From positions 1 to 59,412 of the IMG/VR virus record IMGVR_UViG_3300024520_000077: a stretch of 59,412 nt of DNA; one strand, 5' to 3'. Below the pieces are notes generated by a model. That model had not been told where the DNA came from, searched no databases, and saw only the letters and a list, made by a program, of their open reading frames with translations. The translations under genes were made by a program, and so were the position numbers. Shown in pieces: positions 1-59,412 of the stretch. Positions within the stretch are counted from its first letter, which is position 1; every line of letters begins with the position of its first letter. Origin of the DNA: a virus.

Positions 1-147
1 AAAGCCATCGCGCTTCCGGTGCCGGCGACCGAGCGACCTGATCAACTGGAAGAGGAGGCTTTCCGCCGACCTCATGCTCGGAAAGGCCGGCGCGTCGATC
101 TCGGCGGCGGCGGTTGACGGGGCGGGGCGGTTGTGGGAATCTTCCAT
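1..147 (-). CDS. Small hypothetical protein, 3' end cut by window edge
   Basis: Forty-nine codons starting at ATG 147 behind an AGGAGG ribosome site run off the left edge. Apart from its first few residues (MEDSHNRP here, MSKDPTNHP in the other copy), it matches the complete gene at 58468-58725, so it is the second copy of that gene in the terminal repeat. No domain is recognised. The swapped N-terminus falls exactly where the two repeat copies begin to differ. Confidence 0.6.
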   Translation of the reverse strand, partial: MEDSHNRPAPSTAAAEIDAPAFPSMRSAESLLFQLIRSLGRRHRKRDGF

Positions 148-188
148 GGCGGGAGCCTCCTGGTTAGGGGTCAAGGTTGCCGTAGACG

Positions 189-256
189 CGGGCCGGTCAA
201 CTCCGGCCCGTCGTCATTCACGCCAGTCTACCACGCCCTGGGCCTCCCCGGGGCGT
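189..256. terminator. Two conserved hairpins, left copy
   Basis: The first hairpin is CGGGCCGG, loop TCAACT, CCGGCCCG (189-210). The second has a 10-bp stem at 233-256 with a four-base loop, followed on the plus strand by TTT. Both recur at 58767-58834 with different loops and stem bases that still pair. They lie between the tail operon, which ends at 328, and the next minus gene, so a termination or RNA-processing role is likely. The direction is uncertain because neither side has a long T-run. Confidence 0.55.
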
Positions 257-327
257 TTCCCGTCTACGGCGCCACCCGTCGCAGCAGGGTGTCGCGGTTT
301 TCGGAGCCTGACACTCGGTGCTTGACG

Positions 328-3276
328 CTACGGCGCCGGCGTCCCGCTCGCCTCGCTGCTGTCGGCGGACTCGTCGCCGTTGCCGTTGAGGGCGCGCACC
401 GTCCAGGTGTGAAGCAAGCCGTTCGTCAGACCGGTATGGACGAAGCTCGTCCCGGCGATCGGCGAGCCGGGCACCAGCGCCGGCAGGGCCAGGGTCGAGA
501 AGTAGAGGTTGTACCCCGCGGCTCCGTTGATGGCGTCCCAGGTGAGCGTTGCCTCAGTGTCACCGGTGATCACCGAGAGATTCTCCGGCGCTGCCTTGAT
601 GTCGAAGACGGAGCCCGAGACGACGACGAGGTCGACACCTCGATCCGTGATCCCGTGTGTTTTGCCGAGGACGATCATGCCGTCGGTGCCGGCGTCGAGG
701 AAGCGCGCATGAGGCACCGAGATCTCGTCGCCGATGAGGATGTCCTCCGGCCTGGCCATCAGGAGGTAGCTCCACCAGGTCCGCGGCACCTTGAGGAAGT
801 CGGCCAGCCTGCGCCCGAGCCGCGCTGCCTCGACCACGGTAGAGACGTTCGTCCGCCAGAACACCTCTCGGGCCTTGTCGAAGTTGCTCAGGACCTCCTC
901 GTCTCGGAAGACTTCGAGCTCGCTGAAATCCTGAGCGAGCCTTTTCCGCATCGACGGCGAGACCACGGCGGGGATCCTGCCCTCCGCTATAGGCGCGTAG
1001 TTCGGCGCGTAGAGGACGACCACGCGCCAGGCGGGCGGAAGGGTGTCCATCTCGACGATCGTCTCCTCCTCGACGAGAGAGGCGTCGAAGACGGTCCCAG
1101 AGCCGTCGGGCGGCCGGTAGTGTCCGGCCCGCACCTTCTCGACACCCGCCACCCGCGGCGCGTCCGTTGACCACGCGAAGTAGGACTCGAGGAGGGTCGA
1201 CAGCGCCTGCTGGTATGCCAGGTCGCCGCCTGATGGGATCCCCAGAGACCAGGGCGTATCCCGTTCGCCGACCGGTCCGACCCACGTCACGTCCGAGCCC
1301 GACGTGAAGAGGACGTCGTCGATCTCCGTCCCCTCGGCCCGGTCGCGCACGTCCTTGAGCCAAACCAGCGACGTTGGTGCCGTCGTCGTCACTGGCGCCG
1401 ACGTGGTGGCGTCGACCGTGAGTTGGCCGGTGAAGAGGTCGACCGTCGTCAAGGTGCCGTCGCCGATGTCGGTCACCTCGTCGGGGTTCGCGGCGGCGGG
1501 CATGTCGATCGTGATAGAGGCGGCGAGGTCCTCCGCGCTGAATCCGCCGACGGCTTGGTCGGCGCCGAGCTGGGCGTAAGGCCTGCCCTGTCCGTCGTTG
1601 ACGAAGACGAAGAGACCTCCCTCGATGCCGGTGCAGAACCAGATACCGTCCTCGGCATGGCCGCCGCTGATCTCGATCTCCGATCCCTGCCGGAGCTCCG
1701 TCCCCTCGGCGCTCACCAGGGGGCCGAAGGCCAGCCGCGCAAGGGCGGTCGATTCGATTGCCGAGCGGTTGAGGGAGCCGAGATTCGTCCGCAGGCGGAA
1801 CACGCCGGTCTCGGAGTATCCGATCCGGAGAGGAAGGCCGTCGAGGCGCGCTGCGTTGATCGCCGTCGATTGTGAGGACGCGCGGTAGATGGGTTTCGGC
1901 CCCTGGAGCCCGGCGCGGCTTTGAAAGGCGGGCGGGAAGTTGAAGACCGTGCTGAGAATGTAGGGCCAGGAGTCCCCGCGGGGCGATCCTTCTACAGTCG
2001 GCTTGTCGCCCTCCTCACTCTGGACGTAGTCGGCCGTGCCCTGGAAGGTAAGGTCGTTCTCGGCGCCGTCGAAGATGAGATCGTGACTTTCGGTCAGGAG
2101 AGCCCCTATAGAGACGGATCCCTCTAGGAATTTGTAGAGCTGCCACAGATCCCCTTGGCTCGCCCGGTCGTATTCCAGCGGCCCTGCCTGGCGCGTCCTC
2201 ATCTCCTCAGCGCCGATGCTGTCGTCGGAGAGCCAGAATTCCCAGATCCTGGCGCTGAGCGGGTTCACGTCCGGAGCGCCTCGACCGATGCGAAACACCG
2301 TCGCATCCGCCGCCGGGTCCTTCGTCGTCAAGACCGAGGAGACCTGCTCACCGTCGACGTAGAGGTAGAGGCGTGGGTGCGTCGCGGTGGCATCGTAGTC
2401 GACTCCGATCATGAAGGGCCGCGATGTGCCGATCGTGAAGTTGTAGTCAGGGAAGACGAAGGTCACCGCGCCGGCGCCGTCGTCGTGGACGACCTCGACC
2501 GTTGGGCCAGCGCCAGCGGCCCGGAAGCGGACGAAGAGCCGGGCGCTGTAGGTGAAGATCGTGGCGACCTCGACGCCAGTCGGCACCGCGAGAAGCGTCA
2601 TGATCGTCGAGAAGGCCCACGCTCCGGACGTCGGCACGAAGGCCGACGAGGTTACGTCGAGCCAGGCGTCGACCGCTCCACCACCACCCGTCGAGTCGAG
2701 TTCAATCCCATATCCGTGGCCCAGGTAGGGCCGGCGGACCAACTTCCGCTCTTGCGACCACCCCTCGGGAGATTCGGCTTGAAACTCCCAAGACTCCTGG
2801 CCGCGCTTCGCCGTCCGGAGCCGGCCGTAGAAGACCTCGTCGTAGTCGGAGAACTCGTAGGGGTTCCCGTCCCCGTCTCTCTCGGCGCCACGGTAGACGA
2901 CGACCTCGGAGCCGGTGAGCTGGTAATCTCGCCAGTCGTCGAGGGTTGAGCCGTCGGGCCCGCGCCGGTTGGAGACGGAGAAGGTGAAGCGATTCGCCTC
3001 AGTACCGCCCTTGATTCCCGTCCCTCGCGGGAGCTGGCCCACCTGGTTCGCGTTCGGCGGATTCCGAGCGCCAGTCGACTCCTCGAGCTGGTAGCCCGCC
3101 TCCAGCCGGGTCAGGAACATGTCGCCCTCGTCCCGCAGGTGGCGCGCATCTGACACCCTGAGTACCACGGTCACCGGCGCCAGGGCTACGCGGTCGACCT
3201 TGTGCGGCGTCGTAATCTCGATGGCCAGCGTTTTGGCCAGGTCGAGGCGGCGGAGGACGGAGGCGGGAATCGTCAT
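328..3276 (-). CDS. Large tail protein with LamG-like and FN3 domains
   Basis: A 982-residue protein starting at ATG 3276, which overlaps the upstream stop (ATGA). Residues ~180-350 resemble a laminin-G/concanavalin-type jelly roll. The last ~85 residues look like a fibronectin type III domain (LTWDAINGAAGYNLYF and HTWTVRALNGNGDES). Its place at the end of the tail operon and its carbohydrate-binding-type folds suggest a tail-tip or host-contact protein. A second, diverged copy of its C-terminus lies at 59113-59412. Eight residues differ over the ~83 compared, clustered in the central FN3 strands. The tail role is inferred from context; no enzyme motif is seen. Confidence 0.75.
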   Translation of the reverse strand: MTIPASVLRRLDLAKTLAIEITTPHKVDRVALAPVTVVLRVSDARHLRDEGDMFLTRLEAGYQLEESTGARNPPNANQVGQLPRGTGIKGGTEANRFTFSVSNRRGPDGSTLDDWRDYQLTGSEVVVYRGAERDGDGNPYEFSDYDEVFYGRLRTAKRGQESWEFQAESPEGWSQERKLVRRPYLGHGYGIELDSTGGGGAVDAWLDVTSSAFVPTSGAWAFSTIMTLLAVPTGVEVATIFTYSARLFVRFRAAGAGPTVEVVHDDGAGAVTFVFPDYNFTIGTSRPFMIGVDYDATATHPRLYLYVDGEQVSSVLTTKDPAADATVFRIGRGAPDVNPLSARIWEFWLSDDSIGAEEMRTRQAGPLEYDRASQGDLWQLYKFLEGSVSIGALLTESHDLIFDGAENDLTFQGTADYVQSEEGDKPTVEGSPRGDSWPYILSTVFNFPPAFQSRAGLQGPKPIYRASSQSTAINAARLDGLPLRIGYSETGVFRLRTNLGSLNRSAIESTALARLAFGPLVSAEGTELRQGSEIEISGGHAEDGIWFCTGIEGGLFVFVNDGQGRPYAQLGADQAVGGFSAEDLAASITIDMPAAANPDEVTDIGDGTLTTVDLFTGQLTVDATTSAPVTTTAPTSLVWLKDVRDRAEGTEIDDVLFTSGSDVTWVGPVGERDTPWSLGIPSGGDLAYQQALSTLLESYFAWSTDAPRVAGVEKVRAGHYRPPDGSGTVFDASLVEEETIVEMDTLPPAWRVVVLYAPNYAPIAEGRIPAVVSPSMRKRLAQDFSELEVFRDEEVLSNFDKAREVFWRTNVSTVVEAARLGRRLADFLKVPRTWWSYLLMARPEDILIGDEISVPHARFLDAGTDGMIVLGKTHGITDRGVDLVVVSGSVFDIKAAPENLSVITGDTEATLTWDAINGAAGYNLYFSTLALPALVPGSPIAGTSFVHTGLTNGLLHTWTVRALNGNGDESADSSEASGTPAP

Positions 3277-3746
3277 GCCACTGCCCTCGTCTCGCGGTAG
3301 GCGGAGAATCTCGCGGTCGCGTCGTCCATCATGGTCTGGAATTCCGCCTTGGTGCCGCCCCACCGCCTGAACAGGTCGAGGCGTTCCTTCATTGTCAGGA
3401 TGACGCCACGCTCGACGATCTTGACGACGGCCGCGGACGATGCGCGCCAGGTCGGAAACGGGCCGTCCTCCGCGCTGGCCTCGACCGGTCCGACAAGGCG
3501 GACTCTGTACAGGTCGCCGCCGACACACTTCGAGGCGTGAAACCTGGCGTAGCGGCGGTTCGTCGTGGCGTAGACGTAGCCCGACGGCGTCGCCGGGTCG
3601 AGGTCGTGATCTTCGCCCTTCGCGTGCGCCTCACAGACCGGGCAGCCTTCGACGCAGCGGTGGCCCACCATGTCGGGCCGGATCGTGTCGCCCCGGTGAA
3701 GACCAGAGACCCCACCGTGCCACAGGAGTTTAACGCGTGCGTCCAT
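3273..3746 (-). CDS. Possible Arr-like ADP-ribosyltransferase fold protein
   Basis: 157 residues, four bases after the methyltransferase stop. The N-terminus has LWHGGVSGLHRGDTIRP, then a CxxC pair (CPVCEAH), then GYVYATTNRRYARFHAS and LYRVRLVGPVE, and a WRASSAAVVKIVERGV segment. This order (HG...L..GD, VY.T...YA...A, YRV..VGPVE, RA..A.VV) resembles the compact NAD-dependent rifampin ADP-ribosyltransferase fold. H10 and the tyrosine of VYATT would be the candidate NAD-binding residues. The family call is from memory of motifs only. It could be an unrelated structural protein. Confidence 0.4.
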   Translation of the reverse strand: MDARVKLLWHGGVSGLHRGDTIRPDMVGHRCVEGCPVCEAHAKGEDHDLDPATPSGYVYATTNRRYARFHASKCVGGDLYRVRLVGPVEASAEDGPFPTWRASSAAVVKIVERGVILTMKERLDLFRRWGGTKAEFQTMMDDATARFSAYRETRAVA

Positions 3747-3750
3747 CGTC

Positions 3751-4689
3751 CTATCCTATCGTCATCTGCTCAGGCGGCGCCACCGCGGTCGGCGGCTCGA
3801 AGAGGGTGCGCTGGGCGTACCGGTCGACGGCGATCCGCTGGGCTACGTCGATCCACAGCTCGCCGTCGTCCTGCCGCGCCAGGAGGTCACCGCCAAAGAA
3901 GCGCCGGCCGTGGTCGAGCGCGGCTATCAAGGACGTACCCGAGCCGAGGAAGGGGTCGACGACCAGGTCGCCGGGATTCGAGAAGCAGAGGACCAGGCGC
4001 GACGCCAGCCGGTAGGGGTAAGGGGCCGGGTGGCCAGCCGCCTCCAGGTCTACGCATCCGCTCTTGTTCATCCCCACGGCGCCGAGGTCGAAGAGGTCGG
4101 ATGGCATCTTCCATTCCGGCGGCAGGACGCTGGACGTCTGGCCTTTCTGGTCCCGTGCTAGCCTCCTCTTGCCGCCGGGCGAAGGGGTCGAAACGCTACG
4201 CCTGCGACCATTTTCGGCGCTCGTCCTTCGAACCGCGATGGCGGCCTTGTTGAGAGTCCTCTCTCCTGGCGTCGCGAGCCACAAAATGGGCTCCAGGGCT
4301 TTCCTGAAGCCGCGCTCGTAGTGCCCTGTGAACCCCTCCCGAACGTACGCCACCCAGGGGTCCGGAGCGATAAGGCCGAACCGGTCCTTCCAGTCAAGCA
4401 GGACGCGCATTGGCAAGTCCGACCGCTCGGTGTACCCGTCTCCGCGGTAGTCCCGCACGGGGCCGTCGAGGACGCAAAGACACTGACCGCCGTCGGGCCG
4501 GAGGGCTCGCTTGACGGCGTCGCCGAGACGCTGGTAGTCCTCGAGCTTCCAGTGGACCCCGGCGCCGTAGGTGCGCGCGTCCTCATAGGGCGGAGACATC
4601 AGGATCAGATCCACCTTGCCCTCGACCTCGGCCAGGGTGTCGGCGTAGTCGGCTTGGCGGAGGCCGACGAGCAGGTCGAGGGGGTTCAT
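3751..4689 (-). CDS. DNA methyltransferase A (beta-class, SPPY motif)
   Basis: 312 residues, starting at ATG 4689 with ATGA coupling. Motif IV is SPPY near residue 31 and motif I is DPFLGSGTS near the C-terminus, so the order is that of a beta-class amino-methyltransferase (N4-cytosine or N6-adenine; SPPY leans to N4-cytosine). The middle should be the target-recognition part. The gene is a paralogue of methyltransferase B at 52263-53225. The two share nearly the same N- and C-terminal thirds and differ in the centre, so they probably recognise different sites. No restriction enzyme adjoins it; protecting phage DNA from host restriction is the likely role. Confidence 0.85.
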   Translation of the reverse strand: MNPLDLLVGLRQADYADTLAEVEGKVDLILMSPPYEDARTYGAGVHWKLEDYQRLGDAVKRALRPDGGQCLCVLDGPVRDYRGDGYTERSDLPMRVLLDWKDRFGLIAPDPWVAYVREGFTGHYERGFRKALEPILWLATPGERTLNKAAIAVRRTSAENGRRRSVSTPSPGGKRRLARDQKGQTSSVLPPEWKMPSDLFDLGAVGMNKSGCVDLEAAGHPAPYPYRLASRLVLCFSNPGDLVVDPFLGSGTSLIAALDHGRRFFGGDLLARQDDGELWIDVAQRIAVDRYAQRTLFEPPTAVAPPEQMTIG

Positions 4690-4949
4690 GCCGACCACCG
4701 CGGGTCAGGCGGGTTCAGTCGGCCCGTTACCGCGTCCACGACGAAGGCGCCGTTGACGACGCTCAAGGCGTCGGTCGGCCCGATGCCGTGCGCCGTCGGG
4801 TTCTCGGCTCTCGTCGCCGCGTTGCGGGCGATGTTGCCCGTACACATGTCCTGGTGCGCCAGTCCGCCGAGATCCTTGTCGCGGACGCACAGCGCCGGCC
4901 AGGTGACGTGCCGCGTCGATCGAGCGAAGAGGGCGAGCTGGTCGCTCAT
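4686..4949 (-). CDS. Hypothetical protein, 87 aa
   Basis: Coupled on both sides by ATGA overlaps in the methyltransferase A operon. The middle reads TGNIARNAATRAENPTAHGI, a polar segment, followed by a hydrophobic stretch with VVNGAFVVDAV. No membrane segment or metal-binding motif is obvious, and I do not recognise a family. The single cysteine pair (residues 21 and 36) is too widely spaced for a zinc ribbon. Confidence 0.6.
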   Translation of the reverse strand: MSDQLALFARSTRHVTWPALCVRDKDLGGLAHQDMCTGNIARNAATRAENPTAHGIGPTDALSVVNGAFVVDAVTGRLNPPDPRWSA

Positions 4950-5056
4950 GCTGAGGCGTCGATCGCCGCCATGGCCTTGTGCTCGCGGTAGTGCCGCCGC
5001 TCGGCGTGCGCGGCGAGGATCTCGGCGCGGGTCGGCCGGTGCGCGGGCGCGCTCAT
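4946..5056 (-). CDS. Small hypothetical protein, 36 aa
   Basis: ATG 5056 overlaps the upstream stop and its own stop overlaps the next start, so it fits the coupled operon. The peptide begins MSAPAHRPTRAEILAAHAER and is basic and helical-looking. No function is recognised. Confidence 0.5.
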   Translation of the reverse strand: MSAPAHRPTRAEILAAHAERRHYREHKAMAAIDASA

Positions 5057-5370
5057 TGCAACCTCTGGCGGAGGCGAACGCCGGGCGAGGACAGGTGGCT
5101 GCACGTCTCGGCGAAGCCTCGCTCCTCGTCGTCTTGCGGCGTCCGGCGAAATAACTCGGCGGCGAGTGACCATCCGGCCTTGGTCGGCTCGTAGTTTTCG
5201 AGTAAGCCCCGTCGGCGCAGGGCCTCTCGGGAATTTTCCAACCAGACCGAGATGGAAATCAGACCGGTGATCGTCCCTGCAGCCTGGAGCCGCAAGACCC
5301 ACGCCATGCGAGTTGACAGCTTGTGCCTTCGCGCGATGTCGGACGGCAGCTCGGGAAGTTCGTTTCTCAT
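5053..5370 (-). CDS. Winged-helix-like protein, probable regulator
   Basis: 105 residues, first gene of the leftward operon. ATG 5370 lies six bases after a TAGGAT -10 box, so the mRNA is probably leaderless. The segment LPSDIARRHKLSTRMAWVLR reads like a helix-turn-helix, followed by ENSREALRRRGLLENYEPTKAG, which is typical of a winged-helix turn (GLLE...TKAG). Its promoter overlaps an inverted repeat also found at 32550-32565, so autoregulation is possible. DNA binding is inferred from pattern only. Confidence 0.55.
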   Translation of the reverse strand: MRNELPELPSDIARRHKLSTRMAWVLRLQAAGTITGLISISVWLENSREALRRRGLLENYEPTKAGWSLAAELFRRTPQDDEERGFAETCSHLSSPGVRLRQRLQ

Positions 5371-5376
5371 CGGCTC

Positions 5377-5423
5377 ATCCTACCGCGTAGGCACTTGAGT
5401 GTCTAGCCGGACCGTGGTACGCT
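5377..5423. promoter_or_regulatory. Divergent leaderless promoters sharing an inverted repeat
   Basis: Minus strand: TAGACA (5405-5400), 17-bp spacer, TAGGAT (5382-5377), then six bases to ATG 5370. Plus strand: TTGAGT (5395-5400), 17-bp spacer, TACGCT (5418-5423), then seven bases to ATG 5431. The two -35 boxes overlap in CACTTGAGTG, an inverted repeat with a 2-base centre. The same sequence sits at 32550-32567, again on a -35 box. A dimeric regulator could block both directions here. Confidence 0.65.
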
Positions 5424-5430
5424 TCTTGTG

Positions 5431-5676
5431 ATGATGGACACTCTGACAACCGAGCAGCTCGCCGACTTGGAGCCCGACATCCGCGCCGACGTACTCAAGA
5501 CCCGACACTTCCGCCAAGGCATGCGTGCCGCCGTGATAGCGATCCGCGTCCTTGTCGACCAAGGGACGAGCTACGCCGAGGCCGTCGAAATCATGACCTT
5601 CGAGGATCCGCTGCGGCCGAGCGAGTGCGCCTATTGTCAGGCCGATCATCCCGCCGACCCTGACCCGAGCGCCTGA
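5431..5676 (+). CDS. Small acidic protein with C-terminal CxxC
   Basis: 81 residues on the plus strand, convergent with and overlapping the tape-measure 3' end by 31 bases. GTG 5428, ATG 5431 and ATG 5434 are all in frame. 5431 fits the predicted transcription start (leaderless). The start is helical (TLTTEQLADLEPDIRADVLK) and the tail has SECAYCQADH, a possible half zinc site. Standing alone behind a regulated promoter, it may be a small regulator or host-interaction protein; function unknown. Confidence 0.55.
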   Translation: MMDTLTTEQLADLEPDIRADVLKTRHFRQGMRAAVIAIRVLVDQGTSYAEAVEIMTFEDPLRPSECAYCQADHPADPDPSA

Positions 5677-8600
5677 CGGATCCCTTTCAGCTCGTTTTTG
5701 ATCACGCGCAGCTCGGCGTTTGCGTTGCCCTGGCCGATCCACGCGGTGTGGTTCGCGATGGCGGAGAGGCGCGAGCGGATTGCGCCGCCCTGGCCCATGT
5801 CGGAGACGAGGGTCCCGAGCTGGTCGGACATCGCCTGCGCGGTGGCGTTCAGGTTGCCCTCCCCGACGCGGTCGAGAAGAGCTCCGAATTGCAAGCCTTG
5901 CGCCGCCTGGCCCTCGACCATCATGCCGCCCGAGACGGAGATCTCGGCGAGGCTCGCCACGATCAGGTCGAGGCGTTCGGTTTGCTCCACCTGCTCTTGA
6001 GCAGCTTCGGGATCGGTCTTGAACGGCACCTGCCGCGGCGGCTCCTCGCCTGCCGCCTGGATCGCTGCCAGGGCTGCCGCCGACGCCTCCAGGGCGCCGC
6101 GCTGCTCTTCGGTGAGCGTCTCCAGGCCGAGGAGCTGCTCTATGATCGCCAGGAGGGCGGCGAGTTGCTCCGGGGCGAGCTGGTCGGCGACGGCCAGTGT
6201 GCCGCCCAGGAGCTCCAGGAGGGCGGTGAGCTCATCGCTATCGAGTGTGCCGGCGACGGCCAGCGTGCCACTCAGAAGATTGATGATCTCCTGATTATCC
6301 AGGATGACCTGCAAGGCCTCCAGTTCGGCGCGCTGCGCCTCTGAGAGTCCCTCGATCGCCAGGAGGGCGGCCACCGTCGCCTGGAGCTCGCTGAGCTCCT
6401 CGACGGACAAGCCGTCGAGGTGTTCTACGGTTTCAAGCAGGACGCCGGTAATACGTGCGATCTCGACGAGCTGCAAGAGGGTAAGATCATTCCCTGCGCC
6501 TCCTCCGCCGGTGCCCTCGATCGCCGCGACGAGGGCACCGCCGCCGCCCAGGCTGCCCGCGATCTCGTCGAGGCCGATAACGACCTGTTGGCGCAGGAAG
6601 TCGATCGCGTCGCGGAGAAGCTCGTTCTCGGTCGGTTGCTGGGCAAGCAAGCCCTCGATGTCTTCCAGGATGTCGGCGCCGACGATCCGACCGCCGAACT
6701 CCTCGCCGAAGATCCCGCGACCCGCCTCGCGGAAGGCTCGACCAGCCTCGGCGATCTCGCGGAGTTGATCGGGGTCGAGCTGGGACAGATCCGACGGCAA
6801 GCCGGCGATGAGCTCCTGGAACCGCGAGCGCGCCGCGTCGAAACTTTCCGCCGGTGCCCGCGTCTCGCCCCGGATCTCGTCGGCGAGGTCCCGGAGCCCT
6901 TCAAAGGCGTCTTGCCACGCGTCGGCGAGCTCGGCCGCCATCGCCTTCCCGGCCTCGGTGAATTCGTCGGTGCCAGACTTGAGGGTCTTCAAGATCGAAC
7001 CGACGCGCGCGAACTTATCGAAGATGTCCTCGAGCTGCCTGGCCACTGGCCCGAGCCGGCTCTTTCGCGCGGCTTCAAGGAAGTCGTCGAGTTCCTCGCG
7101 GAGACGTTCCAGCTCGTCGCTGGCACCCGACGCAGCAGAGCGAAACCCGCCACGGGCTGACGCCCTGCCGCCCGCCGCGCCGCCGCCATCAGCGGCCGGG
7201 AGGTCAAATCCGAGGACTGCCGCCTCGAGGAAGGCGTCCAGGTTGGCACGGGCCACGCTTTCCGCGATGGCCTCGGCGATCATCTCGCCCATGCCGGACG
7301 CGAGCAGGGCTCGCCTGATATCCGGCGGGAGCCCGGCGATGAAGTCCTCCCAGCCCTCCAGGATCTCCTGGAATTCCTCCGGGGTGCTGGCCCCCTCGAG
7401 CGCTTCCTCGAACCACGCGAGAACCTGCTCTTGGAAGATGTCCGGGATACCCTCGCCGCCGAGGTCCATTCCTGCGACGGCCTCCTCCCACAGCCGGCGG
7501 AGCTGTGTGTCAAGCGGCGTTTCGCCGAGTACCCGGCCGAGCTCCGCCCACCTGGCCGTAATGTCGTCGGCGATGGCCTGAGCGGCGGCGGCCATGACGG
7601 CGTCGAGGGCGACGATGGCCTGCTGGTACTCCTCGAGGGTCAGTCGTCCGGAGGCCAAGTGAGCATCGAACACGGCGAGCGCATCGAGGCGAGCGCGTTC
7701 CTCTGCCGTGACGCCAGCGAGCAGGTCCGCGGTCTCGGCGAGTAGACGATTGAGGTCGGCGAGCGCGTCCGCTCTAGTCCTCCCGCCACCACCGCCACCA
7801 CCTCCGCCGCCCTGGTCTTGCCCCAGAGCGCCGAAGCCGCCCATCTCGTTGATACCGCGCTGGATCTCTTGAATGATCCGGTTGAAGCCCCGCACCTGTT
7901 CGTCTGACAGTATTCCCGCGGCTCGCGCAGCCTGGAGCGTCGCCCGGATCGAGAGGAGCTGCATTCGGGTTTGGAGCTCCAACGCCCGGGCCCGGAGTCG
8001 CTCGGCCAGCTCGCCTTTGCCGGCCAGGTCCGCAAGGCTGGCGAGCTGGCCGAGGAGGCCGACCACGAAATTCTGACGGAAGTTCTGGAGCGCCTGTTGT
8101 ATCTCTGCCGAGGAGAGACCCTCGAGAGTCGTGATGAGCTCCGCAACGATCTCGTCGGCGGTCTTGCCCTCCGCGGCGAGCTCCTCCCATCTTTCCCCGA
8201 GCTCCTTGACGACCTCGTCCGACACTTTCAGGTCGAAAAGGTAGCTCTCGAATTCTTCGCGAGACCTCGCCAGTCCATCGCTACTCCGTGAGGTGGCATC
8301 CGCGTGTAGTAGCGCCGCCTCAGCCCCGGCCCGTAGCTCCTCCTCGAGCTTGGCGACCCCGGCCGGACCAGCTATGGCGATGGCGTCCTGGAGCTGTTCC
8401 CACTCTCCGAGGAAGCTCTGAACGCCTCCGACCGACCGGACCAAGGCGGCGGCCTCATCGATCAGAGACTGAATCCGCCGGCGCTCGGCTTCAACGACGC
8501 GCTCCGTTGCAATGCCGAGATCGGCGGCAATCGTCAGCCGCACCCGCATATCTGCGGTGACCTCAGATATGAACTGTTCCCATGGCGTTCGTAGCGCTGC

Positions 8601-11441
8601 GTCAATCCCCTCGGCGAAGTCCAGGGCCGAAAGGAGTTCTTCGGTACTAGTGAACTCCGAGCCCTTGAGAGCTTCGGCAACGCTCGCGCCGAGTCCTTCT
8701 ATCAATGACGTCGAGATTATTTTCGCCACGAGGAACGACGCGGCGTCCGCTTCTTTCTCGAAGGTCGTCATGACCCCGCCCCAGAACACGCGGATCTCTT
8801 CGCCTTGGCGGATCTTGATTCCGAACTCGCCCGTAAGAATATCTCCGCCGAATTCCGCTAGGATCAAGTCAACGGTCTGAATAATCCCCTTAGTCAACGC
8901 TCCGAGCGCCGGGCCGAGTTGACCCTCTATGGTTCTCGCGACCACCTGGAGCTGCTCGTCGAGAACCTCAAATCTCGCGAACGCTTCATCGGCACCTTTT
9001 TTGAATAGGCCTCCGAAGAGCGACGAGACGAGGCTGCCAATCGATGCTCCGATTGCCGCACCCGCGGGGCCGCCAAAGGCCGCTCCGAGCGAGGCGCCAA
9101 GCACTGAGGCGAGGCCCTGGAAAAGCGCGAAAGCCTCCTCGTGGATGGGGCCGGCCTGGGCGAATTGTTGCGCCAGAACGCGTCCGAAGTCTAGAGCCAC
9201 TTCCGTCAGGCCGGCGTGCAGCTCAGCGGTAAACTCTTCGGTGTTGAACATCGCCGGTCCGGCTGGTATCTCACCAGTCCCGGCATCCGGAGCGCTCAAA
9301 GGAGAGAATTCCTCCAGTTCCGGTCGGTCGAAAGTTACGCCAACGTTTACAACGGCGTCCGCCAGCGCCTCGGCGAGAGCGTCTTGGACCTGCTCATCGT
9401 CGAAGACGACGCGCTCGACGATTACCGGCTCTTCCAGCTCCTGGAGCTCTTTAATCCTTGCGCTCAGGTCCGTAATCTTCTGCCGCAAGCCGACGACAGT
9501 GGACGTCTCGAAGGCTTCGTCAAGGGCGCGTTTCGCCTCTCTGGCGTCGAGGATGAGATAGACGATTTCCTCGTCGGTCAGCTTTATCGCCGGATTGAGT
9601 TTGAGCGTGGCTGCCTGGCTCGCCTCCTCGATGGAAAGGCCGAAGTCTTTGACGAATTCGGCGGCGGTCTTGAATGTCTCACTCTCGTCTACCAGCTTCT
9701 GAATACCCGTCGCCAGCGCTACGACTTGCTCTTCGGCCTCTTCGGCCTCCCTGGCCAATCTGGCGACCTCCCTGGCCATGGCCTCCTCCATGCCTCGCTG
9801 ATACGCTGCCTCGCGAGCCTTTGCCAACCCCTCGATCGCTTCGGCCGCTCGCTTAAGGTTTCTCTCGACGTCAATCGCCTTGCCGCCGAAGATTATGTCA
9901 GAAAGATCTCCTGTCCCGACCGACGCCAGAGCGAAGAGCTGGCGGATGTCGTTGTTAAGTTTTGCGACAGCTAGGGAAAGAACCCGACCGATCGACCCGG
10001 CAGCAGCATCCGACTCTCTAGTGAAGTCCCGCAGGGTATTCAACAGGTCCGCAAGGGCCGGCTCGAGTTCACCTCCAGCCTCGAGGCGTAGCTCCTCGAT
10101 GGCAGACTCCAACTCACGAGCGGCGCGCGAGGACGGTCCCTGCATTTGGTCGGCAAGCTCTTCGGCTCGTCCGTCGACCTCTGTTAGGGCTTGCGATTGC
10201 GTTGCGAGCTTTGCAACGCCGTCCGTTAGAACCTGGAGCGCTGGGCCGCCGCGGTCGCCGGCAAGCTCGAGGGATTGCCCCGTGGTAATTCCCGCATCCG
10301 CTAGCCGCTCGAAGATCGCGACCAAGGAATTAGTTGACGGCTGCACCTCTGCGAGAGTGAGGCCGAGGCTTGCGATAATGTCCCGCGATTTCTTCGCCGG
10401 GCTTTCAAGTTCCGACATGACTCGGCGGAGCCCGGTGCCGGCGAGGCTGGCCTGTAGCCCAGCGTCCGAAAGCACGCCGATGGCGGCGGCGGTTTCGCCG
10501 ACTGTCTTACCGAGACCAGCGGCGACGGGGCCTGCGAATTTCATGCCCTCGGCGAGTTGGCTTATGTCCGTGTTAGCGCTTGTGGCGATCGCAGCGAGAA
10601 CGTCGACCACTTCCGAGGTCTGCGAGGCGTCTTTGCCGAACGCCTGCATAATGTTGGACGTTATGTCGGCGGCCTGGCCCAGGTCCAATTGCGCGGCGGC
10701 CGCGAGGTTCAGAACTGCCGGCAAAGTGTCATAGATCTCCTGGACCTCGAACCCTGCGCGGGCCAGGAAAACCTCGGCGTCGGCTACCTCTGTCGCCGTG
10801 AATCGCGTTGAGGCTCCCAGCTCGCGGGCTCTCCCGCTCAGGAGGGCGTATTCTTCCGCGGTGGCCCTCGTGATGCCGCGGACCGTGGACATCCTGTCCG
10901 AAAAAGCGGCCTGTGTTCTTATGATCGCTTCAAGCTCTTGCCTGGCCAGCGCGATTCCTTTAGCGAGGAGTGCCAGCGCGGCAACGCCGGAGATCAACCC
11001 CCCGGTCATCTTCCCGACGGAGACGCCGCCGCCTTCCTGGCTCTTGGAGAGCTGACGCGTTTCCTTCTCCGCCTCGTCGAGCTGCCTTGCGTACTGTCCC
11101 GCTTCCTTCTCGGCCCTGTCGAGATCTTTCCCGAACGCCTTCACCGACCGACCGGCAGCGCTCGCCGAAACCCCATGCTCGCGCATGATGTCGTTGGCAA
11201 TCTTCTGTTGCCGGACCAGCTCCTTGAGCTTCTCGGCCGCATCCTTGGCGCCCTTGCCGGTTTCCCCGAGCCCGTCCCCGGCGCCTTTGCCGGTGCCTTC
11301 AAGCCCCTCGAGACCCTTTTCGAGCCTTTCGGCCAAGGCGAGGAGCTGCGCCATGGCTTTCTCGAGCGCCTTCGACGGGCCGACGGCATTGCTCGTCCTG
11401 ACGACGTACTCGGAGACGTACTGCGTTTTGACGGTCGCCAC
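5646..11441 (-). CDS. Tail tape measure protein
   Basis: 1,931 residues, starting at GTG 11441 with GGAGG upstream. Residues ~140-170 contain a hydrophobic helix (ISGVAALALLAKGIALA). Residues ~170-400 match the phage tail tape-measure core, with RELGASTRFTATEVA and AADITSNIMQAFG. A glycine run near residue 1,217 separates an alpha-helical, coiled-coil-rich body from a C-terminal part with degenerate leucine-rich repeats (near 1,680-1,800). At roughly 1.5 angstrom per residue the length predicts a tail near 290 nm. It lies just downstream of the chaperone pair, the standard siphophage order. A 28-base piece (10701-10728) recurs inside the gene at 11544. Confidence 0.95.
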   Translation of the reverse strand: MATVKTQYVSEYVVRTSNAVGPSKALEKAMAQLLALAERLEKGLEGLEGTGKGAGDGLGETGKGAKDAAEKLKELVRQQKIANDIMREHGVSASAAGRSVKAFGKDLDRAEKEAGQYARQLDEAEKETRQLSKSQEGGGVSVGKMTGGLISGVAALALLAKGIALARQELEAIIRTQAAFSDRMSTVRGITRATAEEYALLSGRARELGASTRFTATEVADAEVFLARAGFEVQEIYDTLPAVLNLAAAAQLDLGQAADITSNIMQAFGKDASQTSEVVDVLAAIATSANTDISQLAEGMKFAGPVAAGLGKTVGETAAAIGVLSDAGLQASLAGTGLRRVMSELESPAKKSRDIIASLGLTLAEVQPSTNSLVAIFERLADAGITTGQSLELAGDRGGPALQVLTDGVAKLATQSQALTEVDGRAEELADQMQGPSSRAARELESAIEELRLEAGGELEPALADLLNTLRDFTRESDAAAGSIGRVLSLAVAKLNNDIRQLFALASVGTGDLSDIIFGGKAIDVERNLKRAAEAIEGLAKAREAAYQRGMEEAMAREVARLAREAEEAEEQVVALATGIQKLVDESETFKTAAEFVKDFGLSIEEASQAATLKLNPAIKLTDEEIVYLILDAREAKRALDEAFETSTVVGLRQKITDLSARIKELQELEEPVIVERVVFDDEQVQDALAEALADAVVNVGVTFDRPELEEFSPLSAPDAGTGEIPAGPAMFNTEEFTAELHAGLTEVALDFGRVLAQQFAQAGPIHEEAFALFQGLASVLGASLGAAFGGPAGAAIGASIGSLVSSLFGGLFKKGADEAFARFEVLDEQLQVVARTIEGQLGPALGALTKGIIQTVDLILAEFGGDILTGEFGIKIRQGEEIRVFWGGVMTTFEKEADAASFLVAKIISTSLIEGLGASVAEALKGSEFTSTEELLSALDFAEGIDAALRTPWEQFISEVTADMRVRLTIAADLGIATERVVEAERRRIQSLIDEAAALVRSVGGVQSFLGEWEQLQDAIAIAGPAGVAKLEEELRAGAEAALLHADATSRSSDGLARSREEFESYLFDLKVSDEVVKELGERWEELAAEGKTADEIVAELITTLEGLSSAEIQQALQNFRQNFVVGLLGQLASLADLAGKGELAERLRARALELQTRMQLLSIRATLQAARAAGILSDEQVRGFNRIIQEIQRGINEMGGFGALGQDQGGGGGGGGGGRTRADALADLNRLLAETADLLAGVTAEERARLDALAVFDAHLASGRLTLEEYQQAIVALDAVMAAAAQAIADDITARWAELGRVLGETPLDTQLRRLWEEAVAGMDLGGEGIPDIFQEQVLAWFEEALEGASTPEEFQEILEGWEDFIAGLPPDIRRALLASGMGEMIAEAIAESVARANLDAFLEAAVLGFDLPAADGGGAAGGRASARGGFRSAASGASDELERLREELDDFLEAARKSRLGPVARQLEDIFDKFARVGSILKTLKSGTDEFTEAGKAMAAELADAWQDAFEGLRDLADEIRGETRAPAESFDAARSRFQELIAGLPSDLSQLDPDQLREIAEAGRAFREAGRGIFGEEFGGRIVGADILEDIEGLLAQQPTENELLRDAIDFLRQQVVIGLDEIAGSLGGGGALVAAIEGTGGGGAGNDLTLLQLVEIARITGVLLETVEHLDGLSVEELSELQATVAALLAIEGLSEAQRAELEALQVILDNQEIINLLSGTLAVAGTLDSDELTALLELLGGTLAVADQLAPEQLAALLAIIEQLLGLETLTEEQRGALEASAAALAAIQAAGEEPPRQVPFKTDPEAAQEQVEQTERLDLIVASLAEISVSGGMMVEGQAAQGLQFGALLDRVGEGNLNATAQAMSDQLGTLVSDMGQGGAIRSRLSAIANHTAWIGQGNANAELRVIKNELKGIRQALGSGSAG

Positions 11442-11471
11442 GGGTCAGACCTCCGCACCTGTCGCGGATGT

Positions 11472-11477
11472 GGTAAG
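11472..11477 (+). promoter_or_regulatory. Possible -10 box (TAAGAT) for the Lar-like gene
   Basis: TAAGAT lies ~65 bases upstream of the plus-strand Lar-like gene, in the 102-base gap between divergent genes. No convincing -35 box is seen at 16-18 bases, so this is weak. The rest of the gap holds a GGCGG...CCGCC hairpin and the AAGGAGG ribosome site. Confidence 0.25.
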
Positions 11478-11540
11478 ATGACGGCCGGCGGAGCTGTGGA
11501 CCCCCGCCGACCGCCCACCAACGACCGCCAAGGAGGTCAT

Positions 11541-11665
11541 CGGATGCCTGATTTGAAGCCCTGCCCCATTTGCGGATCCGCGAGGATCGCGAGGTTCAGA
11601 ACTGCCGGCAAAGTGCGGATGCCTGATTTGAAGCCCTGCCCCATTTGCGGATCCGCGAGGATCGC
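11541..11665 (+). repeat. 75-bp-period tandem duplication with tape-measure insert
   Basis: The 50-base block 11541-11590 is repeated exactly at 11616-11665. The 25 bases between copies, with three flanking bases (11588-11615), are identical over 28 bases to 10701-10728 in the tape-measure gene. The 75-base unit keeps the reading frame, so the Lar-like protein gains 25 residues including a second copy of its first CxxC knuckle. Confidence 0.9.
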
Positions 11666-11936
11666 AATCTCCCGTCCTCAACTCGACAGCTGCCTCGTCG
11701 ATTGCGGCGATTGCGGCGCCGAGTCGTCGGACGTTGGCGAGACCGCAGGCGCTGCTGCGGCGCTCTGGAATCGTCGCGCCGGAGCCCCGGCTGTCGACCG
11801 CGACGCGCTGGTGGCGCTGCTCGACGAGGTGGTCGTGATCCGGACCGCGGTTGACGCGGCGTCGGAGATCCGCGCCGAGGCGGACGAGCGCATCGCTGCC
11901 CTGGCCGGTCGTCTTGACGCGCTCCTGAATCCCTGA
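11544..11936 (+). CDS. Lar-like restriction-alleviation zinc protein, N-terminus duplicated
   Basis: 130 residues from ATG 11544 behind AAGGAGG. The pattern LKPCPICGS...CLVDCGDCGAES...AAALWNRRAG matches the Lar/phage restriction-alleviation family, small two-knuckle zinc proteins that can modulate type I restriction-modification. The first 25 residues are a duplicate created by the 75-base repeat, so the family-like protein starts at the second MPDLKPCPICGS (codon at 11619), which has no good ribosome site of its own. The C-terminal ~60 residues are helical. It is the only plus-strand gene in the late structural block. The family call is by motif. Confidence 0.65.
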   Translation: MPDLKPCPICGSARIARFRTAGKVRMPDLKPCPICGSARIAISRPQLDSCLVDCGDCGAESSDVGETAGAAAALWNRRAGAPAVDRDALVALLDEVVVIRTAVDAASEIRAEADERIAALAGRLDALLNP

Positions 11937-11941
11937 CGCCC

Positions 11942-12691
11942 TCACCGCCCACCCTCCTGAGCCCGCTCGAACGCAGCGGGGTCGACGAAGTTCCGTAGCG
12001 CCTCCTGGGCGCCGAGGCACCACATCAAGGCGTCGAAGTATTCCGGCAGGTGGCGGACGTCGCGACCGGCCAGCGAGTGGCCGATGGCGTTCTGCGAGCT
12101 CACCGGCAGGAGGTCGATCGGCTTGAGCCCGATCGCCTTCAGGATCTCGCTCACCGTCATCCGGCCCGACGAGTCGAGATCGGGCCGGAGCGGCGGTGGC
12201 GAGACCACCTCATCGTGGACGCGCTCCTGCTGTTCCTCGAGAACGTCGAGGACATCGTCGGCGACGATAGCGGGGCTGAGAAAACGCTCTTGCTCCAGGG
12301 GCTCGCCTGGTTTGCCATCCTTGCCGACGGGCACCTGCTCATGAGGGACGGACAGAAGCTGGCCCTCACTGGCGCCCTCGTCCATCTCCTGGCACAAGTG
12401 GAGGATTCTCAACGCGTCCTCGTGGTCCATCTCGTAGAGTCCTCTACACAAGGCCAAGACCTCCGAGGCTAAGCACGCCGCGGACATCCCCTTGGAGCCG
12501 CGGCAGGCCGTCCAGATTTCAAAGGCTACGGCGTCGGGCTCTCCGGGACTTTTAGCGTAGCCGCTTCCATTGTCGCTTTCGACTTCGCCAACATGGCCAA
12601 GAGCGCCATCGGGTCGAGGTCTTCGCCTCCGCCGAGGAGCGTTCCGAGAATGCCCGACTCGGCTCTCGCGGGCCGCGGTGGAACCCCACAA
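11942..12691 (-). CDS. Frameshift extension of tail assembly chaperone
   Basis: This frame overlaps the 3' end of the upstream gene (12526-13251) by ~165 bases and has no good start of its own. Its protein-like part begins near AKSPGEPDAVAFEIWTACRG and continues for ~200 residues. The arrangement just upstream of the tape measure is that of lambda G/GT-type chaperones, where a -1 slip yields a longer product. The frame fits a -1 slip at A AAA AAC (12706-12700) or at CTA AAA G (12555-12549). The part upstream of ~12550 in this frame is arginine-rich and looks non-coding, which favours the later site. Confidence 0.6.
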   Translation of the reverse strand: MWGSTAARESRVGHSRNAPRRRRRPRPDGALGHVGEVESDNGSGYAKSPGEPDAVAFEIWTACRGSKGMSAACLASEVLALCRGLYEMDHEDALRILHLCQEMDEGASEGQLLSVPHEQVPVGKDGKPGEPLEQERFLSPAIVADDVLDVLEEQQERVHDEVVSPPPLRPDLDSSGRMTVSEILKAIGLKPIDLLPVSSQNAIGHSLAGRDVRHLPEYFDALMWCLGAQEALRNFVDPAAFERAQEGGR

Positions 12692-13251
12692 ACGGTGCCG
12701 TTTTTTTTTGCTTCAAGAACGACGGGGTCTTCGAACAGGTCGATCCCCTTTGCGGCGGATTCCAGCTCGTCCAGGAGGTCTGTCGAGACGTCGAAGTCCA
12801 ACGCCTTGAATGAGCGCTCGAACGCGGCGCGCACCTGCTCGGTGGTCGAGCCGCGCAGGTCGAGCTCTCCTGGGTCGCTTCCTCGCCAGGCGTAGACGCC
12901 CGTCCCGCCGCCGCGCAGGCACTCGAGGATGCACTTGACACGAGCGATGTTCTGGAACTCCAGAGGGATTCTCTCGAACCGACCGAACGAGCTGGCCCGC
13001 TGGCCCTTCTCCGCGTTCGCGATGCTGATCGCAGAGTTACGCGCCTTCTCGACGAAATGCTTCATCCGCCGGGAGCCGAGTGACACCATGCAGATTGCGA
13101 AAGGCCACTTCTCCGTCGGCTTGATCAGGACGCCGTCGACGCGGCGCGCCTGGTCGGCGTCGCCATGGTCGGAGACGTCCATCCTCGGTGGGGCCAGGAC
13201 GACGACGTCGGCCTCGGGCTCTTCGCCCTTCTTCTTCTTTCGCGTCGCCAT
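12526..13251 (-). CDS. Tail assembly chaperone, short product
   Basis: 241 residues, ATG 13251, directly downstream of the tail tube gene and upstream of the tape measure. The N-terminus is lysine-rich (MATRKKKKGEEPEADVVV). The middle has a globular segment KPTEKWPFAICMVSLGSRRM. The codons for EAKKNG contain a run of nine A in an otherwise GC-rich gene. The function is from gene order and the overlapping downstream frame rather than from a recognised domain. Confidence 0.6.
   Translation of the reverse strand: MATRKKKKGEEPEADVVVLAPPRMDVSDHGDADQARRVDGVLIKPTEKWPFAICMVSLGSRRMKHFVEKARNSAISIANAEKGQRASSFGRFERIPLEFQNIARVKCILECLRGGGTGVYAWRGSDPGELDLRGSTTEQVRAAFERSFKALDFDVSTDLLDELESAAKGIDLFEDPVVLEAKKNGTVCGVPPRPARAESGILGTLLGGGEDLDPMALLAMLAKSKATMEAATLKVPESPTP
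12549..12706 (-). promoter_or_regulatory. Candidate -1 frameshift sites
   Basis: On the minus strand, A AAA AAC (12706-12700) has the canonical X XXY YYZ register in frame with 12526-13251. CTA AAA G (12555-12549) is nine codons before the stop and allows a lysyl-tRNA slip from AAA to AAA. Both lead into the 11942 frame, which stays open to its end. Confidence 0.5.
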
Positions 13252-13253
13252 GT

Positions 13254-14609
13254 TTAGGTCTCCGCGACGCCGAGAGCGCGCCGGCTGAAGACGATCTCAG
13301 GGTAGGTCGAGGAGTGGCGGCCGTGGCTGTTGAGGGTGAACTCACCCTCGGTTGCCGCCTCGCCGGTGCCGCCCGCCCCATTGGTGGTCGTGAAGCTCGG
13401 CTCGCCGTAGGTGTGGGCCAGGCGAATCACGTTCCCGTCCTTGTCGCGCAGCTCCACCTCGATGACGGCCTTCTCCTTCGTGTCCGGGTGGCCGATCGTC
13501 TGGAGCGCCTCGGCGGTGGCCGTGGCGCTGGCCACGTCGTCGATGCTGTAGGTGAAGGTCGTCGTGTGGTCGACGATCGGCGACAGGTACCCGCAAGGCG
13601 CCTTGCTCCCGAGGGTGTCGGCCTTTGGAACCCAGTCGCCCGTTGCGCCCATGGTCAAGCTCGTGATCGCACACCCGGCAAGATTAATCCCGGTCGTCGC
13701 GGTGCCGACGTAGATGTTTTCGATCTCGGTCCCGTCGATCTGCGGGCTGTAGGTCAGGCTGTCGACGATGTCGCCGCCGCTGTTGGGGTTGGCGTCGGTC
13801 ACGACCCCGGAGCAAGCGCCGACGAAGGTCTGCGTGATCGTGCCGAAGGAGTCTCGGCCGGTGAAGGCGAACGTCGGCGGACCGAAACGGACGCCGACAA
13901 GCGGCACATACTTCGCCACGTCGGGGTATTCGATGATCATGGAGTGGGACGGATTGCCGGACGGCGTGACGGAGTTGAGACGCACCGAGGCGCCGGCGTC
14001 CACCGTGACGGCCACCCCGACCTCACCGGCCCAGTCGGAGCCGAAACCACTCGCGGCCTGGAAGTCTTCCGGACGGAGTAGGATCACCGTGTCGGCGGCG
14101 TCGTCGGCGGGATACCCGGGCAGCACCACCTTGTGGCCCTTCGCGTCCCAGTCGTCCGCGGCGGATCCGTAGATGGAAACGGCCATGCCTTCCAGGTCAG
14201 CCCCCGAGGTGCTGGCGAGGAGCGCGGCAAAAGCGCCGTTGGCGCCGACGACGCGGATCTCAGGCGCCGGGAGCCCGGTGAGCGTGACGGTGACCGCGGC
14301 GGCCACCTCGGACGGCATGGCGTCGTCCCGGAGGCCCAGGCGGACGAGGTCGTCGAGGTCGGCGAAAGTGAGCGGCGAGGTGATCGAGCCGGTAACCCAT
14401 GCGGATGTGCCGCGCTTGTCGGTAGCGGTGGCTCGACCGACCTCAGTGGCCGTGATGATCGTCTCCTGGGCCGAAAGCGAGACCTCCGAGGCCCGGAGGC
14501 GCGTGTAGTCGCCCGACACGACGAGCGTGCCCTGGGTGGTCTCCGGGAGGATGCCGACGAAGGCGTTCCGGCGGGTGGCGAACTCTTTGAGCGTGAGCGC
14601 GAGACTCAT
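13254..14609 (-). CDS. Major tail tube protein
   Basis: 451 residues from ATG 14609 with GGAG eight bases upstream. It is beta-rich with long Ala/Gly/Thr/Val stretches, typical of tail-tube subunits. The C-terminal part (KAVIEVELRDKDGNVIRLAH, then HGRHSSTYPEIVFSRRA) could be an Ig-like or tube-loop extension. The position before the chaperone pair and tape measure supports the call. No closer family is recognised. Confidence 0.65.
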   Translation of the reverse strand: MSLALTLKEFATRRNAFVGILPETTQGTLVVSGDYTRLRASEVSLSAQETIITATEVGRATATDKRGTSAWVTGSITSPLTFADLDDLVRLGLRDDAMPSEVAAAVTVTLTGLPAPEIRVVGANGAFAALLASTSGADLEGMAVSIYGSAADDWDAKGHKVVLPGYPADDAADTVILLRPEDFQAASGFGSDWAGEVGVAVTVDAGASVRLNSVTPSGNPSHSMIIEYPDVAKYVPLVGVRFGPPTFAFTGRDSFGTITQTFVGACSGVVTDANPNSGGDIVDSLTYSPQIDGTEIENIYVGTATTGINLAGCAITSLTMGATGDWVPKADTLGSKAPCGYLSPIVDHTTTFTYSIDDVASATATAEALQTIGHPDTKEKAVIEVELRDKDGNVIRLAHTYGEPSFTTTNGAGGTGEAATEGEFTLNSHGRHSSTYPEIVFSRRALGVAET

Positions 14610-14610
14610 T

Positions 14611-15168
14611 TTATTTCTCCTTCTTCTTCGGCGCCTCGACCATCTCGAAGCGCGCGCGGAATTCGTCGAGCGACAGGGTGTCGCCGGTCTCCTTGATCGA
14701 GTAGCAGGGCGCCGCGACCCGGACGCCGGCGGACGAAACGACGTCGCTGTCATGCCGGATGACGCTGACCCGACCCTTGTGGACGACCTCGCCGCTACCG
14801 ACCGGCCCGAACGCCGCGCCGTCGGGCGTTTCATATCCGGCTTCGAACGACGCGCGGTCGAGCTGGCCGAGAGAGGTCGCCCCCGAGAGCATGGCGTGCT
14901 CCGGGTGCCAGACGGCGCGGCCGTCGAATCGTTTGCGGGCGGACTTGGCGCCCTTCCAGTCGATCGCCGCCAGGGCATGGACGACCGGCGCGGTCGAGGC
15001 GTCGGAGCCTGCGGCCTTCTGCAGCTCGCGGGCTTTCTTCCTGGCCGCTGACCGGTCGGCACACTTGGCGACCACGGCACCGGGCTGGGCCTTCTTCTTA
15101 CCGCCGCCGAGGTCTTCATATTCGACCCTGCGGACGGTGTTTCCTTCGATGATCAGAGCCTGACTCAT
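14611..15168 (-). CDS. Hypothetical tail-region protein, 185 aa
   Basis: Ends one base before the ribosome-site region of the tube gene. The N-terminus is MSQALIIEGNTVRRVEYED with a lysine/alanine-rich stretch, followed by a mixed alpha/beta body and a KKKEK tail. The place between the tail-completion and tube genes suggests a struct­ural or assembly role, but no family is recognised. Confidence 0.6.
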   Translation of the reverse strand: MSQALIIEGNTVRRVEYEDLGGGKKKAQPGAVVAKCADRSAARKKARELQKAAGSDASTAPVVHALAAIDWKGAKSARKRFDGRAVWHPEHAMLSGATSLGQLDRASFEAGYETPDGAAFGPVGSGEVVHKGRVSVIRHDSDVVSSAGVRVAAPCYSIKETGDTLSLDEFRARFEMVEAPKKKEK

Positions 15169-15178
15169 CTCAAATCTC

Positions 15179-15868
15179 CTAAGTTGGGATTCCCCGCCCT
15201 GTCGGCGGACGGTAGTTTCTGGTGGCTTGTGCTGTCCACGTGGCCGTGAGCCAACTGGAGCTTGATGACTCCATTTTGACCAGCTGCGGCACCGGCGCGG
15301 AAAATTTCAGGTCTGCGAATTCGTTGACGTTGAGAAGGAGCTCCGAGAGCACGGTGGCGAGAATGCCGGCGTAGAGATTCAGCTGGCCCTTGCCGCGCCG
15401 CGACGGGACGTTGATTCTGATCTCGACCGGCGAGCCCATCCGGAGCTCAGCTCGTCGACCGAGGCCGCTGGCGGAGGTCTCGACGTCGCCCTCGACGTCG
15501 AAGCCCTCGACGACCAGGAAGCCGGCCCCGTTGCGCACCTCTCCGACCTCGGGCGAGTCCCGTAGCTCGGCGTCGGTGAAGGGGTCGATCTTCGCCGTGT
15601 CGTCGATCGCCTCGCCGCTCTCGAAGCCGACCCACTGGCCCTCATCGAGGACGGGGCAAAGCGGAACACCCTCGGCGCTGTGGACGTCGTTGACGAAGGT
15701 CCACGGGAGCCACTTCGACAGGCCGGTAAAGTCCAAGCCGTACCCGTTGCCGGCCTGGAGCACGCTCCCGAGGAACCGCGGCGCGGCTGCCTCGAGGACG
15801 TCCTTCGTCAGCTCCTGGCGGAGGTGCGCGACGATGGCCTGCTCTTGGTCGAAGCCGATGAAGCTCAT
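15179..15868 (-). CDS. Hypothetical head-tail or tail-terminator protein
   Basis: 229 residues from ATG 15868 with GAGGGG upstream. It contains FIGFDQEQAIVAHLRQELTK and a long central region with alternating beta strands, ending in a serine-rich run and a basic tail. It sits where siphophages carry tail-terminator and completion genes. Position is the main evidence. The 37 bases before the gene hold a seven-C run and no other signal. Confidence 0.5.
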   Translation of the reverse strand: MSFIGFDQEQAIVAHLRQELTKDVLEAAAPRFLGSVLQAGNGYGLDFTGLSKWLPWTFVNDVHSAEGVPLCPVLDEGQWVGFESGEAIDDTAKIDPFTDAELRDSPEVGEVRNGAGFLVVEGFDVEGDVETSASGLGRRAELRMGSPVEIRINVPSRRGKGQLNLYAGILATVLSELLLNVNEFADLKFSAPVPQLVKMESSSSSWLTATWTAQATRNYRPPTGRGIPT

Positions 15869-15905
15869 GGAGACCCCTCGGCGCAACGTCGAAACAGCGT
15901 CCAGA

Positions 15906-16280
15906 TCATCGCGCCCCCCCAAACCGCCACGACAGGAAGGCCTCCCGCGCTTCCTTGTCGCCGGTGACCAGGTGGCCGAGGCGATTCTTGCGCGACCCCA
16001 GCATCTTCCCGGCGCGACTGCGGTGCCGCCCGAGAGCGATGATGCCGGCGTAAAACTCATCGTTGAAGCTCCGCCAGGCCCTCCCGAGCGACCAGGTCCC
16101 GCGGACGGCGTCGAAGTTCTGACGCTCGCCTCGGCGCAGGTTGCCAGTCAGCACCGGGATTCCCGGCGCGTTGGTCTTCGCCATCGTGCGGAAATAGGTC
16201 CCGCCGATGACGGCCCGGGCTGCGCGGTCATGATTGGCGATGTCCTTCCGGTTTCGCCGGATGTTTTCAGAGAGGGTCAC
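15906..16280 (-). CDS. HK97 gp10-like head-tail joining protein, tentative
   Basis: 124 residues, ATGA-coupled to the upstream gene. Basic and compact, with VLTGNLRRGERQNFDAV followed by SFNDEFYAGIIALGRHR. That pattern (TGNLR, then a Y.....E/G strand) is common in gp10-type tail-completion proteins. The call is from motif memory and position. Confidence 0.5.
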   Translation of the reverse strand: MTLSENIRRNRKDIANHDRAARAVIGGTYFRTMAKTNAPGIPVLTGNLRRGERQNFDAVRGTWSLGRAWRSFNDEFYAGIIALGRHRSRAGKMLGSRKNRLGHLVTGDKEAREAFLSWRFGGAR

Positions 16281-16768
16281 GGCTTCTTCCCGCCTTTCGT
16301 GCGCCGCGCGTCCGAGTGTCGTCGCTGGCGTCCGAGCTCCTCACCTGTTTTGAGGTAGTTGTCGACGATGATGGTAGCCGCCTCCAGGCAGCCCTCCGGG
16401 TCCGGCAGCTTGTCCGCCGGGATAAGCCCGCCGTTGACTAGCTCATCGACACAGTCCTCATCCGTCGCTTCGGGAGCGCACCAGTCTTCCGGACCGCCGT
16501 TCATCTCGGTGACTCGCCCCATGGCGGCAGCGGCGGCGAGGAAGGCGGCGTCACATGTCGCCGGCGTGTCCTGCGGCTCACACCACCCATAGTACCTGGC
16601 GAAGTCGGCCCTGGAAACGTAGACGATCCCTTGCGGGCCCCAGCCCTCCGATCCCCAGCCTTCGCAAGTGTCGGCGAGGTCCCATTCGTCCGTCACGAGA
16701 GGGACAGGGATGGCGACGGCGAAAGCGGCGGAGGCGACGAGTAGAGAGAGGGTGACGATGATCTTCAA
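16277..16768 (-). CDS. Exported cysteine-rich protein
   Basis: 163 residues. The best start is TTG 16768, because AGGAG lies seven bases upstream and the next residues form a signal peptide (KIIVTLSLLVASAAFAVAIP). Seven cysteines are spaced as disulphide pairs (TCEGWG, GWCEP, ATCDAA, DWCAPE, EDCVDE, EGCLEA). Tryptophan/glycine repeats occur near the N-terminus. A secreted, disulphide-bonded protein inside a tail operon is unusual. It could be a host-modifying factor or a virion decoration; unknown. Confidence 0.55.
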   Translation of the reverse strand: MKIIVTLSLLVASAAFAVAIPVPLVTDEWDLADTCEGWGSEGWGPQGIVYVSRADFARYYGWCEPQDTPATCDAAFLAAAAAMGRVTEMNGGPEDWCAPEATDEDCVDELVNGGLIPADKLPDPEGCLEAATIIVDNYLKTGEELGRQRRHSDARRTKGGKKP

Positions 16769-16778
16769 GGTGAGTCTC

Positions 16779-17726
16779 CTACGGCGCCCAGGCGACGCCG
16801 TCCCAGTGGTATAGGTCCTTGGCGACGATGTCCCAGTAGCTATCACATGCCGTGATCGGCGCAGGCGCTACGGTGAACCGGCCGTGGAATTTGCAGGCGC
16901 CCTCGGCCGAGGTGACGATGAGGACGCCGTTTACCTCGGCATCCCCGGTCACCTCCAGGCGGACCGCCGGCGAGAGGGTGTTGACGCCGACGTTACCTGA
17001 TGAATCGACGATGAAGACGTCTCCGTCAGTGCCGCCCGAAGAGCGCAGCGCGATGAAATTCGACAAGCCGTCTCCGCGGAGCGACAGGAACGCGGTAGGA
17101 CCCAGGCCGAGATCGCCGGCGAGAGTCAGGCGGGACACTCCCACGTAGTCCGCCTTGGCGCGCAGCGGGAGCGCGACGCCGAAGCGGAAAAAGATGTTTG
17201 TCGGCGCCCGGAAGTCGAGGGTAGAGGTGGTGGTGTTCTCGACGATGCCCACGTCGATCTTCGGGGCTGCCAGATATTCGCCGTCCCAAGTCAGCCCGGC
17301 ATCTTCGGCGAAGACTCCGCCGTCGACGAAGGGCACGCTTTCGTCGGTGAGTCCGCCCGCGCCGCTGTCGCCGGTGACCAGCCGCCAGTCGAAACCGCCG
17401 CCGACCGTCAGCTCTGAGCAGTGGTATTCCTGTTGTGTGTCGCGCTGCAGGCGCCGCTCGTTCTCGCCGTTCTGGACGCCGGCGGCGCACGGCACCAGGG
17501 CCAGGGCGGCAGCGTTCTCGACGGGGATCGTCAGGTCCTCGTAGCGCGGCGCCTGGGCGAACGCGGGCGAGGACCAGGCGAGGGCCACGAGCGCGGCCAG
17601 CACCAGGAAGGCGCACACGTACAGGAACGCGCGGATTTCTCGCGCTGCGCCTGGCCATTCAGGGACGTCCCGGAGCGGTGGCGGCTCGGGCTTCGGGAAC
17701 CGGTGCGGTAGTAGTTCGGGCTTCAT
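16779..17726 (-). CDS. Membrane-anchored fibre-like protein
   Basis: 315 residues. After a proline-rich cytoplasmic tip there is one hydrophobic segment (FLYVCAFLVLAALVALAW) ending in SPAFAQA, a possible signal-peptidase site. The rest is beta-rich, with VDSSGNVGVNTLSPAVRLEV and DAEVNGVLIV, the repeat style found before tail-fibre chaperone domains. The C-terminus DLYHWDGVAWAP resembles that of the protein at 55846. Fibre homology and membrane anchoring together are odd. It may be an exported receptor-mimic or fibre component. Confidence 0.5.
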   Translation of the reverse strand: MKPELLPHRFPKPEPPPLRDVPEWPGAAREIRAFLYVCAFLVLAALVALAWSSPAFAQAPRYEDLTIPVENAAALALVPCAAGVQNGENERRLQRDTQQEYHCSELTVGGGFDWRLVTGDSGAGGLTDESVPFVDGGVFAEDAGLTWDGEYLAAPKIDVGIVENTTTSTLDFRAPTNIFFRFGVALPLRAKADYVGVSRLTLAGDLGLGPTAFLSLRGDGLSNFIALRSSGGTDGDVFIVDSSGNVGVNTLSPAVRLEVTGDAEVNGVLIVTSAEGACKFHGRFTVAPAPITACDSYWDIVAKDLYHWDGVAWAP

Positions 17727-18607
17727 GCTGCTCCCGCCCGGAGAAAGCCGGAGACGTAGACAGAACTGTCATGCATCGATCCCTGGGCCAGCCGTCCGCC
17801 CGCGGTGAGGTCGAGGTCGAAGGGGTATTTCTTGCCGCCCGGCAGCTCGATCGTCGAGGCGCCGTCGAGGACGTTCCCCTTGAGATCGGCTCGGGCGAAG
17901 TAGATCTGAGCGACGGCTCCCGAGAGGGCTCGCGTCTCGTCGGACATCGACGGCATAGTGGCCGGGACGTCTTCAATCGCCAGTGCCGGAGGATTGGGGT
18001 GCGCCGTGCGGCGCCAGATCTTGACGCGAATCGACTCGGAGAAATGGCCGATGAGGGCCTGGGCGCTGAGATCCCAGCGGGTCAAGGGGATCGACGACAG
18101 CGCCGCGGCGGCACCGACCGACCAGCGCAGGGTGGCAAGCGTGAACGCGGGAACGGCGGCGGAGAACTCAAAGTCACCTGGCTCCGTCACGTCCCACCCG
18201 CGATAGACGTAGTCGCCGCCGCTCGGGTTCTCGGTCACCGTGAGCACGGCGGCCGACACCTCGCCATCCTTGAGTAGCTCGACCTCAACGGCTACGGCGT
18301 CGGACGGCACCCGGTGCGGCACCACCCGGTAAGGGTAGGCGCGCGACGCCGGTGCGGCGCTGTAGTAGGCCACCTGCCCGAAGCCGTTCACCAGGTAGGT
18401 GATGGCGTGCGCCGCGGCGTCGGGCAGGCCGTTGACCCGTCCCAGGTCCGGCGCTCCGGACACGACCGAGAGGGTGACTCCCGTGGCGTCGATCTCGACG
18501 CCCGAGGGGCCGTAGAGACGCCCGCCGATGCCGTCGGGAGGGTCGTCCGCCCAGGTGAGCGAGGCGATCGGATCGCCGGCAGCGTGGAAGGTGTGGACGG
18601 CGGCCAT
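17723..18607 (-). CDS. Structural protein, tail-associated, 294 aa
   Basis: I place the start at ATG 18607, whose A is shared with the upstream TGA; ATG 18619 is an alternative four codons earlier. Beta-rich with LYGPSGVEIDATGVTLSVVS, consistent with an Ig-like or baseplate-type fold. The C-terminal half contains LKGNVLDGASTIELPGGKKY. Function is inferred from the operon only. Confidence 0.5.
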   Translation of the reverse strand: MAAVHTFHAAGDPIASLTWADDPPDGIGGRLYGPSGVEIDATGVTLSVVSGAPDLGRVNGLPDAAAHAITYLVNGFGQVAYYSAAPASRAYPYRVVPHRVPSDAVAVEVELLKDGEVSAAVLTVTENPSGGDYVYRGWDVTEPGDFEFSAAVPAFTLATLRWSVGAAAALSSIPLTRWDLSAQALIGHFSESIRVKIWRRTAHPNPPALAIEDVPATMPSMSDETRALSGAVAQIYFARADLKGNVLDGASTIELPGGKKYPFDLDLTAGGRLAQGSMHDSSVYVSGFLRAGAA

Positions 18608-18789
18608 CAGTCCGGCCATCCCGCGTTCTCGCGCGCGTGGTGGATCATGTAGACGTCGGTCAAGGCGATGTCACGCCGCCCGGTCTTTCGGCGCCAGAAT
18701 TCGAATTGACGGAAAGACCTGAGCCACCCCATCGAGTCGCCCGGGGTGCCGTTGGCGTCGGCCTGAGGGACGTAGAATCGGCCGCTCAT
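18607..18789 (-). CDS. Small protein, 60 aa
   Basis: Coupled at both ends. MSGRFYVPQADANGTPGDSM is followed by a basic, aromatic segment RSFRQFEFWRRKTGRRD. No family is recognised. The size suggests a connector or regulatory peptide of the tail operon. Confidence 0.5.
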   Translation of the reverse strand: MSGRFYVPQADANGTPGDSMGWLRSFRQFEFWRRKTGRRDIALTDVYMIHHARENAGWPD

Positions 18790-19622
18790 CTCAGCACCCG
18801 GAAGGATTCCGACAGCGTCGCCGCGGCGTCGGCGTCACCATAGACCAGCTCGTGGTCCTTGATCTTCTCGCTTTCGAGCCCGGGGCGCTGCTTTCTGGTC
18901 GCCTGCAGATGGGTCGCGAGACGGAGGAACGCGCTTTGAAGCTTCGGCAGCTCCCGCGCCTCCCTGGCGGTCAGGACGGCCGTCCCGCTGGCGACCGTGT
19001 CACCGATGACGGTTGGCCAGGTCGGCTCGCCGGCATCCATGACGCCGGTCGTGGTGACCTCGAAGCGAAGCGACACGCGACGAGACGACGCGCGCACCCA
19101 CCCGGGAAGCTCACCGTAGGACGTCGAGCCGTCCACCTGCACGGAGAGGCTCGCCGACCAGTCGGCCACCTGTCCGGGCATGAGGTAGCCCGCGGTGTAG
19201 GCGGCGATGTAGTAGAGGCTGCTCGCGGGCGAGGCCAGGGTGCCCGTGAGCCGGTCGGCCCGAAAGGACGTCCGGGCCCAGCCGATCGCGCGCTCGAGGA
19301 TGTGGCCGCCCACGCCGCTCGTCTCGTAGCCGTCGGCGTCGACCGTCCCGCCGTCGATCGTGGTCACGACCGGCTTGGGATTGCTGACGACGGGCCAGCG
19401 GGACAAAAGCAGGTGGATCCCGCCCGGCCCCGGCAGCTTCTCCGAGTAGGACTCGCGCCACAGGGGGCGGCCGACGAGATCGAAGTCGAGCAGCCGCGCG
19501 CCGAGCTCGTCGGCGAGGTCGTCGGCATCCGAACTCGAGAGGCCGAGCTCGGTGACGAGGACCGACGGCGGCAGTGGGCGCGTGTCCACCGCTTCGGCTG
19601 TGGTCGTCAGATCCTCGAACAC
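18786..19622 (-). CDS. Hypothetical head-tail protein, 278 aa
   Basis: The start is GTG 19622, with GGGAG upstream, just after the stop of the 19633 gene. The N-terminus begins VFEDLTTTAEAVDTRPLPPS, and the central region has SSLYYIAAYTAGYLMPGQVA, a pattern common in head-tail connector (gp6/gp15-type) proteins: an adaptor helix followed by YYIAAYTAG...P. An adaptor role is plausible; not proven by motif. Confidence 0.5.
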   Translation of the reverse strand: MFEDLTTTAEAVDTRPLPPSVLVTELGLSSSDADDLADELGARLLDFDLVGRPLWRESYSEKLPGPGGIHLLLSRWPVVSNPKPVVTTIDGGTVDADGYETSGVGGHILERAIGWARTSFRADRLTGTLASPASSLYYIAAYTAGYLMPGQVADWSASLSVQVDGSTSYGELPGWVRASSRRVSLRFEVTTTGVMDAGEPTWPTVIGDTVASGTAVLTAREARELPKLQSAFLRLATHLQATRKQRPGLESEKIKDHELVYGDADAAATLSESFRVLR

Positions 19623-19632
19623 CGGCCGCTCC

Positions 19633-20118
19633 CTACTTGGTCTCCTCGACCTCAGCTTCGGCGTTGACGCCGCGGCGACCGCGCCGGCCCTTGGCCTTGT
19701 CGGCCTCAGCTCGCGCCGCCTTCTTGCCGCGACCGCTCGCTGCGGCATGCTCCGCGCGCTCGGCCCGGATCACCGCGGACTCCCGCGGCCGTTGCCACGA
19801 CGGCGGATCCGGATCCAGGATTGCCCGGCCGGCCTCGATGTGACGCAGTGCGTCGACCCGGGGGAGCCGGAGGCGATCGCCCGGTCGGTGACCCACCCAC
19901 CCCTGGACGAGGAGCGGCATGGTGTCGCCTTCCACCGGGCCCGTTCGGTCCTTCTTGCGGCTGAATGCTTTCAGCTCGGCCTCGGTCGTCATGTGCGCCC
20001 CGCCGGAGGCCGTCAGGACTGCGGCCTTTTGGGTCTTAATGTGGGCGATCTGGCCGGCCGGAAAGCCCTCACATTGCCGGTCAAAAGTGACCTGGGTCGT
20101 TCCCTCGAGTCCGTTCAT
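19633..20118 (-). CDS. Hypothetical protein with basic C-terminal tail
   Basis: 161 residues from ATG 20118. The first ~110 residues form a compact domain with an AHMTTEAELKAFSRKKDRTG segment. The last ~45 are alternating Ala/Lys/Arg/Glu, a likely extended helix or nucleic-acid-binding tail (RGKKAARAEADKAKGRRG). It sits between capsid-related genes and connector candidates. Confidence 0.5.
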   Translation of the reverse strand: MNGLEGTTQVTFDRQCEGFPAGQIAHIKTQKAAVLTASGGAHMTTEAELKAFSRKKDRTGPVEGDTMPLLVQGWVGHRPGDRLRLPRVDALRHIEAGRAILDPDPPSWQRPRESAVIRAERAEHAAASGRGKKAARAEADKAKGRRGRRGVNAEAEVEETK

Positions 20119-20129
20119 CTCGGTTCTCC

Positions 20130-20642
20130 TTACGTCAAGGTGACGAACGACGGCAGGTCGTCCGGCGGCGTCTTGTCGAGGCCGCAGAAGTGATAGACGG
20201 CGGAGTAGGCCAGGGTACCCGACGCGCTCGTCGTCGCCGTAATCTGCGCGCGGATGAAGGCTCGCGTGTTGCGCTGACCGCCGGGGAAGCGGATGATCGC
20301 TACGCCCTTCATGACGTGCGGGCCACCCGCCGCCGGTGCCGTGGCGATGACGCCCGAAAGGGTGAACTTGCCCTTAGCAGGCACGGCGCCGAGCGCGGTG
20401 GTCGCCTTGACGTCGGCTACGCCGGTGCCGGAGATGTCCGTGGCGTCCTGGAAGTTGACAGCGAGCGAGAAGGTCTCGTCGTCCGCCATAGCGGCGAGCG
20501 CCCAGGGCACGGCGAGCCAAAAGCCCTCGGCGGACGGAACCTCGACGTAATCGCCGTCGACCTCCGTCTCGACCGTCGCGTTTCCGTGACTATATTTCGG
20601 GAGCACGTAGGAGCCGAGGTCTCTTTGCTGGGATGCGTCCAT
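20130..20642 (-). CDS. Capsid-associated protein (decoration candidate)
   Basis: 170 residues starting MDASQQRDLGSYVLPKYSHG. The beta-rich core and position directly after the major capsid gene are typical of head-decoration or stabilising proteins. No named family is recognised. The sequence ends in DLPSFVTLT. Confidence 0.5.
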   Translation of the reverse strand: MDASQQRDLGSYVLPKYSHGNATVETEVDGDYVEVPSAEGFWLAVPWALAAMADDETFSLAVNFQDATDISGTGVADVKATTALGAVPAKGKFTLSGVIATAPAAGGPHVMKGVAIIRFPGGQRNTRAFIRAQITATTSASGTLAYSAVYHFCGLDKTPPDDLPSFVTLT

Positions 20643-20654
20643 GATGTTCTCCTA

Positions 20655-21968
20655 CTATGCGCCGTAAGTCACGGCGGTGGTTTCAAAAAGGGCCTTGGGG
20701 TAGGGCACCAGGAGGGTGGTCTTCAACATGCCGCGCAGGGCCGTGAAATCGCCTTCCATCATGTCCCGGCGAGCGCCGTTGATCAGCATAGAGCCGTTCT
20801 CGAACCAGCGGACCTCGAGCCCCTCGCTGACGCCGACGAAGATCTGATCGAACGCTCCCCAGAGGATGTAGCTCTCGGTGCCGCCACCCAGGGTGATCGG
20901 GATGTGGGTCGAGGTGCGGTACCGCGTCCCGAGCCAGGTCCCCTTGCTGAGCTCCTCGGCGAAAATCGGGTCGCCGTCGGCGTCATAAACGCCGTACTTG
21001 AGATGGCCGAAGGTCCGCGGAGCGAAGGCTACACCGAAGCGGGCCAGGTCCGTCGGGATGTCGGTCGCCATGACGGTGATCATGGCGGTCTCTACGTCGG
21101 TGAAGATCTCGGCGAGCGTGACGCCGGCGGTGGCGACGCTGTGGTCCGGGTGGACCAGGGTACGCCAGCCGGAGATGTTCTTACCGATGCCGTCGCCGGT
21201 GAGGTAGCGAAGATCGAGGCCGGTGTCAAAGCCGCGTTGCATGCCCTTCTGCAAGCCGGCGAGGCGGGTCGCGCTGGCATTCTTGCGCCAGTCACTGGTG
21301 ACCGGTAGGAGCGCCATAAACTTGCGCATGAAGGCCTCGCGGTTCCCCGCCTCCATCGTGGTACCGACGTCGTCAACGTTGAGCTCGTCAACTCCGGTGA
21401 TGGCCGGCAGGGTCTCCCAGCCGTCGACCCGGAGCTGGTCGGCGCTCGTCGGCCGTGTCTCCGGTCCCAGCGAGAGAAAGATGGAATTGGCGGCGATCGG
21501 CTCGAGGAAGTCTTCGAAGGTCTCGCCCTGGATCAGGAGCCCGCCGCCTTCGGCGTCGGCCATCTCGATGACGGCCTTGTTGACCGCCAGGTCGCCGATG
21601 CTCTTCTCAAGGCGCTCGGTGACGGCCGCCGACTTACCGCCGAGAGTCGTCTTGAGGTCGTCTTGACCGACCGCGGCGCAGGCGGCGAGGGCGTGGCCCA
21701 TCAGGCTGCCCTTCTTCGGCATGCGGCCAGCGTCGGAGCTGAAAAGGGCCCGCTCAACGGTGGCGGCCTTGGCGGCCCGTGCGGCGTCGGCGTCGGCGTC
21801 GAGCATGGCCTCTCGGCCGGTCTTCATCTTCTCCTCGACCATGCCCTCGGCCACGGAGGACATGTGCGGGGCGTAGCGCTGCATGCAGTCATCGAACTGC
21901 GCCTGTGTAAGGGCCGCGACTGGCGCGTTCTCGGTGGGTGCGGCGACGGCCGCGGCGTTCTCACTCAT
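20655..21968 (-). CDS. Major capsid protein (HK97 fold)
   Basis: 437 residues. The first ~110 are helical, acidic and alanine-rich (the delta/scaffolding region cut by the protease). Then come GGGLLIQGETFEDFLEPIAA and SIFLSLGPETRP, typical of the N-arm and E-loop region of phage_capsid proteins, and near the end FDQIFVGVSEGLEVRW followed by a long strand. The gene follows the protease with an ATGA overlap. The order protease-capsid is the HK97 arrangement. Confidence 0.9.
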   Translation of the reverse strand: MSENAAAVAAPTENAPVAALTQAQFDDCMQRYAPHMSSVAEGMVEEKMKTGREAMLDADADAARAAKAATVERALFSSDAGRMPKKGSLMGHALAACAAVGQDDLKTTLGGKSAAVTERLEKSIGDLAVNKAVIEMADAEGGGLLIQGETFEDFLEPIAANSIFLSLGPETRPTSADQLRVDGWETLPAITGVDELNVDDVGTTMEAGNREAFMRKFMALLPVTSDWRKNASATRLAGLQKGMQRGFDTGLDLRYLTGDGIGKNISGWRTLVHPDHSVATAGVTLAEIFTDVETAMITVMATDIPTDLARFGVAFAPRTFGHLKYGVYDADGDPIFAEELSKGTWLGTRYRTSTHIPITLGGGTESYILWGAFDQIFVGVSEGLEVRWFENGSMLINGARRDMMEGDFTALRGMLKTTLLVPYPKALFETTAVTYGA

Positions 21969-23047
21969 GAGTAGGTCCTCGGTAGTTGTACGGCGTGGCC
22001 CTTGCGGGCGATTGCTTCTTCGGCCATCAGGGCCATGGTCTCTTCAAAGGCGGCGGCGGTCACGACTGGAGCCGGCGGCGGCCCTGGTGCGGCCTTCGTC
22101 TCAGCGAGCTTGGCGAGCACCTGGTCGAGCTTGGCGCCGAGGTCGTCGACGTCCTTCCGGAGGTCGTCCGAAGCCTCCGGCAGCCGGCTCTCGATGAGCG
22201 CCCTCTCTGCGTCAGGCAGTCGCGCCAGGACGTCGGCTAGCTTGGTGGGCTTGATCTCCGCCACCTCGACCAGCGAGCCGCCGGCCGTCGCCGGGTCGAG
22301 CGTCTCAACCACGGCGAGCGCGTCGGCCTGCTCTTGCTTGGTGATGACGAATCCGGCCGCCTCGAGCGTCTTCGTGGCGTCCTCGATGACCCAATCCAGA
22401 TCAATGCCGGCCGCGATCATGCGGCGCAACGCGTCGGGATTCGATGGGACGCTGACGAAGGAGTTCTCGAGCACTTCCCACCCGGCGAACCGGACGCCGT
22501 CAAGCTTCTTGTCCCAGGCGAAGTCCGTGGGCCGGAAGCCGATCGACATGGCGCCGGCGCGATCGGAGAGGGCCTTCTGATCCATCCGCCACTCGATCAA
22601 GAGCCTGACGCGCTCGCCGGCGGGGTTGACCTCCGGCGGCGTGAATTCGACGAGCAGGTCGGTCCTAGACTTCAGATGCTTGATTTCCGTTGCCGTTCCG
22701 ATCTGCGCGGGCCACTCGCCGCGCCCGTGCGCCTGGTGGTCGCGGAGGATGATGGGGTTCTTCTTGTACCGCTCCCAGTCGCCCCCGGCGGACTCGATGA
22801 TGTCGCCGTCGGCGTCCTTGGTGTCGGAGGTCGACGTGAACCGGAAGCCCTTGGACTCTCGGGCGATCTCGACGTCGTCCAGGTCCTTCGCGACGACGTA
22901 GCCGGAGCTGCCTTCGCCCTTGAAACCGCCGTCGGCGTCGGCCTTGACCAGGCCGTGAAAGGCCCGGGCGGACACCAGGCCGGAGAGGTCGGGGACGGGG
23001 CGGCCGGAGAAGTCCGGGGCGACAGGGGTACCGTCTGGCGTGCTCAT
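21965..23047 (-). CDS. Prohead protease with C-terminal scaffold-like tail
   Basis: 360 residues. Residues ~60-210 resemble the HK97 prohead serine protease: PIILRDHQAHGRGEWPAQIG supplies the histidine and AMSIGFRPTDF the serine. The last ~130 residues are charged and coiled-coil-like (DDLRKDVDDLGAKLDQVLAK), a possible scaffolding extension. First gene of the capsid/tail operon; only 57 bases separate its start from the divergent regulator. Confidence 0.9.
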   Translation of the reverse strand: MSTPDGTPVAPDFSGRPVPDLSGLVSARAFHGLVKADADGGFKGEGSSGYVVAKDLDDVEIARESKGFRFTSTSDTKDADGDIIESAGGDWERYKKNPIILRDHQAHGRGEWPAQIGTATEIKHLKSRTDLLVEFTPPEVNPAGERVRLLIEWRMDQKALSDRAGAMSIGFRPTDFAWDKKLDGVRFAGWEVLENSFVSVPSNPDALRRMIAAGIDLDWVIEDATKTLEAAGFVITKQEQADALAVVETLDPATAGGSLVEVAEIKPTKLADVLARLPDAERALIESRLPEASDDLRKDVDDLGAKLDQVLAKLAETKAAPGPPPAPVVTAAAFEETMALMAEEAIARKGHAVQLPRTYS

Positions 23048-23068
23048 ACCCTATCTCTACCGGATCCC

Positions 23069-23097
23069 TTGACTGGGCGCCACGTAAGACGTACGCT
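23069..23097 (+). promoter_or_regulatory. Leaderless promoter for the HTH regulator
   Basis: TTGACT (23069-23074), 17-base spacer, TACGCT (23092-23097), then seven bases to ATG 23105. No ribosome site is present between. Confidence 0.65.
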
Positions 23098-23104
23098 CTA
23101 CGAC

Positions 23105-23371
23105 ATGAGCAATTCAAGATCTGACTCTCCGGCCAGTTTCGAGATCGCCCGACGTCGGCTCGCCGCTGCGCGCCAGGCGGCCGGACTCACGCAAGAGCAG
23201 CTGGCCGAGAAGGCTGACGTCGAGAAGGACTACATAGGCGACATGGAGCGGCGGCGAGCGTCGCTCTACGTGCCCGGCAATGCCAACGCACCGCGGGACG
23301 CCGCGAAGTTCCGCCGCCTATGCCTCGCCCTCGGCGTCGAGCCGGCGGCGATTCTGGAGGGGCTGCTGTGA
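23105..23371 (+). CDS. Cro/CI-type helix-turn-helix regulator
   Basis: 88 residues. The HTH is typical: ARRRLAAARQAAGLTQEQLA then EKADVEKDYIGDMERRRASL, with recognition in the second helix. A short C-terminal helical part has LCLALGVEPAAILEGLL. It starts right at the predicted transcription start, so it is probably leaderless. It faces away from the capsid operon and is a candidate for the decision between the two divergent units. Confidence 0.8.
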   Translation: MSNSRSDSPASFEIARRRLAAARQAAGLTQEQLAEKADVEKDYIGDMERRRASLYVPGNANAPRDAAKFRRLCLALGVEPAAILEGLL

Positions 23372-23697
23372 GGGTATCGGCCAGCGAGTACGTCAAGAGC
23401 GGCCGATACCTCCCGGTTGATTTCCGAGATTTCCACGACCAGAAAGACCTCTTCAAGACGATCGACGCCGCCATCGACTGGAAGGAGGCTGGCGACGCCC
23501 GGATCGGATGGGTCACTGCCCACTGCTACGTCATCGACATTTTCCTGTGGTGGATGGCCAAGCGCGGATGGACGCTGCAAAGATCCCGCGCGTCTGTCGA
23601 TTTCCTGAGCTACCGCGACGACCTGGAGCGCCGCGAGACCGCCGAGGCGAAGGCATTCGCGTCTATCCTGACGCCGCTCGACCAGGTGTCGCCATGA
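23368..23697 (+). CDS. Hypothetical protein, 109 aa
   Basis: GTG 23368 overlaps the regulator's TGA (GTGA). Aromatic-rich (SGRYLPVDFRDFHDQKDLFK, then CYVIDIFLWWMAKRGWTL). No family is recognised; the segment DIFLWWMAKRG could be a short amphipathic helix. Coupled to the next gene by ATGA. Confidence 0.6.
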   Translation: MRVSASEYVKSGRYLPVDFRDFHDQKDLFKTIDAAIDWKEAGDARIGWVTAHCYVIDIFLWWMAKRGWTLQRSRASVDFLSYRDDLERRETAEAKAFASILTPLDQVSP

Positions 23698-24125
23698 GGC
23701 GCCCGAAGCCCCGCGACGACGAGCCCTCGAAGGCCTGGCGCGTGCCCTGGTGGCGGACGTGCAAGGCGTGCGGTTGGCGCTTCCTCTTCGAGCACTCGTG
23801 GGCGGGGCGGTGGCATCTCGGATTCGAGGCGCCTCGGCATGGTCGAAACGTGTGGAGCCGCGGCCACGTCTGCCTCGAATGCGCGCCGACGAAGGAGGGC
23901 GCCCGGAAGTACTTTGGGGTGATCCGCCCTCGTCGTCCGGATGGGCCGCCACCTCCGCCTCCTCCTCGACCCACGGGCGGTCCGGTGCCGCCGGTCATCG
24001 CCCTGCCGCTCTCCGGCTCATGCCCCACCTGCGGATCCGGTGTCGGCGAGGTCTGCCGAAGCGCATCGGGCGACGGCATCTCGCCGTCCAGGTGTCACGC
24101 CGCAAGGGGCCGGGCGACGGCATGA
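23694..24125 (+). CDS. Zinc-ribbon protein with C-terminal CPxCG motif
   Basis: 143 residues. The N-terminal half has CKACGWRF and, ~40 residues later, VCLECAP, a plausible zinc ribbon. A proline run (residues ~85-95) links to SCPTCGSGVGEVCRSASG followed by H and R. That tail pattern (CPxCG..x.G..CR..SG...H..R) is a small zinc motif I associate with phage and actinobacterial proteins, from memory. Function unknown; probable nucleic-acid or protein contact. Confidence 0.6.
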   Translation: MRRPKPRDDEPSKAWRVPWWRTCKACGWRFLFEHSWAGRWHLGFEAPRHGRNVWSRGHVCLECAPTKEGARKYFGVIRPRRPDGPPPPPPPRPTGGPVPPVIALPLSGSCPTCGSGVGEVCRSASGDGISPSRCHAARGRATA

Positions 24126-24427
24126 GACTCCCCTGGCTCCGCGTCGTCCTCGTGGTCGCCCTCGTCGCGGCATGGCTCCAGGTCGACACCTACCGCGACG
24201 AACGGGCCGAACGCGTCCACCTGCAGGTCGAGGCGGGGCTCCGGGCTGACGTCCACGGCCTCGAGGCGCAGCTCGCCGACGTCGAAGCGGCCCGTGATGA
24301 GCTTCGCCGCGAGCTCGGGATAGCCCGAGAGGAGACAGCGCGCGAGCGGGACTCTTGCTCTCAGGAGCTGAGCCACGCCGAGGCGCGCTGCCGGGCGGAG
24401 CTGGAGGCGTGCGGGGCCGGTGAATGA
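24122..24427 (+). CDS. Membrane-anchored coiled-coil protein (spanin-like?)
   Basis: 101 residues: one N-terminal membrane helix (LRVVLVVALVAAWLQ), then a long charged coiled coil (AQLADVEAARDELRRELG) and three cysteines near the end. The topology resembles inner-membrane spanins (Rz) but no lipoprotein partner overlaps it, so this is only a possibility. It ends four bases before the HNH promoter region. Confidence 0.5.
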   Translation: MRLPWLRVVLVVALVAAWLQVDTYRDERAERVHLQVEAGLRADVHGLEAQLADVEAARDELRRELGIAREETARERDSCSQELSHAEARCRAELEACGAGE

Positions 24428-24444
24428 GCTGGCACTATTCAGTC

Positions 24445-24473
24445 TTGACGGTGGACTCCTCTCCTGATAGGAT
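24445..24473 (+). promoter_or_regulatory. Promoter upstream of the HNH endonuclease
   Basis: TTGACG (24445-24450), 17-base spacer, TAGGAT (24468-24473). The start lies ~32 bases downstream and uses the ribosome site GAGGTGAG. Confidence 0.6.
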
Positions 24474-24505
24474 CCGAGAGTACGCCGGACTCATCGAGGT
24501 GAGAC

Positions 24506-24928
24506 ATGTTGAAGCGCAAGAATTGCGAGGAATGCTCCGCGTCGTTCGCCCCCGCGAGGAAAGAGCAGAGGTATTGTTCCAAGTCCTGCGCGAGCGTGAA
24601 GAAGGGCAAGATGCGGACGGGACAGAAGACCGGGCCAAGGAAGGGGTGGGTCTACTCCTCTTGGATAGACAGGGATGGCTACGTCATCCGATACGCTGCG
24701 CTGCATCCCTTCTGCGGTGGGCGGCGGATCATCAAGGAGCATGTGATGGTTATGGAAATCGGCATCGGGCGACGGATTTCTTCTCTGGAAGTCGTGCACC
24801 ACGAGAATGGCGACCGCCGGGACAACAGGATCGAGAATCTTCGCTTGATGACGAGATCAGAGCACTCCAAGCTTCATGGGTCGAACTGGAAGGGGAGGGG
24901 GCGGAATGCTCTCGGGCAATTTGCGTGA
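24506..24928 (+). CDS. HNH homing-type endonuclease
   Basis: 140 residues. The N-terminus has a zinc knuckle (NCEECSASFAPARKEQRYCS then SC). The C-terminal half is HNH_3-like: HVMVMEIGIG, LEVVHHENGDRRDNRIENLR and EHSKLH give the H-N-H triad. Such enzymes are usually mobile and nick DNA near intron or gene boundaries. It overlaps the start of the cytosine methyltransferase by 23 bases, so the two form one transcript. The zinc knuckle style matches the endonuclease at 39808. Confidence 0.85.
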   Translation: MLKRKNCEECSASFAPARKEQRYCSKSCASVKKGKMRTGQKTGPRKGWVYSSWIDRDGYVIRYAALHPFCGGRRIIKEHVMVMEIGIGRRISSLEVVHHENGDRRDNRIENLRLMTRSEHSKLHGSNWKGRGRNALGQFA

Positions 24929-25769
24929 GCTTTCCCTATTCCACGGCGCCGGCGGCGGCATTCTCGCGTCTCGCCTCCTCGGATGGCGTACCGTGTGCGG
25001 CGTCGAATTCGACCCCTACCGCCGGCGAGTCGTCGCCCAGCGTCAAGCCGACGGACTCCTCGACCCCTTCGACATGTGGGACGATGTCCGCACCTTCGAC
25101 GGCAAGCCCTGGCGAGGACGCGTTGACGTCGTCTCGGGCGGTTTCCCCTGCCCTGCCTTCTCCCTTGCCGGAAAGCGACTCGGAGGCGCCGACCCCCGCA
25201 ACATGTGGCCCGATACCGCTCGGGTCATTGGCGACGTACGACCACGCTACGCGTTCCTGGAGAACGTGCCAGGCCTCCTTTCTTCCGGGTATTTCGGACG
25301 AGTTCTCGGGGACCTGGCCGCGCTCGGGTACGGTGTCGTTTGGGATTGCGTCTCAGCGTCCCACGTCGGCGCCCCTCATCGGAGGGACCGGCTCTGGATC
25401 CTGGCCTACTCCGACGCGCCAAGACTCCAAGCACCGGGCAGACAACTGGAAGGCCCGGGAAGGTCGTGGCCGGAGCCTATTACTGATTCACAAGGTGGGA
25501 GAGGTCGAAGCCTTCCCGATGTGGCTCACTCCGAACAAGCAAGATGCGAAGCACCGCACGGAAGCGAAGAGCTGCCAGGGTGGCGAGAATCTCCGGACGT
25601 CTCAAGGTGGCTCCCTGAACCCGACGTGGATCGAGTGGCTGCAAGGCTTCCCTCTGGGGTGGACCGACTTGAAGCCCTTGGCGATGCCCAGGTTCCTCTC
25701 GTGGCTGCGCTGGCATTCCGACGCCTTGAAGCGGCTGCTCGACGAATAGCCCGAACGTCCCGCCCGTAG
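24906..25769 (+). CDS. C5-cytosine DNA methyltransferase (Dcm type)
   Basis: 287 residues from ATG 24906 with GGAGG upstream. Motif I LSLFHGAGGG, motif IV GGFPCPAFS, motif VI ENVPG, motif VIII-like HVGAPHRRDRLW and motif X-like ALGDAQVPLVA are all present. The target-recognition region between VIII and X is short (~80 residues), as in phage enzymes. It transfers methyl from S-adenosylmethionine to cytosine C5. The gene is fully open also in the +1 frame over its last ~520 bases. Coupled with an HNH nuclease upstream. Confidence 0.9.
   Translation: MLSGNLRELSLFHGAGGGILASRLLGWRTVCGVEFDPYRRRVVAQRQADGLLDPFDMWDDVRTFDGKPWRGRVDVVSGGFPCPAFSLAGKRLGGADPRNMWPDTARVIGDVRPRYAFLENVPGLLSSGYFGRVLGDLAALGYGVVWDCVSASHVGAPHRRDRLWILAYSDAPRLQAPGRQLEGPGRSWPEPITDSQGGRGRSLPDVAHSEQARCEAPHGSEELPGWRESPDVSRWLPEPDVDRVAARLPSGVDRLEALGDAQVPLVAALAFRRLEAAARRIARTSRP
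25228..25749 (+). CDS. Alternative +1-frame ORF inside the cytosine methyltransferase
   Basis: A 173-residue frame (possible TTG start at 25228; the frame is in fact open from 24424). It reads SWRTCQASFLPGISDEFSGT, then WPRSGTV, GSGSWPTPTRQDSKHR, and LNPTWIEWLQGFPLGWTDL. This is the sequence style of a phage/Dcm-associated C-terminal family that I recall (TWPRSGM, WPTPTA.D, NP.WVEWLMGFP.GWT). The same DNA encodes motifs VI to X of the methyltransferase in the other frame. Either this frame is a real overlapping gene or the family arose by overprinting. No ribosome site is seen. Confidence 0.4.
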   Translation: MATYDHATRSWRTCQASFLPGISDEFSGTWPRSGTVSFGIASQRPTSAPLIGGTGSGSWPTPTRQDSKHRADNWKAREGRGRSLLLIHKVGEVEAFPMWLTPNKQDAKHRTEAKSCQGGENLRTSQGGSLNPTWIEWLQGFPLGWTDLKPLAMPRFLSWLRWHSDALKRLLDE

Positions 25770-25779
25770 GCGCAAGAAA

Positions 25780-25797
25780 GCCCCGGAGAGCCGGGGC
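25780..25797. terminator. Terminator between convergent units
   Basis: GCCCCGG, loop AGAG, CCGGGGC. On the minus strand it is followed by TTTCTTGCG, so it ends the leftward operon of 25923-28886. It also sits directly after the plus-strand methyltransferase. Hairpins with the same GGGGCTTTCTTG tail occur at 45640 and 51390. The following 25798-25922 shows no gene or clear signal. Confidence 0.65.
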
Positions 25798-25922
25798 AGA
25801 CTTCATTGGGGGCTTGGTTCCATGACCAGGCTGTGTCTAATGGTGGCTCCTGTGCTTGTCGTTCATCTTGTGCCCGGATCCGACTCTATGGCCATCTCGG
25901 GCGGCCTCTGGGGTCGAGCTTA

Positions 25923-26285
25923 TCACGCCGAGCGGGGTGGCGGATCGTTATTGCAAAAAGGTGTGTTGCTCAGGCTCAGCACCCGCCCCAGGGCATAGAC
26001 AATCGACGGCCCGATCTCCTGCCCCTTGACGCCGGCCGAGACGCTCTGAGCGAGCAGGCAAGCCTCCTTGAGGAACGGGCCGGCAGTGAAGATCGCGTCA
26101 CACAGGGCGCCCAGGAGCTTCTCCCCGCTCTTCGAGTCCAGGATATCCCCACGGTCCACGTGGTCTCGGCCACTGCCGTCGAGCCACTCGCGGACGTATG
26201 CCGCGCCCTCGGCGTTGAGTTCGTAAGGGCCCGCGGTGTTGATGGCCGCGCAGATTCTGTCTGCGGCCTCGTCTTTCGTGTTCAT
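25923..26285 (-). CDS. Hypothetical protein, 120 aa
   Basis: Begins with GAGGAG ten bases before ATG 26285, which overlaps the preceding stop. Helical, with EAADRICAAINTAGPYELNA and a C-terminal hydrophobic part (SIVYALGRVLSLS). Last gene before the terminator. No family is recognised. Confidence 0.55.
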   Translation of the reverse strand: MNTKDEAADRICAAINTAGPYELNAEGAAYVREWLDGSGRDHVDRGDILDSKSGEKLLGALCDAIFTAGPFLKEACLLAQSVSAGVKGQEIGPSIVYALGRVLSLSNTPFCNNDPPPRSA

Positions 26286-26809
26286 CGTGTGCTCCTCGTT
26301 TCGCGTGCTGCCCTCGTCGTCATCATCGCAACGGTGACGACGAGGGCGTAAAAGAAAATGCTGGTCGGCACCACCATCCCCGGCCTCTGAGCCGAGAAAG
26401 TGACGATTACAGCGGTGAGCAGGAGCGGCAGCAGCGCCGCGCCTGTAAGAGCCTCCCGAACCGCCTTGGCGGTGGGAATGTAAAATGCCCCGACGGCCAG
26501 GAGGACGGCCAGGGGAACCAATGGAAGCTCAAGCGGTGGCTCGGGCAAATCGAGCTGGCGGAGACCGGGCCGGACGAAGGCTGCCGCGCCAATCGCCCAG
26601 AATGCGGCAATGCCTCGGAAGATGAGACCTGGCCCACGTCGAGCTACGACGGACACCACCGCCAGGGCTGCCGCGCAGCCGATCGGCGCCCACCTGGGAA
26701 TCCCCGAAGCGTTGACAGAGGCGAGGAAGCCGGGCGTCAAGGCGCCGTAGAGACCGACGACGACGACCAGGAGGGCGGTGGCGGTGAGGATGTCGGGAAG
26801 CGTTTTCAA
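26282..26809 (-). CDS. Polytopic membrane protein
   Basis: 175 residues. Start TTG 26809 forms a TTGA overlap with the previous stop. Five hydrophobic segments are evident (e.g. LTATALLVVVVGLYGALTP, IGCAAALAVVSVV, LPLVPLAVLLAVGAFYI, LLPLLLTAVIVTFS, SIFFYALVVTVAMM). No catalytic motif. It could be part of a lysis module with the small membrane protein at 27058 or a superinfection factor. Confidence 0.6.
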   Translation of the reverse strand: MKTLPDILTATALLVVVVGLYGALTPGFLASVNASGIPRWAPIGCAAALAVVSVVARRGPGLIFRGIAAFWAIGAAAFVRPGLRQLDLPEPPLELPLVPLAVLLAVGAFYIPTAKAVREALTGAALLPLLLTAVIVTFSAQRPGMVVPTSIFFYALVVTVAMMTTRAARETRSTR

Positions 26810-27039
26810 TGCCCTAGCGCGTCGGTCAATTGCGACAGTTTGATCCCGAGCTCCTCGACCTCGTATTCTACAGCGTCCACCCGTTCGATGAGTCGCGACA
26901 ACTCTCCGGCCTTCGCGTCCTCCGCCTCGTTCATGATTTGTGCCACGATCGCCCTGAGCGCTCCCGTCACCTTGTGACGCTCTGCGTTGCCGATCCGCGC
27001 TATTAGGCCGAGAAGTTCCTCGCTCGTTTCGTCGTCCAT
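26806..27039 (-). CDS. Small coiled-coil protein
   Basis: 77 residues, MDDETSEELLGLIARIGNAE, followed by heptad-like ALRAIVAQIMNEAEDAKAGE and LIERVDAVEYEVEELGIKLS. Acidic and all-helical. Between two membrane proteins; an accessory or antiholin-like role is possible but unproven. Confidence 0.55.
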   Translation of the reverse strand: MDDETSEELLGLIARIGNAERHKVTGALRAIVAQIMNEAEDAKAGELSRLIERVDAVEYEVEELGIKLSQLTDALGH

Positions 27040-27057
27040 TGCTTTTCCTTCCCATGC

Positions 27058-27234
27058 TTAGTTACCTTTCACCCATTTGATTACTTCGGCGATGAACGCT
27101 GTTATTACGCCAGCGCCCACCGCGGCGACGCCCCAGAGGGTTATCTTCCAACGCTCGGCGCGCCGGGCGCGGTTTTCGGTAATCACCCGAAGTTTCCTGG
27201 CCCAGGTGACGCGCGATGACTCAGGCTTACTCAT
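27058..27234 (-). CDS. Holin-like small membrane protein
   Basis: 58 residues from ATG 27234 with GAGGAAG upstream. A basic N-terminus (VTWARKLRVITENRARRAER) precedes a single hydrophobic segment (ITLWGVAAVGAGVITAFIAE) and a short basic tail WVKGN. The size and topology fit a class III holin or pinholin-type protein. A second holin candidate lies at 58838. No endolysin is adjacent. Confidence 0.5.
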   Translation of the reverse strand: MSKPESSRVTWARKLRVITENRARRAERWKITLWGVAAVGAGVITAFIAEVIKWVKGN

Positions 27235-27256
27235 TACTTCTTCCTCGGCCTGGCCA

Positions 27257-28174
27257 TTATTGGATCCTCAAAAAGCAGTCACAATGCCCATGGAGCGGCG
27301 GCCGTCGTTGCGTAAGCACCCGCCCGTTTTCGCGAGCTGTGCCGCCCTCGATCGGATCGCCGACGAAGTCGTCGGAGATGCCGACCTCGGTGCCTATCAG
27401 GGAGCGACACCGGACGCACGGATGACCCGGGCGGGTGCCGACGTGCGACCACACGAGGCGCCGACGTGGGTCGATTTGGCCAAGGGCCACCCCGGCCTCC
27501 CATGATCTTCGGGCGCCCTCGTAGATCGCGGACCTCTTGACCCACTGCCAGAGGTCGCCGGCGCGGCGCGTCAGGAGCTTGCCGAAGAGGGCCCGCGCTC
27601 GCTTGCGGACCGTCCTCTGATTCGCCCCCTCGGCGCGCCACCTGCGCACGTTGCGGAACATCTGCTCAGTCATCGGCTCATTCAAACCGAAGCCGCGCAC
27701 GGCGACCAGGTCCTTCGCCGCCGCCTTGTCGATCGGGTTCCCGCGCGCCCACCGCGTCGCGATCGTCCGGGCTGCGCGGAGGGTCTTGCCCACCTCGGAG
27801 CCGATGATCTCGACGCCCCACCCGATCGCCCAGCGAGCAGCGCGGAGGCGGGCTTCCGGGGTGAGGGTCTCGGGGTCGACGGCCTTGATTCCGTAGACCT
27901 CCCTGAGCACCGGAGCGCCACGAAGCGCGACCGCGTCCACCTCCGCTGCCATTTCCACTCCCCGCTCCGCTCCCGCCTCAGCGATCGCGACGAGGGGCCC
28001 GTCGGCGCCGAAGATCACGCGGAGGGCGTCGGCGAGCCCGCGGGTCGCCGGCCAGCCGTCGGGCTCGCGAGGGTCCGTCGGCGCGCCGAGGCGGAAGGCG
28101 TTCAGGGCCTCCTCGATCTCGTCGGCGCCTCCGGTCGAGCCGTCGCGGATGTCGGCGAAGGGGTGAGCGGTCAT
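27257..28174 (-). CDS. Head morphogenesis protein (SPP1 gp7/Mu gpF-like)
   Basis: 305 residues, GTG/ATG context resolved to ATG 28174 (ATGA). The C-terminus has VWSHVGTRPGHPCVRCRSLI and PLHGHCDCFL, the CxxC and HxxCxC pattern of phage Mu F-like/minor head proteins. Upstream is a helical region that interacts with the portal in the family. Located directly after portal-associated genes, as usual. Confidence 0.8.
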   Translation of the reverse strand: MTAHPFADIRDGSTGGADEIEEALNAFRLGAPTDPREPDGWPATRGLADALRVIFGADGPLVAIAEAGAERGVEMAAEVDAVALRGAPVLREVYGIKAVDPETLTPEARLRAARWAIGWGVEIIGSEVGKTLRAARTIATRWARGNPIDKAAAKDLVAVRGFGLNEPMTEQMFRNVRRWRAEGANQRTVRKRARALFGKLLTRRAGDLWQWVKRSAIYEGARRSWEAGVALGQIDPRRRLVWSHVGTRPGHPCVRCRSLIGTEVGISDDFVGDPIEGGTARENGRVLTQRRPPLHGHCDCFLRIQ

Positions 28175-28443
28175 CCCGGGACCCCGGAAGGCTCGTCGGG
28201 GGTCGAGTACCGCACCGACATCTCGGGGGCATGCTCCGCGTCGCTGCCGTCGTCGAAGCGTAGCTCGAGAACGGTTGGCGGCCCGTGTCCATGGTAGCCG
28301 GTAAGCTTGGCGCCGACGAGGGTCTCGACGCCTGGCCAGTCGAAGGCGCCCACGGTGACGACGCGGCCGTCGGGGTAGTGGATCTCGATCCCTGGTTCGA
28401 GCATGCCCGGGAGCATCTCGCGGGAGATCAGGAGCGTGCTCAT
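28171..28443 (-). CDS. Hypothetical protein, 90 aa
   Basis: ATG 28443 and the final TGA both overlap neighbours. Begins MSTLLISREMLPGMLEPGIE, then a beta-rich segment IHYPDGRVVTVGAF. Small portal-cluster protein with no recognised domain. Confidence 0.6.
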   Translation of the reverse strand: MSTLLISREMLPGMLEPGIEIHYPDGRVVTVGAFDWPGVETLVGAKLTGYHGHGPPTVLELRFDDGSDAEHAPEMSVRYSTPDEPSGVPG

Positions 28444-28886
28444 GGCTTCCCCGGGAAGGCGGCGTCGAATCCGGCCAGGACGTCGTCGGCGACGCGTACG
28501 GCGGTCTTCCCGTGGCTTTCCGAGAATTCGGCCTCCCCGTGACCATTCGCGAATTCGTCGAGCGCCTTCTCGACAACGTGGACCCACAGGCGGCGGCGTT
28601 CCTGGTCTCTTCGTCGGCACCTCTCTTGCTCGACCAGTGCCTCCGTGGGCGGTTGCGCCATGGCGCCGGCCTCGTTCTGTGGTCGCCTTTCAAGCTCGCG
28701 CTTCAAGCCCTCGTGAGCGGCGGCGAGTTTCTCGACGGCCTCGGGCACGTCTTCGCAGAGAGAGATACCCGAGCCCATTCCGATCGCGTCGGCGACGCGC
28801 CGTAGGGCTGCGCCCAGGCGCTCGGCCAACTCAGCGAAGCCCTCGGCGAGCGCCGGGTTCGTGTTACTCTGTCTCTCGTCGGCCAT
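28440..28886 (-). CDS. Hypothetical helical protein, 148 aa
   Basis: Alanine/glutamate-rich helices (GFAELAERLGAALRRVADAI, EAVEKLAAAHEGLKRELE) and a basic middle (QERCRRRDQERRRLWVHV). It sits between the portal and the 90-residue protein, a common place for scaffold-like or assembly factors. Not recognised. Confidence 0.55.
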   Translation of the reverse strand: MADERQSNTNPALAEGFAELAERLGAALRRVADAIGMGSGISLCEDVPEAVEKLAAAHEGLKRELERRPQNEAGAMAQPPTEALVEQERCRRRDQERRRLWVHVVEKALDEFANGHGEAEFSESHGKTAVRVADDVLAGFDAAFPGKP

Positions 28887-28949
28887 TGGCTTGCTCCTTT
28901 GGTCGGTGGGCCGGCGGCGGTTCGCTCCTTGTCGCCGGCCGTTTTGCGT

Positions 28950-30338
28950 TTATGGCGGGACCGTAGCGAAGGGGTCGGGCATGTCGTCGAGGTCGCTGGT
29001 GATCGTGACGCCGTCGGGGACGCCGTAGCGCTCCTCTCCGCCGTCGACAGGACCACGTCCGGCGGCTTCTCGGAGCTCGTCGTGAGTGAAGGCCCAGGGC
29101 ACCGCGACCATGTGGGCCGCGTCGGCCTCGGCGTCGCGCAGGGGCGGCAGGCGGAAATGCAGCTGCCAGCCGCCGTCGTACTCCGGTCGCTTGCCGACGC
29201 CCAAGGGCTCGAAAAAGCGGTTCTGGTAGAAGCTCCGGGCCGCGTTGAGATCGGGCAGGATCGTGTTCTTCCTGAAGTGCTTCTCGGCTTGCGTGATGCT
29301 GGCCCGGCTCGATCCGCTGTCGACGATTCCGGCGACTTCCTGCGGGACTCCCATCACCTGCAGGGCGGTGTCGCGGATCCATGACCGCTGCTCGGTGATC
29401 TTGAGATCCGCGGGCGAGCTGCTGAGCTGGTGGACCTCGACGCCGCCGCGGGCCTGCCCTGCACCGCCGAGGGAATACCCGAGAAAGTGGGCCATGCCTG
29501 CCCGGGGCGGCCCCTGGTTCGCCTGGCGCCACTCCAGCTCGAGCGCTTCCTTTTGCCCGTCGCCTAGATTCGAGGCGGCGATCAAGACCCGTGGAATGGC
29601 GCTGTGGCGGTAGAGGGAAGCGACGTACTCGGCGGCGTGTTCGTCGACCTGAATGTCGTGGTCGAGGGCGGTCCCGTCTCCGCTCCCTGGCCCGTAGAAG
29701 TTGTCAGGGACGGGGTTTCTGAAGTAGGCGACGTCGGCGACCGGGATCTTCACTCCTGCGCCGCGGACGATCTCGAAGACGGGCGACGTCGTCGTCGGGA
29801 GCCGCATCCACGTGGGCGGTACGGGCCACCATCTCACCGGCATCCCGGACGCGTCGCGGTTGAGGACGTAGAAGAAGTCGCCGCCGAGCTTCAGGCACAC
29901 CGTCTCCAGGTGGTCGACCTGCGCCCCTGACAGGTTCATCCCGAGCGGGGCTTCGGGTACCCCGCGGCGCTTCATGTCGAGGAACGGATGCTTAAAGACC
30001 TCGACCAAATCGCCGGCGTCGATCGCTGCCTTGGTGACCCTGGCCCGATCCCACTCCTTGGCCGACGCCACGCGGTCGACGGCTTTCCGGCCACCTCGGC
30101 CCGACGGGCGAGTCAGGAACCACTCGGCCTCCGCCTCCCGTGCGCCGACGAGCTTCCCCGCCAGGCGCATCCATAGGTGGGTCCGGTACAGCGTCAGGAG
30201 GGCCGGCATGGACCGCCGGCCCGAGCCCGCGGAGCCCCCGAAGATGCCGCCCGCCTGGCCGGAGCCGATGATCTGGGCGTCGAGGTCGGCGAGGCGGTGG
30301 GCCTCCCGGCGGACGGCGGCGTCCTTTATCCAGCCCAT
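28950..30338 (-). CDS. Portal protein
   Basis: 462 residues from ATG 30338 behind GAAGGGAG. Contains EYVASLYRHSAIPRVLIAAS, EALELEWRQANQGPPRAGMA, and ADLKITEQRSWIRDTALQVM followed by VPQEVAGIVDSGSSRASITQ, the classic phage_portal (HK97 family) core. Next comes QAEKHFRKNTILPDLNAARS. It forms the dodecameric ring through which DNA enters the head and binds the terminase. Confidence 0.9.
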   Translation of the reverse strand: MGWIKDAAVRREAHRLADLDAQIIGSGQAGGIFGGSAGSGRRSMPALLTLYRTHLWMRLAGKLVGAREAEAEWFLTRPSGRGGRKAVDRVASAKEWDRARVTKAAIDAGDLVEVFKHPFLDMKRRGVPEAPLGMNLSGAQVDHLETVCLKLGGDFFYVLNRDASGMPVRWWPVPPTWMRLPTTTSPVFEIVRGAGVKIPVADVAYFRNPVPDNFYGPGSGDGTALDHDIQVDEHAAEYVASLYRHSAIPRVLIAASNLGDGQKEALELEWRQANQGPPRAGMAHFLGYSLGGAGQARGGVEVHQLSSSPADLKITEQRSWIRDTALQVMGVPQEVAGIVDSGSSRASITQAEKHFRKNTILPDLNAARSFYQNRFFEPLGVGKRPEYDGGWQLHFRLPPLRDAEADAAHMVAVPWAFTHDELREAAGRGPVDGGEERYGVPDGVTITSDLDDMPDPFATVPP

Positions 30339-30523
30339 GGAGCTCCCTTCGGCGGGCTGCACGAACCCTTGAACCACTCCGCCTTGAGCAGGTCCGCGTC
30401 GGTGCCGCTCGGCACCTTGACGGGGATCGCGTTCGGCGGCGGCCATGCAAGCTCGAACGTACCCGAGGCCGGATCGTAGCCGCGGACTTCGGCGTCCTCA
30501 GGGCTTGCTTCGGGCGTGCTCAT
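30326..30523 (-). CDS. Small protein upstream of the portal
   Basis: 65 residues starting MSTPEASPEDAEVRGYDPAS and overlapping the portal start by 13 bases. Contains FELAWPPPNAIPVKVPSG. The 12-base gap before it to the previous stop has nothing notable. Function unknown. Confidence 0.5.
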   Translation of the reverse strand: MSTPEASPEDAEVRGYDPASGTFELAWPPPNAIPVKVPSGTDADLLKAEWFKGSCSPPKGAPWAG

Positions 30524-30535
30524 GCCCTACGTCTA

Positions 30536-30739
30536 TCACCTCTCGGCGCCGGACGCAAGCGGGAGCAAGGAGGGCGGCGGCAGGCAGGCGAAGCACGTCG
30601 GCACCGCGTACCCCGGCAGGCGGCGCGCGTCCTCGACCGGCCGGCCGCAGGTGCGGCACGCGATCGGGCCGTCGTAATCCGCCCAGGCTTCCCACCAAGC
30701 CAGCTGGGCCGGGGTCAGGACGTCGGACGGCGTGCTCAC
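30536..30739 (-). CDS. Small zinc-ribbon-like protein
   Basis: 67 residues; GTG 30739 forms a GTGA overlap. Two CxxC pairs, ACRTCGRPV and TCFACLP, ~20 residues apart are a good zinc-ribbon candidate. A WWEAWADYDG segment precedes them. Belongs to a chain of eight tiny coupled genes leading to the portal. Confidence 0.55.
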   Translation of the reverse strand: MSTPSDVLTPAQLAWWEAWADYDGPIACRTCGRPVEDARRLPGYAVPTCFACLPPPSLLPLASGAER

Positions 30740-30966
30740 GGCTTCGTCCCCTGCCGCCCGAGGACGACCAGGTCCCGCAGATTCACGAGGCCCATGTAGA
30801 GGACGAAGACCGCCAGGCACCCGAGCCCGAGCCCGAAAGGCAGCACCCACCACCCGACCGGCACGGATAGCCCCCACGTCATCAGGAGCCACCCCAGGGC
30901 GGCGAGGAGCCAAAAGGTGGTCTCCGTCATCTGGTGCGGACCGCGGAGCCAGCGAGGCGGGGTCAT
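30736..30966 (-). CDS. Small two-span membrane protein
   Basis: 76 residues from ATG 30966. Two hydrophobic helices: FWLLAALGWLLMTWGLSV and VLPFGLGLGCLAVFVLYM. An internal MTETTFWLL start is an alternative. Coupled on both sides. Could be a host-membrane-acting protein; unknown. Confidence 0.55.
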   Translation of the reverse strand: MTPPRWLRGPHQMTETTFWLLAALGWLLMTWGLSVPVGWWVLPFGLGLGCLAVFVLYMGLVNLRDLVVLGRQGTKP

Positions 30967-31115
30967 TCCCACGCCTCGAAGAGGGCGACCACGCCGGCGA
31001 CCGCGAGCGCGTAGACGACGACCGCAGCGACACCGCCCCAGCCCCATCGGTCGAGGACAAGGGCCATGACGACGCAACCCTCGGAGAAGGAGCGAGTCTT
31101 CTCCGCCCGCGTCAT
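30963..31115 (-). CDS. Small membrane protein, 50 aa
   Basis: A short gene: ATG 31115 to TGA, sharing ATGA with both neighbours. N-terminus MTRAEKTRSFSEGCVVMALV, then a hydrophobic segment VAAVVVYALAVAGVVALFEA. Probably a single-span membrane peptide. Its stop-start couplings and GC-rich third positions support it. Confidence 0.5.
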   Translation of the reverse strand: MTRAEKTRSFSEGCVVMALVLDRWGWGGVAAVVVYALAVAGVVALFEAWE

Positions 31116-31342
31116 TCGCCGCTCCTCCAGACGTTGGCCCGTTCGTCGATCCCTTCGTGGCGGAGCGCTGCGTGATCGACTCGGCCGGCGTCGCGGTCGG
31201 CCTGTAGCTCCGTGAACATCTCAGCGAGCCGGTCCGGGGTCGGCGGCTCGGCGGGTCGAGGAAGCGGGGTCGGGCGAGGCCGTGGTGGTCCGCCGTCGCG
31301 CGGCCCCACGAGGCGATCAAGGAATCCTTGCCACCTGCTCAT
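31112..31342 (-). CDS. Small proline-rich protein
   Basis: 76 residues. ATG 31342 overlaps the previous TGA; an alternative ATG lies at 31351. Proline/arginine-rich GPPRPRPTPLPRPAEPPTPD, then acidic LAEMFTELQADRDAGRVDHA. Disordered-looking; function unknown. Confidence 0.45.
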   Translation of the reverse strand: MSRWQGFLDRLVGPRDGGPPRPRPTPLPRPAEPPTPDRLAEMFTELQADRDAGRVDHAALRHEGIDERANVWRSGE

Positions 31343-31539
31343 CGCTTCCACCCCCTGCAGCCTTCGCAGAAATGTTGGTCGCCGTCGACCTCCCAGCCTT
31401 TGGCCTCGACGTCGCGATCAGTCCTGTCCATGCTCGTTCCATGGGTGTACGGGAACGGCGCCTCGACCTCCAACTCCTGGGAGCATTCGCCACCCCTGCC
31501 GTCACACAAGACCGTGATGTAGGCGTCGGAGTAGCTCAT
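31339..31539 (-). CDS. Small cysteine-containing protein
   Basis: 66 residues from ATG 31539: MSYSDAYITVLCDGRGGECS, then a C-terminal HFCEGCRGWKR. The spacing C..C and C..C allows a zinc site of the treble-clef/zinc-ribbon kind. Coupled by ATGA. Confidence 0.5.
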   Translation of the reverse strand: MSYSDAYITVLCDGRGGECSQELEVEAPFPYTHGTSMDRTDRDVEAKGWEVDGDQHFCEGCRGWKR

Positions 31540-32273
31540 CGCCGCCGCTCCCACCCGTCCCAGCCTTCGCGCACGTCCATCAAGCCCCCGTCCTCGACCT
31601 CGACCCACAACTTTTCCTCCTTGCGAAAGACGCGGTGACCGGCTTGCCGCCGCACGACGTCGCCAGCCTCGGGCTCGCCGTCGATCGGCTCCCAGCCAAG
31701 CATCTCCCGGATCGCCGCGGCTACTTCGCGGTCGGCGTCGATCTCCCCTTGCGTCGCCCCGCTGGCGTAGCCGCCGCCCGGCAGCGCTATCTCTCCGTCG
31801 CGATCGAGCTCGACGGCCACGCGGTCAAGGAGCCTTCGGAGATCGCCCGGCGTGCGGATCGCATCGCTGATCTGTAGCGCCAGTTGGGCCTCCTCCGCCC
31901 CGAGGACTCCGTCAAGCCTGCCCTCGAACCGCTCGCCGCTGAGCCGGAGGTGCTCGACGTCGCCCGGGCTGACGGGAAAGAGGATCCCGCCGTCCTCGGC
32001 TGCGTCGACGGCAAGCGCTTCCTCCAGGGCGTCCGCGAGCCACTTCCCTTGTGCCTCCGGGTTAGATGTGCCAGTGGCGTAGCCCGGCGAGCGAAGATAG
32101 GCGATTATGTCGCGGATCTTTCGGCGATCCTCGGCAAAGAACGCCTCGAAGTGCTCCCGCAGGAAGCCGTCGCGCGTCGCCTTCGGGTCGGTCCTCTTCA
32201 GCTCGAGGACGTGCTCCTCGAGGCGGTGGCGCAGCTTCTCGGGAAGTCGGAAGGAGGTCCTGGCCATCATCAT
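31536..32273 (-). CDS. Protein with N-terminal RHH-like and shared GGILFPVS module
   Basis: 245 residues (start ATG 32273, ATGA). The first ~50 residues, MARTSFRLPEKLRHRLEEHV and then LKRTDPKATRDGFLREHFEA, look like a ribbon-helix-helix DNA-binding domain. Residues ~97-112 read GGILFPVSPGDVEHLR. The same 16 residues, encoded by an identical 49-base DNA stretch, occur in the gene at 34479. This suggests recent gene conversion or a selected element. Function otherwise unknown. Confidence 0.5.
   Translation of the reverse strand: MMMARTSFRLPEKLRHRLEEHVLELKRTDPKATRDGFLREHFEAFFAEDRRKIRDIIAYLRSPGYATGTSNPEAQGKWLADALEEALAVDAAEDGGILFPVSPGDVEHLRLSGERFEGRLDGVLGAEEAQLALQISDAIRTPGDLRRLLDRVAVELDRDGEIALPGGGYASGATQGEIDADREVAAAIREMLGWEPIDGEPEAGDVVRRQAGHRVFRKEEKLWVEVEDGGLMDVREGWDGWERRR
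31944..31992. repeat. 49-bp exact repeat, copy 1
   Basis: Identical to 34884-34932. Both copies are read in the same frame on the minus strand as GGILFPVSPGDVEHLR, within otherwise different proteins. Confidence 0.85.
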
Positions 32274-32500
32274 GAGACCTCGTCGTCGTAGGCGTTTGCA
32301 TCTCGGCGAGCCAAGCTCTCGGCGGGGGTTGGGTCTCTTTTCACAGAGACTTCGAACGGTCGCCGCGTATCGAAGGCCACTACAGCATCCAGGAAGACAC
32401 GCTTCTTTCCGGGATCGTAGACGCTTCCATAGCCCTCCGGCACGATCGCCAGGGCGACCTCGTCGGGCACGATGTATGAGTAGGTGACCTTGACCTTCAC
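32270..32500 (-). CDS. Small beta-rich protein, first gene of the portal operon
   Basis: 76 residues from GTG 32500, whose GTGA overlaps the stop of a 10-codon leader ORF. N-terminus KVKVTYSYIVPDEVALAIVP. Beta-rich and compact, no recognised family. It is the first gene after the promoter at 32567. Confidence 0.55.
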   Translation of the reverse strand: MKVKVTYSYIVPDEVALAIVPEGYGSVYDPGKKRVFLDAVVAFDTRRPFEVSVKRDPTPAESLARRDANAYDDEVS

Positions 32501-32526
32501 GTCATTCGCTCCTTTCGCCGCTCCAT
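32497..32526 (-). CDS. Ten-codon leader ORF (MERRKERMT)
   Basis: ATG GAG CGG CGA AAG GAG CGA ATG ACG TGA, starting ~6 bases after the predicted transcription start. Codons 5-6 contain the AAAGGAG ribosome site of the next gene and its TGA overlaps the next GTG. An ORF of the same length and plan precedes 54445. Confidence 0.4.
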   Translation of the reverse strand: MERRKERMT

Positions 32527-32538
32527 CGCGACCTCAAG

Positions 32539-32567
32539 AGCCTATCAGACTGACACTCAAGTGTCTA
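32539..32567 (-). promoter_or_regulatory. Promoter of the portal operon with inverted-repeat operator
   Basis: TAGACA (32567-32562), 17 bases, TAGGCT (32544-32539). The -35 overlaps GACACT-CA-AGTGTC (plus strand 32552-32565), an inverted repeat that also covers the divergent promoters at 5377-5423. The rightward promoter at 32572 starts five bases away. Confidence 0.6.
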
Positions 32568-32571
32568 CCCC

Positions 32572-32600
32572 TTGACGCAAGGGGCCTGAGGTGAGAGGAT
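32572..32600 (+). promoter_or_regulatory. Rightward promoter for the tRNA-like region
   Basis: TTGACG (32572-32577), 17-base spacer, GAGGAT (32595-32600). The predicted start is near 32607, just before the first tRNA-like element. The nearest plus-strand terminator is at 35107. Confidence 0.5.
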
Positions 32601-32615
32601 AGCGCCAGGCGTCGA

Positions 32616-32690
32616 GGCGGCGGAGTTCGTTGGGTGAAACACCCGCGGCACAGGTCGCGATACGTGCGGGTTCGAGTCCCGCCGCCGCTG
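32616..32690 (+). tRNA. tRNA-like element 1
   Basis: 75 bases. Acceptor GGCGGCG (32616-32622) pairs with CGCCGCT (32683-32689). The D-loop has GG at the right place. The T-arm GCGGG-TTCGAGT-CCCGC (32666-32682) is canonical. The anticodon arm is not: the best stem is CGCG/CGCG around an eight-base loop (or five pairs with a six-base loop) and it lacks U33. It could be a degenerate tRNA, one with an unusual anticodon loop, or a tRNA mimic. I give no amino-acid identity. CCA is not encoded. Confidence 0.5.
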
Positions 32691-32703
32691 AGGCGCCTTC
32701 AAT

Positions 32704-32803
32704 GGGCACAGGAATGGCGACGCGCGCCAAGCTGCGGACGACGACGAGGGCGCCCAAATCGTCGCGAGCGCGGCGCGATCGGGTTCGATCCCCGACCTGC
32801 CTC
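32704..32803 (+). tRNA. tRNA-like element 2 (partial fold)
   Basis: A second canonical T-arm, TCGGG-TTCGATC-CCCGA (32779-32795), is followed by CCTGCCT. The upstream GGGCACAGG (32704-32712) can pair with it as GGG-CAGG if a two-base CA bulge is allowed. The long interval would be a class II-type (large variable arm) element. D- and anticodon arms are not convincing. Only the T-arm is solid. Confidence 0.35.
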
Positions 32804-32809
32804 GAGTCC

Positions 32810-34474
32810 CTACTTCATCGTCGAGAACGACCACGAGCCCGCGGTGATCGCCGCGTTCAGGGCTGCGCTCGCCGCATCAACCAGGTGATCGTCACCGCCC
32901 TCCTGGCCGTCGAAGTCGGCGTGCAGCTCGATGAAGCGCTCGGCATGTGGCCCGGCCAGCACCGCCACTTTGCCCGGTTGCACGATCGGGGTCTCACAGT
33001 TGCACAGGTCGTACGTCGACAGGCCGGCGCGCTCATGCTCCTTGACGACGAGGCGCCCACAGGCCAGGCAGTGAGGGGCGGCCTTCCCCGCGTGCGCTGA
33101 GGCGAGCGTCACCTTGCCCTTGCCGACCGGCATGAGGTGGACGACGAACCCGAGCTTCTGTAGCTGGCCCTGGACGCGGGCCGTGAACGTCTTCCCGATC
33201 GCCACCTCCGAAGGGATGGCCTGCTCACCCGTGGCGCCCTGCCGCTGTGCGTTGGCGATGGCGACACCTTCGACGAGCGCGACGGCCGGGTGCTCCTCGG
33301 TCGGATCACACCAGATGAACCCGAGATCGTGGCCGGCCTCCAGGACGCACAGGAGGGCCGAGGCGACCGCGTCGGCACCACCTGCCGCGAAGTCGTGACC
33401 ACGGAAGCACCGCGAGATCTTCGGAATCTCACCGGCCGCGGCCATGGCGACGAGGGCGTCAACGGGGCGGTCGAGGTCGTCGCGACCCTTGCCGATGATC
33501 GGGAACCAGGACGCGCGGAAGATGCCGCCGCCGGCGTTCTCGAGGGGGTCCTGTGCGTCCATCGCCGCCGCGATTGCCGGGTCGGCGGCGGCTCGCTTGC
33601 GGATCTCGGCGATCCCTTCCAGGGCCTCGCATAGGGCCTCGCCGTCCTTTCGTGGGTCCGGTACGACGGTACAGGACGCCGGGAAAGGACGACGCCTGGG
33701 CCGCTTCTCGGCCGGCAGGTTGAGCACCGTCCAGCCGAGCGCCTTCGCCTCGTCGAGCTCCCTCTCGTAGAATCGGCCGGCGGGGTCCTTCGGGCCGAAT
33801 CGCTGATGCATAAGCACCAGGGCCGGCGGCGGGCGTCGCTTCTCCGCCGACGTCCGAAAGGTGTGGATCGAGTTCTCGGCTATCACCTGCTCAGCTCGCG
33901 ACATCGCCGAGAAGTAGCTGTTCATGGGGTCGTCAACGATGCCGAGCCCCCACCCCTTGCCGACCTTGGCCGCCCGCGTCGTCGAGATCCACATGCCGCC
34001 GAGGTGCCCGGCGAGCTTCCACAGGGCCTTACTGTCGGTGTCGCGGCGCAGCTCGAGCCCTGCCCTCTTGACCATCGTCCGCGCAAAGTCGGAGTGCTCG
34101 CGCGCGAGCTCGTCGGAGGCGAAGAGCAGGGCCGCAAATTCGTCAGGGTGGTTTCGGACGAAACAAGAGCTCAGGCCCTGGGCTATCGTGCGGCTCTTGT
34201 AGTACCGCCGCGGCATGTGGATCATGAGATAGGGGACCTCGCCGTCGAGGACGGCTTGGCCAAGCTCTACCATCAGGCCGACGTGCCACCAGTCGAGATG
34301 GGGCCCCGGGTCGACCTCGCGGAGGTGCTGGCGGAGGCTCACCGTCCCGGAGCTGGGCAACTGCGCCCGGATGAGCTCCCGATCATCGGGCGGCAGCTGC
34401 GCCAGAACCGTCTCGATCTCGCCGGGCGGTAGCTTGGCGATGGCTTCGGCGGCTTCGAGGGGTGAGATGTTCAC
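32810..34474 (-). CDS. Terminase large subunit
   Basis: 554 residues (GTG 34474). Walker-A-like PRRYYKSRT, then ALLFASDELAREHSDFARTM, and Walker B-type LGIVDDPMNSYFS. The C-terminal nuclease domain begins RCFRGHDFAAGGADAVASAL. In the nuclease domain there is an insertion CLACGRLVVKEHERAGLSTY then DLCNC, a probable zinc finger (two CxxC/CxC halves), which is unusual. It packages DNA into the prohead as ATPase and cuts at the terminus. Confidence 0.92.
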   Translation of the reverse strand: MNISPLEAAEAIAKLPPGEIETVLAQLPPDDRELIRAQLPSSGTVSLRQHLREVDPGPHLDWWHVGLMVELGQAVLDGEVPYLMIHMPRRYYKSRTIAQGLSSCFVRNHPDEFAALLFASDELAREHSDFARTMVKRAGLELRRDTDSKALWKLAGHLGGMWISTTRAAKVGKGWGLGIVDDPMNSYFSAMSRAEQVIAENSIHTFRTSAEKRRPPPALVLMHQRFGPKDPAGRFYERELDEAKALGWTVLNLPAEKRPRRRPFPASCTVVPDPRKDGEALCEALEGIAEIRKRAAADPAIAAAMDAQDPLENAGGGIFRASWFPIIGKGRDDLDRPVDALVAMAAAGEIPKISRCFRGHDFAAGGADAVASALLCVLEAGHDLGFIWCDPTEEHPAVALVEGVAIANAQRQGATGEQAIPSEVAIGKTFTARVQGQLQKLGFVVHLMPVGKGKVTLASAHAGKAAPHCLACGRLVVKEHERAGLSTYDLCNCETPIVQPGKVAVLAGPHAERFIELHADFDGQEGGDDHLVDAASAALNAAITAGSWSFSTMK

Positions 34475-34478
34475 TGGC

Positions 34479-35078
34479 TCAACCGGAAGGCGGCATGCGG
34501 GCCGCCAGCGTCTCGAAGCCTGCCTGGATCGCCTCCACCACCTTGTCGGCGAATCCTCTGCCGCCGATCATGGCGTGGGGCTTGCACCCGGAGGCATCGG
34601 CGAAGCCTTTGCCGATCGCCTCGCCGAGGTGTCCGAGCTGCGCGGTGCTCAGTCGGTGGAGGGCATCGTCATCGCTCGGAATCTGCCGGTCGAGCACTTC
34701 CCGCAGCTCTATGGCGTGGTCGACCGTGATCCGGTATTCCGAGCCTTCCATGACGGTGAGCGTCACGGGGTTGCGCGTCACGGGGATGTCCTCCTCCTCG
34801 AGCCTGGCCGGTGACCAGCTCCTGGGCCTGTCGATGGAGTCGCCCTCGTCGGCGAGCGGCAGGTCGGCGACCGCCTGCGCCTTCCGGAGGTGCTCGACGT
34901 CGCCCGGGCTGACGGGAAAGAGGATCCCGCCGCAGTCCGCCGGGTCGCTTTCGCCGTCGGCGACCGCTTGCGCCACGGCCTCCTCGAGCTTGGCATCTAC
35001 GCCGACGAGCGCCTGCCGCTCGTTGATGTCCAGTCCGGTTGCTTCCTCGGCGGCTTCGTGCGATTCTTTGGTGGCCAT
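34479..35078 (-). CDS. Terminase-associated protein, paralogue A
   Basis: 199 residues, MATKESHEAAEEATGLDINE. ATG 35078 has AAGGAAG upstream. Contains GGILFPVSPGDVEHLR (49-base exact repeat shared with 31536). Its first ~15 residues match those of the gene at 35189 (MVTKESHKAAEDATTLKIE). It ends four bases before the terminase. A packaging or scaffold-associated role is possible from position. Confidence 0.55.
   Translation of the reverse strand: MATKESHEAAEEATGLDINERQALVGVDAKLEEAVAQAVADGESDPADCGGILFPVSPGDVEHLRKAQAVADLPLADEGDSIDRPRSWSPARLEEEDIPVTRNPVTLTVMEGSEYRITVDHAIELREVLDRQIPSDDDALHRLSTAQLGHLGEAIGKGFADASGCKPHAMIGGRGFADKVVEAIQAGFETLAARMPPSG
34884..34932. repeat. 49-bp exact repeat, copy 2
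   Basis: Identical to 31944-31992; encodes GGILFPVSPGDVEHLR on the minus strand. Confidence 0.85.
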
Positions 35079-35106
35079 GACTTCTTCCTTTCGTGGTCGT
35101 GGCGTT

Positions 35107-35135
35107 GCCCGGGGATCACTGTCCTCGGGCTTTTT
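35107..35135 (+). terminator. Canonical intrinsic terminator on the plus strand
   Basis: GCCCGGGG, eight-base loop, CCTCGGGC, then TTTTT. There is no plus-strand gene in this part; the nearest plus promoter is at 32572. It would stop an antisense transcript across the terminase. Confidence 0.7.
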
Positions 35136-35138
35136 ACC

Positions 35139-35192
35139 TTATCGCGCCTCCGGCCCGACGTCAACCGCAGCTTCGAGGGGCGAGACGTTCAC
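35139..35192 (-). pseudogene. Duplicated fragment of the terminase start
   Basis: GTG AAC GTC TCG CCC CTC GAA GCT..., i.e. MNVSPLEAAVDVGPEAR then TAA. The terminase starts MNISPLEAAEAI. The fragment is preceded by the same surrounding DNA (GGCTCAACCGGA, ...), so it is a scar of a tandem duplication of paralogue plus terminase 5' end. Confidence 0.7.
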
Positions 35193-35710
35193 CGGCTCAA
35201 CCGGAGGGCGTCGATCTTCATGGCCGCAAGATTCTCTGGCCCCGGGTCGCGGTCGAGGAACTCATCCGCCTCCGCAGCGCTCCAGCCGGCTCCGCGGACA
35301 GCGATACCGAACAGCTCCCGCGGGCTTGTCTCCGAGAAGGACAAGGCCGCGATGATGAGCCTCCCGAGAGCGTCCGTGTGGCGCTCTACGTTGCGCAGCT
35401 GGCCACTCTCGGCCAGTCCCGGCGCTACACAGCCCTCCCAGGCATCAGGCAGGACGGAGACACCGTAGACGTTCTCGGCGATCTGAGCCCCCTCGCTGGC
35501 AGACAATTCTCGGACTTGCTCCGAGTCGATCCTGACCGCCAGCGGCTCGGCGTGGAGCAGCTCGTTGATGTCCGGCTCGGTGGCCCCTGGCGGGTAGAAG
35601 CCCGGCGCCCGGGGTGGCCTCTCGATCTTGAGCGTGGTTGCGTCCTCAGCGGCTTTGTGCGATTCTTTTGTGACCATGACTTCCTGATAGCGTTCCTCCG
35701 ACAGCCTCAT
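35189..35710 (-). CDS. Terminase-associated protein, paralogue B
   Basis: 173 residues from ATG 35710 (ATGA with the upstream gene); ATG 35677, which has AGGAAG upstream, would give the N-terminus MVTKESHKAAEDA like paralogue A. The rest differs from A, with PRAPGFYPPGATEPDINELL and a C-terminal FLDRDPGPENLAAMKI. Part of a duplication with 34479. Confidence 0.5.
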   Translation of the reverse strand: MRLSEERYQEVMVTKESHKAAEDATTLKIERPPRAPGFYPPGATEPDINELLHAEPLAVRIDSEQVRELSASEGAQIAENVYGVSVLPDAWEGCVAPGLAESGQLRNVERHTDALGRLIIAALSFSETSPRELFGIAVRGAGWSAAEADEFLDRDPGPENLAAMKIDALRLSR

Positions 35711-35829
35711 GACAGCCTCCGTGCCATCGCTTCGGCGCGTGCTCTTCGCGCCCATGCGGACAGCCTTACTGCCTCGCTCGGATCGCCAGAAGCCACGGAC
35801 GCGCATTTCTCCGGAATGTCACGCAACAC
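35707..35829 (-). CDS. Small protein, 40 aa
   Basis: GTG 35829 to TGA 35707 in a frame different from its neighbours; the TGA overlaps the start of paralogue B (ATGA). Sequence LRDIPEKCASVASGDPSEAV then RLSAWARRARAEAMARRLS, an amphipathic basic helix. No ribosome site is strong. Confidence 0.4.
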   Translation of the reverse strand: MLRDIPEKCASVASGDPSEAVRLSAWARRARAEAMARRLS

Positions 35830-35884
35830 GCTCTTCGCGGATTGATGGGTGTGCGGCCTCCAGGTCTTCGCTGTACATGATCAT
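35819..35884 (-). CDS. Tiny coupled ORF, 21 aa
   Basis: MIMYSEDLEAAHPSIREERV then A, from ATG 35884 with GGGGAGG eight bases upstream; ATGA overlap with the preceding stop. Its 3' end overlaps the next small gene by 11 bases. A real peptide or a translation relay. Confidence 0.35.
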   Translation of the reverse strand: MIMYSEDLEAAHPSIREERVA

Positions 35885-36075
35885 GACGCCTCCCCGGGAA
35901 ACGACGTGACGCGTTCGTACTCCTCTTCGGCGCGCGTCTTCAGCTTCGTGTCGTAGATCTTCTGAGATCGGTCGCCGGGAGCCGCGAAGCTCTTTCGAGC
36001 GTGCCTGACTCTGTCTCGCCTTCGGAGTTCAGCCTTCGTCAGGCCGTCGATGAGTTCGTCGCGCGGACTGATCAC
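35881..36075 (-). CDS. Small basic protein, 64 aa
   Basis: GTG 36075 forms GTGA with the upstream gene. Sequence starts VISPRDELIDGLTKAELRRR and continues basic, with KTRAEEEYERVTSFPGEAS at the end. Helical; no family recognised. Confidence 0.5.
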   Translation of the reverse strand: MISPRDELIDGLTKAELRRRDRVRHARKSFAAPGDRSQKIYDTKLKTRAEEEYERVTSFPGEAS

Positions 36076-36353
36076 CACTGCACCGCCTTCCCGAGCTCCG
36101 AGACGCCGAAGGTGACCTCGCGGCCGTCCTTCTCCGGCGCCCTGTTGAGCACACCATGGCGGTCGGTGAGAGCCGCAAGGCGGTTGCTCGCTGCCGTAGG
36201 GGCAATGCCCTGCGCGAAGGCCAGGACGGACGCTCGGTCGCACCCGTTTTTGACGTCCTTCAGGGTGGCTCGGAGGATTCCTGAGACCGGTACCAGGGTG
36301 TACCCCTGGAGAAGTGCTTCTCGCCGAATGCGGCGGACGTTGGTTTCCATCAT
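36072..36353 (-). CDS. Probable winged-helix/MarR-like DNA-binding protein
   Basis: 93 residues. Start at ATG 36353, six bases after TATGAT, so probably leaderless (ATG 36350 is an alternative). It has FAQGIAPTAASNRLAALTDR then GVLNRAPEKDGREVTFGVSE, a helix-turn-helix plus beta-wing pattern. First gene of the packaging operon, so a likely regulator. Confidence 0.55.
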   Translation of the reverse strand: MMETNVRRIRREALLQGYTLVPVSGILRATLKDVKNGCDRASVLAFAQGIAPTAASNRLAALTDRHGVLNRAPEKDGREVTFGVSELGKAVQW

Positions 36354-36359
36354 GGCGTT

Positions 36360-36387
36360 ATCATACCATGTGGTGAACGGGAGTCAA
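36360..36387 (-). promoter_or_regulatory. Leaderless promoter of the packaging operon
   Basis: TTGACT (36387-36382), 16-base spacer, TATGAT (36365-36360), then six bases to ATG 36353. A second TTGACA (36397-36392) precedes it but is too far from the -10. Confidence 0.6.
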
Positions 36388-36393
36388 GGAATG

Positions 36394-36816
36394 TCAAGCG
36401 GGCTTCGTCTCGGTGATCTCGTCGGAGCTCGTCGCCTGGGCCTTCGGCGACAACAACTCCCGCAGGTGAGCCCGAAGGTTGTCGATCTCGTGCTGAGGTA
36501 CCGGCTCGGGCCCCAGGAGCGCCGCCAGGCCACGGTCGACGTGGGCGAAGGCCGTCGCGGCGCCCTCGTCGGCAGCAGCTGCCTGGAGGGCCTCGAGGTA
36601 GAAAACCGTCGCCTTGAGGGCGATTTCACTCGTAGACCGGTCTGCGAGCGACTTCTGGCGGGCGACCTCGACCTTGAACTCCATCAGCTTCGCCCACCGC
36701 GTCTCCTCGGGCTCGTCAGTGACGTCGTCAAGGCCCTTCAGCGTACCGGCGAGAGTGTCCCTGACGGCGCGGCGGTGCGTCTCTTGAAGATCTTTCCTGA
36801 GATTGACGTGGCGCAT
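36394..36816 (-). CDS. Hypothetical helical protein, 140 aa
   Basis: Mostly alpha-helical: RHVNLRKDLQETHRRAVRDT, LMEFKVEVARQKSLADRSTS and EIDNLRAHLRELLSPKAQAT. Its length, charge and position just upstream of the terminase region would suit a small-terminase-like protein, but a better small-terminase candidate is at 41369. It may be a scaffold or adaptor. Confidence 0.45.
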   Translation of the reverse strand: MRHVNLRKDLQETHRRAVRDTLAGTLKGLDDVTDEPEETRWAKLMEFKVEVARQKSLADRSTSEIALKATVFYLEALQAAAADEGAATAFAHVDRGLAALLGPEPVPQHEIDNLRAHLRELLSPKAQATSSDEITETKPA

Positions 36817-36867
36817 CTCTGGTATAGACCCCCCCCGGAGGGTTTCGGGTTATATCCCTGCGCGGCC

Positions 36868-37527
36868 TCAGTTCACCGACACCTCGGCCCGGACGGCGCA
36901 TGACCTGCCGCCGATGCCAACGCCCGACGCCCTCGCCCACTCGGTGATCGTCACGCCGTCGAGAGTCCAGGTGAAGGTGGCCGTGCTGCCGCTCGCCGTG
37001 GCTCCGGAGCTCGCGAGCCAGGACCACGACTCGATGAGCTTCTCCCCGTCGGTAGCGACGAAGAGGTAGGTCCCTCCTGTCCTGTCCGAGATATCCACGA
37101 CGCAGGCCGGCTCGGGCAAATCGGCGACGGTGAAGGTGAGCGGCACCGTTCGGGGGGCGGCGCAGGACGTCCGTTCCTGGTCTGAGCAGACGATCACCGT
37201 CCCCAGGACGTCCATCGGGAGGTTCTCATGGAGGGGCCAGCCCACCAGGACCGACCTCTCAGTCGACTCCGACGGCGTCGCCGAGCCCGAGAACGTCCAG
37301 GCGTAGGAGGCGCCCTCGAGGCCGTCTACCGACCAGGTCGCCGAGCAGGTCGAGCGGTTGCACGATGCCCCGGCGACGGTGGCGTTGACGGTTGCCGGCG
37401 GAACCGGGTCAGGCGTAGGCTCTTCAACGGGCGGCGGTGCGGGCACCTGCACCTCGGTAATGGTCTCCTTCTCGCATCCGGCGAGAAGGATGGCGGCGAC
37501 AGCAATGGCCAAGATGCTCTTTTCCAT
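36868..37527 (-). CDS. Lipoprotein with Ig/PKD-like domain
   Basis: 219 residues. Signal peptide MEKSILAIAVAAILLAGC has a lipobox (LLAGC, cleavage before C18). A proline-rich linker (PAPPPVEEPTPDPVPPATV) leads to a beta-rich domain with SYAWTFSGSATPSES, an Ig-like/PKD pattern, and three cysteine pairs. A surface-exposed lipoprotein of the host envelope, e.g. for superinfection immunity, is possible. Confidence 0.65.
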   Translation of the reverse strand: MEKSILAIAVAAILLAGCEKETITEVQVPAPPPVEEPTPDPVPPATVNATVAGASCNRSTCSATWSVDGLEGASYAWTFSGSATPSESTERSVLVGWPLHENLPMDVLGTVIVCSDQERTSCAAPRTVPLTFTVADLPEPACVVDISDRTGGTYLFVATDGEKLIESWSWLASSGATASGSTATFTWTLDGVTITEWARASGVGIGGRSCAVRAEVSVN

Positions 37528-37530
37528 GGC

Positions 37531-37995
37531 TCAGTCCTTGTATTTGGCCCGCAGGATGCGGCAGTAGAAATTGAAGACCTGGCCAGCGACGAACACCTGC
37601 TCGACGACGATCTCGGCCTTGACGATTTTGACGGTTGAGAATTCAGCGAAGGGACACAGAGGCTCGATCCGAGGATCGCACAGGTAGAGCCCAATCCCGC
37701 GGCCCGGGACATTCATGATGAAGAGCTGCTGTTCTCCCGATAGCGCGATCGTGCCGCGGGTCGAGGCCACGGCCTGAGGCGCCGTCATGCTCGCGCCCAT
37801 CTGCTGCGCCAAGCCGGCGGCGGCGTCCTCGGTGACGTCCTCGACGAGGACGCCGACGATGTCCTTCAGGATCTCGCCGATGAGGGGGTGGTTACGGGCC
37901 ACGTAGCGCTGCGCGATGGCTCCCATGGTCTGGCAACCGCTGAGCGCCAGGGCCGATGCCAGCAGTAGGACGGGTAAGGCCTTCTTCATCATCAT
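37531..37995 (-). CDS. Lipoprotein, 154 aa
   Basis: MMMKKALPVLLLASALALSG then C: signal peptide and lipobox LALSGC. Mature part: helical N-terminal half, then GIGLYLCDPRIEPLCPFAEF. ATG 37995 is one of three in-frame ATGs. It overlaps the tail of 37892-38221 by 104 bases in another frame. Confidence 0.6.
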   Translation of the reverse strand: MMMKKALPVLLLASALALSGCQTMGAIAQRYVARNHPLIGEILKDIVGVLVEDVTEDAAAGLAQQMGASMTAPQAVASTRGTIALSGEQQLFIMNVPGRGIGLYLCDPRIEPLCPFAEFSTVKIVKAEIVVEQVFVAGQVFNFYCRILRAKYKD

Positions 37996-38221
37996 GATAC
38001 TCCTCCAGGGTTAGCTGGCCGCCCGACGACGCCCCCGTGGAGGAGCTGCTAGAGCCTTGGCGACGCCGAGCGACCGAGAAGAGCGTACCACAGTCGCGAA
38101 CGAGTCGGGCCAAACGCGCGTCCCTCGCCGCTTCGGCCCTTGCCGCTTCGACGTTCTTCGCCTCGATCTCGGCCAGGTACTCGGCCCGACGCTCGCGGTA
38201 GAGCTTTCCAGGCGGGTTCAC
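37892..38221 (-). CDS. Small protein overlapping the lipoprotein gene
   Basis: GTG 38221 forms GTGA with the methyltransferase stop. 109 residues with charged coiled-coil start GKLYRERRAEYLAEIEAKNV and a serine/acidic linker. The last ~35 codons overlap the lipoprotein and read as an Arg/Gly-rich tail, so the functional part may end earlier. Unknown. Confidence 0.4.
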   Translation of the reverse strand: MNPPGKLYRERRAEYLAEIEAKNVEAARAEAARDARLARLVRDCGTLFSVARRRQGSSSSSTGASSGGQLTLEEYHDDEEGLTRPTAGIGPGAQRLPDHGSHRAALRGP

Positions 38222-40611
38222 GAGAAGAGACTCATCTGTGGATCTGGCGGCTTCGCGGAGTCCGGGGCGGTACCCCAGCCGCGGAGCATGTCGAGCGCCG
38301 GCCCTGGCCCCATCTCCGCGATCCGCCGGCGCCACCACGCCACCCGCGCCAGGGCGAGCTCACACATTTGTTCACTGCTTTCGATCGCTACGATTCGGCG
38401 CCACCCCGCCATCATGGCGGCGATGATCTCCGAGCCCGACCCGGCGAAGGGGATCAGGATCACCGGCTCGACGCCGTCGACCGTGGGCTGTAGGAGGAGC
38501 TTCGCCAGGTGGCTTCCGCCGTCGATGGCCTTGACGGCAAGTCCAGGATTGCCCCGGCAGCGTCCGGACTCGCGGGCCGCGTCGAGGAAGGCGGTAGCGT
38601 CTTCGTGGTCGACGTCGATCTCGCCTTCGCCGGGCCGTTTGTAGTGGTAATTACCCGGGCGGCCCAAATTGGCGAGCAAAGTTCCCCTAAGTGCTGGCTT
38701 GGCGCGTGGCTTCCGGTACCCCTCCGCCATCATCTCCCGATACCTCTCCGAGCCCATCGCCCGTGCCACGTCGTCGGCCCCACGCTGCTCGAAGGCGTCC
38801 TCGTCGACGAGGAGCCACCCGTCGTCGTGGTCGGCGTCGCGGATCCATAGGAGGTGCTCGGCGCCAGTGTGGCGCTCTGCGGCGGAGGCGCGGCCCTGGT
38901 AGTACACGCGGGCAGTACTTGGCCTCGCGTCCGTCTCGCCGAAGCGGTGGGCGGAGTGCGACGGCATGTTACCGTAGACCGGCGACGAAGACGCGTTGAT
39001 TGGCACGCGCTCACGCTTTCCGCCAGCGCTGTGTACGCCCTTCGCCCGGCCCTGCTCGTCGATCGCCGCCACAGGGCACCCATCCGCGCACCAGCCGGCC
39101 CCGCAGGTCGTCAAATGCTCGAAGATGACGGTGGACGGGTATCGGCCGAGGCTGTCTTTCGATGCATCCCGGGGCTTATGGCCCACTTTCGGGAGGTATG
39201 AAACGCTACTCCCCACTCGCTCTCTACCTCGACAATTCCGCTCATGGTCCGGCCCGCTCGGAATCCGCCCGCCGCCGACGTTGTACCCGCCCGTACCCCA
39301 CCGCTCAGCCACCTCCGCCCCGGTGCCGTCGAGGGGCTTGCGGGCGGCGAGGATGATCTCCTTGGAGTCCTTCAGCGCCGTGGCGTGGTCGTCGAAGAGG
39401 GCGGCGAGGGGCGAGGCCGGGGCGGTGATCGGCGACGGCTCATGAGCTAGCCCTCGAGCGTGATCGTAGTGCATGGAGCGCGACAACTGCGGCCGGGTCG
39501 CCGCCGCTTTGGTCACCTCCCGCTCGAGCCCCGCCGCCTTGTCGATCGCCTTCCCCGTGTTGGCCCCGAGCGCCATCGCGCCCCCGTGGATCCGCACGAT
39601 CGAGGGGAGCATGCGGAAGCCCGCCAGCTCTTGCGAGATCGCCGCCCAGTGGGACGCGCGGCCCTGGTAGGACAGGTGGATCGCCCCGGGGCGGAGGACG
39701 CGGAGGATCTCGCGATTGAGTCGAGGAGAGGGAACTAAGTTGTCCCACGGACGATTAAGCATACCACCCTGTGCTATACTGGGACGAAACAACCCGGAGG
39801 CTTTCCCGTGGCACAAAAGATCGAACGAACATGTCCCGTCTGCTCGACGACCTACCTTGCGGACCCCGGCCGGCTCAAGTGGGGCCGAGAGACCACCTGC
39901 TCGCGGGCCTGCTCCTACCGCTTTCGCGGCGATCAAAAGAGGAGCGCCGTCAGTCTTGAATGCTCCCTTTGCGGGAAGGAGTTCAAGCGCTGGCCGTCCC
40001 ACGCTGCGCGCGCAGAGTACGGCTGGCACTTTTGCTCCCGCGCCTGCAAAACCGCCGGCTGGCGGCTCGGCATGTTCACTATGGTCCGGCATGTGAAGTT
40101 CAACAAGCTGACACGAGAAGGGCGCACCTCGCTGCGCCGCGTGGGTGCGGAGGTCTACGCGTCTGGAAGCCTCGGTTTCCCGGAGGATGAACTGGCAACC
40201 GTTGAGCTTCTCCAGCGTGCCAGGGTGCCATTCATCCATCAACACATCTTCGAGGCGGGCGAGGACGTTTTCGTCGTCGACTTCTACTTCGCCGACCGGA
40301 ATCTCGTCATGGAAATCGACGGCTCCGGCCATCGACGAGACCCCGGGCAGCGTGCAAAGGATGCGAAGCGGGACAAGATCCTCGCGGATGCCGGGATCGA
40401 GGTCGTCCGAATCACCAACGAAGGGCCAGCGGATGAGGTCGCGAAGCGAGTCCTCGCCCATCTCATAGGTCCATAGGTCGATGAGCGCTTTCGGGTCTCG
40501 AAGGTCCGACAAAGCGTACGGCGGATCGCTCAGCCCCCCGTGGAACGTGTGCTCGTCGAATTCGTCCAGGGCGTCGGGCAGGGTGCCGCAGATGATGCGG
40601 ACGTCGATCAC
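38218..40611 (-). CDS. DNA methyltransferase (beta-class), interrupted
   Basis: From GTG 40611 (GTGA with the upstream stop). N-terminal motif IV: GGLSDPPYALSDLRDPKAL. Then ~240 codons, antisense to the endonuclease gene, carry no stop. The methyltransferase resumes with PWDNLVPSPRLNREILRVLR and ends with motif I IPFAGSGSEIIAAM and AIESSEQMCELALARV. In intact relatives the DPPY segment leads directly to WD...P...L.E..RVLRPG. An ATG at 39762 could start a split C-terminal product. Activity without excision or complementation is doubtful. Confidence 0.75.
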   Translation of the reverse strand: MIDVRIICGTLPDALDEFDEHTFHGGLSDPPYALSDLRDPKALIDLWTYEMGEDSLRDLIRWPFVGDSDDLDPGIREDLVPLRILCTLPGVSSMAGAVDFHDEIPVGEVEVDDENVLARLEDVLMDEWHPGTLEKLNGCQFILRETEASRRVDLRTHAAQRGAPFSCQLVELHMPDHSEHAEPPAGGFAGAGAKVPAVLCARSVGRPALELLPAKGAFKTDGAPLLIAAKAVGAGPRAGGLSAPLEPAGVRKVGRRADGTCSFDLLCHGKASGLFRPSIAQGGMLNRPWDNLVPSPRLNREILRVLRPGAIHLSYQGRASHWAAISQELAGFRMLPSIVRIHGGAMALGANTGKAIDKAAGLEREVTKAAATRPQLSRSMHYDHARGLAHEPSPITAPASPLAALFDDHATALKDSKEIILAARKPLDGTGAEVAERWGTGGYNVGGGRIPSGPDHERNCRGRERVGSSVSYLPKVGHKPRDASKDSLGRYPSTVIFEHLTTCGAGWCADGCPVAAIDEQGRAKGVHSAGGKRERVPINASSSPVYGNMPSHSAHRFGETDARPSTARVYYQGRASAAERHTGAEHLLWIRDADHDDGWLLVDEDAFEQRGADDVARAMGSERYREMMAEGYRKPRAKPALRGTLLANLGRPGNYHYKRPGEGEIDVDHEDATAFLDAARESGRCRGNPGLAVKAIDGGSHLAKLLLQPTVDGVEPVILIPFAGSGSEIIAAMMAGWRRIVAIESSEQMCELALARVAWWRRRIAEMGPGPALDMLRGWGTAPDSAKPPDPQMSLFS
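39763..40480. mobile_element. Inserted endonuclease element in a methyltransferase gene
   Basis: Approximate bounds of the stretch that separates the DPPY segment from the WD..VPS segment of the methyltransferase. It contains its own plus-strand gene with its own ribosome site, and no stop in the methyltransferase frame. It could be a homing-endonuclease insertion, an intron with an antisense ORF, or a tolerated in-frame insertion. Exact ends are uncertain by ~20 bases. Confidence 0.6.
39808..40476 (+). CDS. Vsr/EDxHD-like homing endonuclease with zinc knuckles
   Basis: 222 residues from GTG 39808, with GGAGG seven bases upstream. Two N-terminal zinc knuckles (CPVCSTTYLADPGRLKWGR then TTCSRAC; CSLCGKEF...FCSRAC). 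The C-terminal domain has FVVDFYFADRNLVMEIDGSG followed by H and AKDAKRDKILADAGIEVVRI, a DUF559/Vsr-like fold with acidic and histidine residues of an EDxHD-type active site. Encoded inside, and opposite to, a methyltransferase gene. Confidence 0.7.
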   Translation: MAQKIERTCPVCSTTYLADPGRLKWGRETTCSRACSYRFRGDQKRSAVSLECSLCGKEFKRWPSHAARAEYGWHFCSRACKTAGWRLGMFTMVRHVKFNKLTREGRTSLRRVGAEVYASGSLGFPEDELATVELLQRARVPFIHQHIFEAGEDVFVVDFYFADRNLVMEIDGSGHRRDPGQRAKDAKRDKILADAGIEVVRITNEGPADEVAKRVLAHLIGP

Positions 40612-40814
40612 TTGCGCCGCTCTTCGGCCTGCCGGCGCTCTTCGCCGGTCTCCGGGAAGTCCAGGGTCCCGAAAATGGTCTCGCCTTGCCCGTACATCTT
40701 GACCAGCCACCGCGTCAGGTCGTGCGCCGACGTCCTAGAGCCGGAGTAGCGCTCCATGGCGGCCTCGAGGTCGGCAGTGGGTATCGTGACTCGCTTCGTG
40801 TCGGTGCGGTTCAC
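40608..40814 (-). CDS. Small protein, 68 aa
   Basis: GTG 40814 overlaps the upstream stop and its TGA overlaps the methyltransferase GTG. It begins MNRTDTKRVTIPTADLEAAM and continues YSGSRTSAHDLTRWLVKMYG. A compact DNA-binding-like alpha fold is possible; unknown. Confidence 0.5.
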   Translation of the reverse strand: MNRTDTKRVTIPTADLEAAMERYSGSRTSAHDLTRWLVKMYGQGETIFGTLDFPETGEERRQAEERRK

Positions 40815-41143
40815 GACGAAGCCTCGTTTTCGTCTTTGGCCGCTCGCTTCTCGTCCGCGCCGGCCTGGGCGATCTTGACCCTTGACGCTGCCGAGAACGC
40901 CGCCATGAGGACCCGATCCGCTTCGCATATGATCCCTTTCCAGCACGACTGACCCATGGCGTCGACGTCGAGATACTCAAGATCAAGGCTCGCGCTCGCG
41001 AGCCCATCCTTGATTGGCTTGAAGTTCCAGGCCACGATCCTGTACCTCGGCGCTTCGTGGCCTGCGTGGCCCTCCCAGAGACTTACAGGCCCCGAAGGCA
41101 TGTCGCTCTCCGCGGTGTAATAGGTGAATCCATCAAGCGTCAT
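40811..41143 (-). CDS. Hypothetical protein, 110 aa
   Basis: ATG 41143, with AAAGGAG eight bases upstream, is preferred over ATG 41149. Begins MTLDGFTYYTAESDMPSGPV, with an aromatic-rich centre (APRYRIVAWNFKPIKDG) and an acidic/basic end. First gene after the promoter at 41214. Confidence 0.55.
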   Translation of the reverse strand: MTLDGFTYYTAESDMPSGPVSLWEGHAGHEAPRYRIVAWNFKPIKDGLASASLDLEYLDVDAMGQSCWKGIICEADRVLMAAFSAASRVKIAQAGADEKRAAKDENEASS

Positions 41144-41184
41144 CTCCAACTCCTTTCGCCGTCCGAGAGTGGAGCGGCGGATCC

Positions 41185-41214
41185 ATCCTATCGCGCCACG
41201 GACGCGGCTGTCAA
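41185..41214 (-). promoter_or_regulatory. Promoter upstream of 40811
   Basis: TTGACA (41214-41209), 18-base spacer, TAGGAT (41190-41185). It lies in a 225-base non-coding stretch (41144-41368) where I see no other gene. Confidence 0.6.
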
Positions 41215-41368
41215 GGCTTTCTGGTTTCCGCGCGCCATGCTGGGATTTACGACAAGGCAGAGAGTTACCCCGCCCGCCGTCCCGAGGGTAGCACGGGCGT
41301 CAAGCGCGGCCCTGCTCACTTACTGCGCACCCTCGTGCAAGCGTCGGAGCGTAGCGACGTGAGCGCAG

Positions 41369-41914
41369 CTACCGCCCGAGCTTGTCGAAGATCGGGCCGA
41401 GTACCCCCGCGGCCTTGTCGGACAGTAGGCCGTCTCCCTTCACCTTGATCTCCGCTGGCCTGTTCCAGCCCTGGAGCTTGGCGAGCTGCGCCTCGACCAC
41501 CGCCCGGGCTTCGAGTTTCAGCTTCACTTTCTCGATCAGGGTCCCGTCCTCGGTGTGGCGCTGCTCGAAAGTGACCTCGGAAACGAGCCGCTTCACCTCC
41601 CGCGGGAGCGCCCTCCAGGCCTCCGGGCTCATCTCGAGGCCGTCCGGGAACAGGTCGGCCAGGTTGCCAGTGGCGTACCCCGTCAGGCGATCGACGGATT
41701 CCTGGCGCTGCGTCTCCGTATCGTCGCGGATCTCGGCCTTCCGGTAGGCGATGGCCTCCCGTCGCTTGTGCGCCAGCTGCCCCGGCGCGAAAGGCGACTT
41801 CCCGGTGTAGCCGGCCTTTCTGTAGGCGTCGGTCTGACTCATTCCGCCGACGTGGTAGTCGATGAAGAGCTGCGCCCGGGGAGGGGCTTTATCGTACTGT
41901 GCCTTTCCGTCCAT
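41369..41914 (-). CDS. Terminase small subunit, probable
   Basis: 181 residues from ATG 41914. N-terminal HTH segment AQLFIDYHVGGMSQTDAYRK then AGYTG, typical of small terminases (..QxxFIxxY..G...AYxxAGY). Middle helices follow; the C-terminus has LEARAVVEAQLAKLQGWNRP. It would bind the packaging start site. It lies ~7 kb from the large subunit, with many small genes between. Confidence 0.6.
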   Translation of the reverse strand: MDGKAQYDKAPPRAQLFIDYHVGGMSQTDAYRKAGYTGKSPFAPGQLAHKRREAIAYRKAEIRDDTETQRQESVDRLTGYATGNLADLFPDGLEMSPEAWRALPREVKRLVSEVTFEQRHTEDGTLIEKVKLKLEARAVVEAQLAKLQGWNRPAEIKVKGDGLLSDKAAGVLGPIFDKLGR

Positions 41915-41928
41915 GTCATTACCTTCTT

Positions 41929-42132
41929 TTATGGCCTTGGCCTGGTCTCCATTGTCTTCGCCTCGTTCACCGCCTTCTCGGAACGGTCCCATTCCCGGCG
42001 AAACGCCTCGGCCTCGGCGCGGAGCTCGGTGACAAAGGCGGCGAATTCTTCCTCGTCGAGGGGTTGCTGGACTTCATTCACCATCTTCTCGATCGTGTCC
42101 GCGGCCCGGTCGAGTAGTTCGTGGGTCTTCAT
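41929..42132 (-). CDS. Small coiled-coil protein, 67 aa
   Basis: ATG 42132 (ATGA). MKTHELLDRAADTIEKMVNE then LDEEEFAAFVTELRAEAEAF, fully helical and acidic. No family recognised. Confidence 0.5.
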   Translation of the reverse strand: MKTHELLDRAADTIEKMVNEVQQPLDEEEFAAFVTELRAEAEAFRREWDRSEKAVNEAKTMETRPRP

Positions 42133-42449
42133 GCCTGGCCCATCGCTTCGGCATAGAGGTGCCGCTGCTTTTCCATCCTGGCTTGCTCTTTCATCGCCGC
42201 CGCCGAGATCCGCTCGCCCTTCTCGTAGCTGGCCACTCCGTACCAGGCCGCGGCGATTTCTTCGACGTCGGTTGCGGTCCACTCGGCGCCGCACGCCGAG
42301 CACATCATCTCGTCGGCCGCCCCAGAGAATCCGTGGCCGGTCATGCTTTTGGGCGTCCCGGTGCTGACATCGCAATCTGGACAAGTCGCGCCGACGTGCT
42401 GCGGTTCCTTGGCTGCCGCGATCTTTTCGAGCACTGTCATGGCGCTCAT
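42129..42449 (-). CDS. Zinc-ribbon protein, 106 aa
   Basis: ATG 42449 (ATGA). Knuckles ATCPDCDVSTGTPKS and MCSACGAEW lie about 30 residues apart, a plausible zinc ribbon. A helical tail (AAMKEQARMEKQRHLYAEAM) follows. Similar small zinc proteins are frequent in this early region. Confidence 0.6.
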   Translation of the reverse strand: MSAMTVLEKIAAAKEPQHVGATCPDCDVSTGTPKSMTGHGFSGAADEMMCSACGAEWTATDVEEIAAAWYGVASYEKGERISAAAMKEQARMEKQRHLYAEAMGQA

Positions 42450-42850
42450 CCCGACACCCCCTCGGCGATCATCTCCTCGCGGGCGAACGCCGTCGCCAAG
42501 ATCCCGTTGACTGTCGCGAGCGTCGTCCCTTTGATCGCCTCGGCCGTCCTGGCACACTCGGCGAGCGCGTCGGCGATGGCGTCGGCCAGATCGTCCCACC
42601 AGGTCGGTCCGTCGTCGTCAGGATGACTGGAGCCGATCGCGTTGGCGTGTGCGGCGACCTTGTCGAGGATCTTGTCGGCCCGTCTGGCCTCGTGTGGCGT
42701 TAAGTGCTCGAACACCCTTCGGAGCTGGACAAACCCGATGAACCTCCCGGTCTTGCGGTCGCCTATCCGATTCCCTTGATTGATCAGGTCGTCGATCCCC
42801 CGGCCGAAGCGTCTCGCAAGGGACCGGTCGAGTTGTTTTTCTGTTCTCAT
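42446..42850 (-). CDS. Hypothetical protein, 134 aa
   Basis: Strong GAGGAGG ribosome site eight bases before ATG 42850. Basic N-terminus (MRTEKQLDRSLARRFGRGID), with LTPHEARRADKILDKVAAHA and acidic DDDGPTWWDDLADAIAD in the middle. No family recognised. Confidence 0.55.
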   Translation of the reverse strand: MRTEKQLDRSLARRFGRGIDDLINQGNRIGDRKTGRFIGFVQLRRVFEHLTPHEARRADKILDKVAAHANAIGSSHPDDDGPTWWDDLADAIADALAECARTAEAIKGTTLATVNGILATAFAREEMIAEGVSG

Positions 42851-42865
42851 GTTTTTCCTCCTCCT

Positions 42866-43051
42866 CTATACATGGGCGTCGCGGTGCGACTTGTAGGCGT
42901 GAAGGTTGGCCAGGGGGAAGTAAAGCTCTCCCTCTTCCTCCCTGTGAACAATCGAACCTCGACGAGTGCACATCTTCTTGAGCCTCTCGGCACTCAAGTT
43001 CAGATATTGCGCCGCTTCGGTTAGGGTTAGATCGATACCGTGCTCAATCAT
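42866..43051 (-). CDS. Excisionase/MerR-like helix-turn-helix protein
   Basis: 61 residues. LTLTEAAQYLNLSAERLKKM is a typical N-terminal helix-turn-helix of excisionase or MerR-like proteins, followed by GSIVHREEEGELYFPLANLH. Coupled by ATGA to a RusA-like gene. Without an integrase, a DNA-binding accessory role is more likely than excision. Confidence 0.6.
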   Translation of the reverse strand: MIEHGIDLTLTEAAQYLNLSAERLKKMCTRRGSIVHREEEGELYFPLANLHAYKSHRDAHV

Positions 43052-43461
43052 CGTTCCTCTCCTTTCGCGTCGTCGAAGATCTCGATCACGACGCGCTGGT
43101 TCCGTTTGTCGATTCGCTGCACAGGGTCCGCGTTTCGGATCCCGGAATCGTTCATGATCAGAAAGGCGTCGGCGAATCCGTCGCGGTACGCCTTGAGCCA
43201 CTTCGTCAAGTTGTCGTCGTCGCGGGCTCGAATCACCTTGAAGTAAAAGATCGGCCGCCACCTCACCGCTTCCCGGGTGGCAATCTTTCCCGCGCGCCGG
43301 CGAGCATTGAAGATGATGCTCGCGTCGCCCCTCGCTTTTTTCGTCGCCGCGGACTTGGCGAACTTCCCGCCCCGGCTCGCTGGCGTGTAGCCCTTGTCGT
43401 TGGGGTGAAGGATCTCCGGCGGTAGAGGAAGCTCGACGACGAGGTAGGGGAGCGTGTTCAC
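43048..43461 (-). CDS. RusA-like Holliday-junction resolvase
   Basis: 137 residues (GTG 43461, GTGA). Contains RARDDDNLTKWLKAYRDGFA and DAFLIMNDSGIRNADPVQRI, fitting the RusA signature D.DN..K...D.l......DD...v, with the acidic catalytic centre. The N-terminal part, YLVVELPLPPEILHPNDKGY, matches the usual P.P...N start. It resolves branched DNA made during replication or recombination. Confidence 0.75.
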   Translation of the reverse strand: MNTLPYLVVELPLPPEILHPNDKGYTPASRGGKFAKSAATKKARGDASIIFNARRRAGKIATREAVRWRPIFYFKVIRARDDDNLTKWLKAYRDGFADAFLIMNDSGIRNADPVQRIDKRNQRVVIEIFDDAKGEER

Positions 43462-43679
43462 TTCTCCGTCCTCAGCTCTTCGAGCTTCGCCGCCACGTAC
43501 CCGCGGACGTAGTCGCCGCAGTAGGAATAGTGGTCTTCCCACTTCGTTGTGCCGGCCACGATGCGAGCTTCCCAGTCGTTGGCATTGTCGCCCGAGCACT
43601 CGCAGCCGCCTTCGTCGAATCCGTCGGCGATCCATTCCAGAGCGCCTATCGCCTTGTCGAGTTTCTCCTGAGTTGTCAT
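43458..43679 (-). CDS. Small protein, 73 aa
   Basis: ATG 43679 (ATGA), coupled to the RusA-like gene. Acidic with CECSG and YSYCG (three cysteines) and a tail KLEELRTEK. No family recognised; the cysteines might bind a metal. Confidence 0.5.
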   Translation of the reverse strand: MTTQEKLDKAIGALEWIADGFDEGGCECSGDNANDWEARIVAGTTKWEDHYSYCGDYVRGYVAAKLEELRTEK

Positions 43680-43909
43680 GCGCACCTCGCGTGAATCGCC
43701 GGGCCGTGCTGGCCTCGGCATTTGTAGAATGGATCGTCGTAGCCGATCGGGTGGCCGCAGTTCACGGCCGCCATCTTGCGCGCCTCGTCGCATCGCTCGC
43801 GGCGGGAGCACCGGCAGGGAAGCGGCGAGCACGGGCCGAAGTCGGACCGCGGGGGCCAGACTTTCCACGGCTGCTTTCTCGCGGCTTGGCGGCGCTCTGA
43901 CAGCGTCAT
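43676..43909 (-). CDS. Small cysteine-rich protein, 77 aa
   Basis: ATG 43909 (ATGA). MTLSERRQAARKQPWKVWPP, then PCSPLPCRCSRRERC, with two more cysteines later (NCGHPIG, KCRGQH). A possible treble-clef zinc protein of the early operon. Function unknown. Confidence 0.5.
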   Translation of the reverse strand: MTLSERRQAARKQPWKVWPPRSDFGPCSPLPCRCSRRERCDEARKMAAVNCGHPIGYDDPFYKCRGQHGPAIHARCA

Positions 43910-45396
43910 TGTTCGACCTCCCTCGGCTCGGCATAGAGGCTCAGCTCGTAGCCGACGCCGTGGGCCTTCCGCCGAAGGTCGGCCTCCACCCCTGCCAGCC
44001 ACTCCTCGCGGGGCTCCTCGTATAGCCTTTGCGCGACGGGTCCAGCTCGGAGTTTCGCCATCTCGCTCACGGCAGCGCGCTCGGCGTCCTCCGGCAGCTC
44101 CCGAGCCACGAGACGCGCGTCGAGCTTCGCCAGCCCCGTCTCGATCGCCTCGGCCTCCCGGCCCTTGAGCTTGCGGATGAGCCCTGCCAGCGTGCCGAGG
44201 TCGTCCGGCAGGAAGGCGGCGAGGCGCTCGAGGCGCTCGTCGGTGTCGACGTCGGGCGGTGGCGGATGGTTCATAATCGCGTCGTTGTGCTCCTGGACGT
44301 ACGTACGCCGGCCCTGGCCGTTGCCGCTCGGCGGCGGGTAGGCGCTCCGGTCGTCCTGCCAGGGTTTGGCCTTGACGAACCGCGGCCCCTGCGGCAGGAA
44401 CTGTCCGCCGTCGGTGACGTAGACGTCGGCGCCAGTCTCTCGGAGGAAGTCCAGAAAGTCGACGACGTCGTCGGCGTTACGATCGTCCGGGGCGAGGGCC
44501 TTCCACCGCTTGAGGGCGGTCGATTTGTCCTTCTTCGCCTTGGGAGGCAGGAGGGGCCACCACCTGGCGAAGCCCTCGGCGATCGTCTCGCGGTGCGGCT
44601 CCGGATCCCCCGGATCGTCTCCGTCGATGTCAGCCCGGAAGTCGACGACACGTGCGGACCGGCCGTCCGCGGGCGGCTTCGCGCAAGAGTCCGTCTTCGG
44701 ACTCTCTGAAGGCAAGGAAGGCAAGGAAGGAGTGACGCCCTGTGACTCCGCGTGACTCCCCGTGACAGCTCGTGACGACGCGTGACTTTTTGTCACGTTG
44801 TGTGACTCCAGGGCCTCCTTAAGGGCTCCGGTAAACCGGAACCACTCCCCGGAGTGCCGATATTCCGCCCAGTCGTCGTGGATCTCGGCCTCCCTGCTCT
44901 TCCCTCCTGGGGTTTGCATGATGAGTGTCAGGGGCCGCCCTAGCGCTCGCGACAGCTCCCCCGTACGCCCGGCCAGGTGGGTGGTGTAGCCGATCTTGAC
45001 GAGGCCAGCCTCATCATCAAGGAGGAAGTAGACGATGGATATCGCTTTATCCCTTCGCCTGGCCCTCTCGTCGCGCTTGCGCTGGGCTCCGCTCATCGTC
45101 GCTTCCTCGCGGTCGAGGAACTCCGGGTCGGTCAACTTGTCGTCGCCCTCGACGAAAAAGCCGGCCGCCACCAGGGCGGGAACGGATCGCTCACAGACGG
45201 CGTCGGGTATCCCGGTCATCTCGGCCACTGCCTCCCACGGAAACAGCCCGTCGAGCGCCAGGCAGCCGGCGCGGTCGAGGTGGCGCAGGAGGAGCGCGTA
45301 GACGGCTTGGGCCTCCCACTTGAGGCGCTTCCAGGCGGCGGTGTCCTGCCTGTACAGACGGGCGTAAGGCGTGTTCGACCAGTCGAGCCCGCGCAT
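43906..45396 (-). CDS. Replication-initiator-like protein with inserted GIY-YIG-type domain
   Basis: 496 residues from ATG 45396 with AGGAAA upstream (GTG 45405 also in frame). The N-terminus (YRQDTAAWKRLKWEAQAVYA, then GIPDAVCERSVPALVAAGFF) is a winged-helix replication-protein pattern. Residues ~119-197 contain SIVYFLLDDEAGLVKIGYTT and ALESHNV after GEWFRFTGALK, the T5orf172/GIY-YIG-like signature. The C-terminal half holds a DnaD-like region (ARWWPLLPPKAKKDKSTALK). A nuclease-type insertion in a replication-type protein is unusual. The replication role is inferred. Confidence 0.6.
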   Translation of the reverse strand: MRGLDWSNTPYARLYRQDTAAWKRLKWEAQAVYALLLRHLDRAGCLALDGLFPWEAVAEMTGIPDAVCERSVPALVAAGFFVEGDDKLTDPEFLDREEATMSGAQRKRDERARRRDKAISIVYFLLDDEAGLVKIGYTTHLAGRTGELSRALGRPLTLIMQTPGGKSREAEIHDDWAEYRHSGEWFRFTGALKEALESHNVTKSHASSRAVTGSHAESQGVTPSLPSLPSESPKTDSCAKPPADGRSARVVDFRADIDGDDPGDPEPHRETIAEGFARWWPLLPPKAKKDKSTALKRWKALAPDDRNADDVVDFLDFLRETGADVYVTDGGQFLPQGPRFVKAKPWQDDRSAYPPPSGNGQGRRTYVQEHNDAIMNHPPPPDVDTDERLERLAAFLPDDLGTLAGLIRKLKGREAEAIETGLAKLDARLVARELPEDAERAAVSEMAKLRAGPVAQRLYEEPREEWLAGVEADLRRKAHGVGYELSLYAEPREVEQ

Positions 45397-45397
45397 C

Positions 45398-45577
45398 TCA
45401 TGCACTTTCCTGCGCCGGCCGCTCTATCAGCTCGGCCGCCAGGTAGCGGACGAGCGCCGTCCGAACCTCGGCGGCCTCCGACGTCGGCTCGCCTCGCTCC
45501 CGCTTGAGATCGACGAGCATCTCCAGGTCGGCGATGGTCTTCTCGGTCAGTCTAAAAAGCTTCGGTCTCATGTCCAT
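45398..45577 (-). CDS. Small ribbon-helix-helix-like protein, 59 aa
   Basis: ATG 45577 is six bases after a TAGCGT -10 box, so leaderless. RPKLFRLTEKTIADLEMLVD then LKRERGEPTSEAAEVRTALV fits a ribbon-helix-helix DNA-binding fold. It starts the early replication operon, so it is a likely regulator. Confidence 0.6.
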   Translation of the reverse strand: MDMRPKLFRLTEKTIADLEMLVDLKRERGEPTSEAAEVRTALVRYLAAELIERPAQESA

Positions 45578-45583
45578 ATCCCG

Positions 45584-45612
45584 ACGCTATCGCGTCGATA
45601 TCGCCATGTCAA
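45584..45612 (-). promoter_or_regulatory. Early promoter with leaderless start
   Basis: TTGACA (45612-45607), 17-base spacer, TAGCGT (45589-45584). The upstream part AGAAAGTTGTTGACATGGCG resembles the promoters at 48690, 48801 and 49359. Confidence 0.6.
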
Positions 45613-45639
45613 CAACTTTCTCGGCCCGGACGCAAGAAA

Positions 45640-45666
45640 GCCCCGCCGACCACACGCCGACGGGGC
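45640..45666 (-). terminator. Terminator of the 48617-45707 operon
   Basis: GCCCCG ... CGGGGC stem (outer arms 45640-45645 and 45661-45666). On the minus strand it is followed by TTTCTTGCG, the same tail as the terminators at 25780 and 51390. It sits just before the next promoter. Confidence 0.6.
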
Positions 45667-45706
45667 CGCCTCCGGCCAGTGCCAGCCGCCCGGAGGCTAC
45701 GGCTGA

Positions 45707-45985
45707 TCACGAGAGCTCTTGCCCCTCGCCGTAGCCGTAGAAGTCGAGCTCGACGACGACGTCACGGACGCCATCACGGCAGCCGGGGCAACCCCCATCG
45801 ATCGTCGGCGCCTCCTCGTCGCCACATTCGACGCAACCCCGGCCGGCGCCCAGGCCGCCGCAGACCGGGAAGGCCAGGGGCGCGTCGACGAGCGCGAAGA
45901 GGAGCGAGCGGTCAAGCTCCAGGCGTCCATGGACCGCGGGGCCGCCAGCATGGAGCGAGCGAGCGACGCCGCGGAGCGGAATCAG
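45707..45985 (-). CDS. Possible zinc-ribbon protein with non-ATG start
   Basis: 92 residues. The only usable start is CTG 45985, which overlaps the upstream stop as CTGA. C-terminal half: RGCVECGDEEAPTIDGGCPG, then C, and VVVELDFYGYGEGQELS. The CVEC...CPGC spacing is that of a zinc ribbon. A plus-strand frame (45719-46009) also looks protein-like, so the coding strand is uncertain. I favour minus because of the cysteines and operon direction. Confidence 0.35.
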   Translation of the reverse strand: MIPLRGVARSLHAGGPAVHGRLELDRSLLFALVDAPLAFPVCGGLGAGRGCVECGDEEAPTIDGGCPGCRDGVRDVVVELDFYGYGEGQELS

Positions 45986-46182
45986 CCAAGAGCAGGGGGC
46001 GTCGGGTGACGCGTCAGGACATCGCCCGGACGAATAACCTCCGTCCGGCAGCCCTTTTCATGGCATGCCTTGCAAACGATGCAGATGTCGGCTTCGGATT
46101 TTTCGGCGCGGTCGTACCAGTCGGCGTCGTAAAAGGCCTTCTGGCCGCACTCGTCGCAGAGGTAATAGTCAGACATGGCCAT
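45982..46182 (-). CDS. Zinc-finger protein, 66 aa
   Basis: MAMSDYYLCDECGQKAFYDA, then ICIVCKACHEKGCRTE: CxxC and CxxC/HxxxC knuckles. Small treble-clef-like protein of the early operon. An alternative start at ATG 46176 (MSDYY) exists. Confidence 0.55.
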   Translation of the reverse strand: MAMSDYYLCDECGQKAFYDADWYDRAEKSEADICIVCKACHEKGCRTEVIRPGDVLTRHPTPPALG

Positions 46183-46185
46183 AGC

Positions 46186-46818
46186 TCACTTTCCCTCGGT
46201 CAGTTCTTCCTTGCGCCGCACTCCCGCCTCGATGTCGGCTTTCTCCTCGTGAGTGAGCTCGCGGTATCCGCCATCGTTCGCCTCGTCCAGCTCGGCGGCG
46301 ATCGTCGCCTGGACAGCTTCGCGCTTCGGCAGGTCACCAGGGGCCATCAGGAGGGACCGCGGGCGCTCCTCTCCCGCGTCCGGCTCGTCGCCGAATTCCG
46401 GAGGATCGGCGGGGGCCTCGTCTCGCGGCACTGGCGCCAGGGCCTTGTCCCTCGGCGATCTCTTGATCCTGACGCAATCCCGAAGCTCTCCGAACGCATC
46501 GACGCCCACCTCGATCCACAGCCGCACCGTCCGCCCTTCTGCGGCCTCGGTCTCGCGACCGACGATTTTCATGAGCGCCTTGAGGTGGACAGGGCGAAGG
46601 AGCAGGCCCTTGCCGAGTCTCCGGCCTTTCGGGCTCCTGAAGAACGCCGTCGCCATACGCTCCTTTTTCTTGCCGAGCTGCACGGTTTTCGGCGTTTCGA
46701 AGCGGTCAATTATGACGTCGACCTCTTTATAAGCAGGGGTCCCGTCCGGTCTGATTTCCTTCAGCAAGTCATATGCCGAGATGTAATCTGCGTTCAACCA
46801 TTCCAACATGTCGCTCAT
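46186..46818 (-). CDS. OB-fold-like, putative single-strand DNA-binding protein
   Basis: 210 residues. N-terminus MSDMLEWLNADYISAYDLLK, then TVQLGKKKERMATAFFRSPK, LGKGLLLRPVHLKALMKIVG, and RTVRLWIEVGVDAFGELRD. This strand order and the K-G-L-x-L-L-x-x-x-x-x-L-x-x-I-x-G pattern belong to a phage protein family I recall, often beside exonucleases, thought to be OB-fold and nucleic-acid-binding. The C-terminal 75 residues are charged and flexible. It overlaps the exonuclease-like gene. Confidence 0.55.
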   Translation of the reverse strand: MSDMLEWLNADYISAYDLLKEIRPDGTPAYKEVDVIIDRFETPKTVQLGKKKERMATAFFRSPKGRRLGKGLLLRPVHLKALMKIVGRETEAAEGRTVRLWIEVGVDAFGELRDCVRIKRSPRDKALAPVPRDEAPADPPEFGDEPDAGEERPRSLLMAPGDLPKREAVQATIAAELDEANDGGYRELTHEEKADIEAGVRRKEELTEGK

Positions 46819-47660
46819 GCTACTATCCTCGCTTCCATGTTTTCCGACAGAAGTTCCTTAATGCCGCGCAGGGCCCGAGAGACCTCGATCTTTGCGGCTG
46901 CCATTTCTTCGTCGTATCTATCGGCCTCGCGTCGGACCTCGTCGGTACCGTCGTCCGCACGTGGGACCATGCGCTCGAAAGGCAGCTGGCCGCTCCCGCC
47001 CGGGTTGACGACGAGCATGCTTGAGGCAAGCGCCTCGCCTGGGTGATTCGCTTCGCGGATGTTCTCGTAGTGCGCGCGCTGTATCATGGCGCGGCGGTCC
47101 TTGATCCGCCACCACAGGCTCCTCGCGTCGTGCCACTGTGTGTAGATCTTCAGGTCCGTCTCGACCAGCACCTCGCCCGATCGCCAGACGAGATCTTGCC
47201 GACTCTTGCACGGTACGCTCTCGACGAAAGCGACTTCCGCGACCTGGGTCCGCGCCGCGCCTTTGTCGACCATGCCGCGGAGAGCTCTAACGGTGGGACA
47301 ACAGGCCGCGATGGCGGCCGCCTTGTCTTTTGCTTCCGCCCGCTCGTCGGGTGTGGCGTCCTCGCTGGCGTGCTCCCATTCGTCAAGGCTGCCCTCGGAG
47401 AAGAGGCGCGCCTCGATCATCGAGCCGGCCCGCATGGATAGCGACGACTCGCGCCGCGCGAGTTCCCAGATTTTGACCTGCCCGAGCGGCGCCGAGTAGT
47501 CGCCCCGAGAGCGCCGGGCGTCGAGCCGCGGAAGGTAGACGTAACGCGCGCGCCAGGTGTCGAAGCTTCCGCGCTTCTCGTCCTCGAGCCAGTCGATGAC
47601 GGCGCTCGAGCCGACGGCCGGGAAGGCGTAGTAGTCGCGGGGGTTCGAGAGGTCGGTCAC
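46815..47660 (-). CDS. PD-(D/E)XK exonuclease-like protein
   Basis: 281 residues. Conserved elements: VESVPCKSRQDLVWRSGEVL, then VETDLKIYTQWHDARSLWWR (D...E-x-DLK core), and MIQRAHYENIREANHPGEAL, which fits the YxxQxxxY-type third motif of phage RecB/Cas4-like exonucleases. An ssDNA-binding-like partner follows. This pair resembles a phage recombination module (exonuclease plus single-strand binder). Confidence 0.65.
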   Translation of the reverse strand: MTDLSNPRDYYAFPAVGSSAVIDWLEDEKRGSFDTWRARYVYLPRLDARRSRGDYSAPLGQVKIWELARRESSLSMRAGSMIEARLFSEGSLDEWEHASEDATPDERAEAKDKAAAIAACCPTVRALRGMVDKGAARTQVAEVAFVESVPCKSRQDLVWRSGEVLVETDLKIYTQWHDARSLWWRIKDRRAMIQRAHYENIREANHPGEALASSMLVVNPGGSGQLPFERMVPRADDGTDEVRREADRYDEEMAAAKIEVSRALRGIKELLSENMEARIVA

Positions 47661-48181
47661 GATGATGAGTCCTCCCAGTCGTCCGGGATTGACCGGGCCA
47701 GCGCCCCGAGGATCTCGCGAGGGCTCATTTCTTCGCGGACTTGCAAGGCGTCGTCGAAGTCGCCCTTGAGGACCTCGAGAGCGCTCGCGATCCGCGAAGC
47801 GTCATCGCCGCCGGGCGACCGGAGGATCTTCTCTGCCGACTCGCAGCGCAAGGCGTACGGCGCGCTAATGCCCCAGTCGTCCGGCCGTGCCGTCTCGCTG
47901 GCCGAGTAGACCGGCTCCCAGTCCCTCGCGATCTTGCGGAAGACCCACGGGGCCGAGCCGGCAGCGGGGCGGACGGCCACGGTGATGATGCCCTCATCGT
48001 CCGAGGGATTCGTCGGTCCCCAAACGTATTCGGCATAGTGCTCCGCCGCCGCGTCGGCATCGGCACCGTAAGCCAGTCCGACGAATGACGGGTCGGTCTC
48101 GTCGACCACGTCCCACGCCGGCGGACAGACGTGGCTTTCGCGCAAGTCGACGATCCGCTGGCACTTCCAGCACCGCCTCAT
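47657..48181 (-). CDS. Hypothetical protein with N-terminal zinc knuckle
   Basis: 174 residues, ATG 48181 (ATGA). RRCWKCQRIVDLRESHVCPP, then an acidic segment (DVVDETDPSFVGLAYGADAD) and a helical C-terminus. The CxxC ... C spacing suggests a partial metal site. Not recognised. Confidence 0.55.
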   Translation of the reverse strand: MRRCWKCQRIVDLRESHVCPPAWDVVDETDPSFVGLAYGADADAAAEHYAEYVWGPTNPSDDEGIITVAVRPAAGSAPWVFRKIARDWEPVYSASETARPDDWGISAPYALRCESAEKILRSPGGDDASRIASALEVLKGDFDDALQVREEMSPREILGALARSIPDDWEDSSS

Positions 48182-48411
48182 GATTGACCGCCCGGGACGT
48201 CCTGGTCGCGGCAATGATCACAACGGCCAGCGCTGTCCAGTTCTTCAGGCAGCATCAGCCGTTCACAGCGGCCGGCACAGCGCCGTCGATCGTGGGCTAG
48301 CTCGGCGAGTTCTCCGGGGGTCAGGGTCGAGAGGGCCGCCGCCCGGTAGATCGTGGCGGCGGAGTAGTCGTGCTCGTTGTCGAGGACGTGCTGCGCGTGG
48401 TCTGGGTCCAT
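48178..48411 (-). CDS. Small zinc-type protein, 77 aa
   Basis: ATG 48411 with GAGGAG ten bases upstream. Helical N-terminus (MDPDHAQHVLDNEHDYSAAT), and C-terminal RRCAGRCERLMLPEELDSAG then RCDHCRDQ. Four cysteines in CxxxC...CxxC arrangement. Confidence 0.55.
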   Translation of the reverse strand: MDPDHAQHVLDNEHDYSAATIYRAAALSTLTPGELAELAHDRRRCAGRCERLMLPEELDSAGRCDHCRDQDVPGGQS

Positions 48412-48444
48412 GATGCTCTCCTCGGTTTGGTGGTCGTAAGCTCA

Positions 48445-48469
48445 GGAGAAGGGCCAGCGGCCCCTCTCC
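48445..48469. terminator. Strong hairpin between early genes
   Basis: GGAGA-A-GGGCC, loop AGC, GGCCC-C-TCTCC (48445-48469). It has no T-run, so it may be a processing or attenuation structure between 48483 and 48411. Confidence 0.4.
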
Positions 48470-48482
48470 CGGGCCGAAGCCC

Positions 48483-48617
48483 TTAGGCCCTCTGGGCGGC
48501 GGACTTGGCGATCATCTGGAGTTGGACAAGAGAGAGTTTGGCGTTGCAGCGGCCCATGGTCTTACCCTCGATCAGGGTGGTGGTGTAGGTTGCGGTGGCG
48601 GTTTTGACTACGTACAT
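48483..48617 (-). CDS. Small protein, 44 aa
   Basis: ATG 48617 with AGGAG ten bases upstream. MYVVKTATATYTTTLIEGKT, then MGRCNAKLSLVQLQMIAKSA. First gene after the leftward early promoter. Probably real by ribosome site and codon use; function unknown. Confidence 0.5.
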   Translation of the reverse strand: MYVVKTATATYTTTLIEGKTMGRCNAKLSLVQLQMIAKSAAQRA

Positions 48618-48667
48618 GTTCGGTCTCCTGGTCGGTTTGGGTGGTCGCGTTTCGTTTCAACATGACC

Positions 48668-48695
48668 ATCATATAGGCTTGGCGCCGCATGTCAA
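48668..48695 (-). promoter_or_regulatory. Leftward early promoter
   Basis: TTGACA (48695-48690), 16-base spacer, TATGAT (48673-48668). The upstream sequence GAAGATAGTTCTTGACATG is nearly the same as in the rightward promoter at 48801. The two are divergent and ~100 bases apart; 48696-48790 is a CT-rich, non-coding control region. Confidence 0.65.
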
Positions 48696-48800
48696 GAACT
48701 ATCTTCACCCCAGGCCAAGAAAGATGGCCCTCCCTCCCTGTAGCATGATGGTGGTGTTTTGACGGCATGGAAGAAAGTTGGGATCCGGCGAAGAAAGTTC

Positions 48801-48829
48801 TTGACATGGCGTACCAAGGCCCCTATAGT
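48801..48829 (+). promoter_or_regulatory. Rightward early promoter
   Basis: TTGACA (48801-48806), 17-base spacer, TATAGT (48824-48829). Preceded by two GAAGAAAGTT boxes ~20 bases apart. A ~150-base leader (48836-48984) follows, containing a GCGGGAATTCTTCCGC hairpin; no gene is seen in it. Confidence 0.7.
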
Positions 48830-48984
48830 CATGGGTGTCGACAGGGAATGACCCCCGAGACGATTGACAACTCAAAGACCTCCGGCCGGCAGCCACGCTC
48901 AAGCCTTGGTAGGCCAGGAGGACCCCAACCCGGGGCGCGAGTGAGCGGCGGGAATTCTTCCGCCCCTCTATGGAGGACGAACCC

Positions 48985-49281
48985 ATGAGCACTCACACCC
49001 TGACCGTTTCCGACGTCCAAGCGACCTGGCCCGCTGGCCTCCTGACCTACAGTGCCCGCGTCGCGCTTCCCGACGGCAGCATGGCGACCTTGAAGTCCAG
49101 GGCCAGCATCTACCACGGCCGGATGTCGCCGGTACTCACCTTGAGCCCCGACGATCACACCGTGACGCTCTTCGGCGCCTGGGAGTCGCTGGCCAGCTCC
49201 GAGCCTGGCGACTTCGTCGACTTCGCTGCCGGTGGCCATAGCGCGGCCTTTCTTGACGATCTTGAGGATCGCATTTCCTGA
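48985..49281 (+). CDS. Hypothetical early protein, 98 aa
   Basis: ATG 48985 with GGAGG eight bases upstream. Beta-rich: TLTVSDVQATWPAGLLTYSA then SPVLTLSPDDHTVTLFGAW. Product of the strongest early promoter. No family recognised; a host-takeover peptide is plausible. Confidence 0.6.
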   Translation: MSTHTLTVSDVQATWPAGLLTYSARVALPDGSMATLKSRASIYHGRMSPVLTLSPDDHTVTLFGAWESLASSEPGDFVDFAAGGHSAAFLDDLEDRIS

Positions 49282-49358
49282 GGGGGTGGCCGAGAGGCCG
49301 CCTCTCGCTTGCGCCCCGGGTTGGGACAAAGAAACTTTGAATCCGACGAAGAAAGTAC

Positions 49359-49387
49359 TTGACTTCCCATAGCAAGACCTTCATGCT
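49359..49387 (+). promoter_or_regulatory. Second rightward early promoter
   Basis: TTGACT (49359-49364), 17-base spacer, CATGCT (49382-49387). The upstream ATCCGACGAAGAAAGTACTTGAC mirrors the region before 48801. Confidence 0.5.
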
Positions 49388-49433
49388 GTCTTTGTTGAGA
49401 GCAACCGAGCCACCCAAACCCAAGGAGACCGAC

Positions 49434-49592
49434 ATGAGCGACACCATCACCACTGCCACCCTCGACGCCCGCATCGACGCCCTCACCGCAGTGGTGATCA
49501 AGGGCTCCGGTCCCAAGGCTTCCGCCCAGCACGCTGAGAAGGCCCGCCGGATCAGTGAGTGGAAGGCCCTTCGCGACGCCCTCAACGCCTGA
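49434..49592 (+). CDS. Small early protein, 52 aa
   Basis: ATG 49434 with AAGGAG upstream. MSDTITTATLDARIDALTAV then KASAQHAEKARRISEWKALR. Helical. Transcribed from the promoter at 49359. Confidence 0.55.
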   Translation: MSDTITTATLDARIDALTAVVIKGSGPKASAQHAEKARRISEWKALRDALNA

Positions 49593-49607
49593 GCAAAGGA
49601 GAACGCC

Positions 49608-49898
49608 ATGAACCCGATCGTCACCCACGCCGAATACGACAGAGTCCGCCGGATAATCGCCACCGCTGCACAGCGCGCCGCCGCTACGACCTCGCGATAC
49701 TTCGGAGGGTCAGGAGACCCAGCCACCGAACAACTCGCCGACGTCCGGCATGAGCACTCGCGAATGGTCGCCGTGGCTCGCCGGAGACGCACCGGAGAGG
49801 GTCCCTGCGGTCGGTCGCCAAAGGACGCTGCAAGACACCTGCAAAGCGCGCGCTGCTACCGTCTAGCTCTCGCCGTCCTGAAGGGCCAAATGACCTGA
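49608..49898 (+). CDS. Small basic protein, 96 aa
   Basis: AAAGGAG nine bases before ATG 49608. YDRVRRIIATAAQRAAATTS, then RHEHSRMVAVARRRRTGEGP. Highly basic, could bind nucleic acid. Unknown. Confidence 0.5.
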   Translation: MNPIVTHAEYDRVRRIIATAAQRAAATTSRYFGGSGDPATEQLADVRHEHSRMVAVARRRRTGEGPCGRSPKDAARHLQSARCYRLALAVLKGQMT

Positions 49899-49911
49899 GA
49901 TCCCAGGCCAG

Positions 49912-49936
49912 GGAAAGCCCCTTTACGGGGGCCTTC
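49912..49936 (+). terminator. Weak terminator or attenuator hairpin
   Basis: GCCCC-TTTACG-GGGGC with CCTTCTC after it, in the 78-base gap between 49898 and 49977; a second CCGGC...GCCGG hairpin follows. No long T-run. Confidence 0.35.
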
Positions 49937-49976
49937 TCGGGCCGGCGATTCAGCCGGACAAGCAAAGGAGAAGACC

Positions 49977-50114
49977 ATGAATGACTTGTTCACGGCCTCG
50001 ACCGCGTCAGTGTGGGGGATGCCTCCGGGCTCGGGGCCGAGGTGGGCCGCGCCGTCAATGCCGGCCAAGGACAAGTTGGCCGACCAGTGGCGCCGAGAAG
50101 CGGGGCGCCTCTGA
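49977..50114 (+). CDS. Small protein, 45 aa
   Basis: ATG 49977 with AAAGGAG upstream; its TGA overlaps the next ATG (TGATG). MNDLFTASTASVWGMPPGSG, then a basic end QWRREAGRL. Function unknown. Confidence 0.45.
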   Translation: MNDLFTASTASVWGMPPGSGPRWAAPSMPAKDKLADQWRREAGRL

Positions 50115-50731
50115 TGTTCCGCCTGCTGCTCAACGGCGAGGAGGTCGCAGCCGACCGCGACCGCGCCGATCTTCTCCTCGACTACTTCGGCGACGCCGGT
50201 CCGGTCCCCGAGGGCTACCACGTCGAGGAGTACCACCTCGAAATCGACGCCGAGACCCGCGACCGGCTCCTCGACGAGCAGTGGCCCATGGGCGAGCGAT
50301 TCGGCGAGCTGGTCGCCCTCACGATAGGCCACGTCCTGCCCGGGGAGGCCCACGGCTACAAAGTGAAGCTGGCCAACCGGCTCGGCATGTCATCCACGGA
50401 CTTGAGCAACCTGCTGGCCGGGTGGGGCGTGAACGCGAAGCGGGTGACCGTCTTCCAAGCCCTCCTCAAGGGCCACCTGATCGGCGATGGGCTCAACACC
50501 GCCCTCGGGTGGGCGATCGTCCTGCCGGACCTTCTCCGACTGGACGGGGCTGCGGACCGTCGGGATACCCTCGAGGCAGTCTGCGACGGCGTCGAGGAGC
50601 TCCTGGCCCGTGAGCCACAGGACCCTGGGCCGCTGGGCCGGGAGGACATGGCCGAGAGCGAGGCGTGCGAACGCGAGGACGCCGAGGCTGCGCTGGCCGA
50701 TAAGATCGACGACAGTAGGGGGGCGCCATGA
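50114..50731 (+). CDS. Helix-turn-helix-containing protein, 205 aa
   Basis: Starts MFRLLLNGEEVAADRDRADL. The middle has KVKLANRLGMSSTDLSNLLA, an XRE-like helix-turn-helix, and a C-terminal acidic tail (ESEACEREDAEAALADKIDD). First of a three-gene coupled cluster on the plus strand. Probable regulator. Confidence 0.55.
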   Translation: MFRLLLNGEEVAADRDRADLLLDYFGDAGPVPEGYHVEEYHLEIDAETRDRLLDEQWPMGERFGELVALTIGHVLPGEAHGYKVKLANRLGMSSTDLSNLLAGWGVNAKRVTVFQALLKGHLIGDGLNTALGWAIVLPDLLRLDGAADRRDTLEAVCDGVEELLAREPQDPGPLGREDMAESEACEREDAEAALADKIDDSRGAP

Positions 50732-50943
50732 CCATGCCCGGATGGGACCCTGGCGAAGAGGGAGGCTTGACGCCCTCTCAAGTCGTCGACCTCGGCGCGC
50801 TGCTGAGAAGGGGCGTGACGATCTCTCTGGAGTGGGACGGCCGTGGGTTCGTGGCGACGGTCGACGGCCGGGACTGGAGCCCGTACGGCATCCTTACCGA
50901 GCTGCTCGAAGACCTGGGCGCCCTTGGGGACGCGCCGTCATGA
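50728..50943 (+). CDS. Small protein, 71 aa
   Basis: ATG 50728 (ATGA). MTMPGWDPGEEGGLTPSQVV, then VTISLEWDGRGFVATVDGRD. Beta-rich, compact; not recognised. Confidence 0.5.
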   Translation: MTMPGWDPGEEGGLTPSQVVDLGALLRRGVTISLEWDGRGFVATVDGRDWSPYGILTELLEDLGALGDAPS

Positions 50944-51227
50944 CCACCAAGGAGACCCCCAACGCCCACGCCCTTCGCGACCTCCTTGAGGGCGCGGTCG
51001 GCCGGGCGCTCAAGCCTGGCTCGACCGTTGAGTCGGTCCTGGACGAGCAGCGGGAGCGGTACGGACGGCGCGCTCGACTCGTTCGACACTGGGTGGATTG
51101 CGCGATTATGAAGATCGAGGAGGAAGACGCCGCCGGTGCGGCCTTCTACGCCCGCCAGGCGGTAACGGAAGCTCGACGACGACCGGCGCTTCCCCTCCGC
51201 CTTGACCCCGCCGCCGATCCGCGGTAG
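50940..51227 (+). CDS. Helical protein, 95 aa
   Basis: ATG 50940 (ATGA). NAHALRDLLEGAVGRALKPG, then DCAIMKIEEEDAAGAAFYAR. No family recognised. The 51228-51389 stretch after it holds no gene I can support. Confidence 0.5.
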   Translation: MTTKETPNAHALRDLLEGAVGRALKPGSTVESVLDEQRERYGRRARLVRHWVDCAIMKIEEEDAAGAAFYARQAVTEARRRPALPLRLDPAADPR

Positions 51228-51389
51228 GCTCCGGGGTGTCAGGGAATCGGAGGTCTGCTACCGCAAGGAGTGGAGTCTCCGGCCGGACTCGAGAAGCGTT
51301 CTGCTATGCGTAACCCCTCGGGAAAGCTCCGGATCGATTGCCCCTCCAGGACCCTGGCCGAGCATCCAACTCGGTTCGTTCGTCACAAG

Positions 51390-51415
51390 AAAGCCCCGGT
51401 TGACCCCGGGGCTTT
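51390..51415 (+). terminator. Bidirectional terminator with a -35 box in its loop
   Basis: AAAGCCCCGG (51390-51399), loop TTGACC, CCGGGGCTTT (51406-51415). Perfect 10-bp stem. The loop is the -35 hexamer of the next promoter. On the minus strand the tail is TTTCTTG, as in the 25780 and 45640 terminators. Confidence 0.75.
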
Positions 51416-51429
51416 CGCTTTGATAGGAT
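51400..51429 (+). promoter_or_regulatory. Promoter whose -35 lies in a terminator loop
   Basis: TTGACC (51400-51405), 18-base spacer, TAGGAT (51424-51429), then six bases to GTG 51436, so leaderless. Confidence 0.55.
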
Positions 51430-51435
51430 CGACCC

Positions 51436-51726
51436 GTGATGAACGAACCGACATGGAAAGCGGTTCCGGCGCCTCAGGCGTCGAGCAGGAATCCGAAAGC
51501 GGTGGTGGCGCGACTCTTCGCCCCGGACGACTTCTCCTCGGCGCTTGAGCGCCAAGGGGTTGGCGATGCCGGGGTGGACTTCGCCAGGAAGCTCGAGCAG
51601 CTCTCCGCCGTTCTCGCGTCCCAGGATGAAGGAACGTCAGGACGTAAAACCGTGATGGACCAAGGAGCCGGCGAACCTGCCGCGGGCGAAGCTCAACCTA
51701 CCGAAGTGGGTACCGAGGCAGGCTGA
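51436..51726 (+). CDS. Small protein, 96 aa
   Basis: GTG 51436 or ATG 51439; both fit a leaderless start. NEPTWKAVPAPQASSRNPKA, then APDDFSSALERQGVGDAGVD. The C-terminal third is Gly/Ala/Glu-rich. Unknown. The 150 bases after it (51727-51876) show no gene. Confidence 0.45.
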   Translation: MMNEPTWKAVPAPQASSRNPKAVVARLFAPDDFSSALERQGVGDAGVDFARKLEQLSAVLASQDEGTSGRKTVMDQGAGEPAAGEAQPTEVGTEAG

Positions 51727-51876
51727 AATCCGGGCTCTGAGACGGTAGTCGAACCGTCCGCAAGGCGCGCATCCCGGTCCTTGACGCTGAAAGGCGAAAG
51801 GGGTCTGACCTGGTAGGGGACGGCTTCCAAGCCCCGGGACGTCGGAGTCCTGATCAAGGGGAGGCGCCTTCCGTGG

Positions 51877-51882
51877 TACGCT
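51877..51882 (+). promoter_or_regulatory. -10 box TACGCT with shared CCGTGGTACGCT
   Basis: CCGTGGTACGCT also occurs at 5412-5423. The ATG at 51889 is six bases after the -10. The -35 is poor (TCAAGG). Confidence 0.4.
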
Positions 51883-51888
51883 CTGATG

Positions 51889-52158
51889 ATGAGCGACAAA
51901 GCCGCCGAGCTCGCCGCGAAGGTCGACGACGAGCGCCACCTGATTGCCCTGGCCGTCGGGCAGCTGGTCACCAGCCGATCCCGCCTCCGCCAGCTGCGCG
52001 CCGGCGGGGCGGTGGTACAGGGCGACGCCCCTCGGCTGAGCTTGTTCGAGGTCGAGGCGTACCTGAGAGAAGAGGAGGTCCTCCGTGATGCGCCGCGGCA
52101 TGTGCGCCGGCCTTCGTCAGGCGGCCGACTACGTGGCCGCGGTGCTTCCGGGCGCTGA
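51889..52158 (+). CDS. Hypothetical protein, 89 aa
   Basis: ATG 51889 (51886 also in frame), leaderless-type start. SDKAAELAAKVDDERHLIAL, then FEVEAYLREEEVLRDA. The last ~25 codons overlap the next gene and read Arg-rich. Confidence 0.45.
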   Translation: MSDKAAELAAKVDDERHLIALAVGQLVTSRSRLRQLRAGGAVVQGDAPRLSLFEVEAYLREEEVLRDAPRHVRRPSSGGRLRGRGASGR

Positions 52159-52255
52159 CGCTCGGCGGGTGGCGTCGAAGCTCAGAAGCGACGCGATGAA
52201 GATGGACCCACCGTTACCGGGGGCCCGGCTCGACGAGAGCACGGAGCCCTCGTAA
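52088..52255 (+). CDS. Small protein, 55 aa
   Basis: ATG 52088 behind AGAGGAGG. MRRGMCAGLRQAADYVAAVL, then ARRVASKLRSDAMKMDPPLP. Overlaps the previous gene by 71 bases. It ends eight bases from methyltransferase B (convergent). Confidence 0.45.
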   Translation: MRRGMCAGLRQAADYVAAVLPGADARRVASKLRSDAMKMDPPLPGARLDESTEPS

Positions 52256-52262
52256 GATCACG

Positions 52263-53225
52263 CTACCCCTCGATCGTCATCTGCTCAGGCGGCGCCACCG
52301 CGGTCGGCGGCTCGAAGAGGATGCGCTGTGCGTACCGGTCGACGGCGATCTGCTGGGCTACGTCGATCCAGAGGTCGCCATGACCGGGCAGCGGTCGGCC
52401 TTTCTCGTCCCGTCGATCACGCGCCAGGAGGTCACCGCCGAAGAACCGCCGGCCGTGGTCGAGGGCGGCGACGAGGGACGTCCCAGAGCCGAGGAAGGGG
52501 TCAACGACGAGGTCGCCTGGGTTCGAGAAGCACAGGACGACGTCGCGGGCGAGGCGGTAGGGGAAGCGGGCCGGGTGGTTCTCGTTCTCCGTTGGACCAC
52601 CGCCGCCCTTGCTCACGTTCCCGTAGGCCCAAAGCGTCGAGGGCAGGACGTAATCAGCGACCGGCGAGGTAGAAGACCGATTCCTTCTGCCGTGGCCGTT
52701 CGCGCGACGCTGGCCACCTTTTCCGCCTACGGTCGTCCGATTGCTGGTCGTCGTTCTTTTCTCCGCGATTGCGGCAGAGTTCACCGAGATATCTCCTGGC
52801 GTCGAGAACCAGAGCATCGGCTCCCATGCCGACTTGAAGCCGCGAGGGAAAGCTCCCGGGCTCGTCTGCTTGCCGTATGCCAGGACGTCGGGGCACACCA
52901 GCCCGAGCCGGTCTTTCCAGTCGAGCAGCACGCGCCAGGGCATGACCGACCGCTCGGTGTACCCGTCCCCGCGGTAGTCCCTCACGGGGCCGTCAAGGAC
53001 GCACAGACACTGACCGCCGTCGGGCCGGAGGGCTCGCTTGACGGAGTTCCCGAGGCGCTGGTAGTCCTCGAGCGTCCAGTCCTTCCCCTCGGCCTCGCCG
53101 TACGTCCTGGCGACTCCGGGGTAGGGCGGGCTCATCAGGATGAGATCGGCCTTGCCCTCGACCTCGCCCAGGGTGTCGGCGTAGTCGGCTTGACGGAGGC
53201 CGACAAGGAGGTCGAGGGGGTTCAT
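52263..53225 (-). CDS. DNA methyltransferase B (beta-class, SPPY motif)
   Basis: 320 residues from ATG 53225. MSPPYPGVARTYGEAEGKDW contains motif IV; DPFLGSGTSLVAALDHGRRF motif I near the C-terminus. Shares the first ~110 and last ~80 residues with methyltransferase A (3751-4689), but the centre, including SPVADYVLPSTLWAYGNV, is different. The pair suggests swapping of specificity domains. Confidence 0.85.
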   Translation of the reverse strand: MNPLDLLVGLRQADYADTLGEVEGKADLILMSPPYPGVARTYGEAEGKDWTLEDYQRLGNSVKRALRPDGGQCLCVLDGPVRDYRGDGYTERSVMPWRVLLDWKDRLGLVCPDVLAYGKQTSPGAFPRGFKSAWEPMLWFSTPGDISVNSAAIAEKRTTTSNRTTVGGKGGQRRANGHGRRNRSSTSPVADYVLPSTLWAYGNVSKGGGGPTENENHPARFPYRLARDVVLCFSNPGDLVVDPFLGSGTSLVAALDHGRRFFGGDLLARDRRDEKGRPLPGHGDLWIDVAQQIAVDRYAQRILFEPPTAVAPPEQMTIEG

Positions 53226-53229
53226 GCCG

Positions 53230-53634
53230 TCAGATGCAATCGGCGAGCGTGGGGCCGCCCGTCTGCGCCCAGTCGACCGGCCAGAAGAATCCCACCCGGT
53301 CGGCCTCCAGCGTGGCGAAGACGTAGACACCGGGAGCCAGGCGGGTGCATGACCGCTCGACGCCGTCCTCGCCGACGACGTAGCCGACCAGGTCGACACC
53401 GGTCGAGGTGCGGATGGTGATCTCGTAGCGCGCCGGCGAGCCTTCCTCGAAGGACAGGTCGGTCGGGAGGGTGAGCGTCACGTCACCGGCGAGGATGGCG
53501 ACGTCCTCACAGGCGAACGTGGCGTAGGTGGTGTCGACGTCGGGCCGGAGGGTGCAGGCCGGGTCAGGCTGGGCGGCGACCGGCAGGGCCATGACCAGGG
53601 CGAGGGCGGAGAGGGCGATCAGAGTCTTCTTCAT
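53230..53634 (-). CDS. Exported protein, 134 aa
   Basis: Signal peptide MKKTLIALSALALVMALPVA then AQPDP. ATG 53634 has AAAGGAG upstream. Mature part with four cysteines (DPACTLRP, FACEDV, RSCTRL, ADCI) and beta strands DVTLTLPTDLSFEEG. Secreted or periplasmic, function unknown. Confidence 0.6.
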   Translation of the reverse strand: MKKTLIALSALALVMALPVAAQPDPACTLRPDVDTTYATFACEDVAILAGDVTLTLPTDLSFEEGSPARYEITIRTSTGVDLVGYVVGEDGVERSCTRLAPGVYVFATLEADRVGFFWPVDWAQTGGPTLADCI

Positions 53635-53746
53635 GGGCGGGTGCTCCTTTGGGTTTGTGGAGCTCCGAGCGTACCACGGCCAGGACCGCCCGGTCGAGGC
53701 GCTCGAGTGCCTGCTGCCGGCGGAGGTAGTCGGCTGAGGCGTTCAC
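53564..53746 (-). CDS. Small protein, 60 aa, overlapping the exported protein
   Basis: GTG 53746 (GTGA). NASADYLRRQQALERLDRAV then a basic tail. Its last ~24 codons overlap the start of 53634. The N-terminal helix looks real. Confidence 0.35.
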   Translation of the reverse strand: MNASADYLRRQQALERLDRAVLAVVRSELHKPKGAPAHEEDSDRPLRPRPGHGPAGRRPA

Positions 53747-53946
53747 CGCTCGGCCTCTCGCCGCCGCTCATCGGCCCGGACCGTCTCAAGGGCTCGGGAC
53801 ACGATCGCCGCCGCATGGTCGCGGAGATCCTTCGGGGCGACGGGCCCGCGACCCCACAGGCCCTCGATCAAGTCCGCGGCGTCGCGTAGTTCCATCGCCT
53901 GCGTCGTTGCGCTCTCGACGAGGGCGGTGATCTGCGCCGGCGTCAT
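53743..53946 (-). CDS. Small helical protein, 67 aa
   Basis: ATG 53946 (ATGA). MTPAQITALVESATTQAMEL, then AAAIVSRALETVRADERRRE. No family recognised. Confidence 0.5.
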   Translation of the reverse strand: MTPAQITALVESATTQAMELRDAADLIEGLWGRGPVAPKDLRDHAAAIVSRALETVRADERRREAER

Positions 53947-54191
53947 TCGCCCGCCTCCAGGATCGCCGCCTGAAGCCCTTCCCGGGCGATGAGGTCGGCG
54001 GCGAAGGTCCGCGCGATCGGGAGCCACCGGCCGGCCACCAGGATCGCATCGACCGCGGCAGCTGCCCGGGTGGCCCTCAGCTCAGCCGTGGCGATGCGAC
54101 CGACGGCGACCGGCTGCCCGTCCTCGGTCACCGGTTCGAAGGTGACGCGCAGCCGGCCGAGGGTGGTGGCGACTTCGGCGGAGAGGATCAC
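53943..54191 (-). CDS. Small protein, 82 aa
   Basis: GTG 54191 (GTGA). ILSAEVATTLGRLRVTFEPV is beta-like, then ARTFAADLIAREGLQAAILE. Unknown. Confidence 0.5.
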   Translation of the reverse strand: MILSAEVATTLGRLRVTFEPVTEDGQPVAVGRIATAELRATRAAAAVDAILVAGRWLPIARTFAADLIAREGLQAAILEAGE

Positions 54192-54445
54192 GCGATGCTC
54201 CCGCCTGCTGCCTTAGCATCGCCACCGGCCGCGGTCACGTCGAAGGGAGAGAAGCTCTTGAGGATTCCAAGAAGGATGAAGACACCGACGACGTTCCAGA
54301 ATCCGGGGTCAAGATAGACCTCCGGGAGGAAGTAGAAATATTTGCCGCCGAGTCCGGCCTTCGTCCACAAAACCCAGAACGGGACGGATAGAGAAGCCTT
54401 GAAGACGAAGTCGAGGATCCAGCCGAGGACGGGGATGTTGTTCAT
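54188..54445 (-). CDS. Small membrane protein, 85 aa
   Basis: ATG 54445, whose ATGA overlaps a 10-codon leader ORF. Two hydrophobic segments (VLGWILDFVFKASLSVPFWV, and NVVGVFILLGILKSFSP). First gene of the operon ending with methyltransferase B. Confidence 0.55.
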   Translation of the reverse strand: MNNIPVLGWILDFVFKASLSVPFWVLWTKAGLGGKYFYFLPEVYLDPGFWNVVGVFILLGILKSFSPFDVTAAGGDAKAAGGSIA

Positions 54446-54471
54446 GATCGCTCCTTTCGCGGCGCCATCAT
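54442..54471 (-). CDS. Ten-codon leader ORF (MMAPRKERS)
   Basis: ATG ATG GCG CCG CGA AAG GAG CGA TCA TGA. The AAAGGAG ribosome site of the next gene lies inside it and its TGA overlaps the next ATG. Same plan and length as 32497-32526. Confidence 0.4.
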   Translation of the reverse strand: MMAPRKERS

Positions 54472-54486
54472 CGACGCCGGTGCCCT

Positions 54487-54515
54487 ATCCTACGCCCTCG
54501 CCGGACACGGGTCAA
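54487..54515 (-). promoter_or_regulatory. Promoter of the methyltransferase B operon
   Basis: TTGACC (54515-54510), 17-base spacer, TAGGAT (54492-54487). Confidence 0.6.
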
Positions 54516-54547
54516 GCTTTTCCGTATCGTCGCCGAACGATTTTCCC

Positions 54548-54576
54548 TTGACGGTACCGTGGTCTTTGTGTATGCT
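54548..54576 (+). promoter_or_regulatory. Leaderless rightward promoter
   Basis: TTGACG (54548-54553), 17-base spacer, TATGCT (54571-54576), then six bases to ATG 54583. Confidence 0.65.
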
Positions 54577-54582
54577 GGAACC

Positions 54583-54936
54583 ATGGAAACGCAAGATCCC
54601 ACCGAACGACTGACCCCGGTCCGCGCCCGCGTGGCCTCGGGAGACACCTCCGAGACGCGCATGATGGCGTACCTGGAGCACGACGACGACCTGCCTACCT
54701 GCCGCCTGGCGGTCTGGAAGGCATGGACAGGCTACACGAACGACGTAGCGGCGAACGCGATCGGGGTCAGCGTGCTGGTGTTCGCCAACATGCTGAACGG
54801 CACCACGGCCAGGTCAGTCCGGATCCTGGAGAAGTTCGAGCGCGCGACCGGCATCCCGGCGGCTGACTGGCTCCGGGCGACTACGGCGCCTGATCCATCG
54901 GAGGGCGCCAGGGCGGCCCAGGATGTGGTAGGATAG
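54583..54936 (+). CDS. Helix-turn-helix-like regulator, 117 aa
   Basis: ETQDPTERLTPVRARVASGD, then the central TNDVAANAIGVSVLVFANML, a plausible helix-turn-helix, followed by RSVRILEKFERATGIPAADW, as in phage repressor-like proteins. Leaderless start. First gene of the plus cluster that includes fibre-like proteins. Confidence 0.55.
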   Translation: METQDPTERLTPVRARVASGDTSETRMMAYLEHDDDLPTCRLAVWKAWTGYTNDVAANAIGVSVLVFANMLNGTTARSVRILEKFERATGIPAADWLRATTAPDPSEGARAAQDVVG

Positions 54937-54941
54937 GCCCC

Positions 54942-55841
54942 ATGCCAGTCGTCACCAAACGAATGACCCTGGGCTTTCCGGCCAAACTCAAGAATGGCAC
55001 CGCCACGGCCAGCGACGAAGAGGTAGGCGGTGAAGCCTCGAACCTCCTCCTTCCGCCCCACGACTCCGGATGGCTCGTAGATCTCGCCGACGGTGGCCCC
55101 GAGTCCGTCGTGTTCAACGTCGGCGCGGCCGTTGAGCTTAACGCGATTTGGATTGACGGCGCTCGCTGTACCGGCTTCGGCCCCGAGGATCTGCGGATCA
55201 AGATCGAGACCGCGTCGGACGTTGGCTTCACCACGGACGTCACCGACTGGACGGGCGGGCTCATCCCCTACCGAATGACGAACCCCGTGTCACCGGTGCC
55301 CTACAAAGACATGACGCAGCCCAACGTCGGGCCGACCGACGCGCAGCTCCTCCGTCATATGGCCGATGGGCGGCTGCGCTTTCTCGCCCAACAGGATACC
55401 GCGCTCGATCGCCAGTTCGTGCGCGTGACGTTCGACCACACCGCCACGCCGGCAGCGGGCCAGGAGCTCTTCGTCCCGTGGATATGGGGCGGCTGGGCCT
55501 GGACGCCGACCTTTAACCCCGACTACGGCAAGGTCGCCGTTGAGCTCCTGCCGGAGGCGAACGGCCGGCAGCTCTACAAGCTCTCGGTCACCCTCCAGGC
55601 GGTGCGCGATGACGAGATCTACCGTCGCCTCTGGACTGACTTCCTCGTCGAGGAGGGCGAAGAGAACCGCCTATGGGCCTGGCTCTTTCCCGACCAGCCC
55701 GAGCGGTTCTACGAAAACGCGTTCACGTGCCAGGCGTTCCCCGGGGCCATCGACTACGAGAGCAACTACGACGCCGACGGCCATAACACGCAGGTGCCGG
55801 TTGACCTGGTCGAGAGATTCGGCTACGAAAAACAGAGGTGA
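54942..55841 (+). CDS. Structural/fibre-like protein, 299 aa
   Basis: MPVVTKRMTLGFPAKLKNGT, then a beta-rich region with GWLVDLADGGPESVVFNVGA. The C-terminal half has WGGWAWTPTFNPDYGKVAVE and ENAFTCQAFPGAIDYESNYD. A discoidin-like or carbohydrate-binding fold is possible, but no clear family. On the opposite strand from the tail operon. Confidence 0.5.
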   Translation: MPVVTKRMTLGFPAKLKNGTATASDEEVGGEASNLLLPPHDSGWLVDLADGGPESVVFNVGAAVELNAIWIDGARCTGFGPEDLRIKIETASDVGFTTDVTDWTGGLIPYRMTNPVSPVPYKDMTQPNVGPTDAQLLRHMADGRLRFLAQQDTALDRQFVRVTFDHTATPAAGQELFVPWIWGGWAWTPTFNPDYGKVAVELLPEANGRQLYKLSVTLQAVRDDEIYRRLWTDFLVEEGEENRLWAWLFPDQPERFYENAFTCQAFPGAIDYESNYDADGHNTQVPVDLVERFGYEKQR

Positions 55842-55845
55842 CCCC

Positions 55846-56379
55846 ATGCGCTTTATAGACAAGCTCGCAGATATCGTCCTGATCATCGCTGGCCTTCTCG
55901 GCGGCGCCATCGCCCTACAGCTCATCGCGTCGTGCGCCACTGCCCCGGCAGCCGCTCAGACCCGGTCGGTGCAGGAGGCGGACCTATGCCTCGGCGGCGG
56001 CTGTGGCCAGCCGTGGTGCACTCAGCGAGGCGTCAAGACGCCCCAGCTCTTCCTCTGTGGCGAGGGCGAAGACCTGGCGCTCGAGTTCAAGAAAGAGACG
56101 GCGCTCGATACCCATTGGGTCGTGGCCTCGCCGGACGACGCCGGGGGCGACAACGACGACGACCTCACCTTCGGCACCGACACGCTCGCCGACGTCTTGG
56201 TGCTCGGCGCTGCTGGCGTCGTCACCGTGGGTGACGTGCTCGCCATGGTGCCGCGCGCGACCGCTCCGGGGTCACCGACCGACGGGATGGTCTACTACGA
56301 CTCGACCGGCTCCGACGCGGTTTGCGCCCGGATCAACGGCTCGTGGGTCGTCCTGGGCGGCGGCGGGAGTTGCGCGTGA
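55846..56379 (+). CDS. Membrane/exported fibre-like protein, 177 aa
   Basis: Membrane helix RFIDKLADIVLIIAGLLGGA then IALQLIASC. Cysteine-rich middle (DLCLGGGCGQPWCTQRG). The tail PTDGMVYYDSTGSDAVCARI, NGSWVVLGGG, is the type of C-terminus found in fibre-chaperone-like proteins (compare 16779). An exported fibre-like product. Confidence 0.5.
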   Translation: MRFIDKLADIVLIIAGLLGGAIALQLIASCATAPAAAQTRSVQEADLCLGGGCGQPWCTQRGVKTPQLFLCGEGEDLALEFKKETALDTHWVVASPDDAGGDNDDDLTFGTDTLADVLVLGAAGVVTVGDVLAMVPRATAPGSPTDGMVYYDSTGSDAVCARINGSWVVLGGGGSCA

Positions 56380-56573
56380 TCACGATCCCCGTGAGCCGAG
56401 GCGCTGCCGACGCCTTCGCCGACCCCGTGGCCCTGAAAGCCTTCGAGCGACGCGTAGCCGCGGACCTTCGGGCTCGCCTCGAGGTCGAGCTCGACAGGCT
56501 CATCGCCGCCGAGGTCCATAGGGAGCGGGCGAAGTCGTCACCGTCTGGCGTCCTCCGAGTGACCTGCTCATGA
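56376..56573 (+). CDS. Small protein, 65 aa
   Basis: GTG 56376 (GTGA). ITIPVSRGAADAFADPVALK, then LRARLEVELDRLIAAEVHRE. Helical; unknown. Confidence 0.5.
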   Translation: MITIPVSRGAADAFADPVALKAFERRVAADLRARLEVELDRLIAAEVHRERAKSSPSGVLRVTCS

Positions 56574-56860
56574 ACGACGTCACCGTCTTCGCCCTCGCGA
56601 CCGCCAACGCTCGCGGCTTCCTTGACGCCTATGACTCCTCCCATCCGGCCGGCGGATTCGAGAGGGCCGAGGCCGCGCATCGATTCTACGGCTGTTGCGA
56701 GGCCCTCGCGGAGGCCCTGAGCAAGTCGCTCGGAGGCGACGCCGCGGGGCGTGATTACGATCACCAGTTCGGCCGAAGGTACCGTCAACGCTCGCCGGCC
56801 CCGGCGCACCCTGTAGGCCGGCCGACCTGCGGGTACCACGGCTCAGGGAGGACGGCATGA
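56570..56860 (+). CDS. Small protein, 96 aa
   Basis: ATG 56570 (ATGA). NDVTVFALATANARGFLDAY, then YGCCEALAEALSKSLGGDAA. The C-terminal third is basic. Unknown. Confidence 0.5.
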   Translation: MNDVTVFALATANARGFLDAYDSSHPAGGFERAEAAHRFYGCCEALAEALSKSLGGDAAGRDYDHQFGRRYRQRSPAPAHPVGRPTCGYHGSGRTA

Positions 56861-56870
56861 GGATCTACGC

Positions 56871-56921
56871 ATGAAGACCCAGCAAAGCACGAATCCGACT
56901 TCGTGGCTCCCGCACATCTGA
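56871..56921 (+). CDS. Tiny ORF, 16 aa (weak)
   Basis: ATG AAG ACC ... MKTQQSTNPTSWLPHI. It is chained by ATGA overlap to a five-codon ORF MRIYA (56857-56874). Could be chance. The 56922-56991 interval has a GC-rich inverted repeat but no gene. Confidence 0.2.
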   Translation: MKTQQSTNPTSWLPHI

Positions 56922-56991
56922 AGCTCTGCCGCCTCGCCCATAGACAAGACGGGCGGCCGGGAACGGTCCCCGGGGGTGTGCCTCGGGGGCC

Positions 56992-57321
56992 TTACGACAG
57001 GATGACGGTGAGCGAGGCGTCAGCCGACGCTTCGAGCCGGAGGCGAATCTTGCCGGCGTTGAGGGAGATCGTCTCGGCTGCCCCTTGGTCGCTATCGATG
57101 TCGGGGTGGCCCTTGGTGAACGTCGTCCCGAGGTCGCCGGAGTATTCCACGGACAGGACGCCGCCGCCGAGGCTGCCGGCGAGCTGTAGTGTCCCCTGGC
57201 CGCCGCGCCAGTCGATCGGGTCCGTCGTGCCGTCGGCGTCGAAGGTCCACGTGTCGCGCCTCTCGGCGTTGTCCTCGTCGTCTCGGCGGCGGTCGGCGAT
57301 GAAGTTGTAGGTGATGGCCAT
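56992..57321 (-). CDS. Tail-associated protein, 109 aa
   Basis: MAITYNFIADRRRDDEDNAE, then a beta-rich body (GTLQLAGSLGGGVLSVEYSG) and KIRLRLEASADASLTVILS. Paired with the 57329 gene. A phage structural protein is likely from composition and position. Confidence 0.5.
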   Translation of the reverse strand: MAITYNFIADRRRDDEDNAERRDTWTFDADGTTDPIDWRGGQGTLQLAGSLGGGVLSVEYSGDLGTTFTKGHPDIDSDQGAAETISLNAGKIRLRLEASADASLTVILS

Positions 57322-57328
57322 GGCGTCC

Positions 57329-58033
57329 TCAGATGATGTTGAACCCCGCGTAGACGTCGATCACGACCCCTTGCGGGTTGATGACGATCACTCGGACATC
57401 GGTGCACGGCTGCATCTCGAACGGCGTCGGGAACGTCTGCTCGAGCGATGACTGGACGATCGACAGCGGAAGCGGGTTCCCCGCGTTCGTCCATCCTGCC
57501 CCAGGAAGCCGCGTCTGTAGCTGCACCCGGGCCTTTTTCGCGTCGTCCTGTCCGGCCGTCGAGAAGAAGACGGAGCCCGCGACCCACTCGAGCAGCTCGC
57601 GGCGCTCCGACCCTACGGCGAAAACGCACGTCTCGGAGACCCCGTTACCGGCCACGATGCGGCCAGCCGGAGTCCCGCCGATCGAGGCGATGATGTCGCC
57701 GGCGGGCTGTGGGATGTCGCGGTCGCCGGCCGCCACGTGAATCAGCTTGCGGATCCTGAGAACGCCGAGGCCGAGGCCCACAAAGGCCGAGACCGGCGTC
57801 AAGCCGTCCGTGGCGACGTTTTCCTTATGGATGCGACAGTCGCCGGCGCCGTGGTCGACGATGACCTCGGCGTTCACCGTCCCCACGCCGCCGCCTCCCG
57901 GGTTGTCCTCCGCGGACGTCGAGACCAGGGTGAAGACGCCGGCAGCAGCCGGAAAGGGCGTATCTGCGGCGCTGAGGCCGACGGTGGCGCCGTCGACGTT
58001 ATTGGCAAGGAGATTTCCGAAGGTGAGTGGCAT
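57329..58033 (-). CDS. Structural/tail protein, 234 aa
   Basis: ATG 58033 with GGAGG seven bases upstream. PLTFGNLLANNVDGATVGLS, central strands, and C-terminal SSLEQTFPTPFEMQPCTDVR. Its mRNA begins with the folded leader at 58045-58149. Unknown family; probable tail/fibre component. Confidence 0.5.
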   Translation of the reverse strand: MPLTFGNLLANNVDGATVGLSAADTPFPAAAGVFTLVSTSAEDNPGGGGVGTVNAEVIVDHGAGDCRIHKENVATDGLTPVSAFVGLGLGVLRIRKLIHVAAGDRDIPQPAGDIIASIGGTPAGRIVAGNGVSETCVFAVGSERRELLEWVAGSVFFSTAGQDDAKKARVQLQTRLPGAGWTNAGNPLPLSIVQSSLEQTFPTPFEMQPCTDVRVIVINPQGVVIDVYAGFNII

Positions 58034-58044
58034 AGGGGACCTCC

Positions 58045-58149
58045 GGCTCGCCGGCTGCTCTTGACTCCGAATTCCCGTGATTGCGGGCCGGTGTCGGGAA
58101 TTGAACCCCGCTTGCCCTGTGAGCACTAGTTTTACAAGGCCGGCGAGCC
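58045..58149 (-). ncRNA. Structured 5' leader (multi-branched, T-arm-like)
   Basis: The minus-strand transcript begins near 58150. GGCTCGCCGGC (58149-58139) pairs perfectly (11 bp) with GCCGGCGAGCC (58055-58045), which ends immediately before the GGAGG ribosome site. Inside are three hairpins: CTTGT...ACAGG, CGGG with a GTTCAATT loop (a tRNA T-arm-like piece), and CCCG-CAATCA-CGGG. Such a closed junction would mask the ribosome site. Folding is by eye only; a cis-regulatory or tRNA-mimic role is inferred. Confidence 0.5.
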
Positions 58150-58156
58150 TGGCTCA

Positions 58157-58185
58157 AGTGTCGCGCAAGCCGCCGCCGATGTCAA
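58157..58185 (-). promoter_or_regulatory. Promoter of the 58033 transcript
   Basis: TTGACA (58185-58180), 17-base spacer, GACACT (58162-58157). Confidence 0.5.
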
Positions 58186-58201
58186 GGCTCGTCCGTGGCG
58201 C

Positions 58202-58471
58202 TCAGCGGCGTTGCTCCATGTCCGCCCCTCCTCCCGGGCAGTGGTCCGGCGAGTACTCCAAGTCGACAGCCTCGCCGTATTGCATCCACCACATGGACCC
58301 TAGGTAGGTGTCGACGCACCGCACGTCCGATCCCGATCGTCCGCCGTCCTCGATCACGTAGACCTTCGGTGGTGGCTTCTCGGCCGGTTGGGGAGGGGCG
58401 GCGGCGGGGTTGGCGCAACCGGTCAAGATCACGACCAGGCCCACACCGATCGGGACGAGCTGCGCGCTCAT
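58202..58471 (-). CDS. Proline-rich lipoprotein, Rz1-like
   Basis: 89 residues. MSAQLVPIGVGLVVILTGC is a lipoprotein signal peptide (lipobox ILTGC). Then a proline-rich stretch ANPAAAPPQPAEKPPPKVYV and a mature end with two cysteines. Length, lipobox and prolines resemble the outer-membrane spanin Rz1, but no Rz partner overlaps it. Lysis role tentative; the holin-like 58838 gene is nearby. Confidence 0.55.
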   Translation of the reverse strand: MSAQLVPIGVGLVVILTGCANPAAAPPQPAEKPPPKVYVIEDGGRSGSDVRCVDTYLGSMWWMQYGEAVDLEYSPDHCPGGGADMEQRR

Positions 58472-58725
58472 GGCGCGAGTCCTCGGCCGGTCTCGGGATC
58501 GACTCCGGCCTTGCGGCATAGGCCCGTGGCGGCTGTCGACCCAAGACCGCACCGGGAAGACACGACTCCCCAGAAAAAGCCATCGCGCTTCCGGTGCCGG
58601 CGACCGAGCGACCTGATCAACTGGAAGAGGAGGCTTTCCGCCGACCTCATGCTCGGAAAGGCCGGCGCGTCGATCTCGGCGGCGGCGGTTGACGGGGCGG
58701 GGTGATTCGTGGGATCTTTGCTCAT
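58468..58725 (-). CDS. Small hypothetical protein, 85 aa
   Basis: ATG 58725 with AGGAGG nine bases upstream; its stop overlaps the lipoprotein start (ATGA). MSKDPTNHPAPSTAAAEIDA then basic RSLGRRHRKRDGFFWGVVS. The left terminal copy (1-147) is the same apart from the first residues. Confidence 0.55.
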   Translation of the reverse strand: MSKDPTNHPAPSTAAAEIDAPAFPSMRSAESLLFQLIRSLGRRHRKRDGFFWGVVSSRCGLGSTAATGLCRKAGVDPETGRGLAP

Positions 58726-58766
58726 GCGGGAGCCTCCTGGTTAAGGGGTCAAGGTTGCCGTAGACG

Positions 58767-58834
58767 CGGGCCGGCACACACCGGCCCGTCGTCATTCACG
58801 CAAGTCTACCACGCCCCGGGCCGCCCTGGGGCGT
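58767..58834. terminator. Two conserved hairpins, right copy
   Basis: CGGGCCGG, loop CACACA, CCGGCCCG, then a second 10-bp stem. Compared with 189-256 the loops changed but both stems are preserved, including a T-G pair in one copy and C-G in the other. Confidence 0.55.
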
Positions 58835-58837
58835 TTC

Positions 58838-59110
58838 TCATTCCCGGCGGACGCCGCTGCCGGTCGCTTCGAGCTCGCGTCGCTCCAGGCGGTCGACGCT
58901 GTCCGCCAGGCCGCGCAGGGCCACCAGGGTCGCCGTCTGGCCCTCTTCGGAGGCGCGGCAGAGCCCGAGGATTTCCTTGAGCGTGGCGGCCTTGGCCTTG
59001 TCGTGGATGCGGTCGATCTCGCGCCGGGCATCGTCGGCGGCCGATCGTCGAAAGACGCCGTAGAGGGCGACGAGGGCGACGGCGAGGGTAGACAGGCCGG
59101 CGATATCCAT
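58838..59110 (-). CDS. Holin-like protein, present only in the right repeat copy
   Basis: 90 residues from ATG 59110, two bases after the tail gene's stop. One N-terminal hydrophobic helix (LSTLAVALVALYGVFRRSA) and a charged coiled-coil tail (LADSVDRLERRELEATGSG). Resembles haemolysin-XhlA-like or class-III holins. Missing from the left repeat copy. Confidence 0.55.
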   Translation of the reverse strand: MDIAGLSTLAVALVALYGVFRRSAADDARREIDRIHDKAKAATLKEILGLCRASEEGQTATLVALRGLADSVDRLERRELEATGSGVRRE

Positions 59111-59112
59111 GT

Positions 59113-59412
59113 CTACGGCGCCGGCGTACCGCTCGCCTCGCTGCTGTCCGCGCTCTCGTCGCCGTTGCCGTTCAGGGCGCGTACCGTCCACGTGTGGAGC
59201 AAGCCGTTCGTCAGGCCGGTATGGGTGAAGCTCGTCCCGGTGATCGGCGAGCCAGGGACCAAGGACGGGAGCGAGAGGGTGTAGAAGTAGAGGTTATAGC
59301 CCGAGGCCCCGTTGATCGCGTCCCAGGTCAGCGTGGCCTCGGTGTCGCCGGTGACCACCGCGAGATTCTCCGGCGCGGCCTTGATGTCGAAGACGGAGCC
59401 CGAGACGACGAC
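59113..59412 (-). CDS. Partial second copy of the FN3 tail-protein end
   Basis: 100 codons, 5' part beyond the window. Same frame and stop (GTPAP, TAG) as the 328-3276 gene, with eight substitutions within the FN3 region, such as AAGYNLYF to ASGYNLYF and SFVHTG to SFTHTG. The stop is followed after two bases by the holin-like start. Confidence 0.8.
   Translation of the reverse strand, partial: VVVSGSVFDIKAAPENLAVVTGDTEATLTWDAINGASGYNLYFYTLSLPSLVPGSPITGTSFTHTGLTNGLLHTWTVRALNGNGDESADSSEASGTPAP

Follow-up and report, generated by a model that had tools for sequence, protein, structure and literature searches.

A gene for an EDxHD-type homing endonuclease has, most probably, entered a phage DNA methyltransferase (MTase) gene in antisense orientation, at a loop of variable length, and sits there unspliced. 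We analyzed a whole IMG/VR virus record of 59,412 bases, a single metagenomic contig with a GC content of 66% (hereafter the window), which carries the tailed-phage genes for portal, large and small terminase, and tape measure proteins. An earlier note, made from the sequence alone, had described an MTase gene that harbors an opposite-strand endonuclease and keeps a stop-free frame. This arrangement is borne out: the MTase frame is open from end to end, the DPPY, WDNLVPSP, and FAGSGS blocks are present, and the endonuclease is Vsr/EDxHD-like with a GGAGG site of its own, as the note had read it (Table 1).

Table 1 Features of the interrupted MTase gene and of the endonuclease on its opposite strand (positions in the window)
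Feature	Position	Strand	Basis
Interrupted beta-type (motif order IV...I) N6/N4 DNA MTase ORF, 797 codons, stop-free through the insert	38218..40611	-	Homology, motifs
MTase N-terminal part, codons 1-54, ending ...DPPYALSDLRDPKALIDLWTYEMGED	40450..40611	-	Motifs and profile join
DPPY motif	40516-40527	-	Sequence
MTase C-terminal part, SIAQGGMLNRPWDNLVPSP..., target-recognition region	38218..39780	-	Alignment of relatives
WDNLVPSP block of the MTase	39724-39747	-	Sequence
Motif I (FAGSGS) of the MTase	38431-38448	-	Sequence
Inferred insert, ~669 bp, 223 codons in the MTase frame	39781..40449		Flank-join scan; absent in relatives
Endonuclease of 222 aa with two CxxC...CxxxC zinc fingers followed by a Vsr-like EDxHD/DUF559 nuclease domain	39808..40476	+	Pfam, PHROG, alignment, fold
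Ribosome-binding site (GGAGG), 7 nt upstream of the endonuclease GTG start	39796..39800	+	Sequence
Putative extended -10 element (TGCTATACT) on the MTase side of the left junction	39772..39780	+	Weak, inference
Stop codon (TAG) of the endonuclease, MTase-derived provided that the junction is placed correctly	40474..40476	+	Flank-join scan

Judged by homology and by the placement of its motifs (DPPY N-terminal, FAGSGS C-terminal), the interrupted ORF is a beta-type N6/N4 DNA MTase. It starts with a GTG at 40611 and shares the sequence GTGA with the ORF upstream of it (40608-40946). When the C-terminal part was used as a tblastn query, 257 phage records matched, many of them annotated as DNA methylases, and the motif order of the family is apparent in an alignment of the window MTase with 31 full-length IMG/VR relatives. 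A Pfam scan of the window MTase returned no match because this copy is divergent. Near relatives of the phage were not recovered from IMG/VR and GTDB genomes with exact MTase, endonuclease, and portal peptides, nor with a degenerate PWDNLVPxP DNA pattern, and these same searches yielded no close empty-site relative. Elsewhere, the window encodes a second N6/N4 DNA methylase (52263-53399, minus strand; PF01555, E 5.5e-25, MSPPYPG motif) and a replication-initiation/primosomal-like protein (43906-45405, minus strand) with an internal MUG113/T5orf172 (GIY-YIG-type) domain at approximately residues 117-198.

The interruption falls into the loop that follows DPPY, which occurs in two length types among the MTase relatives: a short one (DPPYGLSFMGKxWD) and a long one (DPPYGLSKEPDMAEVLRHWLAGDDYQHKGGGFMGKxWD). 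The window MTase belongs to the long type, with 14 residues between the Y of DPPY and the W of the loop, the commonest long-type spacing. At the insertion point itself, the relatives carry 0-30 residues. An insert of the window's size is absent between the DPP motif and FMxxxWD in 78 of 80 IMG/VR MTase relatives, a count confined to the IMG/VR set, separate from 378 matched phage records. Five of those relatives show motif variants (DPPA or DPPS in L010, L025, L027, and L071; DGPY in L037). The remaining two have an aberrant sequence, which may stem from a frameshift, decay, or another insertion, and were counted neither as insert-free nor as insertions: in L013 a stop directly precedes PYGLSFM, and in L060 the DPP motif is missing upstream of FMxxxWD. 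The earlier note had named homologues that carry the 240-residue segment as a genuine domain as evidence against its reading; instead, the relatives have those 0-30 residues, and the insert translated in the MTase frame matches no phage sequence.

As no close empty-site relative was found, the junctions had to be inferred. We joined the flanks over a grid of positions and scored each join against a profile HMM of the long-type N-terminal region. The best joins reach 65.8 bits and remove 669 bp, for example 39781-40449, giving ...LWTYEMGED/SIAQGGMLNRPWDNLVPSP (slash, join), compared with 46.6 bits for the alternative join DPPYALS/MLNRPWD. Neighboring joins score within 1-2 bits, and the insert ends are therefore placed only to ~10-20 bp. 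The insert thus comes out shorter than the ~710 bases proposed before, and it adds 223 open codons rather than ~240. After the best join, the loop spans 28 residues, against 27-30 in long-type relatives. A right junction directly after DPPYALS was dropped, since long-type relatives have native loop sequence at that point. No repeats of note were found at either insert end. An assembly chimera or misassembly, to which a single metagenomic contig with no near relative might be prone, is very unlikely: joining the flanks restores a near-native loop in frame, which argues against an assembly error, if without excluding it, and a parallel arrangement occurs in isolated phages (see below).

The earlier note had weighed an antisense homing element, an intron with an opposite-strand ORF, and a tolerated in-frame insertion. 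The first and third of these are jointly supported, and the intron is not. Antisense endonuclease ORFs are known from eukaryotic group I introns (I-DirII; PMC3073962), which lends a self-splicing element carrying such a gene some precedent, but no Rfam intron matched within 38000-41000 even at E<=5, and only ~27 nt of the insert lie outside the endonuclease ORF. Likewise, no Hint splicing domain was detected in the insert, whose translation in the MTase frame (39784-40452, minus strand) matches no Pfam family, which speaks against an intein. Taken together, an intron or intein is exceedingly improbable. A weak Rfam match to Actino-ugpB RNA at 39391-39450 (plus strand; 25.8 bits, gathering score 42.5) is probably due to chance.

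The antisense gene itself has the features of an EDxHD-type homing endonuclease, both by sequence and by modeled fold, and is predicted to cut DNA. Pfam assigns DUF559 (E 1.7e-9), and the PHROG matches are HNH-endonuclease families. In a 31-sequence alignment, the catalytic residues E126, D158, E169, D171, H175, and D185 are intact, as are eight zinc-finger cysteines. E126, D158, D171, and D185 are invariant across the 31 aligned relatives and the cysteines nearly so, while the H175 column holds H in 22 and W in 9 of them; these W cases are at least partly of a YWH type with the H one column later. The AlphaFold2 model (mean pLDDT 80) finds the catalytic domain of I-Bth0305I (3r3p) as its top Foldseek match in the PDB (E 6e-4, TM 0.73 on the target), followed by PvuRts1I and Vsr, with 1cw0 at rank 4. 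The GC3 of the gene (0.75) is below that of the MTase parts. A sigma-70 scan detected no match, and hence no standard promoter, for the endonuclease. With the best junction placement, 27 nt of the insert precede the ORF, and the final 27 nt of the ORF, with the stop codon among them, fall into target DNA. This MTase is present within the fetched flanks of only 2 of 80 IMG/VR endonuclease relatives (L130 and L131), and the link to this MTase is therefore not general in the endonuclease family. The MTase of L131 appears to be interrupted twice, once by a ~1 kb gap in its N-terminal half, which may correspond to the known intein, and once by the antisense endonuclease.

Does the open frame through the insert speak for selection? 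The MTase frame runs codon-for-codon antisense to the endonuclease; a stop can therefore arise in it only opposite a TTA, CTA, or TCA codon in the latter. The endonuclease contains none of these, and such codons are rare in this GC-rich phage. When sequences were simulated with the codon usage of the phage, 22% kept the frame open, and so did 11% of 669-nt stretches taken from its actual genes, both values being conditional on the phase, which contributes a further factor of ~1/3. The open frame is thus weak evidence, and we dropped it as a sign of selection after the codon-usage simulation. A bolder proposal is that the DNA is doubly coding, with the endonuclease kept free of TTA, CTA, and TCA so that its reverse complement serves as a translatable, harmless linker in a working enzyme, and with the stop (perhaps also the promoter) borrowed from the target gene. 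We regard this as rather unlikely; if true, the element would be self-masking in the protein product, with no splicing involved.

The insertion as such is well supported. In the reading that we favor, a selfish EDxHD homing endonuclease gene would have entered the DNA coding for the loop after DPPY, antisense and without intron or intein. The endonuclease would cut the uninterrupted MTase region in co-infecting phages, and repair would copy the gene in. Such an insertion would add 223 stop-free codons to the MTase frame at a loop of naturally 0 to 30 residues. As the insert is stop-free and the loop length-variable, the MTase should still be translatable into a single protein of 797 aa that includes a disordered loop of ~223 residues. 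The endonuclease would be translated from its own ribosome-binding site and would take its last 8 codons and stop (perhaps also the -10 element) from the target gene.

Whether the MTase tolerates the insert is, in our estimate, an evenly balanced matter. The same homing insertion may instead have inactivated the MTase in a recent knock-out, the frame having stayed open by chance, a reading that we consider possible, though we lean against it. An open frame is expected by chance in the above 11-22% of cases, the insert adjoins the catalytic DPPY, the window holds a second N6/N4 MTase, and the methylase of phage ShiLan has been argued to be non-essential (PMC11855218). In addition, the window MTase is unusually divergent: it differs at 51 of 112 near-invariant columns (46%), compared with 0-12 (0-11%) in relatives, a contrast partly exaggerated by a comparison set picked for conserved patterns. 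This high divergence could mean decay of the MTase rather than tolerance. Against a knock-out, ~574 MTase codons are free of stops and frameshifts, DPPY and FAGSGS are kept, and codon-position GC is normal, the MTase parts sharing their codon-position composition with the phage's other genes. Moreover, the MTase halves of mycobacteriophages persist even after deletion of the endonuclease. An AlphaFold2 model of the 797-aa ORF shows parts of the MTase core at high confidence and residues 57-286 below pLDDT 50; its best PDB matches are DNA methylases, though weak ones.

The C-terminal part might also be made from its own start (ATG at 39762) and work together with an N-terminal fragment; Aeh1 nrdA is a case of this kind, and the mycobacteriophage halves may be another. 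The conserved block opens precisely with this ATG, and the mycobacteriophage MTases are separate ORFs. However, no well-spaced Shine-Dalgarno sequence precedes 39762, and the N-terminal fragment has no stop, so that no free fragment would be made; production of the enzyme in pieces is thus distinctly unlikely.

Support for an antisense homing insertion comes from mycobacteriophages, where relatives of the endonuclease are found on the opposite strand of MTase genes from the same family, flanked by ...KAPGAERPS and VKPLxLMRWLVRLVTPP. In a DNA alignment of seven loci (L090, L091, L092, L176, L177, L178, and L006), the site is uninterrupted in Xula (the one such phage checked) and occupied in Fishburne, Seagreen, and Camster. 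An internally deleted remnant is left in Brusacoram, Jebeks, and ShiLan, with the MTase still split. By tblastn, the whole endonuclease gene is found in 17 mycobacteriophage records and its C-terminal end only in 65, of which the Brusacoram, Jebeks, and ShiLan remnants are those that were aligned. Fishburne, Seagreen, Camster, Malithi, and others share with the window a zinc-finger and Vsr-like nuclease antisense to this MTase family. In contrast to the window, their insertion site lies between ERPS and VKPL, their MTase is broken into separate ORFs, and many relatives retain just the C-terminal end of the endonuclease; identity to the window endonuclease is ~26%. The series of uninterrupted, occupied, and deleted sites offers a culturable test system. 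Fishburne gp58 and Camster gp55 (L091 2300-3088; L090 2300-3088) are annotated opposite the endonuclease strand and look like wrong-strand calls, and in KilKor no gene is listed under the endonuclease match. For annotation, the antisense frame of such an endonuclease gene may be called as a hypothetical protein on the host strand.

Among known systems, I-Bth0305I, an example of group I intron endonucleases (PMC3943268), shares the catalytic domain fold and residues with the window endonuclease, which differs in having no recognizable intron, an antisense orientation, and two zinc fingers. Homing endonucleases that split phage genes, such as Aeh1 mobE in nrdA and T4 mobA in gene 60 (PMC2988022), are likewise free-standing and located in a phage gene, within a region critical to function. 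Unlike the antisense EDxHD enzyme in one open frame of the window, however, they are HNH endonucleases and divide their host gene into separate coding regions; the window host gene is not split into separate ORFs as genes-in-pieces are.

Of the published elements, the ShiLan domain comes closest (PMC11855218, PMC9957025). It is inserted in frame into the same methylase family, brings neither stops nor detectable splicing signals, and conceals an HNH endonuclease that is encoded out of frame on the same strand; its authors, too, suggest that the methylase accommodates the insert as a loop. In both cases, an endonuclease with zinc fingers and a GTG start lies in a stop-free, in-frame methylase insertion with no splicing signals, and ShiLan gp65 shares the DPPYGLEFMGKxWD...KAIDKAAG blocks with the window MTase family. 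The two differ in strand and nuclease type (same-strand, out-of-frame HNH versus antisense DUF559/EDxHD), in site (the ...VAVKPYG/...AFEPIVV region versus the loop after DPPY), and in the ribosome-binding site, none being detectable in ShiLan while the window has its own GGAGG. Neither 'antisense' nor 'opposite' occurs in the main text of PMC11855218, and a search of PMC9957025 for 'opposite' alone gave no hit; our survey covered the open-licence literature and may thus have missed a previous description of an antisense insertion. If the window MTase does tolerate its insert, mobile endonucleases need no intron or intein to reside inside an enzyme gene. In conclusion, the window extends the recently described hidden-endonuclease insertions from a same-strand HNH to an antisense EDxHD enzyme. 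The sites of the two differ within one methylase family, in which at least four insertion sites are now known: those of the intein, the ShiLan HNH, the mycobacteriophage antisense Vsr type, and the antisense EDxHD endonuclease described here.
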